The notes beneath the pieces are model-generated. The model was not told the DNA's origin, made no database searches, and worked only from the letters and a program-made list of their open reading frames with translations. Source: Balneolaceae bacterium (GTDB lineage: Bacteria > Bacteroidota > Rhodothermia > Balneolales > Balneolaceae). From it: a stretch of DNA of 33,058 bases. Positions within the stretch are counted from its first letter, which is position 1. Every line of letters begins with the position of its first letter. Made by a program: the position numbers and the translations under genes. This document shows, piece by piece, positions 1-33,058 of the stretch. Location of the stretch: positions 1 through 33,058 of the forward strand of contig RECI01000130.1 of NCBI GenBank assembly GCA_007694095.1, in the 5' to 3' direction.

Positions 1-1985
1 ATCCGTGCCCGTATTACCCGGTCTCCAATCTGAATTCGATCGGCAACATCCAGGCCTCGGACTACCTCCCCAAACCGGGTGTAGAAACCATCCAGGTGCG
101 GTGTCGGGTTTAGTGTAATAAAAAACTGGCTTCCTTCGGTATCCGTACCGGAACTGGCAACTCCAACGCTGCCACGGCTGAATGTTACGAATGATGGCTC
201 TGTGGGCAAGCGGTAAGCTGGCCCGCCAAACCCGTCCATCCTGTCAAAATCCCCGCCTTGAACCACAAAATTGGCAATTACACGATGAAATGGTACACCG
301 TCATATTTTCCGGAGCGGCTGAGGCTGTCGATGGAGGATACGGTAAATGGTGCGCTTAGTGGATCAAGCCGGATTTCAATCTTGCCGCGGTTTGTTTCGA
401 GTATCCAGTACGGGTTTATCCCCAGGTTGTAAAGGCGCTCCCAATCCGGCGCTTTCACCCCTTTTTCGGGAATCTCAAATGACCCATCAAAATCGTCCGG
501 CGCGTGAAACCTGAGTACATCAACCAGTACACCTGCATTTTCATACTCACCATTTTTCAAAAAATTCTGGAAAAAATCATACATCAAATCAAAATCATCC
601 GGCCTTATGATAAACTCATTCTGCAGGAAGCGTTCAAGTGCGTGAACAACACTCCGGTCACCCCTCTCAAGTTGCTCTAAAACCATATCCCTGATTTCTG
701 CAATAAATCCATCCTCCTCAAAATAGTCAACGAAAACAGGAATGAGTGCCTGGAATGCATGATAACCACGAATACCACCCATGTTTATATTTTCACGGAT
801 AAAATCCATGAAATCTGTGTGGCTTAGAATTTGTCTGTAAAGAGGAAACAGCCTGTCAGCCAGGTATGGATTTTCAGATAATGTAAAATCAAGCCGGTTT
901 TTATATCTGCTGATATCTGAACCATTTACCTGAAGAAGATTTAATGATGACGCAAAAATTTCATGATTTCGGGTTCGCCCGGTAATTTCTTTCTCAACAT
1001 AATTCACCAGGTCTTGCTGCACGGGTGAAATATTTGCAAGTGAAACCAGTGTTTGAACAGCTACATGGGGGTTGCGATGGTTCAGCAACCTTCTTACAAT
1101 TCCAAAAGGAACATCAATGCCGTCAAAATGTACAAGGTTTGCAGCAAGTTCGACAGAAAGCTGCACATGTTCTCTAAGTTCGGCATCGGTATACTTCATC
1201 ATCACCATACACAGCACTTCTTTCCCGACAATACGAACAAGCATTTCATCCTCCGCTGGACTATACCACATCCCTGTTAACCTGTAAAATTCAGCAAGTT
1301 CTTCCTGCAGCAGGCTGCCCGGTTCAGGCCGGTTGAGGGAGCTCCGGAATAAACCATAGAGCAAATGTTTGCGAACCTGTCGGTCTGCAGCGCCAAATGC
1401 GATATTTAATACTTCACGGACCATTAGTTCATTCACCTTTTGGCGGGATAAGATAACACCTAAGGCAAGCGAACAATGATAACTGTTGCGTAGTATGTCA
1501 CCCATTTGGGATAGTTCTTCAGCCACATCCAACATGCCCAGCTGCCTGAACACCTGGCATACTGCATCTGAACGAATATCCCCGTTTTTAAACCTTTCGA
1601 GAAGGCTGGCAACCTGTATTTCATTAATCGGCCGCAAACTCACCATGTACCAGGTTTCCGGTTCGTCGTGATCTATCCCAAGTTGAATATACTCCTCCAG
1701 ATCATCGGGTTCAGTCTTTGTAATTGCCCTTCGTGCGAGCCCGGCCGTATGTTTATCATCATGGTCAATCCACAGAAGCAGCTCCCGATAGTAACGATGA
1801 GTAATCGCAGTCTCCAATTCAGGATACCCATTTATGAAGCTTTCAGACTGCTGCATGGGATGATGATCCATGTCACAGCCAATGATGAAGATCCAAATTA
1901 TAAAAGGGATAAACCAAACCCGGGCTTGATGAAAGTATTTATTTATAGAATTGTTTTTGATAAAAGTTCTTCTTTTATTACACAT
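1..1985 (-). CDS. HEAT-repeat/cyclophilin (peptidyl-prolyl isomerase) lipoprotein, 3' end off window
   Basis: The reading frame is open from an ATG at 1985 to the window edge (661 codons, no stop), so the protein is C-terminally incomplete. Residues 1-37 form a lipoprotein signal: a basic N-region, a hydrophobic stretch and the lipobox IIGC with Cys37. Residues about 60-510 are helical and HEAT-like (for example NHRNPHVAVQTLVSLA). From about residue 522 a cyclophilin domain runs nearly to the edge, with FHRVIANFVVQGGDFDR, GSQFFITL and HLDGFYTRFGEV. The catalytic Arg of FHR and the QFF residues are present; the CypA Trp is His here, as is common in bacterial cyclophilins. Expected role: a membrane-anchored prolyl isomerase or chaperone outside the cytoplasm. 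The start is 26 bp from the divergent lexA start. A start at a later Met would remove the lipobox, so 1985 is preferred. Confidence 0.88.
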   Translation of the reverse strand, partial: MCNKRRTFIKNNSINKYFHQARVWFIPFIIWIFIIGCDMDHHPMQQSESFINGYPELETAITHRYYRELLLWIDHDDKHTAGLARRAITKTEPDDLEEYIQLGIDHDEPETWYMVSLRPINEIQVASLLERFKNGDIRSDAVCQVFRQLGMLDVAEELSQMGDILRNSYHCSLALGVILSRQKVNELMVREVLNIAFGAADRQVRKHLLYGLFRSSLNRPEPGSLLQEELAEFYRLTGMWYSPAEDEMLVRIVGKEVLCMVMMKYTDAELREHVQLSVELAANLVHFDGIDVPFGIVRRLLNHRNPHVAVQTLVSLANISPVQQDLVNYVEKEITGRTRNHEIFASSLNLLQVNGSDISRYKNRLDFTLSENPYLADRLFPLYRQILSHTDFMDFIRENINMGGIRGYHAFQALIPVFVDYFEEDGFIAEIRDMVLEQLERGDRSVVHALERFLQNEFIIRPDDFDLMYDFFQNFLKNGEYENAGVLVDVLRFHAPDDFDGSFEIPEKGVKAPDWERLYNLGINPYWILETNRGKIEIRLDPLSAPFTVSSIDSLSRSGKYDGVPFHRVIANFVVQGGDFDRMDGFGGPAYRLPTEPSFVTFSRGSVGVASSGTDTEGSQFFITLNPTPHLDGFYTRFGEVVRGLDVADRIQIGDRVIRAR
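1960..1978. promoter_or_regulatory. Inverted repeat upstream of lexA, candidate operator
   Basis: The sequence ATAAAAGTTCTTCTTTTAT has perfect 7-bp arms around a 5-bp spacer. It lies 34 bp upstream of the lexA ATG and inside the first codons of the divergent HEAT-cyclophilin gene. LexA proteins commonly repress their own gene through an inverted repeat near the promoter. The link here is positional only, and the arms are A/T-rich, so chance is possible. No second copy was noticed in the window. Confidence 0.25.
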
Positions 1986-2011
1986 ATATTATACATAAAA
2001 CTATTTATACT

Positions 2012-2671
2012 ATGGACAACGCTCAATTGACCAGAAAACAGAAGGAATTTTTTGATTATATCATCGACTATAAAAAAGAGTATGATGTATGGCCTACCTA
2101 CAGGGAAATAGCCGAGGCCTTCAATTACAAGTCTCCAAATAGTGTAACCCAAAATATACAGGCTTTATTAAAAAAGGGATACTTAATTAAAACGGATGAA
2201 GATGAATATGATATTCACCCAAACTACGAGGAAAATCTCGGGCTCAAAAAAAGTACAGGAATACCAGTTCGCGGGCTCATTGCTGCCGGGTACCTGCAGG
2301 AAGCCGTTGAAGCCGACCTTGGGCGTATTACACTCGAAACCCTTTTTCCTAACCTTGAAAACATGTTCGCCCTTCGTGTTTCGGGTATGAGTATGAGAAA
2401 TGCAGGTATTTATGACGGGGATTTTGTGTTGCTTATGGACAGTGATATCAGGGACGGTGATATTGGTGCTGTTCTTTATGACGGCGAAACCAGCCTTAAA
2501 CGGATCTATTACGATAAAAACGGTCTTCGCCTCGAGCCGGCCAATGAAGAGTACCAGGATATCATCATCGAGCCTGATGTGTTTGAAGAAGTGCGGATCA
2601 TCGGCAAATACATTGGCCATGTAAACCGTACCGGAATTTATAAATCAATCCCGAAAAAAATGGCCGGGTAA
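2012..2671 (+). CDS. lexA: LexA repressor (SOS response, self-cleaving serine protease)
   Basis: The protein has 219 residues, the usual LexA size. Residues 1-70 form the winged helix-turn-helix domain: LTRKQKEFFDYI, then PTYREIAEAF and the recognition-helix region SPNSVTQNIQALLKKGYL. The C-terminal S24 peptidase domain keeps the self-cleavage bond Ala92-Gly93 in GLIAAGYL, the catalytic Ser127 in SGMSMRNAGI and the Lys163 general base in TSLKRIYY. It should bind operators of DNA-damage genes and cleave itself when RecA filaments form. It is a single gene, divergent from the HEAT-cyclophilin gene, with no clear Shine-Dalgarno sequence. A LexA-like regulator with another target set is possible, but the layout and the intact dyad favour LexA. 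Confidence 0.9.
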   Translation: MDNAQLTRKQKEFFDYIIDYKKEYDVWPTYREIAEAFNYKSPNSVTQNIQALLKKGYLIKTDEDEYDIHPNYEENLGLKKSTGIPVRGLIAAGYLQEAVEADLGRITLETLFPNLENMFALRVSGMSMRNAGIYDGDFVLLMDSDIRDGDIGAVLYDGETSLKRIYYDKNGLRLEPANEEYQDIIIEPDVFEEVRIIGKYIGHVNRTGIYKSIPKKMAG

Positions 2672-2762
2672 AAAAACTGAAAACAAAATTTTGCCGTCTG
2701 CTTCAGCTGGCGGCTTGAAAAGCTCCGCAAATACCCTCCCTTGCTAAAGTGATCCAGGAACT

Positions 2763-3266
2763 GAGGCTGTCTCAAAAGCAAATATAAAATTGTGACAACT
2801 TAAAATTGTTATGTTTGCACAAATGTGGAAAAGGAGCTCCCCTCCTTGCGGTGTTTTTTACCTCGAAAGTCAGATTCCGGTTGCAAGATAGAAACATGCC
2901 GTACCTCCGGCACGGGGTCGCGCTTCAATTCTTGGTTTCTACAAACATATCGCACCTGACAGCGCGTTTTGGTTAATAAAATTACATCGACGCATTAAAA
3001 GGTTTGTGATTCAGGGATCGTTTGTACCAATGCAACTTCACTCGTCCCGTCAGGGATGCTATGTTTGTAGAAAAAGACCGGCCCGAACATGCCTTTGTCC
3101 CGGCAGGGACAATATGTTTCTGGTTAAAAGCATCGTACGGCGTATTTACGGACGTTCTTTTTGCGTCGGAGGCAGGAAGCAAGGAATAGTTGGAAATCGA
3201 TTCTATCATTTATCACCTAAATTTATTAAGCCTAAAAATAGCATTAACGACTTTTGAGACCGCCTC
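2763..3266. mobile_element. 504-bp element bounded by 16-bp terminal inverted repeats (MITE-like or IS remnant)
   Basis: The left end GAGGCTGTCTCAAAAG (2763-2778) and the reverse complement of the right end at 3251-3266 (GAGGCGGTCTCAAAAG) agree at 15 of 16 bases. Ends of this kind resemble the termini of several insertion-sequence families. No transposase frame is left inside, so this would be a non-autonomous element or an internal deletion derivative. No clear target-site duplication was found next to the ends. The interior carries four palindromic units described separately. This element accounts for most of the gene-free stretch 2672-3496. Confidence 0.55.
2884..3130. repeat. Four dispersed palindromic units with a shared ATGTTT(G/C)TAG-like tail
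   Basis: Each unit has a short GC hairpin followed by a tail close to ATGTTTGTAGAAA. Two point rightward: TCCCGTCAGGGA at 3045-3056 and GTCCCGGCAGGGAC at 3097-3110. Two point leftward: one at about 2892-2918, which on the minus strand reads CCGTGCCGGAGGTACGG, and one at about 2937-2968. Repeats of this style are scattered through intergenic DNA of many Bacteroidota-related genomes; that comparison is from memory. Here they sit symmetrically inside the TIR-bounded element. Short ORFs across this stretch are by-products of the repeats. Confidence 0.6.
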
Positions 3267-3311
3267 TCGGGAAGATTTCAGGAAAAATGGGAACCTATCC
3301 CGAGGTGTCAA

Positions 3312-3334
3312 GACTGTCGCTCCACTCCAGCATT
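3312..3334. repeat. Copy 1 of the GACTGTCGCT...CTCCAGC repeat
   Basis: The block reads GACTGTCGCT, then CCA, then CTCCAGCATT. Two further copies lie at 5037-5061 and 5082-5107. It directly precedes the heptamer array. Confidence 0.55.
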
Positions 3335-3335
3335 T

Positions 3336-3391
3336 CACTTTTCACTTTTCACTTTTCACTTTTCACTTTTCACTTTTCACTTTTCACTTTT
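3336..3391. repeat. Tandem heptamer array, 8 copies of CACTTTT
   Basis: Eight perfect head-to-tail copies of CACTTTT fill 56 bp, followed by a run of A. The array ends 105 bp upstream of the bicupin start. A perfect heptamer tract can change length by slippage. Any effect on the downstream promoter is inference. Confidence 0.9.
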
Positions 3392-3496
3392 AAAAAAATG
3401 ATATCTCACAGAGCTATTCCCAATTGAATATTTGCACCAAATCCTTTTCGTGATTTTATCAATGGTATTTTGTATTGTTATAAAAAAAAAGCAGCA

Positions 3497-4441
3497 ATGA
3501 AAATTCAATTTTATTTATTGACTTTACTGATGTTCCTGGCTTTTACATGGTTTCAGGATGCCAAGGCACAAAACAGCCGTTTCATGATTGCCAATCTTTA
3601 TGATGGCCCGTCAGATACACTGAACGAGATACTCGAATCTTTCAGGGTACGAAACCCCGGCTATGATTTTACCTATTATTCTTCCGTAACGGGTATCGGA
3701 AAAGAGAATGTTCATCGGATAGTGTTTCTTCAGGAGGGAGAAGGAAATGCAACCATAACCACTGAAGCGGGGGACAGAATAGAATCATCTCTAACATTTG
3801 GGGATATGGTGATACTGAGAAAAGGTGAACACATGCATACAGATCAGCCTCTCGGGTTTCTCGTTTTTACGGTTCCCGATATACCACCGGCAGAATTACC
3901 TTCCTATATCCGTCCCGATTGGGATCCAAATATCACGGATGTACCAGGCGGGTGTGCAACCGAGATTGATGCCTACCGCCGGATTCTTTTGACATGGAGA
4001 AAGGACGTGGGTGAATATATTTTCCACTCCCTGAATGCCCATCGGGTTCGAATCAGGGATTCCTTTAGTCATTATCATCCCGAAGATACCGGCTTTGACG
4101 AATTTTATCTTGTGCAAATGGCAGAAGAAGGTGCAAAAATCATCATCAGCGAAAATGTTGAACTCATCAGGGAACCAGAGAAAATCACTGCTTATCAGGC
4201 CACCGAATTAATACAGGAATATGAATTACGGAAAGGTGATTTGGTCTATATACCCAGGGGAGTCATGCACAGAGGGGTTGGCGGGGTTCTTGCGCAGGTG
4301 ATAACGGTTCCCGGGTTCATTCCGGGAAGTGAAATTGGCGTTGACCATCTGATCAGGGAAATCAACGAAATTCTTGCACTCGACAATGAAAATGCCCTGC
4401 CCTATAACATAGAATTTTCATCTGAACCTGTGATAAGGTAA
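3497..4441 (+). CDS. Secreted bicupin protein
   Basis: I chose the ATG at 3497 because it gives a clean signal peptide: MKIQFYLLTLLMFLAF, then a cleavage site after the Ala-Lys-Ala preceding Gln25 (315 codons including stop, 314 residues). The frame extends to a TTG at 3470, but that adds a lysine-rich tail ahead of the signal. Two cupin barrels follow. The first (about residues 55-130) has GDMVILRKGEHMH but lacks a complete metal set. The second (about 180-275) has His192 and His194 in SHYHP, Glu202 and His258 in GDLVYIPRGVMH, a plausible three-His-one-Glu metal site. The substrate cannot be told; cupins include dioxygenases, isomerases and sugar-binding proteins. It stands alone between repeat-rich spacers. 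Confidence 0.75.
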   Translation: MKIQFYLLTLLMFLAFTWFQDAKAQNSRFMIANLYDGPSDTLNEILESFRVRNPGYDFTYYSSVTGIGKENVHRIVFLQEGEGNATITTEAGDRIESSLTFGDMVILRKGEHMHTDQPLGFLVFTVPDIPPAELPSYIRPDWDPNITDVPGGCATEIDAYRRILLTWRKDVGEYIFHSLNAHRVRIRDSFSHYHPEDTGFDEFYLVQMAEEGAKIIISENVELIREPEKITAYQATELIQEYELRKGDLVYIPRGVMHRGVGGVLAQVITVPGFIPGSEIGVDHLIREINEILALDNENALPYNIEFSSEPVIR

Positions 4442-4451
4442 ATACAATAGC

Positions 4452-4619
4452 CTATTTTTGTTTTGAATCTTTACTGATCGTAATGAGCCGTCCGTTGGCT
4501 CCCTGCCTGGATTCGAAAAGCTGGGAATCCTTAATCCATGCCCTTCCGCCATCGCGCTGCAGCTTTTTTGTGTTTTTATATTTAAAGGCTAGTTTGTGGA
4601 GATCGGGTAATTTGCTCAT
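4452..4619 (-). CDS. Small basic hypothetical protein (55 aa)
   Basis: An ATG at 4619 opens a 55-codon frame ending in TAG at 4452. The product starts MSKLPDLHKLAFKYKNTKK and is rich in Lys and Arg, with no membrane segment. AGGA lies about 9 bases ahead of the ATG, a better ribosome site than most genes here have. It converges on the bicupin gene, with 10 bp between the stops. I do not recognise a family. It could also be the end of a decayed gene. The protein-like composition and the ribosome site are the only support. Confidence 0.4.
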   Translation of the reverse strand: MSKLPDLHKLAFKYKNTKKLQRDGGRAWIKDSQLFESRQGANGRLITISKDSKQK

Positions 4620-4687
4620 GAATATATCCTGCTGTAATCTTTATTTATTTCTGACCGCCTTAAATTACGTCTGTTTCATTTAATAAT

Positions 4688-4980
4688 TCAACTTTTTGAT
4701 TGCTTTATAGTTATCCCGTTCAGTAAAACTTCAGCCCCAACGAGGTATGGTTTTTTTTGGGAAGATTTGCCCTTGGCCTGAACTCCATCAAGGATCATAC
4801 TCGTGAAGGTGTTTTCGGCTCCCGGGTAAAACCCTTCTTGTTATATATGGCTCTGTCTTCTTGAACCGAAAAATGGAATGCCTTAACAGCCGGCATAAGG
4901 ATCCTTATGAGACATCATTGTTAAAAATATTGGTTCTACCACTTTTTTAATGGATTCGGATGATATTGGATTTTTGTGAT
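4688..4980 (-). pseudogene. Decayed C-terminal part of a probable serine hydrolase (beta-lactamase-like)
   Basis: Several minus-strand frames give protein-like pieces that join only through frameshifts. Reading leftward: HKNPISSESIKKVVEPIF and TMMSHKDPYAGC then stop; in another frame MPAVKAFHFSVQEDRAIYNK; back in the first frame EGFYPGAENTFTSMILDGV and on to a TGA at 4688. The order SSESIKK, DPYAG, a W/F-V-ED-like block, then GFYPGAENTF resembles the C-terminal part of class C beta-lactamase-like serine hydrolases. The Ser-x-x-Lys part is missing: homology stops near 4980, where simple repeats begin. At least two shifts or stops break the frame. The family assignment is tentative. Confidence 0.4.
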
Positions 4981-4982
4981 GG

Positions 4983-5027
4983 GGAGTTTTTAGTTTTGAG
5001 TTTTTAGTGTTTAGTTTACCAGTGTCG
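4983..5027. repeat. A/T simple repeat built on GTTTTTAG/GTTTTGAG
   Basis: Degenerate copies of AGTTTTTAG, GTTTTGAG and AGTGTTTAG run together here. They directly abut the decayed hydrolase reading frame, which suggests that repeat expansion or recombination truncated it. Confidence 0.5.
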
Positions 5028-5036
5028 AGTTTTCGA

Positions 5037-5107
5037 GACTGTCGCTACAACTCCAGCTTTTCATCCCGACAAGCATGCCGGGACTGTCGCTAACCGCTCC
5101 AGCTTTT
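5037..5107. repeat. Copies 2 and 3 of the GACTGTCGCT...CTCCAGC repeat
   Basis: Copy 2 (5037-5061) and copy 3 (5082-5107) share GACTGTCGCT, a 4-5 base variable core, and CTCCAGCTTTT. They are 45 bp apart start to start. The T run of copy 3 leads directly into the stop codon of the small minus-strand frame at 5108. Confidence 0.6.
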
Positions 5108-5251
5108 TTACCCATTAAATTTAGTGGTATAACCAAAAAATTTACATACCGATGATCGGGCTTTTTCCCTTTCTATCAATCTGTATCCGAAGTATATCTG
5201 ATCCGCCACCTGGTGATTCGTTTTGTTATTCAACCTGCGGTACCCTTCCAT
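5108..5251 (-). CDS. Possible small protein (47 aa, or 56 aa from an upstream TTG)
   Basis: The ATG at 5251 gives MEGYRRLNNKTNHQVADQIY and onward, 47 residues ending in TAA at 5108. The same frame is open upstream to about 5302 and there encodes a hydrophobic stretch (ILLALFYFDVL) that would form a membrane anchor, but it contains no ATG. Starts at TTG 5278 or a rare ATT would be needed to include it. I recognise no family. It is either a small membrane protein with an unusual start or a fragment of a lost gene. It is divergent from rplU. Confidence 0.25.
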   Translation of the reverse strand: MEGYRRLNNKTNHQVADQIYFGYRLIEREKARSSVCKFFGYTTKFNG

Positions 5252-5368
5252 CAATACATCAAAATAAAATAGTGCCAAAAGGATACTTAAAATGATTTTA
5301 ATTTATTTAGAAAAGCCATATATTTTGTGTCTATAAAAAATTCAGAATCAACAAGAAATTTATCAAAC

Positions 5369-5674
5369 ATGTACGCTATCGTAAAAATTGGCGGCCATCA
5401 ATATAAAGTAGAAGAAAATCAAACTGTTTTTGTAAACAGGCTTTCTGATGATGAGAAGGTAACCATTGAAGATGTTCTGCTTGTTAAAGATGACAAAGGA
5501 AACATAAAAGTCGGCAAGCCCACAGTAGAGGGTGCAAAAGTTGAAGCATCCATCGTAGATCACCTGAAAGCCGACAAAGTAATTATTTTTAAAAAGAAAC
5601 GCAGAAAAGGATACAGGGTAAAACGTGGCCACCGGCAACCGATCACCCAACTCAAAATTGAGAAAATTTCTTAA
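5369..5674 (+). CDS. rplU: 50S ribosomal protein L21
   Basis: From the ATG at 5369 the product starts [18 protein letters not shown] and has 101 residues, the family's size. The basic C-terminal part [17 protein letters not shown] is the typical 23S rRNA-binding end of L21. The frame is open 14 codons further up, but conserved L21 starts at MYAIV. rpmA follows 14 bp later, the usual rplU-rpmA pair. A TATATTTTG element about 50 bp upstream resembles the -7 element of Bacteroidota promoters (TAnnTTTG) only loosely. Confidence 0.97.
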
Positions 5675-5688
5675 AGAAGAGGTAAATC

Positions 5689-5943
5689 ATGGCACATAAG
5701 AAAGGACAAGGCTCAACCAGGAACGGACGTGATTCAGAATCAAAACGTTTGGGTGTAAAGAAATTCGGAGGAGAAGTGGTTCGTGCAGGCAATATCATTA
5801 TTCGCCAGCGAGGAACCAAGTACCACCCCGGTGAAAATGTTGGAAGAGGCAGTGATGACACCCTTTTTGCTCTGGCTGAGGGAACTGTTTCTTTCCGGAC
5901 AAAAGCAGGTGGACGCAAATTTGTGAATGTGGATCCTGTTTAA
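5689..5943 (+). CDS. rpmA: 50S ribosomal protein L27
   Basis: The 84-residue product begins [16 protein letters not shown], the conserved N-terminus of L27 that reaches the peptidyl-transferase centre. It has no cleavable N-terminal extension of the Firmicutes kind. [20 protein letters not shown] is also typical. AGAGG lies 6-10 bases ahead of the ATG. It is co-transcribed with rplU and followed by a strong terminator. Confidence 0.98.
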
Positions 5944-5963
5944 AATTTTTTTCAATATTTTTT

Positions 5964-5998
5964 AAAGCCCTGATAACACTGTTATCAGGGCTTTTTTT
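5964..5998 (+). terminator. Rho-independent terminator after rplU-rpmA
   Basis: A perfect 14-bp stem (AAAGCCCTGATAAC and its complement) with a 3-base ACT loop is followed by a run of T. It begins 20 bp after the rpmA stop. The A run on the left side means it could also act on the other strand. Confidence 0.93.
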
Positions 5999-6009
5999 AT
6001 TTTCGGATT

Positions 6010-6663
6010 ATGGATTTTAATATACCCGAATATCCCGGCTTGCAGTTTGGAACCATTTATTGCATTGGCCGAAATTATGCAAGTCATATTGAAGAGATGA
6101 AGAGCGAGATTACGGAAGATCCGGTAGTTTTCCTGAAACCACGCAGCAGCATTATTTTTAATGGCGGCACCATTCACATCCCAAATTCTTCCAGGAATGT
6201 TCACCATGAGGTAGAACTGGTTTTACTAATAGGGTTGGAAACCAGAAATATTGAACCTGGTAAAGCAGCCGGATCTGTTAAAGCCATTTCTGTAGGCCTG
6301 GATATCACGGCAAGGGATTTGCAGTCAGTTGCCAAAAAAGGCGGCTTGCCGTGGTCACTTTCAAAAGGATTCGACACCTTCGCCCCGGTTGGAAATTTTA
6401 TAAATTTTACACCAGATATCGATCTTGAAAATTTAGATATAGACGTCAGCGTTAATGGTGAAACCCGCCAAGCAGGAAATACATCTCATATGCTGTTTTC
6501 TTGTGAAGAAATAATTTCTTATTTATCAAAACAATTCACATTATACCCTGGCGACCTGATTTTTACCGGCACCCCGGAAGGCGTCAGTTCTATTATGCCG
6601 GGTGATGTCATACAGGCATCGCTTCAAAAAAAACTATCATCTTTGACAGTTTATGTTCAATAG
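6010..6663 (+). CDS. Fumarylacetoacetate hydrolase family protein
   Basis: The 217-residue product is a single FAH domain, like YcgM and FAHD1 (acylpyruvate hydrolase or oxaloacetate decarboxylase). Visible family marks are YCIGRNYASHIEE near the N-terminus, the metal-binding HHEVELVLLI (the two Glu), the Asp in SVGLDITARDLQ, the KGFDTFAPVG lid and GDLIFTGTPEGVSSI near the end. It should act on a small 2-oxo acid in the cytoplasm; the exact substrate cannot be read. The next gene starts 11 bp before its stop, so the two are translationally coupled. Confidence 0.9.
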   Translation: MDFNIPEYPGLQFGTIYCIGRNYASHIEEMKSEITEDPVVFLKPRSSIIFNGGTIHIPNSSRNVHHEVELVLLIGLETRNIEPGKAAGSVKAISVGLDITARDLQSVAKKGGLPWSLSKGFDTFAPVGNFINFTPDIDLENLDIDVSVNGETRQAGNTSHMLFSCEEIISYLSKQFTLYPGDLIFTGTPEGVSSIMPGDVIQASLQKKLSSLTVYVQ

Positions 6664-8524
6664 CCGGTTACGAATTATTTCATTTTCGATTCTTACGGTT
6701 CTGTTTTCAATAACTGCCGTTAAATCACAACCACTCTCTTTTTTGGCGGATTCTGTGACCTATCTTTGGCCAACGGATTCCAGTACACTTCTATCATCAA
6801 CCTTCGCGGAAACCCGCTCAGCTCATCTGCATGCCGGTCTCGACATACGAACATGGGGACGTGAAGGATACCAGGTTTTTGCAACACGTGATGCCATTGT
6901 ACACAGAATCGGCATGAGTCCCTACGGATATGGAAATGTAATCTTTTTGAAACATGACGATGACAGTTATTCTGTTTATGCGCACCTCAACCGGTTCGAG
7001 CCTGGATTACAGTCAGTTGCAGATTCTATTCGTTTTATAGACTATCGTGCTGCAATCGATGAAGTAATTGAACATAAAAACATCAGGTACAGGCAGGGTG
7101 ATTTGATCGCATTTACCGGTTCAACCGGTGTTGGACCGCCACACCTACATTTTGAACTCAGAACACCTGAATTTAAACCTTTTAATCCGCTGCTCACCAA
7201 TTTAAGAGTACGTGACACCATACCCCCTGTGTTCAGACAGCTTGCCGTTGAATACCTGGATCCTGAAACGTTAAAAATGCAAAACTATCACATTGTTAAT
7301 GTTAACAGTGTGGGGAATCGGTACAATTTTGGTGATATTACGGTTCACGGGCCTGTTGGCTTAGCCGTGAATGTCCATGATCGCGCAAATGATACTCCAA
7401 ACATATATGCGGTGCATACCCTTACTATGGTTCACCAGTCAGATACTCTTTTCCATTCACGTGCAGATTATTTTCCACATACGGCAGCCCGCCACATGTT
7501 TTTAGACCGGTCATATCCAATTCTTGCTGAAACCCGGCGGGGCTTCCAGCGGCTTTACAAGGTTTCCGGCAATCAGCTTCCGTTTTATCATTCTCTGAAA
7601 AACCACGGATTGATACAGTTTGAGAATGGCAGTTATCCCATACAGATTATTGCAACGGATATTAATGGAAATCGATCCGTGGCCGACGTTACAATTCACG
7701 TACGCGGCAATCCCGGTTCTTTGAACAGGGATATTACCCATATTCCTGTATATCCTGATCCGCCTGTATTTGAAATGGCTTCAATTTTCAACTGGAAGTA
7801 TATCGCTATTGACCATAATGAACCCGTTTTACTATCCTCAATCTCAGAAAATATTCCCTATCAAAAAAACGAAGCCCCCTATCGCTATCTCCCCGGAAGC
7901 TTTATCGAGAAAAAAATTAGTCCTGGAAGAAAATCAACACTTTCAACACCGGATAAAAAAGCATGGATTATCTTTCCTGAAGATGCACTTCTTGATACAC
8001 TGCATTTGCGAATGAATATCATACATTCGCAAAATGAAATATATGTAAACTTTGAACCGGACAGGCTACCGATCCATCGAAATATTGAATTCAGCCTAAT
8101 TTTGCCAGATTACCTGAGAGATAATCCGAGACTTGCATTATTTTCGGTGGATCAATTCAGAAACCGAAGATTTTTTATGAGTTCCACCAATACTGATGGA
8201 ATGATAAGAGGCAGTTTGCGGGAAATAAGCAGTCTTGTAATTTCAGAAGACAATACACCACCAAGGCTAGGCAGTCCAAGATTAAGCCGCAATCTTGCCG
8301 GAAATCACATCGTAATTATTCCTGCCAGAGACCCTGAAACCGGGATAGATTTTGCACGTTCAGAAATAACCGTAAATGGTTTACGAGGCCTTGTGGAATA
8401 TGACCCGGAAAAAAACTGGCTGATCTATTATAATCCGAAATTCAGACCTGCATCCAGTAATCGTGTGGAAATTGTAGTATATGACGGGGCCGGTAACCGA
8501 AGCACCAGTTCCGCTACGATATAA
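6653..8524 (+). CDS. Secreted M23 family metallopeptidase (LytM-like) with long C-terminal region
   Basis: The 623-residue product starts with a Sec signal (ISFSILTVLFSITAVKSQ, cleavage near residue 25). The LytM domain spans about residues 45-180. The zinc ligands are present: His60 and Asp64 in HAGLD, then His164 and His166 in PPHLHFEL; YAHL carries the other catalytic His. An insert of about 35 residues separates YAHL from the GSTG turn. The remaining 430 residues look like beta-sandwich or Ig-like domains, the last ending in VVYDGAGNRSTS. It likely cuts peptidoglycan cross-links or regulates such an enzyme in the periplasm. Its start overlaps the FAH gene, an odd pairing with no obvious functional link. 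Confidence 0.88.
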   Translation: MFNSRLRIISFSILTVLFSITAVKSQPLSFLADSVTYLWPTDSSTLLSSTFAETRSAHLHAGLDIRTWGREGYQVFATRDAIVHRIGMSPYGYGNVIFLKHDDDSYSVYAHLNRFEPGLQSVADSIRFIDYRAAIDEVIEHKNIRYRQGDLIAFTGSTGVGPPHLHFELRTPEFKPFNPLLTNLRVRDTIPPVFRQLAVEYLDPETLKMQNYHIVNVNSVGNRYNFGDITVHGPVGLAVNVHDRANDTPNIYAVHTLTMVHQSDTLFHSRADYFPHTAARHMFLDRSYPILAETRRGFQRLYKVSGNQLPFYHSLKNHGLIQFENGSYPIQIIATDINGNRSVADVTIHVRGNPGSLNRDITHIPVYPDPPVFEMASIFNWKYIAIDHNEPVLLSSISENIPYQKNEAPYRYLPGSFIEKKISPGRKSTLSTPDKKAWIIFPEDALLDTLHLRMNIIHSQNEIYVNFEPDRLPIHRNIEFSLILPDYLRDNPRLALFSVDQFRNRRFFMSSTNTDGMIRGSLREISSLVISEDNTPPRLGSPRLSRNLAGNHIVIIPARDPETGIDFARSEITVNGLRGLVEYDPEKNWLIYYNPKFRPASSNRVEIVVYDGAGNRSTSSATI

Positions 8525-8534
8525 TAAAATTTAA

Positions 8535-8560
8535 ACCTGTGTGAATCACAGGTCATCCCA
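8535..8560 (-). terminator. Hairpin between convergent genes, possible ridA terminator
   Basis: A perfect 7-bp stem (ACCTGTG/CACAGGT) with a 5-base loop lies just after the M23 gene. Only the minus-strand reading is followed by a U-rich stretch (TTTAAATTTTATTA). It would end the ridA transcript about 130 bp after the stop. Confidence 0.4.
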
Positions 8561-8680
8561 GCCTGCCTTGCTCATAAGAATTGGCTCAATCGGACCTGAT
8601 TTATGAACTGGCTGCGAGTTCTGTATTTCCTTACCAATAAGGTTATTATTCAAACAATATAATAACAGTAACTTACGTAT

Positions 8681-9061
8681 TCATAACGCAGCAATACAAC
8701 TTATTTCGATGAGAACATTTTTCGGGAGTGTTTTTACGGCAACGGTTTCCCTAGCTGGAGGATTAGCATCAAAGTATCCGCCATAAATCTCATTCACCAC
8801 AGAAAAATCATCCATATCTGCAAGAAATATTGTGCATTTAAGCACTTTCGAAAAATTACTGCCGGATTCCCTTAGTACTTCCTTCAGATTTTCCATAACC
8901 CTTTTCGTTTGCTCAACTATGCCTCCCTGAACAATTTCCATGGTTTTCGGGTTCAGGGCAATCTGTCCGGAACAATAAACTATCTGGTTATGAACCACTG
9001 CCTGGCTGTATGGTCCAATAGCTGAGGGGGCATTTATGGTTTCTACGATGCGTTTTGACAT
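8681..9061 (-). CDS. ridA: RidA family reactive enamine/imine deaminase
   Basis: The product (126 residues from the ATG at 9061) has the RidA/YjgF pattern: APSAIGPYSQAV at the N-terminus, YCSGQIAL, ENLKEVLRESG, and PPARETVAVKTLPKNVLIEISCIA at the end. The substrate-binding Arg of PARE and the Glu of IEIS are kept. It hydrolyses reactive 2-aminoacrylate and related enamines made by PLP enzymes. An alternative ATG two codons upstream (9067) is equally possible. It is divergent from the TPR lipoprotein pair, with about 175 bp between them. Confidence 0.92.
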   Translation of the reverse strand: MSKRIVETINAPSAIGPYSQAVVHNQIVYCSGQIALNPKTMEIVQGGIVEQTKRVMENLKEVLRESGSNFSKVLKCTIFLADMDDFSVVNEIYGGYFDANPPARETVAVKTLPKNVLIEISCIAAL

Positions 9062-9237
9062 AATCATTTATGGTTTGTGAAACTTTTTGTTATAAACAAC
9101 ATTCAAAAATACAAAAACAACATGAATAACAGCACGTTTGTAAGGCATATTGATGCATGCAGATATTGCAGAAAGCTATATATATAGTTACTTTCTAATG
9201 ATTCACTAAATAAAAAAACAACGACATTACGACATAT

Positions 9238-10557
9238 ATGAAAAGCTATAAACCATTTCTTCTAATACTTGCAATCGTTGGACTGCTTTGGGCATGTGAA
9301 ACTACAGACCCATTCGTGAATGAAGTTCAAATTGGCATTTTGACGGGAAATTTTGAATCAGCACTTGCTGCTACAGAAGGGGCAATAGAAGCTGACCCTT
9401 CTAATTACGTAGCCCACTATTACAAAGGCCTCGTTTTGGCATCACAGGCTGAAACATTTGAAAACGCCGAGGAACGGCAACCTTATTATTCAAGAGCAAA
9501 AGAATCATTTGATACCGCTAAAAGTATTATGGAAGGCCTTGAAGAAACACCTGAAGAGCTTGAAGAGCTCAATAATTCAATAATCTCTTTCTGGGCTGAT
9601 GAGTATAACATGGGGGTGAGTATCCAGAACGATGACAGCTTGTTTAATGCAACACCTGATCCCTATCGTGTATCACTTGCACATTTTCAAAATGCCGCTA
9701 CCATAAATCCTGACAGCGCCATGACATACCAGGTAATGTCGTCAACTCATTTTCAGATGAATGACATCGACAGTGCTATTTCAACTTATGAACTTGCAAT
9801 AAGCCTGATGCAGCAGCCACAAGTTGATGATTACGAATATATTATCAGTCTTTACCTGTTCAATAATCAATATGATGAAGCCATCGCAATGTCGAACAGG
9901 GCTCAGCGTGATTATCCGGATGAAGCTGTTTTTGTACAATTCCTTGCAGATGCTTATATCCAGCAGGGTGAACGGGACAGGGCAATCGAACTTATTGAAA
10001 ACCTGATCGCAAACGACCCTGACAACCCTCAATACCGTCGTGTACTCGGCACCCAGATTTACCAGAGTGTGGACAGGTTAACAGCGGATGTATCCGGTCT
10101 GTACCAAAGACAATTTGACCTTCGCCAGGCAGCACGAAATCAACGAGGACAAGAACTCGATCAAACACAATCTCAAATCGAACAACTCACTTCACAAATA
10201 AACGCAAAAGAGCGTGAAATTGATGAATTGACACAAATCTCGATCCGTCAAATGGAAAGAGTTGTTGAACTGGAGCCAGATAGTGAATCAGCCAATTTTA
10301 TTTTGGGTATCATTTACCAAAACCGGGCGGCTAACCTTTTTGAGCGAAGAAACAATACCACAGACAACCAGGAAGCCATGCAGTACGATGACCGGGCACG
10401 TGACAATCTCAGGGAAGCACTCAAATACTACGAAAGAGCTGCTGAACTGAATCCTGACAATCCGGAAAACTGGCAGTCCCTCTTCCAGGTTTATACCACT
10501 CTTGGAATGGAAGCAGAAGCTCAGGATGCTATGAGAAAAGCTGGATTTGACGACTAA
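9238..10557 (+). CDS. TPR-repeat lipoprotein
   Basis: The 439-residue product has a lipoprotein signal ending in LLWAC (Cys20). Helical TPR units fill the rest, for example residues 35-70 (NFESALAATEGAIEADPSNYVAHYYKGL), about 180-275, and a last pair near 390-435 (ALKYYERAAELNPDNPENWQSL). Between about 290 and 345 a Gln/Glu-rich coiled coil interrupts the TPRs. It should be a scaffold anchored in the envelope. The next gene is a second TPR lipoprotein starting 20 bp downstream, so the pair probably works together. The upstream spacer holds a weak A/T inverted repeat at 9170-9196. Confidence 0.82.
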   Translation: MKSYKPFLLILAIVGLLWACETTDPFVNEVQIGILTGNFESALAATEGAIEADPSNYVAHYYKGLVLASQAETFENAEERQPYYSRAKESFDTAKSIMEGLEETPEELEELNNSIISFWADEYNMGVSIQNDDSLFNATPDPYRVSLAHFQNAATINPDSAMTYQVMSSTHFQMNDIDSAISTYELAISLMQQPQVDDYEYIISLYLFNNQYDEAIAMSNRAQRDYPDEAVFVQFLADAYIQQGERDRAIELIENLIANDPDNPQYRRVLGTQIYQSVDRLTADVSGLYQRQFDLRQAARNQRGQELDQTQSQIEQLTSQINAKEREIDELTQISIRQMERVVELEPDSESANFILGIIYQNRAANLFERRNNTTDNQEAMQYDDRARDNLREALKYYERAAELNPDNPENWQSLFQVYTTLGMEAEAQDAMRKAGFDD

Positions 10558-10576
10558 TAAAATTAATTACTTATAT

Positions 10577-11800
10577 ATGATGTATGTTAATACCCGAATG
10601 GCAGTTCTTGCAGGAATTGCCTTCGGGGTTTTTTTTACCCTCTCTTGTGCCACATCTGATAAAGTACAAACTCCGGCTTCATCAAATGCTGTTTCCGAGA
10701 GTTATAACGAACAGCTTTTATATCTGAACCAACGAATTCGGAGTAATCCGATGAATGAAGAATTGAGAGTACAGAAGGCTGAGCTTTTGTTTGAGTATGC
10801 TCATTCTATACCCGATCCTGAAGACCGAAAACGTGTTTATCAAGATTTACGTGTAACCGCTGATGATTCGCGGTCTTTACAGAATGCAAAACTGAAAATT
10901 GATGAAATAGTTAAAAGAGCCTGGAATTCAGAACAGAACAGCAGCATTCGCCTGTTGCAGGAAGACAGATCAGAAACATACGACATACACTTCTACAAAA
11001 TCATCGCTCATCTAAACAACGCTATCACTATTATTCCGGATAGTTTGGTCACCTACTCCCTCAAATCTACAACTTTATATCGAAGAGGGCACTTGAATGA
11101 ATCGATCAGTACACTTGTTGAAGCCAACCGAATTGCCAGAGGAACAAAACCCGAAATAAGGGAAAAACTTGCATTTTTATACCTGGAATCCGGATATGCT
11201 TCAGATGCAATTTCTATATATGAAGAGTTAACAAATCAATATCAGGACAGAGAAACCTACATTCACGGCCTAATCAACGCCCTTATACTTAATAAACAGC
11301 ATGATGATGCCGTTTTGATATTAAGGAATCTATCAGAACAATATCCTGCCCGTACTCGTTACCGTGAATCATTGGCTACTGAATTATTTTACATTTTTTC
11401 TTCACAAGCCAACATTTTATACGATAATCCACAAGCAAGAAATGCATCTGAAGATGATATCAATGAAGCACTCAACATTTTAGAAGAAGCCCGTTTGTTA
11501 TTTACGTCGCTGGATTCACAAATTCCTTCTAATGAAGAAAATATTTACAGGATGGGAACCTTTTATATGAAAGCTTCACATATCATACATCAGCTATCCG
11601 AACTTGACATTGGCAATGAACTTGCCGATGAACTCACAAATAAAAGCAATGAATATATGCAAAAATCACTCTCTTATTGGGAGCGGCTAGCTGAAATGTC
11701 ATCAGACAACATGGAATACATGTACATCCTGCATAGTATATATCTTGAACTTGGAATGAATGAGGAAGCCGATTCAATAGAGAGAACATTTAACTTTTAG
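10577..11800 (+). CDS. Second TPR-repeat lipoprotein
   Basis: I start at the ATG at 10577 (a second ATG follows at once); the frame reaches a TTG at 10547 that overlaps the previous gene and adds nothing conserved. The signal ends in the lipobox FTLSC. The mature part has TPR-like helices, such as HLNESISTLVEANRIARG, YASDAISIYEELTNQYQD and HDDAVLILRNLSEQYPAR, and ends like the upstream TPR protein (LELGMNEEADSIERTF against TLGMEAEAQDAMRKAG). The two are therefore likely diverged duplicates. The PLP enzyme gene follows 5 bp after the stop, so the three may be one transcript. Confidence 0.8.
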   Translation: MMYVNTRMAVLAGIAFGVFFTLSCATSDKVQTPASSNAVSESYNEQLLYLNQRIRSNPMNEELRVQKAELLFEYAHSIPDPEDRKRVYQDLRVTADDSRSLQNAKLKIDEIVKRAWNSEQNSSIRLLQEDRSETYDIHFYKIIAHLNNAITIIPDSLVTYSLKSTTLYRRGHLNESISTLVEANRIARGTKPEIREKLAFLYLESGYASDAISIYEELTNQYQDRETYIHGLINALILNKQHDDAVLILRNLSEQYPARTRYRESLATELFYIFSSQANILYDNPQARNASEDDINEALNILEEARLLFTSLDSQIPSNEENIYRMGTFYMKASHIIHQLSELDIGNELADELTNKSNEYMQKSLSYWERLAEMSSDNMEYMYILHSIYLELGMNEEADSIERTFNF

Positions 11801-11805
11801 AATGT

Positions 11806-12948
11806 ATGAAGTTTAATACAAGAGCCATACATGCAGGTCAAAAACCTGAAGAGACAACAGGGGCAGTTATGCCTCCCATCTTCCAAACCTCAACCTACGC
11901 ACAACAAGCACCAAATGTGCACAAGGGATATGATTATGCAAGGGTTGGTAATCCTACCAGAACAGCCCTTGAACATCTGATTGCAGGCCTTGAAGAAGCC
12001 ACTTCATGCGCCTGCTTTTCTAGTGGTGTCGGTGCAATAGATGCCATAATAAAAACACTTAAACCCGGTGATCACGTATTATCCACTAACGATTTATACG
12101 GCGGATCGTACCGGTTGTTCACATCCGTATTTGAGCCCTACGGAATCGAATTCTCCTTTGTGGACATGACCGATCTTCAACAGGTTGAGCGATCCATAAA
12201 AACAAATACAAAACTTTTATGGATCGAAACACCCACAAATCCACTTTTGAGAATTATTGACATTCAGGAAATAGCTGAATTATCAACGCAAAGAGGAATT
12301 CTAAGTGCAGTCGATAACACCTTCGCCTCTCCCTACCTTCAGCAACCGCTTCTGCTTGGGGCCGATATTGTAATGCACTCCACAACAAAATATCTTGGCG
12401 GGCATTCTGACGTGATAGGCGGGGCGGTTGCGTCTAATAATGAAGAATTTATGGAAAAGATACGGTTCCAGGTCAAAACAAGCGGGGCGGTCCCCGGTCC
12501 TATGGATTGTTACCTTACGCTGCGAGGCATTAAAACGCTGCACGTACGGATGGAACGCTCGGTTGAAAATGCAAAAGTGATCGCCGGTTTTCTGGATGAT
12601 CATCCACTGGTTGAACATGTCCATTACCCGGGATTACAAAATCATCCCCAATTTGAGCTGGCAGCCCGGCAAATGAAAGATTCCGGGGCAATGATATCAT
12701 TCAGCCTCAAAGACAATACAACGGAACGAGCCTTTCAGGTAATGAGTGCTACCAACGTATTTACCCTGGCTGAGAGTCTTGGAGGCGTTGAGTCGCTCAT
12801 AAGCCATCCCGCATCTATGACTCATGGCTCTATCCCAAAAGAGATCAGGGAAAAAGCCGGACTATCCGATTCCCTGATTCGTTTATCAGTGGGCATTGAA
12901 GATGTTGAAGATCTTATTGCCGATCTGGATTTGGCCTTGAGCAACTAA
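11806..12948 (+). CDS. Cys/Met metabolism PLP-dependent enzyme (cystathionine gamma-synthase/lyase type)
   Basis: The 380-residue product is a full-length member of the cystathionine gamma-synthase, gamma-lyase and beta-lyase family. Clear marks are TRAIHAGQKPEETTGAV, the YDYARVGNPTRTALE loop, SSGVGAID, TPTNPLLRIID, AVDNTFASPYLQQPL and the PLP lysine Lys195 in HSTTKYLGGHSD. The C-terminal SLGGVESLISHPASMTH is also typical. Which reaction (metB, metC or mgl-like) cannot be decided from motifs alone. It makes or breaks cystathionine in the cytoplasm. It follows the TPR lipoprotein after 5 bp, a spacing that implies co-transcription without an obvious functional reason. Confidence 0.9.
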   Translation: MKFNTRAIHAGQKPEETTGAVMPPIFQTSTYAQQAPNVHKGYDYARVGNPTRTALEHLIAGLEEATSCACFSSGVGAIDAIIKTLKPGDHVLSTNDLYGGSYRLFTSVFEPYGIEFSFVDMTDLQQVERSIKTNTKLLWIETPTNPLLRIIDIQEIAELSTQRGILSAVDNTFASPYLQQPLLLGADIVMHSTTKYLGGHSDVIGGAVASNNEEFMEKIRFQVKTSGAVPGPMDCYLTLRGIKTLHVRMERSVENAKVIAGFLDDHPLVEHVHYPGLQNHPQFELAARQMKDSGAMISFSLKDNTTERAFQVMSATNVFTLAESLGGVESLISHPASMTHGSIPKEIREKAGLSDSLIRLSVGIEDVEDLIADLDLALSN

Positions 12949-13047
12949 TCGAAGATGTAATCATTTTTTTTCGGGGTTATATTCAAAATCCAATTACCAC
13001 ACGTTAATATTTTACAAGGTTAACAGCCTGTATGAGTTTGGATTCCG

Positions 13048-13078
13048 TTTGAAATTTGGTGCTTGGAATTTGTTTTTT
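13048..13078. repeat. Dispersed repeat, copy A (AATTTGGTGC type)
   Basis: A 25-nt block built of TTTGAAATTTGGTGC followed by TTGGAATTTG matches 23153-23177 with two differences. Both copies are followed by a T-rich stretch. This copy sits just ahead of the thiolase gene and may belong to its leader. Confidence 0.6.
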
Positions 13079-13126
13079 ACAATATTTGGTTAGAAGTTAA
13101 ATATTCAGACACTAAAACAAATTCTT

Positions 13127-14305
13127 ATGAGAAATGTTGTAATAATTGCCGCCAAACGAACACCAATTGGTTCATTTGGCGGGAGCCTCTCTTCCTTAAC
13201 CGCGCCTGAGCTGGGAGCGGCAATAATCTATGAAGTTGTAAAAACCGGTGGCATCAAACCAGATGATGTTGACGAAGTAGTGATGGGAAATGTACTCTCG
13301 GCCGGGATAGGACAGGCACCGGCACGCCAGGCTGCTCTGAAAGCAGGACTATCAGAAAAAACACCAGCAACCACCATAAATAAAGTTTGTGCCTCAGGCA
13401 TGAAGGCCATTATGATTGCAGCCGGCCAAATTGCACTTGGCCAAAATGAAATTATGGTAGCAGGAGGCATGGAAAGTATGAGTAATGTCCCCTATTATCT
13501 TGAAAAACATCGTTTTGGATCGAAATTGGGTAATACCGAAGTAGTAGATGGTATCATCAAAGATGGATTGTGGGATGTTTATAATGATTTTCATATGGGC
13601 AGTGCCGGGGAATTATGTGCAAGGGAATGCAATATCAGCCGGGCTGATCAGGATGCATTTGCGATAGAATCCTATAAAAGAGCAATAAATGCTCACGAAA
13701 ACGGCTTTTTTAAGGATGAGATTGTTCCGGTTAAAGTAAAGAACCGTAAAAGTGAGGTTTCCATGATAAGTATGGATGAAGAACTTGAAAAGGTGAATTT
13801 TGAAAAAATTCCACATCTCAGGCCTGTTTTTGACAAAGAAGGAACAATTACAGCAGCCAATGCAAGCAGTATTAATGACGGTGCTGCTGCGGTTCTTTTG
13901 ATGAGTGAAGAGAAAGCAGCTGAGCTTGGCTTAAAGCCTTTGGCAAAAATTATTAGTTATGCCAGCTCAGCAAAATCCCCTGAATGGTTCACCACGGCTC
14001 CTGCTGATGCCATCCCAATCGCATTGAAACGCGCGGCAATAACGAAAGAACAAACGGATCTTTTCGAGATAAACGAAGCCTTTTCCGTTGTATCTCTTAT
14101 CAATAACCGACTACTGGAACTTGATCCGGCAAAAGTAAATGTTCATGGCGGAGCCGTGAGCATAGGCCATCCAATCGGATGTTCAGGTGCAAGAATTATT
14201 GTTACCCTGATAAATGCACTGCATCAATACGAAAAAACTTTAGGTTGTGCAGGAATTTGCAATGGCGGCGGCGGTGCATCTGCAATGGTTATTGAAAGAA
14301 TATAG
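13127..14305 (+). CDS. Acetyl-CoA C-acetyltransferase (thiolase)
   Basis: The 392-residue product matches biosynthetic thiolases in length and motifs. Cys88 in NKVCASGMKA is the acyl-carrying nucleophile, His348 lies in GAVSIGHPIGCSGAR and Cys378 in GICNGGGGAS; numbering is almost the same as in the Zoogloea enzyme. It condenses two acetyl-CoA to acetoacetyl-CoA or runs in reverse in fatty acid breakdown. No other beta-oxidation or polyhydroxybutyrate gene is adjacent, so the pathway cannot be assigned. It appears to be transcribed alone. Confidence 0.95.
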   Translation: MRNVVIIAAKRTPIGSFGGSLSSLTAPELGAAIIYEVVKTGGIKPDDVDEVVMGNVLSAGIGQAPARQAALKAGLSEKTPATTINKVCASGMKAIMIAAGQIALGQNEIMVAGGMESMSNVPYYLEKHRFGSKLGNTEVVDGIIKDGLWDVYNDFHMGSAGELCARECNISRADQDAFAIESYKRAINAHENGFFKDEIVPVKVKNRKSEVSMISMDEELEKVNFEKIPHLRPVFDKEGTITAANASSINDGAAAVLLMSEEKAAELGLKPLAKIISYASSAKSPEWFTTAPADAIPIALKRAAITKEQTDLFEINEAFSVVSLINNRLLELDPAKVNVHGGAVSIGHPIGCSGARIIVTLINALHQYEKTLGCAGICNGGGGASAMVIERI

Positions 14306-14386
14306 CTCCCAATTTTTCAGTTTGCTCAAATATATTTTGATTGAATTGAATTCGCATACTGAATAAAATCATCAGATGTTAGTAGA

Positions 14387-15325
14387 ATGGACACTTTAGC
14401 TGCCACGATAAAAGTTCGACAGAAAGCTCGTGACCTTGGTTTTGATCAGTGTGGATTTGCAAAAGCCGAACCGCTGGATCAAGAAGCCTTCCGGCTCGAA
14501 AATTGGCTCAATCAGAATTTACATGGAACCATGAGCTGGATGGAAAACCATTTCGAGAAGAGAATTGATCCCACAAAACTTGTCCCCGGATGCAAAAGTA
14601 TTGTGAGTGTAATCATGAATTACAGGTTTGAAGAAAATGAAGAATTCGACCTCATTGGCACAGTCCCCAAAATTGCAAAATATGCACGCGGAAGAGATTA
14701 TCATAAAGTTTTTAAGAATCGTCTGAAGCATCTGTTTAAGTTTACAAAAGAACTAATTGGCGATATAAACGGCCGCATTTTCGTAGATTCTGCGCCGGTA
14801 ATGGACAAAGTATGGGCACAACGAGCTGGCAACGGCTGGATTGGGAAAAACAGCAATCTGCTTAATAAAACTCACGGGTCATGGTTTTTGATCGGAGAAA
14901 TGATTATTGATGTTCCGTTTGTCTATGATTACCCGGAAACGGATCATTGCGGAAACTGCACTGAATGCATTGATGCGTGCCCAACAGATGCCATTCACGA
15001 ACCTTATAGAGTAGATTCTAACCGTTGTATTTCTTATTTGACTATTGAATTAAAAGAAAAAATGGATCGAGAGTTTGAAGAACTGGTGGGTGAATGGATG
15101 TTTGGCTGCGACATTTGTCAGGATGTTTGTCCCTGGAACCGAAAAGCAAACTATGGTTCACATGATGACCTAAAGCCGAGATCATCACTTCTGGATCCGA
15201 ATAAAAAATGGAGTCAGATCTCAAAAGATGAGTTTGAAACTATTTTTCAAGGAAGCGCTGTCAGAAGGGCATCATATTCGCAGTTTATACACCAGGCAAA
15301 AATTGCTGAAACGAATATCAGGTAA
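14387..15325 (+). CDS. queG: Epoxyqueuosine reductase QueG
   Basis: The 312-residue product carries the QueG order: N-terminal cobalamin-binding region (ARDLGFDQCGFAKAEPL, YARGRDYHKVFKNRL), the catalytic-pocket block RIFVDSAPVMDKVWAQRAGNG and WIGKNSNLL, then two [4Fe-4S] motifs, CGNCTECIDACP and CDICQDVCPW. It catalyses the last step of queuosine synthesis in tRNA, reducing epoxyqueuosine with B12. It is the short form without the C-terminal HEAT extension. Its stop overlaps the stop of the convergent DUF389 gene by 8 bp. queD and queE lie about 3 kb away on the other strand. Confidence 0.96.
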   Translation: MDTLAATIKVRQKARDLGFDQCGFAKAEPLDQEAFRLENWLNQNLHGTMSWMENHFEKRIDPTKLVPGCKSIVSVIMNYRFEENEEFDLIGTVPKIAKYARGRDYHKVFKNRLKHLFKFTKELIGDINGRIFVDSAPVMDKVWAQRAGNGWIGKNSNLLNKTHGSWFLIGEMIIDVPFVYDYPETDHCGNCTECIDACPTDAIHEPYRVDSNRCISYLTIELKEKMDREFEELVGEWMFGCDICQDVCPWNRKANYGSHDDLKPRSSLLDPNKKWSQISKDEFETIFQGSAVRRASYSQFIHQAKIAETNIR

Positions 15326-16334
15326 ACTGAAAATAGATTATGAGAATCAACATAAGCAAAAGTGCTGCCCAAATTATGATCGCATAACGGCTAAATTCTT
15401 CACCTTCTTTTATTTTCCGAAAACTTTGTGGTTTAATTCCCTGAAGCAGAAATGTAAGCACTCCGGCAAGATTTACACATATGATATAAGTAACGGTAAG
15501 TAATCCGGCACCGATTGCAAGATCATACATACCGTTACCAATCAACAACCCTGTTGCTACCATCGGAGGCAGCAAAGCTACGGCAACCATCACACCGATT
15601 ACCGCTGCAGAAATTCCTCTTGTAAATGATAAACACCCGGCCACACCTGCCGCAAGCCCCAAAGCAATGTCTGCAAAACTAACTGTGGTTCTTGAACTGA
15701 TTTCGTAAACCTCCGGGTTTATTTCGAATATCGAACCCATTAAAATGGACAAGATCATACCCAAAGAAAAACCATACATAATTGATTTGAGAGATCTTTT
15801 CATAAGAGCCCTGTCTCCCAGGGTTGTTGCCAAAGCAAGACCCACATTGGGCCCCAGGATTGGGGCAATAACCATAGCACCAATCACCATGGCAGGACTA
15901 TTGCGAATGAGTCCATTCGCAGCAACGATGCATGAAAGTGCAATCAGCAGCAAATATACCCATGAAAAATCAACAACTTCTTTGATGTCCTCATACAATT
16001 CTTCCCTTGAAATACGTTTTACTCTTTTAGATTTGTTTTCATCCTGATGAATTAGATCATGTTCATCTTCTTTTTTTTCTTCCTCAGCTGGTACTGATGG
16101 AACTGTTGCTGCTACAGGCATTAATAAAATTCTGTAATCGTCCCGATTTGAAAAAGCAGCATCAAAATCCTGCAGAATTTTTTCAGTCATTTCAACATCT
16201 GCAAGAATATTAATTATAGATTTGCCATCCTCCATTTTATCAATCCAGGAATCGATATAATCTTCATCCTTTAAGAATGATTCGAAATCAGACCGATCCA
16301 CAGGAGGAATTATTTTGATAAGTCGTAAAGCCAT
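15318..16334 (-). CDS. DUF389 family membrane protein
   Basis: The 338-residue product has a cytoplasmic N-terminal part (1-125) with a charged linker (EEEKKEDEHD), then about seven membrane segments. The DUF389/TIGR00341 core is recognisable: NSPAMVIGAMVIAPILGPNV, DIALGLAAGVAGCLSF and AAVIGVMVAVALLPPMVATG. Function in this family is not established. It is transcribed alone, convergent with queG. The upstream spacer (16335-16841) holds a terminator-like hairpin and A/T-rich DNA. Confidence 0.88.
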   Translation of the reverse strand: MALRLIKIIPPVDRSDFESFLKDEDYIDSWIDKMEDGKSIINILADVEMTEKILQDFDAAFSNRDDYRILLMPVAATVPSVPAEEEKKEDEHDLIHQDENKSKRVKRISREELYEDIKEVVDFSWVYLLLIALSCIVAANGLIRNSPAMVIGAMVIAPILGPNVGLALATTLGDRALMKRSLKSIMYGFSLGMILSILMGSIFEINPEVYEISSRTTVSFADIALGLAAGVAGCLSFTRGISAAVIGVMVAVALLPPMVATGLLIGNGMYDLAIGAGLLTVTYIICVNLAGVLTFLLQGIKPQSFRKIKEGEEFSRYAIIIWAALLLMLILIIYFQFT

Positions 16335-16399
16335 TCCGAAAGATGTGTCAAATCCTTATTGAAATCAATGGAAGCTAAAAATAAGACCGGCTTAAATTA

Positions 16400-16426
16400 G
16401 AAAACCCGGCTGTCAACCGGGTTTTC
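16400..16426 (-). terminator. Rho-independent terminator hairpin (CCCGG stem)
   Basis: A perfect 10-bp stem (GAAAACCCGG with its complement) encloses a 6-7 base loop. On the minus strand it is followed by TTTTCTAATTT. It lies between the SDR gene (ending 16842) and the DUF389 start, so it would end a leftward transcript, either the SDR operon or the candidate small RNA described next. Confidence 0.7.
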
Positions 16427-16530
16427 CTAACTACGTTGGCTTTTCGGGGTACAACAAGTAATATCGGGGATTGATATTACTATGTTCGTTTACATCTTAA
16501 ATTTAATTTTGTTCCAAAGGAAAATAGAAA
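16400..16530 (-). ncRNA. Candidate structured small RNA or 3' UTR
   Basis: On the minus strand a second perfect hairpin, AGTAATATC (loop AATCCCC) GATATTACT at 16457-16481, lies about 30 bases ahead of the terminator hairpin. The linker between them is C- and A-rich (TTGTACCCCGAAAAGCCAAC), unlike the surrounding A/T-rich DNA. The region ahead is A/T-rich enough for a promoter, but none is convincing. No known RNA family was recognised. A long 3' UTR of the SDR operon is the main alternative. Confidence 0.3.
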
Positions 16531-16841
16531 AATCGAACTTTTTTTTCAATTTTTATTAATTTTATTTAATATTTTGACATATTTATAATATCTTGATTTT
16601 TATATGTTTGAAGATTTTGTCAATATTTAATGAAGAATAAAATTTGAAAATTAGTGTCACTTATTAAATTTTATTAATTTTTCAAGTGATAACATGTACG
16701 ATGATAGCCTTTTAAGATTAACCCGGAATGTTAATATTTGTTTCCTGAACCGTCCAAATTAATGGCGATGAGATGATATTTGTTTTGACGGGATGCCGAT
16801 TACGAATACAGATCTATTTATGCCGGTGCCCTAAAAATTAC
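16531..16841. other. A/T-rich spacer without a recognised gene
   Basis: The stretch is strongly A/T-rich with many TTAAT and AAATTTT runs at 16540-16690. A 22-codon plus-strand frame starts at the ATG at 16694 but is too short to judge. No repeat family or further hairpin stood out. Confidence 0.5.
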
Positions 16842-17561
16842 TCACATTGAAGGAACACGTCCGTGCTGAGGCTGCAGGGTTATCTCTTCAACCAAAGTTC
16901 TCTTTGATAATTTTGTAAATGAGATCAATAACATGGCCAAATCAACAGGATCAATCAGCCGTTCAGTATTAATTGATGATCCTTCCCAGGATGTGGAATG
17001 GGTTTGCCCAAGATTAATCGCTGTCACACCAATAACGGTATCCTTCAACTCTTCTCTCAATGACCTGCTATAGCCTAGAAGTGCATGTTTCGATGCAGCG
17101 TACGCCCCGCTGTCTCCAAGGCCTTTTAAAGCTCCAACCGAACAAATATTAATAATTAAAGCTCTCTCTTTTTTTCGTAATCCCGGCAGAAATCGTTGTA
17201 CTGTATTTACAGCAGAAAAAAGGTTTACATTAACCTGGTGTTGAAATTCAGCTTCAGTAGTTTCTTCTAGAGTTTTATAAAGATATGTACCGGCATTATT
17301 GATAATAATTCCCGGTTCAGCAATACCATCCGGTAATACTATCTTTTCAGCTTCACTGCTTTTAGACAAATCACATTGTATAATTTCAACACTTTTCGAT
17401 CCTGCCTCAATGCATTGTTTTTTAGTAATTTCAAGGTTATTTTTGTTCCTCGCGATAAGCAAAAGCGGCCTGTTTGTATGCTTTGCAAATGTAACCGCAA
17501 TACATCGCCCTATTCCCTGACTCGCACCTGTAATTAAAACAGAGGATTCACTATATTGCAT
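16842..17561 (-). CDS. SDR family oxidoreductase
   Basis: The 239-residue product is a classical short-chain dehydrogenase. It has the cofactor motif TGASQGIGR (about residues 11-19), NNAG in IIINNAGTYLYK, the catalytic Ser in NICSVGALKG and the YAASK pair about 13 residues later. The Arg-Asn after the second strand (LIARNKNN) suggests a preference for NADP(H). The substrate is unknown. It is the last gene of a leftward group, 41 bp after queE. No pterin-specific feature was seen, so a role in queuosine synthesis is not supported beyond position. Confidence 0.9.
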   Translation of the reverse strand: MQYSESSVLITGASQGIGRCIAVTFAKHTNRPLLLIARNKNNLEITKKQCIEAGSKSVEIIQCDLSKSSEAEKIVLPDGIAEPGIIINNAGTYLYKTLEETTEAEFQHQVNVNLFSAVNTVQRFLPGLRKKERALIINICSVGALKGLGDSGAYAASKHALLGYSRSLREELKDTVIGVTAINLGQTHSTSWEGSSINTERLIDPVDLAMLLISFTKLSKRTLVEEITLQPQHGRVPSM

Positions 17562-17602
17562 TGATTAATGATTTAAATGTCCGGCTGAAATACATTTTTC
17601 GG

Positions 17603-18253
17603 TTATGGAACATTCATGAACTTGTGAGTTTGAAGGCTGATTCTCCATTTAGGATTCTTCTTCACATAGTCCACAATCAATGGAACAGACGATGGGGTAT
17701 CCCATTCTGGCTGCAATAGCAAATTTGATGAAGACGGGCACTTCCCAGCGTTCTCTTCTGCCCATTCCAGGTCCTTATTTTTCAATACAACTACCTTTAA
17801 TTCATCTACATAAGGAAAAATTTCATCAAGGGGTTTTTTAAATCGTTTGGGTGACAGTGTAATCCAGTCCAGCTGTCCGGTAAGTGGTGATGATCCACTC
17901 GTTTCTAAATGCACCTTTAGTCCAGCCTGCTTCAGGCTCAAAGTTAATGGTTCAAGGTTGTGAAGCAACGGTTCCCCCCCTGTGATTACGGCAAATTCGG
18001 CATTCGATTCTTTCGCGCCCTTTACAATATCACCGGTTTTAATTTTCGGATGCCTTGATTCATCCCAGCTCTCTTTTACGTCACACCACCAGCACTTAAC
18101 ATCACAACCTGCCAGCCGGATAAAGTATGCCGGTTTTCCTGAATGCGTGCCTTCTCCCTGGATAGTATAAAAACTCTCCATCAATGGGTATTCAACATCT
18201 TCAGGAAACCCCGGTACATTTTTAATTCTTTTTCGTTCTTTTGTTTTAAACAT
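17603..18253 (-). CDS. queE: 7-carboxy-7-deazaguanine synthase QueE
   Basis: The radical SAM cluster motif is CDVKCWWCD (Cys50, Cys54, Cys57), preceded by the QueE hallmark YTIQGEGTHSGKPAYFIRLAG and followed by VITGGEPLL. It turns 6-carboxytetrahydropterin into 7-carboxy-7-deazaguanine for queuosine. The ATG at 18253 gives 216 residues and overlaps the end of queD by 8 bp; an upstream TTG at 18271 is less likely. queD and queE are adjacent steps in the same pathway, so they are translationally coupled. Confidence 0.95.
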   Translation of the reverse strand: MFKTKERKRIKNVPGFPEDVEYPLMESFYTIQGEGTHSGKPAYFIRLAGCDVKCWWCDVKESWDESRHPKIKTGDIVKGAKESNAEFAVITGGEPLLHNLEPLTLSLKQAGLKVHLETSGSSPLTGQLDWITLSPKRFKKPLDEIFPYVDELKVVVLKNKDLEWAEENAGKCPSSSNLLLQPEWDTPSSVPLIVDYVKKNPKWRISLQTHKFMNVP

Positions 18254-18635
18254 CTTTGTCTGTGTATTCAACCCAGCTTGTTTCGGTTTCCCATACGGTT
18301 ACCTTCAAATCAATTTCATGAGGTATCCTCGCCTTAGTCTCTTTGTGAATATATTCCGCAATACGCTCAGCAGTTGTGGGCACCGGAATCGATTCATTAA
18401 GTACGGTATGATCCAGCCCACCTTTTAATCCATCGGCAGCAGCCCATTTCAACTCTTTAAAATCACAAACCATATCCGGTGTTTTAAGATACTTTGATGG
18501 ATTCAATGTATGGGATTTAGCTGAAATGTGAACTTTATAGGTATGTCCATGCATTCTGCCACACTTCCCGTCATAACCTTCAATGAAGTGAGCTGCATCA
18601 AATTTAAATTCTGTATGTAAAATCCAGGTTGGCAT
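18246..18635 (-). CDS. queD: 6-carboxytetrahydropterin synthase QueD
   Basis: The 129-residue product has the pterin synthase zinc site His16, His29 and His31 (DAAHF, MHGHTY) and the catalytic Cys25 in GKCGRMHGH. LDHTVLN and VWETETSWVEY near the end match the rest of the active site. It makes 6-carboxytetrahydropterin from dihydroneopterin triphosphate, the first committed step towards queuosine. queE follows with an 8-bp overlap. No queC is present in the window. Confidence 0.95.
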   Translation of the reverse strand: MPTWILHTEFKFDAAHFIEGYDGKCGRMHGHTYKVHISAKSHTLNPSKYLKTPDMVCDFKELKWAAADGLKGGLDHTVLNESIPVPTTAERIAEYIHKETKARIPHEIDLKVTVWETETSWVEYTDKDV

Positions 18636-18728
18636 TCGGCTAATCTGATTGGAAAAGTTTAAAGCTTGTTAAGATAACAAAATTTACGATTTTGTGCTGT
18701 GGTTCAACAAAACCAGTATCGGAAATTC

Positions 18729-19343
18729 TTATTCGCCGAACATATCTTTGTAATCCTCAACGGCCGCCATTACAACATTTTCTGCCTCTTCCCTGCCAAA
18801 AACACGATCCACAAATACGTCAATATCATCTTTGCCGGGAATCAGTTTATAGGTGCCAAAATAGTGCCTTAATCTTTCAATCAGTACATCAGGAAGCCCT
18901 GAAAGGTCATTAATCTCTTTGTAATATCTGTCATTATCCAGCACAGAAATGATCTTGTCATCGGCTTCTCCCTGGTCTATCATATGCAGGCCGCCAATCA
19001 CCCGTGCACTTAGAATCACCTCGGAGCGGTCGATAGGCCGTTCACTAAGTACACAAATATCAAGCGGATCCCCATCACCTTTATTGGTATGTTTGGAAAG
19101 ACTGCCAATCCGGTCACCGCAATAGGTTCTGGGAATAAAACCGTAAAGGGATGGCGGTAATGATGAGCTTCTTTGCGGCCGGTCAACACGCATATAGCCT
19201 GTAAGCTTATCAACCTCGTATTTGATGGCATCAAATGAAGTTACCTCAATAAATGCATTTACAACGGAAGGTGGATTCTCCCCTACTGCAAGGCCGTGCC
19301 AGGGATGAGGACGCCACCTGTAAAAAGGATTTGGAAAGTTCAA
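18729..19343 (-). CDS. ppa: Inorganic pyrophosphatase
   Basis: The 204-residue product has the family I pyrophosphatase signature [15 protein letters not shown], with metal-binding Asp residues, and the substrate-binding [15 protein letters not shown] and [11 protein letters not shown]. It splits pyrophosphate in the cytoplasm. The start is a TTG at 19343. A stop lies three codons upstream, and the conserved N-terminal part ([16 protein letters not shown]) leaves no room for a later ATG, so the TTG is well supported. It lies 38 bp after prfA and 93 bp before queD. Confidence 0.95.
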
Positions 19344-19381
19344 TGAAGGTTAAATTTTTTCAGGTTCAAGTTACAGATTTA

Positions 19382-20461
19382 TCAATTCATGATCGCATTC
19401 AGTTTCTCCAGGTTATCTTCAACACGCAGGGATTTGATAATCTCGCCAATATTGCCTTTCAGGATGTCGTCCAGGTTATACAGGGTGAGGTTAATCCTGT
19501 GATCTGTAAGCCTCCCCTGGGGATAATTGTATGTACGGATTTTGGCACTTCTGTCGCCGGTTGAGACCTGGCTTTTCCTGTCAGCAGCCCTTTCTGAGCG
19601 GATTTTTTCCATCTCAATATCGTATATCTTGGTTTTCAGCATAATCAGGGCTTTCTCTTTGTTTTGATGCTGGCTTCGTTCCTGCTGGCATTCTACAACT
19701 ATTCCCGACGGCTCATGTGTTAGCCGTATTGCCGAATCGGTTTTGTTTACGTGCTGACCGCCGGCGCCGCTCGAACGAAATGTATCTACACGTATGTCTT
19801 TCATATCAAGCTTTACTTGCACATCTTCATTCACTTCGGGCAGTACAGCCACCGTAGCGGCTGATGTATGCACCCTCCCTTGTGATTCGGTTTCAGGCAC
19901 ACGCTGAACACGGTGAACACCGCTTTCATATTTCATCTTGCCATAAACCTCATTGCCAGACAGCTCAAATACAATCTCCTTAAATCCTCCCTTTTCACTG
20001 TCTGCAACTGAAAGAACACTCATCTTCCAGTTTTGTGAATCTGCATAGCGCCTGTACATATCGAAGAGATCGCCTGCAAACAATGCAGCTTCATCACCAC
20101 CGGTGCCCGCCCTGATTTCAATGATACAGTTCTTGGAGTCGTCAGGGTCTTTGGGTATCAGCTTAAACTTAATCTCTTCTTCGAGCCTGTCGAGCTTATG
20201 TTTCAGTTCCCTGTTTTCGGTTTTTGCCATCTCGGTGAGCTCAGCATCTTCATCCATTTCCACCAATTCATCGTTCCCGGAAATTTGATGAGTCAGTGAT
20301 TTCCAACGGTTATAATCTTCTACAAGTTCTCTTAGCTGAGTATGTTCTTTCGTTAGTTCAGCGTATTCCTGAGGCCGGTCATAAATGGCAGGGTCTGCCA
20401 TAGCCTGGTTGAGCTCTTCATATCGCTCCTTAATCTGTCTTAATTTATCTTCTAAATCCAT
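19382..20461 (-). CDS. prfA: Peptide chain release factor 1
   Basis: The 359-residue product is full length. The PxT codon-reading tripeptide (RVPETESQGR) marks it as RF1 for UAG/UAA rather than RF2. The catalytic GGQ (Gln236) lies in GAGGQHVNKTDSAIRLTH. RAGTGGDEAALFAGDLF and KIRTYNYPQGR are also typical. No frameshift site is present, which fits RF1. It leads a leftward group with ppa. Confidence 0.98.
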   Translation of the reverse strand: MDLEDKLRQIKERYEELNQAMADPAIYDRPQEYAELTKEHTQLRELVEDYNRWKSLTHQISGNDELVEMDEDAELTEMAKTENRELKHKLDRLEEEIKFKLIPKDPDDSKNCIIEIRAGTGGDEAALFAGDLFDMYRRYADSQNWKMSVLSVADSEKGGFKEIVFELSGNEVYGKMKYESGVHRVQRVPETESQGRVHTSAATVAVLPEVNEDVQVKLDMKDIRVDTFRSSGAGGQHVNKTDSAIRLTHEPSGIVVECQQERSQHQNKEKALIMLKTKIYDIEMEKIRSERAADRKSQVSTGDRSAKIRTYNYPQGRLTDHRINLTLYNLDDILKGNIGEIIKSLRVEDNLEKLNAIMN

Positions 20462-20519
20462 TCATTTTACCACTTATTTCGCCTAAAGATAGACAATTTG
20501 TGAGAGATGTACGGAATTG

Positions 20520-20635
20520 AATTTGGAATTTGTGTTTTGCCCCGAAGGGATCACTTTGTGGGAATTTCATCAACCCAATTGTCCCGATATTTCTGCAGGG
20601 GATCAAATAATTAGAAGGTTTATCCAGGTTCGAAT
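20520..20635. repeat. Short palindromic repeats upstream of prfA
   Basis: The prfA leader holds a partial copy of the AATTTGGAATTTG repeat (20520-20533), the mini-hairpin CCCCGAAGGG (20539-20548) and a second GC-rich block GTCCCGATATTTCTGCAGGG. The style resembles the palindromic units at 2884-3130. No promoter was identified with confidence. Confidence 0.4.
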
Positions 20636-21739
20636 TTACCACAAAAGATCTACTTTTTCACCGTCTTTAGCTGATGATTCCATCACAGCCTTCACAATTT
20701 GAATATCCCTAAGGCCCTCCTCTCCCGGAACTATAGGAGGCCGGTTTTCTTTGATTGCGAATGCATCATTATCCATCTGACGTGCTTGCTGGTGGCCGGG
20801 GTCGGGCTCAAGTTTTGTTCCATCACTCACTTCACCCCCAACTCCTGAATACGAACTGGCTGGCCTCAGGAAATACCAGCCATTTTCACAATCCACTTCG
20901 ATGTGGTTTATATTTTTACCCATACTGGTTTCACATTTTGCAACCAGACCATTGGTAAATACCATCTCAAAAATGGTATGTTCGTCCACTTCGCGAAACA
21001 TCTCATCTCTCTCCACAGATTGAATCCCACTTACGGAAACAGGCTCCATGCTTGTGGCATATCGGGCTGCATTGATAGGATATACTCCCATATCATATAA
21101 TGCACCACCCCCCATTTCCAGGGAGAAACGCCAGTCATCCGGACTCAAACCGCCCGCCCTGTATCCTGCAGCTGATCTCACCTCTGTTAATGCACCAAAT
21201 GGAAGCTGTTGCCCATATTTGATTATTTTTCTTGTATTGGGTTCATGCTGCATCCTGTATCCGATGGTTAACTGAACACGGTTTCTACTCGCAGCAGCAA
21301 TAATGGCTTCGCATTCTTCAACACTTACCGCCATCGGTTTTTCACACCAAACATGTTTCCCCGCATTAGCTCCGAGGATTGAATATCTCGCATGAAGGCC
21401 TGGTGGCGTCACAACATATATAATATCAATATCATCATTATCGGCTACCTGGTGCATGGTATCATAACTGTAAACATTTTTGTCGGGGATTCCATACTTT
21501 TTCTGCCAAACCGGAATCTTTTCCGGGCTTCCGGTTACAATTCCCCTCAATTCGCAATGACGCGTTTTCAGCAGCCCCGGTGCCAGCCAATTTGTACTGT
21601 AATTCCCAAGGCCCACTAATGCCACCCCTAATTTCTCTTTTCTTTTGGGGAGAATGACGGAAGGCAAACCTAAAGAAACGGCAGTGATAGCAGCACCTGT
21701 TTTTTTTAGAAAATTTTTCCTGGAAATATGGTTAACCAT
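20636..21739 (-). CDS. Gfo/Idh/MocA family oxidoreductase with Tat-like signal
   Basis: The 367-residue product begins SRKNFLKKTGAAITAVSLGLP, a Tat-like signal with Arg-Lys in place of the Arg-Arg pair. The dinucleotide fold follows (VALVGLGNYST), then the family motif CEKPMAVSVEE and a C-terminal beta-sheet domain with GGGALYDMGVYPINAARY. It resembles glucose-fructose oxidoreductase and related periplasmic enzymes that keep a tightly bound NADP(H). The substrate is probably a sugar or cyclitol. It is upstream of prfA in the same direction with a 174-bp gap, so it likely has its own transcript. Confidence 0.88.
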   Translation of the reverse strand: MVNHISRKNFLKKTGAAITAVSLGLPSVILPKRKEKLGVALVGLGNYSTNWLAPGLLKTRHCELRGIVTGSPEKIPVWQKKYGIPDKNVYSYDTMHQVADNDDIDIIYVVTPPGLHARYSILGANAGKHVWCEKPMAVSVEECEAIIAAASRNRVQLTIGYRMQHEPNTRKIIKYGQQLPFGALTEVRSAAGYRAGGLSPDDWRFSLEMGGGALYDMGVYPINAARYATSMEPVSVSGIQSVERDEMFREVDEHTIFEMVFTNGLVAKCETSMGKNINHIEVDCENGWYFLRPASSYSGVGGEVSDGTKLEPDPGHQQARQMDNDAFAIKENRPPIVPGEEGLRDIQIVKAVMESSAKDGEKVDLLW

Positions 21740-21871
21740 ACAATATAAAAGATTGGTTCAGATGAATATTGATATAAATTTGCATCGCCATGCAAAGCAG
21801 TTGAGTATGCCTGCTATAGAGGTACCTGGTAACATTGGATAATTATATTCCTTTAAATTACTGAAAAACGA

Positions 21872-22933
21872 TCAAATGCTTGCAGAAATTTGATAATCCC
21901 GGACAGTACTTTTTAATTCTTTCCTGATAACCGGTGCAACTTCGGCAGCAAAAAGTTCAATGGACCGAAGCATTTTATCATGCGGCACACTGCCTACACT
22001 CATTTGAAGAAGAAATCGATCATGACCAAAAATTTCGTGCTGGTATAAAATTTTATCAATCACCTGCTGAGGGCTGCCTACAACATTTGCCCCACGCAAT
22101 GTAATTGAAGCATCAAACTGACTGCGGCTCATTGGAGCCCATCCCCTCTCCCTGCCTATTTTATCCATGGTTTGTTTAAAAGCCGGGTAGGCAATATCGG
22201 CCGCTTCTTGTGAAGTTTCGGCAATAAATCCATGTGAATTAATACTCACAGCCGGTTTTGGCCGGTTATGATCTTCCGCACCTTTCCGATGCAGATCGGC
22301 AAATGGCTTAAACTGTTCCGGATATCCGCCAATAATCGCAAGTGCCATCGGAATACCCAAGCCCCCCGCCCTGTAAGCCGACTGTGGTGTCCCGCCAACT
22401 GCTATCCACACAGGCAGCAGTTGTTGCAACGGCCTGGGATAAATCCCTCTGCCACGAATGGGTGCACGGTGTTTTCCACTCCAGTCCACAATCTCATTTT
22501 CTCTGAGAGTCAGTAGCAAATCGAGATTCTCCGCAAACAGTTCGTCATAGTCATTCAAATCAAAACCAAAAAGGGGAAATGACTCAATAAAAGAACCCCT
22601 GCCAGCCATTATTTCAGCCCTGCCATTGGATATAAGATCGAGTGTGGCAAATTGCTGAAATACGCGAACGGAATCCTCAGAACCCAAAACTGTTACCGCA
22701 CTGGATAACCTTATATTTTTCGTTCTTCCGGCAATAGCCGAGAGCAGCACCGATGGCGCAGAGGCGATGTACTCTTCCCTGTGATGTTCACCAATCGCAA
22801 ATACATCGAGCCCGAGTGAGTCGGCAAGCTCTGCTTCTTCTATCAAATGCCGCACCCTTTGTACTGGTGTACGTTTATCGCCGGTTTCTGAATCCGGTGT
22901 ATTTTCAACGAATGTATAAATACCTAATTCCAT
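21872..22933 (-). CDS. LLM class flavin-dependent oxidoreductase
   Basis: The 353-residue product is a bacterial luciferase-like monooxygenase: [10 protein letters not shown] at the start, [41 protein letters not shown] and [16 protein letters not shown] match the FMN-binding TIM barrel. It needs a reduced flavin from elsewhere, and its substrate cannot be named. The ATG at 22933 agrees with the usual N-terminus; the frame extends 10 codons further. A 22-bp palindrome ends up 31 bp before the start, so a repressor probably controls it. No regulator gene is adjacent. Confidence 0.9.
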
Positions 22934-22963
22934 ATCAGTCTTTTTTTGAACATAAATGTACAC

Positions 22964-22985
22964 AATTGTTTAATGTTAAACAATT
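22964..22985. promoter_or_regulatory. 22-bp palindrome upstream of the LLM oxidoreductase, candidate operator
   Basis: The core TTGTTTAATGTTAAACAA (22966-22983) has perfect 8-bp arms around a TG centre, and two more bases on each side also pair (AA and TT). It lies 31 bp ahead of the LLM ATG, where the promoter should be; TACATTTATG between the two loosely fits a Bacteroidota -7 element. Size and symmetry fit a dimeric helix-turn-helix repressor. Which protein binds is unknown. Confidence 0.55.
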
Positions 22986-23252
22986 TTATCCGGATTATCT
23001 GTTACGTGATTTTATATGAATCAAATTCAAATATGTAAATCGTGTGGGCTTAACCATGTCGCTTAGTGCACTACAAGCTAGAGATAGAAAGAATCAACAT
23101 TTGACTCAAAATCCAGTATCGAATTCGGGGTTTATCCCTTTACAAATAAATGTTTGTAATTTGGTGCCTGGAATTTGAATTTTTTCGCAAATTTTAGAGA
23201 TAATTTAATTCTCAACTATAATATTAACTATTTCTTACATATTTAAGGTTAA
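22986..23252. other. Spacer between LLM gene and exporter operon end, with repeat copy B
   Basis: The stretch 23153-23177 is copy B of the AATTTGGTGC repeat (25 nt, two differences from 13048-13072) and is followed by a T-rich stretch. Nothing coding was recognised. No strong terminator hairpin for the exporter operon was found before 22990. Confidence 0.5.
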
Positions 23253-24383
23253 TCAGGAACTGGTTTTATTATACCTGTTTATCGACGCTGCAATAAAAAA
23301 TGCAGCCATTCCGGTCAACAACAGCACCATCCACTTAATCTCATACCAACCGGCACCTTTAAGCAGCACCATTCGCATAATTTTAATAAACCACGCAACC
23401 GGATTAGCAAGCGTAAGGTTTTGAGCCCAAACAGGCATACTTTCAATTGGAGTAAAGAGCCCACCCATCAAAATAAAGATGACCATCATAAACCAGGCAA
23501 TAAACATGGCTTGCTGCTGGGTTGACGTAATGGTTGAGATCAATAAACCGACAGACTGCACTAGTACGAGATAGATGCCCGCAACGGCTAAAATCAGCCA
23601 TAAACTACCCAGGAATGGAATGTTAAAACCGTATCGTGCCAGTGCAAGGCCAATCAATAAATCCACCATTCCGATAATCCAGAAAGGGATAAGTTTGCCT
23701 GTTATAAACTGATATTTTCGTATTGGGGTGACATTAAGCTGCTCTATTGTTCCAATTTCCTTCTCCCTTACAATATTCATCCCGGACAGGAAAACACCGA
23801 TCATAGTAACCAACACTACAAGAATGCCCGGCACCATAAAATTGATGTAATTGAGATCCGGATTGTACCAATAAACCGGTATCACGTTTATCGATTGATA
23901 TTGTTGGTTTGGCTGTGATATGGTTTGCAGAAAAATTCCCCCCTTTCGATCTGAATTAAAATCCCGGATAATAGCCCCGGAGTATGATTGAATCAATCCT
24001 GCCGAAACCCCGTCTACTGCATCGATCATCAATTGAACCGGTGCCGGCCTTCCGATTGTGATATCCCGGTGAAAATTCTGCGGAATGGTGAGAATCATCC
24101 GTATTTCTCCCCTGTCCATCATGGTTATGGCTTCTTCGATGTTTGATGTCGCATCGGCAAGGGCAAAATATCCGGATGCCTGAAATTTTGCTGACAGATC
24201 ACGGGATGAGGGTGAATGATCCAGGTCAACCAGTACAAAGTGTACTTCCTTTAATTCGTAGGTTGCTGCAAATGAGAGCACAAGCAATTGCACAACCGGC
24301 ATGATAAACAGGATGGGCAGCATAACCCTGTTCCGGAAAATCTGAAGAAACTCTTTGTACAGGAGAAATCTGATCGTTTGCAT
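23253..24383 (-). CDS. ABC-2 permease, YbhR-like
   Basis: The 376-residue product has one N-terminal membrane helix (near 20-42), a large extracytoplasmic domain to about residue 170, and five C-terminal helices. This is the ABC2_membrane_3 layout. The cytoplasmic coupling motif is VREKEIGTIEQLNVTPIRKYQFITGKLIPF. QPNQQYQSINVIPVYWYNPDLNYINFMVPG just before the helix block is typical of YbhR-type subunits. It would form the channel of the exporter together with the gene upstream. It is the last gene of the operon, 16 bp after the first permease. Confidence 0.93.
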   Translation of the reverse strand: MQTIRFLLYKEFLQIFRNRVMLPILFIMPVVQLLVLSFAATYELKEVHFVLVDLDHSPSSRDLSAKFQASGYFALADATSNIEEAITMMDRGEIRMILTIPQNFHRDITIGRPAPVQLMIDAVDGVSAGLIQSYSGAIIRDFNSDRKGGIFLQTISQPNQQYQSINVIPVYWYNPDLNYINFMVPGILVVLVTMIGVFLSGMNIVREKEIGTIEQLNVTPIRKYQFITGKLIPFWIIGMVDLLIGLALARYGFNIPFLGSLWLILAVAGIYLVLVQSVGLLISTITSTQQQAMFIAWFMMVIFILMGGLFTPIESMPVWAQNLTLANPVAWFIKIMRMVLLKGAGWYEIKWMVLLLTGMAAFFIAASINRYNKTSS

Positions 24384-24399
24384 AGTACCCTCTTATATA

Positions 24400-25509
24400 T
24401 CAACCCATTCGAACATTAAACTTCTTCATACTCAGACCGATGAACCCCACTGTAAATGCGAGTAATATCAGTGTCTCTTTCCAGAGCATGAAAACATCTC
24501 CCCCCTTCAGCATAATGCTTCTCACGATGATGAGAAACCATTTGGCAGGAATGATATGGCTGAGCCATTGAAGTATTTCGGGCATACTTGCTATTGGAAA
24601 AATAAAACCGGACAGTAATACCGTTGGCAGCAATAGCCCCGCAAGTGAAATCATCATGGCCGTTTGCTGGTTATTTGCTGCCGATGAAATAAAAACTCCA
24701 AGAGCAAGTGCAGTCAGGATGAAAAGCGATGCCTCTGCAAAAAATAACAGGTAAGAACCTTTAAAAGGCACATTAAAAACAAATTTCGCAAGTACGAGAA
24801 TAGTAATCACATTAACGATTGACAGGGCCAGGAATGGCAATACTTTCCCAATGATGATGTGATGTGGCTTTAGCGGAGATACAAGCAGTATTTCCATATT
24901 CCCGAGTTCTTTCTCCCGTGTGATGGAAATGGAAGTCATCATTGCAGAAACAAGCATCAGGATTACGGCAATCAAGCCGGGAACAAAAAGATTCACACTG
25001 CGAAGTTCCGGGTTATACATCATCCTGATTTCCGGTATTACTCCCGTAACCGGTATTTGCTGATGTTTATTTACCGAAATAATATAATCTTCAATAATAC
25101 GTGATGTATAGTGCTGCATCAAACCTGCCAGGTTGGGGTCTGTTGCATCGGTAATAACCTGGATGTCAGCTATGCCATTTCTCATGATTTTACCGGCAAA
25201 ATCGTGCTCAAAAACCACAACTTCCCGCACTTTACCCGCCCTGAAAAGCTGCTCCACCTCATGATAATTCTCAAGACTCGCAACCAGTGTGAAGGAATTT
25301 GACATTGCAAGCTGATGTGTGATAGCCCGGGTTATTTCGTCTTTTGAAAAATCCAGGACGGCAATAGTTGCATTAGTGATTTCATTCCGAATGGCAAATC
25401 CGAATAATATCATCATGATAACCGGCATTCCAAACAAAACGGTGAGGGTTCTTTTGTCCCTGTATATCTGTCTGAACTCTTTTACTACAAAACCTTTGAA
25501 TGTGTTCAT
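24400..25509 (-). CDS. ABC-2 permease, YbhS-like
   Basis: The 369-residue product has the same architecture as the next gene: a helix near residues 22-42, an extracytoplasmic domain, then MMYNPELRSVNLFVPGLIAVIL and the helix block. The coupling motif is REKELGNMEILLVSPLKPHHIIIGKVLPF. FIFPIASMPEILQWLSHIIPAKWFL near the end is typical. The two permeases are paralogues that would form a heterodimer. It starts 24 bp after the second ATPase gene. Confidence 0.93.
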   Translation of the reverse strand: MNTFKGFVVKEFRQIYRDKRTLTVLFGMPVIMMILFGFAIRNEITNATIAVLDFSKDEITRAITHQLAMSNSFTLVASLENYHEVEQLFRAGKVREVVVFEHDFAGKIMRNGIADIQVITDATDPNLAGLMQHYTSRIIEDYIISVNKHQQIPVTGVIPEIRMMYNPELRSVNLFVPGLIAVILMLVSAMMTSISITREKELGNMEILLVSPLKPHHIIIGKVLPFLALSIVNVITILVLAKFVFNVPFKGSYLLFFAEASLFILTALALGVFISSAANNQQTAMMISLAGLLLPTVLLSGFIFPIASMPEILQWLSHIIPAKWFLIIVRSIMLKGGDVFMLWKETLILLAFTVGFIGLSMKKFNVRMG

Positions 25510-25533
25510 ATCAGTTGGTAAGCACGTATTTTT

Positions 25534-26286
25534 TCACGATTGATACCTCTCATCCCACACTTCTTTTCTTGCAAGCCGGATAAATACTTCCTCTATTGAA
25601 TCTGCATTAAAGGTTTTTTTCAAACCTGCAGGTGTATCAAGTGCATCTATTCTTCCATCTACCATTATTGATACACGGTCACAATATTCGGCTTCATCAA
25701 GGTAGTGGGTAGTCACAAATATTGTGATTCCATTCTCTGAGGCCTCGTAAATCATCTCCCAAAACTGCCGCCGTGTTATCGGGTCAACACCGCTTGTTGG
25801 TTCATCCAAAAAAACAATGTCCGGATTGTGCAGTATTGATACCGAAAATGCAAGTTTCTGCTTCCAGCCGAGCGGCAACGACGCAACACGTTTATTCACG
25901 GCATCGCCAAGGCCCACAATCTCGATGATTTCATCCGTTTTTTGTTTTAAAATCGAACGCGGCAAACCATAGATTCCTCCATAAAACCGGATATTTTCTC
26001 TTACAGTAAGGTCATCATAGAGCGAAAATTTCTGGCTCATGTAACCGATGCTTTTTTTGATTTTTTCCATCTCCGTGTAAACATTCAGACCTGCGACGAA
26101 CGCTTTCCCCGAAGTTGGTGCAAGCAGCCCCGTAAGAATTCTTATCGCGGTGGTTTTTCCGGCTCCATTTGCCCCGAGGAAACCGAATATCTCCCCTTTT
26201 TCAACATCAAATGATACCTGATCTACAGCAGTAAAATCACCGAATTTGCGGGTTAGATTTTCCGCGATAATTGCTTTATCAGGCAT
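25534..26286 (-). CDS. ABC transporter ATPase, YbhF C-terminal-half type
   Basis: The 250-residue product has Walker A GANGAGKTT (38-46), Q-loop Gln85 (YMSQKFSLY), Walker B with Asp161-Glu162 (FLDEPTSGVD) and switch His194 (TTHYLDEAEYCDR). The signature is LPLGW (137-141) in place of LSGGQ. The same replacement, LPLGF, is known from the second half of E. coli YbhF. It therefore corresponds to that half, made here as a separate protein. It overlaps the first ATPase gene by 8 bp, which favours equal synthesis of both. Confidence 0.93.
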   Translation of the reverse strand: MPDKAIIAENLTRKFGDFTAVDQVSFDVEKGEIFGFLGANGAGKTTAIRILTGLLAPTSGKAFVAGLNVYTEMEKIKKSIGYMSQKFSLYDDLTVRENIRFYGGIYGLPRSILKQKTDEIIEIVGLGDAVNKRVASLPLGWKQKLAFSVSILHNPDIVFLDEPTSGVDPITRRQFWEMIYEASENGITIFVTTHYLDEAEYCDRVSIMVDGRIDALDTPAGLKKTFNADSIEEVFIRLARKEVWDERYQS

Positions 26287-27202
26287 GATTCGCCTCCTTC
26301 AGTACAAGAGCCATGAAACTGTCTTCTATTCCGGGTATCAGTGTACCGATTTCCACATTCTCAAGGCCCATGTCATGAAGGTATGTTTTAAGGCCATCCA
26401 AATCAGGTAAATCCCGCTGGTCTGTGTAGTGTATACTGTCGCCAAAGGTATGTACCGATTCTGAATACGGATAATTTTTTAATGCACGGATCAATTTGAA
26501 CCTGTTTTTGTGACTGACGCCAAAGAGCGGCTTTTTAAAAGACTTCACAATGGCTTCCGGCGTATCAACCTGGAGAATTTCCCCTTCCTGTATAAATGCC
26601 ACACGATTGCAGCGGCGCGCTTCATCCATGTATGGGGTTGCAACAATAATGGTGACATCTTTCACCAAAATTGCGAGCATGTCCCAAAACTCGACCCTGG
26701 ATACAGCATCCACACCGGTAGTGGGTTCGTCAAGTATCAAAAGTCGGGGTTTATGAATCAGGGCACAACTCAAGGCAAGTTTCTGCTTCATCCCTCCGGA
26801 CAGGTCGCCGGCCAGGCGGTTTTTAAATGGCTCAATCTGCCTGTACACAGGCTCCACCAGCTTATAGTTTTCTTCAAGTGTGGTACCAAACACCGAAGCG
26901 AAAAAACGGATATTTTCTTCAACAGTGAGATCCTGGTATAGCGAAAACCTGCCGGGCATATAACCAAGCAACGGCCTAATTTTTTTATAATCCCTCACTA
27001 CATCATACCCCAGAACGGAGACATTTCCCGAATCCGGTGTATACAGCGTGGCAAGGGTTCGAAAGAGTGTGGTTTTGCCTGCCCCATCCGGCCCAATTAT
27101 ACCAAACAACTCAGATTCATTAACTTCGAGTGAAATACTTTTCAGCGCGTGAACCTGCCCGAAAGATTTATTCAGGTTGTTTATTTGGATAATTGGGTTC
27201 AT
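26279..27202 (-). CDS. ABC transporter ATPase, YbhF N-terminal-half type
   Basis: The 307-residue product has Walker A GPDGAGKTT (37-45), a canonical signature LSGGM (134-138) and Walker B with Asp158-Glu159 (LILDEPTTGVD). The switch His is replaced by Pro190 (VATPYMDEA) and the Q-loop Gln by Gly84 (YMPGRFSLY). GPDGAGKTT and a missing switch His also mark the first half of E. coli YbhF. A C-terminal extension of about 80 residues ends IEDSFMALVLKE, like the inter-half linker of YbhF. It would pair with the other ATPase. It follows the adaptor gene after 31 bp. Confidence 0.93.
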   Translation of the reverse strand: MNPIIQINNLNKSFGQVHALKSISLEVNESELFGIIGPDGAGKTTLFRTLATLYTPDSGNVSVLGYDVVRDYKKIRPLLGYMPGRFSLYQDLTVEENIRFFASVFGTTLEENYKLVEPVYRQIEPFKNRLAGDLSGGMKQKLALSCALIHKPRLLILDEPTTGVDAVSRVEFWDMLAILVKDVTIIVATPYMDEARRCNRVAFIQEGEILQVDTPEAIVKSFKKPLFGVSHKNRFKLIRALKNYPYSESVHTFGDSIHYTDQRDLPDLDGLKTYLHDMGLENVEIGTLIPGIEDSFMALVLKEANHA

Positions 27203-27233
27203 GGATTTGCTTTAGTTCTGATCACACCATTTG

Positions 27234-28121
27234 TTAAAAGTTCACTTCGCCGGGCATTCCTATCTTAATTTTTCCCTCAGGATTTTCTACTGTTACTTTT
27301 ACTGCATATACCTGTGCAACCCTCTCTTCCCTGGTTTGAATCATTCTTGGCGTAAATTCCGCACGGGACGATACCCAGCTTACAATACCGGTTAACCGTT
27401 CAGTCCCGGTTTTATCACGATCAATCAGAACTTCAACACTCTCTCCGATCTTCACACGGGGAAGCTGTGCACCTGATACGTACACCTTTAAAACCATTTC
27501 ATCGAGATTTGCCAGCCGGTACATTGGTTTACCGGGTGCAGCCAATTCATGCTCATGTGCAAATTTGGTCAATACTGTACCGTTCACCGGATTGATAATT
27601 TCAGCACGCCGTATCTGGTCATTAACCTGGTCGATCTTCGTCCCGATTCTTTCCATCTCGGCTGAAACCGATAGTTTTTCCGTTTCAATTGCGCGTATTT
27701 GTCTATGCAGCGTATTAACCTCACCCTGTGCCCGGTCGAGCTGCTGGCGTGTTGCCGCATTGTCCTCAAAAAGTGATTTTAACCTGTTGAATTCGATTAA
27801 GGCTGTTTCATGCCGTGAATGCAATACATCTTTTTGCGCATCCAGGTTTGCAATTCCGGTCTGAACAACTCTCATTGACGCTTCCAGTTCTCTTTTTTGA
27901 AGCACCTGTTGCGTGGTATCGATTATCCCAACCAAACGCGCTTCCTCCAGCCTCTCGCCCTCCATTACGTTAAAAGCTAAAATCCGCCCTTGTGTTTCTG
28001 CCGATATCACGAGCTCGGTTGCCTCAAACTGACCGTAGGCATCAGATAACTTTTCCTCAGTGCAGCCGGTTGTCAAAGCAAAGATGATAAAAAATCCGGC
28101 CAATTGGTTTAATCGTTCCAT
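27234..28121 (-). CDS. HlyD/YbhG-like membrane fusion lipoprotein
   Basis: The 295-residue product has a lipoprotein signal ending LTTGC (Cys20). A first lipoyl half (AETQGRILAFNVMEGERL), a long coiled-coil hairpin (about 72-165), the second lipoyl half (INPVNGTVLTKFAHEHELAAPG) and a beta-barrel with IKIGMPGEVNF follow. It would link the inner-membrane ABC transporter to the TolC-like channel. E. coli YbhG is the counterpart, though its N-terminus is not a classic lipobox. The start overlaps the TolC gene by 13 bp. Confidence 0.92.
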   Translation of the reverse strand: MERLNQLAGFFIIFALTTGCTEEKLSDAYGQFEATELVISAETQGRILAFNVMEGERLEEARLVGIIDTTQQVLQKRELEASMRVVQTGIANLDAQKDVLHSRHETALIEFNRLKSLFEDNAATRQQLDRAQGEVNTLHRQIRAIETEKLSVSAEMERIGTKIDQVNDQIRRAEIINPVNGTVLTKFAHEHELAAPGKPMYRLANLDEMVLKVYVSGAQLPRVKIGESVEVLIDRDKTGTERLTGIVSWVSSRAEFTPRMIQTREERVAQVYAVKVTVENPEGKIKIGMPGEVNF

Positions 28122-29407
28122 ACGTCTCCTCGTGTGGTTTTGTATTGTGCAATTAATTGCATCAGCCTGATTTTCCTGGTTTCCAGATTCAGCCTGGCAC
28201 GATTTTCAGCATTTAGTTCATTGATGTATTCTGTTGATGTTATTGTACCCTGCAGCAACATATTCTTTTTCTCTTCTGCCACGAGACCACGAAGCCTCAC
28301 TACTTCTTTATCCTGTTCAATCAGTAGTTCCGTCGCATCCATTTCCTCTTCCAGGTTTCTTAGTGACGCATTAAGATTTCTGGTAAATGCATCCCGGTCG
28401 GCATCAACATTATTTTTTTGAAGGCTGATAACTTCCGACTTTAATTTTGCATTTCTCGTATTTCTGAAGCTCCACTGAGCCCTTAATCCAAGAACCCAAT
28501 AGAATTGCAGGTCATCTTCAAAAACATTTAACCCGGGCCTGCCATAAGCCGATGTTGCAAATAACGATACAGCGGGCAACATTTCAGATCCGGCTATCTT
28601 ACTTTGCGAATCGAGGATTCGGGAACTTGCTTCGAACAGGTCGTATTCCGGACGCGTCAACTCAGCGGCACTTCCATGTGGACGATCTAAAAATTCATCC
28701 GTATGCAGCTCCATATTCGTTGATATCTCAATACCTAGGAATTCACTTAATACTGAATATCCGGCTTTAATTCTGCCGGTTACCCGGGTCAATTCCTGCT
28801 CAATCCGTATCAGTTCAGCCCTCATCACCAGCTCATCACTCGGTAATAATACACCATTTCCCACCATAGACTGAACCAATCCAAGCTGTTCATGAACATC
28901 ATCCCTCATAAGCTGGAATGTCTTATACTCTTTTTGCAAAAGCATGATTCCAAACCATACCTGTTCCATCCTGTTCTTTACTGAATGCAATTCCATCTCA
29001 ATCCTCGCCAGTTCCGCGTCACCGGTATATTGCTCAGTCTGCTGAATTGCCCTGGATCTGCCTCCATCATAGAGGGTTTGTGAAGCATTCAATGAAATAT
29101 TGTAATGATCTTTGCTGAAAACGGGAGTTTCTGTGCCTGGTGCGGAAAAAGGCACTTCCGTTACATCCGACTGATAGCTCGCACGGGCACTGACCTGCAG
29201 TTCGGGCTGCCAGCCGCTGCCTGCAATTTTTCGGTTCAATTCGGTAATCCGGCGTTGAAAAGCCTCTTTGCCTGAAACCGGCCAGTTTTGCACAAGCAGG
29301 CTGTAAGCTTCCTGGATATGCAATACGGCCGGTTCCACCTCCTGGCCAAATACCGTATTTGGCTGCAAGAAAATAAACATCGTTATGATGGCTATTGTTT
29401 TGTTCAT
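28109..29407 (-). CDS. TolC family outer-membrane efflux protein
   Basis: The 432-residue product has a Sec signal (IAIITMFIFLQPNTVFGQ). Two helical repeats of the OEP family follow: LELHSVKNRMEQVWFGIMLLQKEYK with GNGVLLPSDELVMRAELIRIEQEL, then a second set with AQWSFRNTRNAKLKSEVISLQ and EEKKNMLLQGTITSTEYINELN. It should form the outer-membrane channel. E. coli ybhFSR uses the shared tolC; here a dedicated channel is in the operon. The start overlaps the TetR stop by 4 bp (ATGA). Confidence 0.92.
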   Translation of the reverse strand: MNKTIAIITMFIFLQPNTVFGQEVEPAVLHIQEAYSLLVQNWPVSGKEAFQRRITELNRKIAGSGWQPELQVSARASYQSDVTEVPFSAPGTETPVFSKDHYNISLNASQTLYDGGRSRAIQQTEQYTGDAELARIEMELHSVKNRMEQVWFGIMLLQKEYKTFQLMRDDVHEQLGLVQSMVGNGVLLPSDELVMRAELIRIEQELTRVTGRIKAGYSVLSEFLGIEISTNMELHTDEFLDRPHGSAAELTRPEYDLFEASSRILDSQSKIAGSEMLPAVSLFATSAYGRPGLNVFEDDLQFYWVLGLRAQWSFRNTRNAKLKSEVISLQKNNVDADRDAFTRNLNASLRNLEEEMDATELLIEQDKEVVRLRGLVAEEKKNMLLQGTITSTEYINELNAENRARLNLETRKIRLMQLIAQYKTTRGDVWND

Positions 29408-30009
29408 GGCTTAATACCGCTGAAAATTATTTTTGAAATCATCTCTTTCCGCTCTTCAAGAAATTCCCAGTACATTTCATCATCCAGCCTGAAAATTGCC
29501 TGTACCATTTGCCGCGCAACCATGGGCATCATACACATAGAAACCACATTCATCAGAAAGTGGTGTGGTTTTAGCGGCATCATTCTTCCTCCTTCTACTT
29601 CACTTTTGATTTGCTCACTGAACTTTTTGGGAATACGGATATTCAGTGACATGATAAACTCCCGGAATTGTTTTGGATTCCTGTTCATCTCGTGAACAAC
29701 AAATGCAGGTAAAAAGGGATTGGTACGAAATATTGAATAATAGAAATCAACAATCTCCTCAACCTTTTGCCTTATTGGCATTTCAGATTCAAGAATCTTG
29801 ATGAGCGATGGAAAAATATTTGCAGCACCCGCCTGGAAAACTCTCCGGAAGAGTTTTTCCTTGCTTCGATAATAATAATGGAGCATCGATTTGTTAATTC
29901 CTGCTTCATCAGCAATTTCCTGCATCCGCGCTCCATCGAACCCTTTTTTCTGGAATACCCTTTGTGCTGCTAAAAAAATCTTTTCTTCTGTTTCTTTTTC
30001 TATTGACAT
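29404..30009 (-). CDS. TetR family regulator of the exporter operon
   Basis: The 201-residue product has a TetR helix-turn-helix in residues 8-55 (IFLAAQRVFQKKGFDGARMQEIADEAGINKSMLHYYYRSKEKLF); the C-terminal half is helical and should bind a ligand. It is the first gene of the seven-gene operon and overlaps the TolC gene by 4 bp. It is positioned like E. coli CecR (YbiH), which controls ybhGFSR. It likely represses its own operon from the palindrome upstream. The inducer is unknown. Confidence 0.92.
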   Translation of the reverse strand: MSIEKETEEKIFLAAQRVFQKKGFDGARMQEIADEAGINKSMLHYYYRSKEKLFRRVFQAGAANIFPSLIKILESEMPIRQKVEEIVDFYYSIFRTNPFLPAFVVHEMNRNPKQFREFIMSLNIRIPKKFSEQIKSEVEGGRMMPLKPHHFLMNVVSMCMMPMVARQMVQAIFRLDDEMYWEFLEERKEMISKIIFSGIKP

Positions 30010-30060
30010 AGCTGCTTTGAATTTGATTCTAATTGAATATTACAACTTCTAACTGACTTA

Positions 30061-30078
30061 TTCAACCATTTGGTTTAA
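30061..30078. promoter_or_regulatory. Imperfect palindrome ahead of tetR, candidate operator
   Basis: TTCAACCATTTGGTTTAA has AACCA/TGGTT arms around TT plus outer TT/AA pairs, with one mismatch pair. It lies 51 bp upstream of the tetR ATG, in the divergent spacer. The size fits TetR operators. Related AGTT/AACT blocks flank it. Confidence 0.4.
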
Positions 30079-30189
30079 CTTTTTAGTTGAATCATTTTTG
30101 AAATATAATTTGAGCTCTTGAAGAAAGTATTCAGCAGGTGAGGAAATACAAGGTTGACTTTGAATGGCGGAATGTGTGGGGTAATGTTT

Positions 30190-30335
30190 TGATCTATGTC
30201 TTTTCTGCTCTGTTGGCAAATTCAAGAAAGGCTCTCGCTCCTTTGGAGCTTTTCTGAATCGATGATCATTCAATACATAGGACTTCGTCCCATGCTGTTG
30301 CTGAAGCCCCGTTGGGGCTGGACACAATGATAATT
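30190..30335. repeat. Cluster of three mini-hairpins (dispersed palindromic repeat)
   Basis: GCTCCTTTGGAGC (about 30236-30249), GGACTTCGTCC (about 30281-30292) and AGCCCCGTTGGGGCT (about 30304-30320) follow each other at intervals of 25-45 bp. Style and intergenic position match the units at 2884-3130, though the sequences differ. Confidence 0.5.
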
Positions 30336-30543
30336 CCTGTATTGGCTTGCTAATTTTATGGTCTGGCTACCAGCGCTGGAAACTACTTCGGTGTTCAACA
30401 TTGGATATTCAGTGTTCAATGTTTTAATCATCCATGCCAGTACCTCAACATACCCGTAAAGATCAAAATGAGAAAATCCTCACTTTATAGTTGCCATTTT
30501 AAACCTGCGCTGATATTATTATTACAATTTTTAATTGCAACAT

Positions 30544-31830
30544 ATGGCGAATACAGACGGGTTTGATACAATTGTAATTGGCGGCGGACTCATGGGATCA
30601 TCTGCAGCCTGGCATCTTTCTGCTGATGGTGAGAAGGTACTTCTGATTGAAAATCAGCCGGAAATTTATCAACAGGGATCAAGTTATGGAGAGGCGCGTA
30701 TTACCCGCAGTCTTGGGCCAAAAGAGGATATCTTTTCCTGGCTTCACAACCGGGCTGTAGCCGAAACCAAAAAACTGGCCGTTTTTCTGGATGGAAATTC
30801 TTCAACGGGCAGTAGAATAATGGATGAAATTTACACAACGAACCCTGTCACTTATATTTATTACCAGTCTCAAAAAGAAATAACTGATAAGCTTATCATT
30901 GGCCAGAAAGACCCTGTCAGAGTTGCCCGGAATCCGGATGAAGCAACCAGGAAATTCGGAATGCATATCGCTGAGAATGCAATTGTAATCAGGGAGCATA
31001 AAAAATATTCGGGCACTCTAAATCCCGGATTGTTGATCAAAAACCTTCACCGTGCCATCAATCTCTGCGACAATCATATAAGATATAACTGCGAGGCCCA
31101 CCATCTGTCCAAAAAAAATGGGTTATTCGAAATTAGTTTGAAAGATTCAGAGACAGGTAATATCAGTGAAATAACTGCAAAAAAACTGGTTATTGCCGCA
31201 GGGCCATATACTGGCAACCTCCTGAAAAACTTAGCTTCCGCCTTGGACCAACGTATCACCCCGAAACGGGTTTGTCTCTCTTTTTTTTCAATCAGTCAGG
31301 AATCTTGGTGCCGGTTAACACCTGAACATCAATCAAAAATATCAGATCATTACCCGTTGATTGACATGAGCCCGGATTTTATTTTTTCGATGATAGAAAA
31401 ATGGGACAAATACGGTACACCGGTCATCAAAACAGGGGGGCATCTGAGGAGAGAGCCGGTCGATGATTTGGATAGTGTGTGGGGTAAAGAGTTGTCTCAG
31501 AATGAAATTGAATGGGCACATCGTACTACAGCAAGATATTTTGAAATGCTGAATGTACCGCTCGGGTGCGATGACCTGATTTACACCGGCGGATATTCAT
31601 GCGTCTATTCAATGACTGATTCTGAAATACCGATAGTCTCCGAAGTCCCTGACATCAACAATAACAACATTCCGGGATTGGTAGTAATGGGGGGTATGTC
31701 AGGAATCGGAGCAAAAGGGAGCATGGCCTACGGGCTTATTGCAAAAAACCTTCTTCTGAACAAAAATGAAACAGATGAAATGTACCTGAAAACAGTTCAT
31801 GCCCTCAGTATAAATCGTAATTCTCAGTAA
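30544..31830 (+). CDS. FAD-dependent oxidoreductase, monomeric sarcosine oxidase/SolA-like
   Basis: From the ATG at 30544 the product has 428 residues; a TTG three codons upstream is possible. The DAO fold starts with TIVIGGGLMGSSAAWHL (GxGxxG at 13-18). SSYGEARITR matches the HGxxR-type segment of monomeric sarcosine oxidases. Cys353 in YSCVYSMTDSE aligns with the Cys that binds FAD covalently in that family, and SGIGAKGSMAYG follows at the right distance. It should oxidise a secondary or N-methyl amine with release of H2O2; the substrate is unknown. At 428 residues it is longer than the usual 370-390. It stands alone, divergent from tetR and convergent with the barrel gene. Confidence 0.85.
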   Translation: MANTDGFDTIVIGGGLMGSSAAWHLSADGEKVLLIENQPEIYQQGSSYGEARITRSLGPKEDIFSWLHNRAVAETKKLAVFLDGNSSTGSRIMDEIYTTNPVTYIYYQSQKEITDKLIIGQKDPVRVARNPDEATRKFGMHIAENAIVIREHKKYSGTLNPGLLIKNLHRAINLCDNHIRYNCEAHHLSKKNGLFEISLKDSETGNISEITAKKLVIAAGPYTGNLLKNLASALDQRITPKRVCLSFFSISQESWCRLTPEHQSKISDHYPLIDMSPDFIFSMIEKWDKYGTPVIKTGGHLRREPVDDLDSVWGKELSQNEIEWAHRTTARYFEMLNVPLGCDDLIYTGGYSCVYSMTDSEIPIVSEVPDINNNNIPGLVVMGGMSGIGAKGSMAYGLIAKNLLLNKNETDEMYLKTVHALSINRNSQ

Positions 31831-31888
31831 TTGTGACGCTGTTATACAACTTCTTCAATGTAAATCTGCACATCATTGGCAAAATTGT

Positions 31889-33058
31889 TCATAAAATGAA
31901 GGTATACGTGTATTTGATCATGAAAGTCCGGAAGCGGCTTCGCGACATTTCGGGAATCGGCAACTGACGGGCGGTATCCAGGTCTTCGTTATATACGATC
32001 CACAAATCATGCCCCTCACTAAAGTTGTAGCGAAATCGCGCGTTTGTTGAAAATGAGTTTGCCGCACTGTTGTATTGCGCAAATATATTGGTGGATACCT
32101 GTGTATTGAAGGGTATTCCCAGGCGAAGCCTTGCGATGTGAGAATTAAAAGTCTGGTCTCTCCCGGAAAACCGGACATAGTTATAGGTATATGAGCCTTC
32201 AATTTCTAGATGTGGTGATGCGTTCCAGGAAGGCCGGAATGTAACCGACACCCTTTCACCATCGAAAAAGCTTCCTGCCTCAGTGTTCGCTGTAAAACGG
32301 AACAGCCCGGCCCTTGACATGGAATAACTGGCTGCAAACTGGTAAAACGTATAATCTCCCTCCGGGATAAAAGTCTCCCTGTCCAGAAAAAATGGAAAAA
32401 GAAGGTCTTCATAAACAAGATGAAGCGAAAAATTACCCTGTGATCCTGATTTCATCTGGAATGCCCATCCCGGCCCTAATTGAAGAGTTTCCAATTCAAA
32501 GCCTTCATTCCGGTAATATGCTTCACCGCTCAGCATCATCGAATGCCAGATAAACGGAGATTCCTCTCCCCTTCGCCATGTGTAGGTCACATTCTGGCTT
32601 AACTGTGTAAAATCTGAGCGTTGAATAAACCCGACACCAGGGAAATAATCGGCGCCTGACCAAACAAAGCCTGTTCCGTATCCGATGCCATCACGCAGCC
32701 TCCTTTCAAACACACCGGTAAAGCGTCCGCTGTTTGCCGGACTCCAGCTCCGGTCAATCTCAGGGTTTTCATCGAGTGTATGCGCCCACTGGAACGTCAG
32801 ATAGTCATCGCCATAGAGGCGGAAAGAGCCGTCGAGGCCATAGGCAAGATTGTATTGCCCATCAGCACCCACCCTGCTGGTAGCCATTCCCCCGGCGTAG
32901 GAAAACGGGTTAAATACCTGTCGCCGCAATCGCAGCACACCGAAATTCTCAGATGGAAGGTCTCCCTGTTTGTCGGTCTGCATGTTCAAAAAGCCGATAT
33001 CCCAGGGTCCAGCCCTGCCTACAACACGTGCACCCCCCAAAATCCTTACCATTTCGCC
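31889..33058 (-). CDS. DUF5916-like outer-membrane beta-barrel protein, 5' part off window
   Basis: The frame enters from the right edge and ends with a stop at 31889, so only the C-terminal 389 codons are visible. The opening VRILGGARVVGRAGPWDIGFLNMQT and the later GVGFIQRSDFTQ match the C-terminal barrel part of DUF5916 proteins, whose N-terminal CBM9-like domain would lie outside the window. Alternating hydrophobic strands with many aromatic residues run to the end, which closes in IKYTYTFIL, a typical final barrel strand. A Met near the edge is internal, not the start. Confidence 0.8.
   Translation of the reverse strand, partial: GEMVRILGGARVVGRAGPWDIGFLNMQTDKQGDLPSENFGVLRLRRQVFNPFSYAGGMATSRVGADGQYNLAYGLDGSFRLYGDDYLTFQWAHTLDENPEIDRSWSPANSGRFTGVFERRLRDGIGYGTGFVWSGADYFPGVGFIQRSDFTQLSQNVTYTWRRGEESPFIWHSMMLSGEAYYRNEGFELETLQLGPGWAFQMKSGSQGNFSLHLVYEDLLFPFFLDRETFIPEGDYTFYQFAASYSMSRAGLFRFTANTEAGSFFDGERVSVTFRPSWNASPHLEIEGSYTYNYVRFSGRDQTFNSHIARLRLGIPFNTQVSTNIFAQYNSAANSFSTNARFRYNFSEGHDLWIVYNEDLDTARQLPIPEMSRSRFRTFMIKYTYTFIL

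What the first reader, a model, noticed from the sequence alone, without database searches (positions are those of the whole stretch)
2763..3266. 504-bp TIR-bounded element carrying four palindromic repeat units
The 16-bp ends match at 15 positions, and the four inner units are arranged symmetrically, two leftward and two rightward. Either palindromic repeats inserted into a dead insertion sequence, or the whole block is a non-autonomous mobile unit that spreads the palindromes. The second option would explain how such repeats travel.
Basis: partly seen in the sequence, partly recalled or inferred. Interest (0 to 1): 0.5.

Follow-up and report, generated by a model that had tools for sequence, protein, structure and literature searches.

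The report
Mobile mini-element carrying palindromic repeats
A 504-base stretch of a bacterial genome looks like a small jumping-DNA unit without its own enzyme that has carried a foreign block of palindromic repeats to several places in the genome, which suggests one way such repeats can spread.

Summary
In detail: 16-bp inverted ends (15/16) enclose four palindromic units, A-B-B'-A'. The end pair alone could be chance; recurrence is the proof. The same ends bound five complete elements in this genome (504 bp here, four of 268-272 bp) and five truncated copies. IS1182-family insertion sequences in other genomes have the same ends, one of them (same taxonomic family) with exactly the congeners' variant. 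None was found in this genome. So the block is an IS1182-type MITE, itself a known kind, not a dead IS. The four units are a separate module that in a related genus brackets an IS200/IS605-like transposase gene. MITE and module are joined the same way at three loci that share no flanking sequence, and the congeners that could be compared lack the insert at all three. In congeners, MITEs with these ends carry other palindromes, including CGTC-type head-to-head pairs, for which no transposase is known. How general this is remains open.

The parts
2763..2778 (+). left terminal inverted repeat GAGGCTGTCTCAAAAG
   Evidence: identical to both ends of the IS1182-family element L227:3944-5743
3251..3266 (-). 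right terminal inverted repeat (GAGGCGGTCTCAAAAG on the minus strand, one mismatch)
2763..2880 (+). left arm of the MITE, shared with the short copies
   Evidence: BLAST over element positions 1-149 to five copies at 81-85%; alignment
2889..2916 (+). palindromic unit A; its first half is recognisable in the short copies
2936..2965 (+). palindromic unit B
3044..3073 (-). palindromic unit B', inverted partner of B (25-nt arms, 84% complementary)
3096..3126 (-). palindromic unit A', partner of A by position; scored only as a distant B match (7 mismatches)
2890..3157 (.). A-B-B'-A' module with spacer; short copies lack it apart from the first half of A
   Evidence: similar modules around a Y1 transposase gene in G046
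3158..3266 (+). right arm of the MITE, shared with short copies
2012..2671 (+). left neighbour: LexA-like gene (context, not part of the element)
   Evidence: PF01726 and PF00717
3497..4441 (+). right neighbour: cupin/JmjC-like gene (context; the ATG at 3497 is my choice, the ORF list starts it at 3470 with TTG)
   Evidence: PF08007, weak

Best explanation
The block is a non-autonomous transposable element (MITE) of IS1182 type that has acquired a palindromic module and moved with it. Steps: (1) an IS1182-family transposase, supplied in trans by an element not found in this genome, recognised the 16-bp ends (inferred); (2) a resident MITE with a simple central hairpin took up an A-B-B'-A' module of a kind that elsewhere brackets an IS200/IS605-like Y1 transposase gene (the composite is shown, how it was taken up is not); (3) the composite was copied to at least two, probably three, loci (supported by the shared junction and by absence of the insert in congeners; that a transposase did it is inferred); (4) most copies then lost the centre of the module and some were truncated (inferred from the half unit A in short copies). 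No target duplication is seen. The family looks old and inactive here (inferred from the divergence of the copies and the missing enzyme).
For: Same ends and arms in 5 complete and 5 incomplete copies in the own genome. Alignments of copies stop at the element ends (7 of the 10 copies, plus strand). With elements masked, the flanks of the three composites share nothing with each other (all 10 copies, both strands). 178 matches to GAGGCNGTCYMAAAA against 5 for the backwards control, in 18 of 28 genomes of the genus including the own; 34 end pairs of 41-504 bp in the loci held. IS with the same ends: L227, 1800 bp, both ends exact, IS1182 transposase at 439.5 bits (cut-off 270); L240, 1826 bp, second end with 3 mismatches, 431.3 bits; in the own taxonomic family G071:C4, 1733 bp, both ends GAGGCTGTCCAAAAAG, the congener MITE end. 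Junction of module and right arm shared by C29, C15 and C101; C29 against C15 identity 88.5% in the module and 93.8% in the right arm, C29 against C101 90.6% and 87.5%. Insert absent in the comparable congeners: at lexA-cupin 2 of 2 (gaps about 52 and 178 bp against 772 and 889 bp over the same anchors), at C15 6 of 6, at C101 5 of 5 by gap length; in seven gap regions of G011 and G018 and in G008's longer C101 gap no element-like sequence was found apart from one 14-base match. Nearly base-level empty site for the short copy C177 in G011. The G018 MITE (201 bp) has the simple hairpin and no unit A by inspection.
Against: No IS1182 transposase was found in the own genome (draft of 324 contigs), so the mobilising enzyme is inferred from relatives. 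Similarity between MITE and IS inside the ends was not tested. No target duplication is seen, whereas a published IS1182-type MITE has direct repeats (MITEPye1). Of the three composite loci only the window copy has both ends: C15 and C101 are truncated on the left, and C101 looks like a recombinant of a long and a short copy. At the composite loci the extra length here exceeds the element (for instance about 1,040-1,240 bp extra at C101 in four congeners for an element of about 450 bp), so other lineage-specific sequence is there too and the junctions are not base-resolved. At C177 the left junction rests on about 12 alignable bases. Only 2 short copies (C3, C2) pass the unit-A scan; in the others the half unit is seen only in the alignment. 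Flanks do share short repeats, 32-83 bp, between other copies.
Confidence: 0.8

Rival explanations
1. The palindromic module inserts by itself, through a Y1 (IS200/IS605-like) transposase, into a hotspot in the MITE centre, so each composite is an independent insertion and the MITE is only a target.
For: Similar modules bracket a Y1 transposase gene in G046, and the half unit A in short copies could be a pre-existing target. Printed precedent: REP elements inserted within palindromes in A. variabilis, T. roseum and H. neapolitanus (PMC3733652, section 7).
Against: The three composites share arrangement, spacer and right junction, and differ from each other about as much in the module as in the arm. 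None of the five Y1 genes found in the own genome is in the module-bracketed clade. No run of units was seen within the stretches held around them (up to 1.5 kb, less at contig ends; two show one 3-mismatch hit at the gene end, a position also hit in other Y1 genes).
Confidence: 0.12
2. The element is a dead IS with palindromic repeats inserted later.
For: The ends match those of real IS1182 elements.
Against: No transposase remnant recognised; short copies are what is found across the genus.
Confidence: 0.04
3. The copies were spread by recombination or gene conversion between repeats rather than by transposition.
For: C101 looks recombinant and copies vary around internal direct repeats of the type GGCGTTTTTTGCGTCGG; short repeats of 32-83 bp recur in several flanks.
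Against: Similarity between copies stops at the ends; the composites share no flank; a short copy has a near base-level empty site in G011.
Confidence: 0.05

Closest known systems
MITEPye1 of Paracoccus yeei, an IS1182-type MITE (PMC11578231, passages seen); two MITEs with IS1182 partner ISMac2 in M. acetivorans (PMC3852290, table rows seen)
   Same: Short, no transposase gene, ends like those of IS1182 elements, thought to be moved by IS1182 enzymes; MITEPye1 is said to fold into long stem-loops
   Different: No direct repeats seen here; the passages seen do not mention a captured palindromic module; other phyla
MITECca01 of Cardinium, IS982-derived (PMC9769881, passages seen)
   Same: IS-derived, multi-copy, mostly intergenic, in a Bacteroidetes endosymbiont
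   Different: Other IS family; its parent IS is intact in the same genome; no foreign module mentioned in the passages seen
IS1182 insertion sequence family (NCBIfam NF033551)
   Same: Identical or near-identical 16-bp ends
   Different: No transposase gene; 504 or about 270 bp instead of about 1.7-1.8 kb
REPINs and REPs with RAYT transposases (PMC3116915, passages seen)
   Same: Inverted palindromic units, hairpin-forming pair, similar units next to a Y1 transposase gene in a relative
   Different: Four units per module; the associated enzyme passes NCBIfam's IS200/IS605 model and falls below the REP-transposase cut-off; no GTAG tag directly 5' of a stem by inspection
REP elements inside longer palindromes in A. 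variabilis, T. roseum, H. neapolitanus (PMC3733652, section 7 read)
   Same: A palindromic repeat nested in a longer repeat
   Different: There the host is described only as a palindrome; here it is a MITE with IS1182-type ends at several loci
TnpA-Y1 subclass 1.2 (PMC6006769, passages and table rows seen)
   Same: The Y1 enzymes near the modules show like motifs (DH[LI]H, Y..NQ..HH)
   Different: The row seen lists 'no' under REP-type structure for subclass 1.2, whereas palindromic modules bracket such a gene in G046; assignment by motif only

Membership tests
IS1182-type MITE | terminal inverted repeats matching an autonomous IS1182 element | tested here: met
   L227 both ends exact to GAGGCTGTCTCAAAAG; the G071 element has the congener variant at both ends
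IS1182-type MITE | no transposase coding capacity | tested here: met
   two ORFs inside had no Pfam match
IS1182-type MITE | several dispersed copies bounded by the ends | tested here: met
IS1182-type MITE | target site duplication | tested here: inconclusive
   none seen by inspection of 34 end pairs nor at the C177 empty site; published IS1182-type MITEs differ: direct repeats in MITEPye1, table values that I read as 4 and 0 for the two in M. acetivorans
IS1182-type MITE | parental transposase in the same genome | tested here: not met
   0 matches in G000 at E 1e-4 (PF13751) and 1e-10 (protein); draft assembly of 324 contigs
IS1182-type MITE | sequence shared with the parent inside the ends | not tested
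   no alignment of arms against an IS was run
REPIN / GTAG-type REP with RAYT | associated enzyme is a REP-associated tyrosine transposase | tested here: not met
   G046 and G016 enzymes: NF047646 31.6 and 32.3 bits against a cut-off of 80; NF033573 IS200/IS605 56.3 and 68.8 against 55
REPIN / GTAG-type REP with RAYT | GTAG tag directly 5' of the stem | tested here: not met
   inspection only: unit B has CTAC about 10 nt outside its stem
CGTC-tagged REP | [CT]GTC tag followed by a stem starting AT, mostly head-to-head dimers | tested here: not met
   0 units in the window element by the rule; met by 11 of 32 genus elements of 60-400 bp under the slightly wider rule
IS200/IS605-associated palindromic module | like units bracket a Y1 transposase gene | tested here: met
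   in G046:C10 all 14 A/B matches in 16 kb lie within 2.2 kb around the Y1 gene, 0 in 5 shuffles; weaker in G016; not seen around the five Y1 genes of the own genome

The most novel reading that the evidence does not exclude
IS1182-type MITEs act as general vehicles for palindromic repeats in Bacteroidota and relatives: lineages have loaded different palindromes (the Y1-associated module here; CCCGA...TCGGG pairs in one congener; CGTC/TGTC-tagged head-to-head REP dimers in five others) between the same ends, so that repeats without a transposase of their own are spread by the IS1182 enzyme. This would answer, at least for these bacteria, the printed open question of how CGTC-type REPs move.
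Probability: 0.35. Interest if true: 0.7.

Novelty: new variant of a known kind. Interest (0 to 1): 0.5.

Why it matters
Each part is known: MITEs, also of IS1182 type, palindromic repeats and Y1 transposases. What did not turn up in the searches made (open-licence papers only, most seen as listings) is a MITE of identified IS type that carries such a palindromic module to several loci. It makes a mechanism for spreading transposase-less palindromic repeats testable: ends, a candidate parent type and cargo are defined here.

Tried and rejected
Parent IS by profile: none of the 13 PF13751 loci (6 of 28 genomes of the genus) shows these ends; five of the 13 were also searched for long inverted repeats, and three of these have ends of another kind around TTGCACAAC. 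Exact end in viral contigs: 13 stretches, one 99-bp pair, no full IS. Plasmids (504 bases): no match; phages (first 149 bases only): one chance-level match. Rfam on 2600-3500: one hit at E 0.23, far below its cut-off. Fixed-length target duplication: none visible. Base-level empty sites at C29, C15 and C101: flanks too diverged. Single window units fold weakly, the whole inner stretch better than shuffles (z -3.0, 1 of 200 as good); the free palindrome on C3 folds strongly (z -6.6).

Limit of the search for autonomous copies in the genus: the loci reach 1.5 kb beyond an end, so an IS of 1.7-1.8 kb could be missed there; in the coordinates listed (list cut) and 25 I saw no pair of IS size that is not explained by short pairs. 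Two more long pairs in named genomes (L167, L191) enclose other genes by inspection.

More look alike by eye but are not counted. This is weak support for the general reading outside the genus.

Full report
What is in the sequence. Between a LexA-like gene (2012-2671) and a cupin-like gene (3497-4441) lies a block whose ends are inverted copies, 2763-2778 and 3251-3266, matching at 15 of 16 positions. Inside are four palindromic units, A and B forward, B' and A' reverse. The end pair by itself could be chance: 12 shuffles of the window gave 0-2 comparable pairs each. The two ORFs inside that were tested match no Pfam family.

It is a repeated element. A search of the own genome with the 504 bases gave 15 matches. 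With the end pattern they resolve into five complete elements (window 504 bp; C281 269, C177 272, C3 268, C2 270 bp) and five incomplete ones (C15, C101, C20, a second on C3, and C317 at a contig edge). Alignments between seven of these copies stop at the element ends; identity is about 81-95%, so the family is not recent. With elements masked, the flanks of the ten copies share only short stretches of 32-83 bp, and none between the three composites C29, C15 and C101. Only C281 and C2 share sequence directly beside the element: they sit at the same point of a repeated flank in opposite orientation.

It belongs to a genus-wide MITE family. The pattern GAGGCNGTCYMAAAA occurs in 18 of 28 genomes of the genus, the own included, 178 times against 5 for the backwards control. 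In the loci held, 34 distinct end pairs were found, 41 to 504 bp long (these loci reach only 1.5 kb beyond an end). No fixed target duplication is visible.

The parent type is IS1182. Among those 80 loci, 42 end pairs were found; four are longer than 400 bp and two of these enclose IS1182-type transposases: L227 (Chitinophagaceae MAG, 1800 bp, both ends exact) and L240 (Algoriphagus, 1826 bp, second end with 3 mismatches). Both proteins pass NCBIfam's IS1182 model. In the window's own taxonomic family the L227 transposase matched in 8 of 92 genomes at E 1e-10; the element in G071 (1733 bp) has GAGGCTGTCCAAAAAG at both ends, the end of the congeners' MITEs, and G068 has one such end. The own genome has no match. 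Other IS1182-like elements in the genus lack these ends.

The inner module is something else. In G046, another genus of the same family, units in the same A-B-B'-A' order form about four modules around a Y1 transposase gene; all 14 unit matches in 16 kb lie in that 2.2-kb stretch, and 5 shuffles give none. A-B spacing is nearly the same as in the window (45 and 43 bases between starts), B-B' spacing is not (about 263 and 137). In G016 weaker matches lie on both sides of another Y1 gene. These two enzymes form a supported clade (99/98) in a tree of 29 of the 49 listed Y1 matches; of the 30 fetched loci one gave no usable frame. None of the five Y1 genes found in the own genome is in that clade, and no run of units was seen around them in the stretches held. 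The enzymes pass NCBIfam's IS200/IS605 model and fail its REP-transposase model, and their motifs resemble subclass 1.2 of PMC6006769 (passages seen). So I call the module Y1-associated, not a REP in the strict sense. In the own genome the B pattern at up to 3 mismatches occurs 7 times: five in the composites C29, C15 and C101, and two in one free palindrome cluster on C3. More diverged free units could have been missed.

The module travelled with the MITE. C29, C15 and C101 share the join between module and right arm. Module and arm have diverged to similar degrees (C29 against C15 88.5% and 93.8%; C29 against C101 90.6% and 87.5%). Short copies that retain this part show half of unit A next to GTTTTTTGCGTCGG in the alignment; only two of them, on C3 and C2, pass the unit-A scan at 5 mismatches. 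The G018 MITE has the simple hairpin without it. The simplest order is uptake of the module in this lineage, spread, then loss of the centre in most copies. C101 looks like a recombinant of a long and a short copy.

Loci without the insert. LexA-like genes were found in 24 congeners (25 of 28 genomes with the own); in the stretches compared only G011 and G018 keep the cupin neighbour, and both lack the element (gaps about 52 and 178 bp against 772 and 889 bp over the same anchors). Flanks of C15 were found together in 6 of 7 searched congeners: gaps of about 249 (G011), 321 (G018), 81 (G017), 94 (G008), 88 (G012) and 183 bp (G004, partial anchor) against 929-1094 bp here. For C101, 5 of 7: about 120 (G011), 377 (G018), 331 (G013), 116 (G004) and 853 bp (G008) against about 1327-1415 bp here. 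G008's gap holds neither ends nor element-like sequence, and seven gap regions of G011 and G018 hold none beyond one 14-base match. The extra length here exceeds the elements, so the junctions are not base-resolved. The short copy C177 has a nearly base-level empty site in G011, with about 12 alignable bases on its left and no target duplication.

A wider pattern. Other MITEs with these ends also hold palindromes. In G020, two loci carry a form of 261-262 bp, which is the form of about 200 bp plus a pair of CCCGA...TCGGG palindromes in its central hairpin. In G005, G007, G009, G013 and G016, head-to-head pairs with [CT]GTC tags are enclosed: 11 of 32 elements of 60-400 bp, none in 50 rounds of shuffles. 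In 400 kb of G005, 19 such units were found (2 in shuffles); all four dimers lie beside an IS1182-type end, three of them between two ends (at most 4 mismatches), and of 11 single units one does; of 1000 random positions 2 had both ends and 20 had one (not a random sample). Outside the genus, strict support is thin: 1 of 45 end pairs. Di Nocera et al. state that CGTC repeats apparently lack a dedicated transposase and leave their mobilisation open (PMC3733652: abstract, sections 6, 7 and 16 read, other passages seen).

Literature. Searches: REPIN/RAYT/MITE, IS1182 with MITE, REP with miniature inverted-repeat and Bacteroidetes, mixed terms and the end sequences themselves (one unrelated human paper). 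IS1182-type MITEs are in print: MITEPye1 in Paracoccus yeei, with direct repeats (PMC11578231), and two with partner ISMac2 in M. acetivorans (PMC3852290). Of the other four papers, passages of two were seen (PMC6367388, PMC9208149) and do not bear on this; two were seen only as listings. In what I saw, no MITE of known IS type with a captured palindromic module is described.

Verdict. It is a new variant of a known kind (an IS1182-type MITE with a captured palindromic module), of moderate interest by itself and of higher interest if the carriage of transposase-less palindromes proves general.

Noticed in passing
G005, G007, G009, G013, G016 loci, e.g. L116:1501-1639, L124:1501-1639, L092:150-290, L093:1501-1712, L097:1377-1515: IS1182-type MITEs enclosing CGTC/TGTC-tagged head-to-head palindrome pairs (11 of 32 elements of 60-400 bp); CGTC repeats are said in print to lack a dedicated transposase.
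   Followed up: partly
L125:1501-1761 and L127:1501-1762 (G020): A MITE form of 261-262 bp at two loci equals the form of about 200 bp plus two CCCGA...TCGGG palindromes in its central hairpin.
   Followed up: partly
G000:C281:3287-3555 and G000:C2:4635-4904: Two short copies sit at the same point of a repeated non-coding flank (64 and 54 bp alike on the two sides) in opposite orientations.
   Followed up: partly
window 3333-3391; L377:4228 (G000:C3); L044:2224 (G000:C207): The same heptamer (TTTCACT or its complement, in rotation) is repeated eight times at three places in the stretches of this genome scanned, one 67 bp from the element and one about 190 bp from the free palindrome cluster; the C3 fragment copy also has such repeats nearby.
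   Followed up: partly
L052 (G021:C83) and L055 (G020:C28): The flanks outside the MITE look orthologous in two congeners by inspection, so some insertions seem old and vertically inherited.
   Followed up: no
L163, L165, L167, L186, L190, L207 (named genomes): Very short end pairs (36-47 bp), three of the six followed by T runs, look like intrinsic terminators built from the same sequence, also in Bacillus-type genomes.
   Followed up: no
L372:7038-9188 (G046:C10): About four A-B-B'-A' modules around an IS200/IS605-like Y1 gene of a type for which a published table row lists no REP-type structure.
   Followed up: partly
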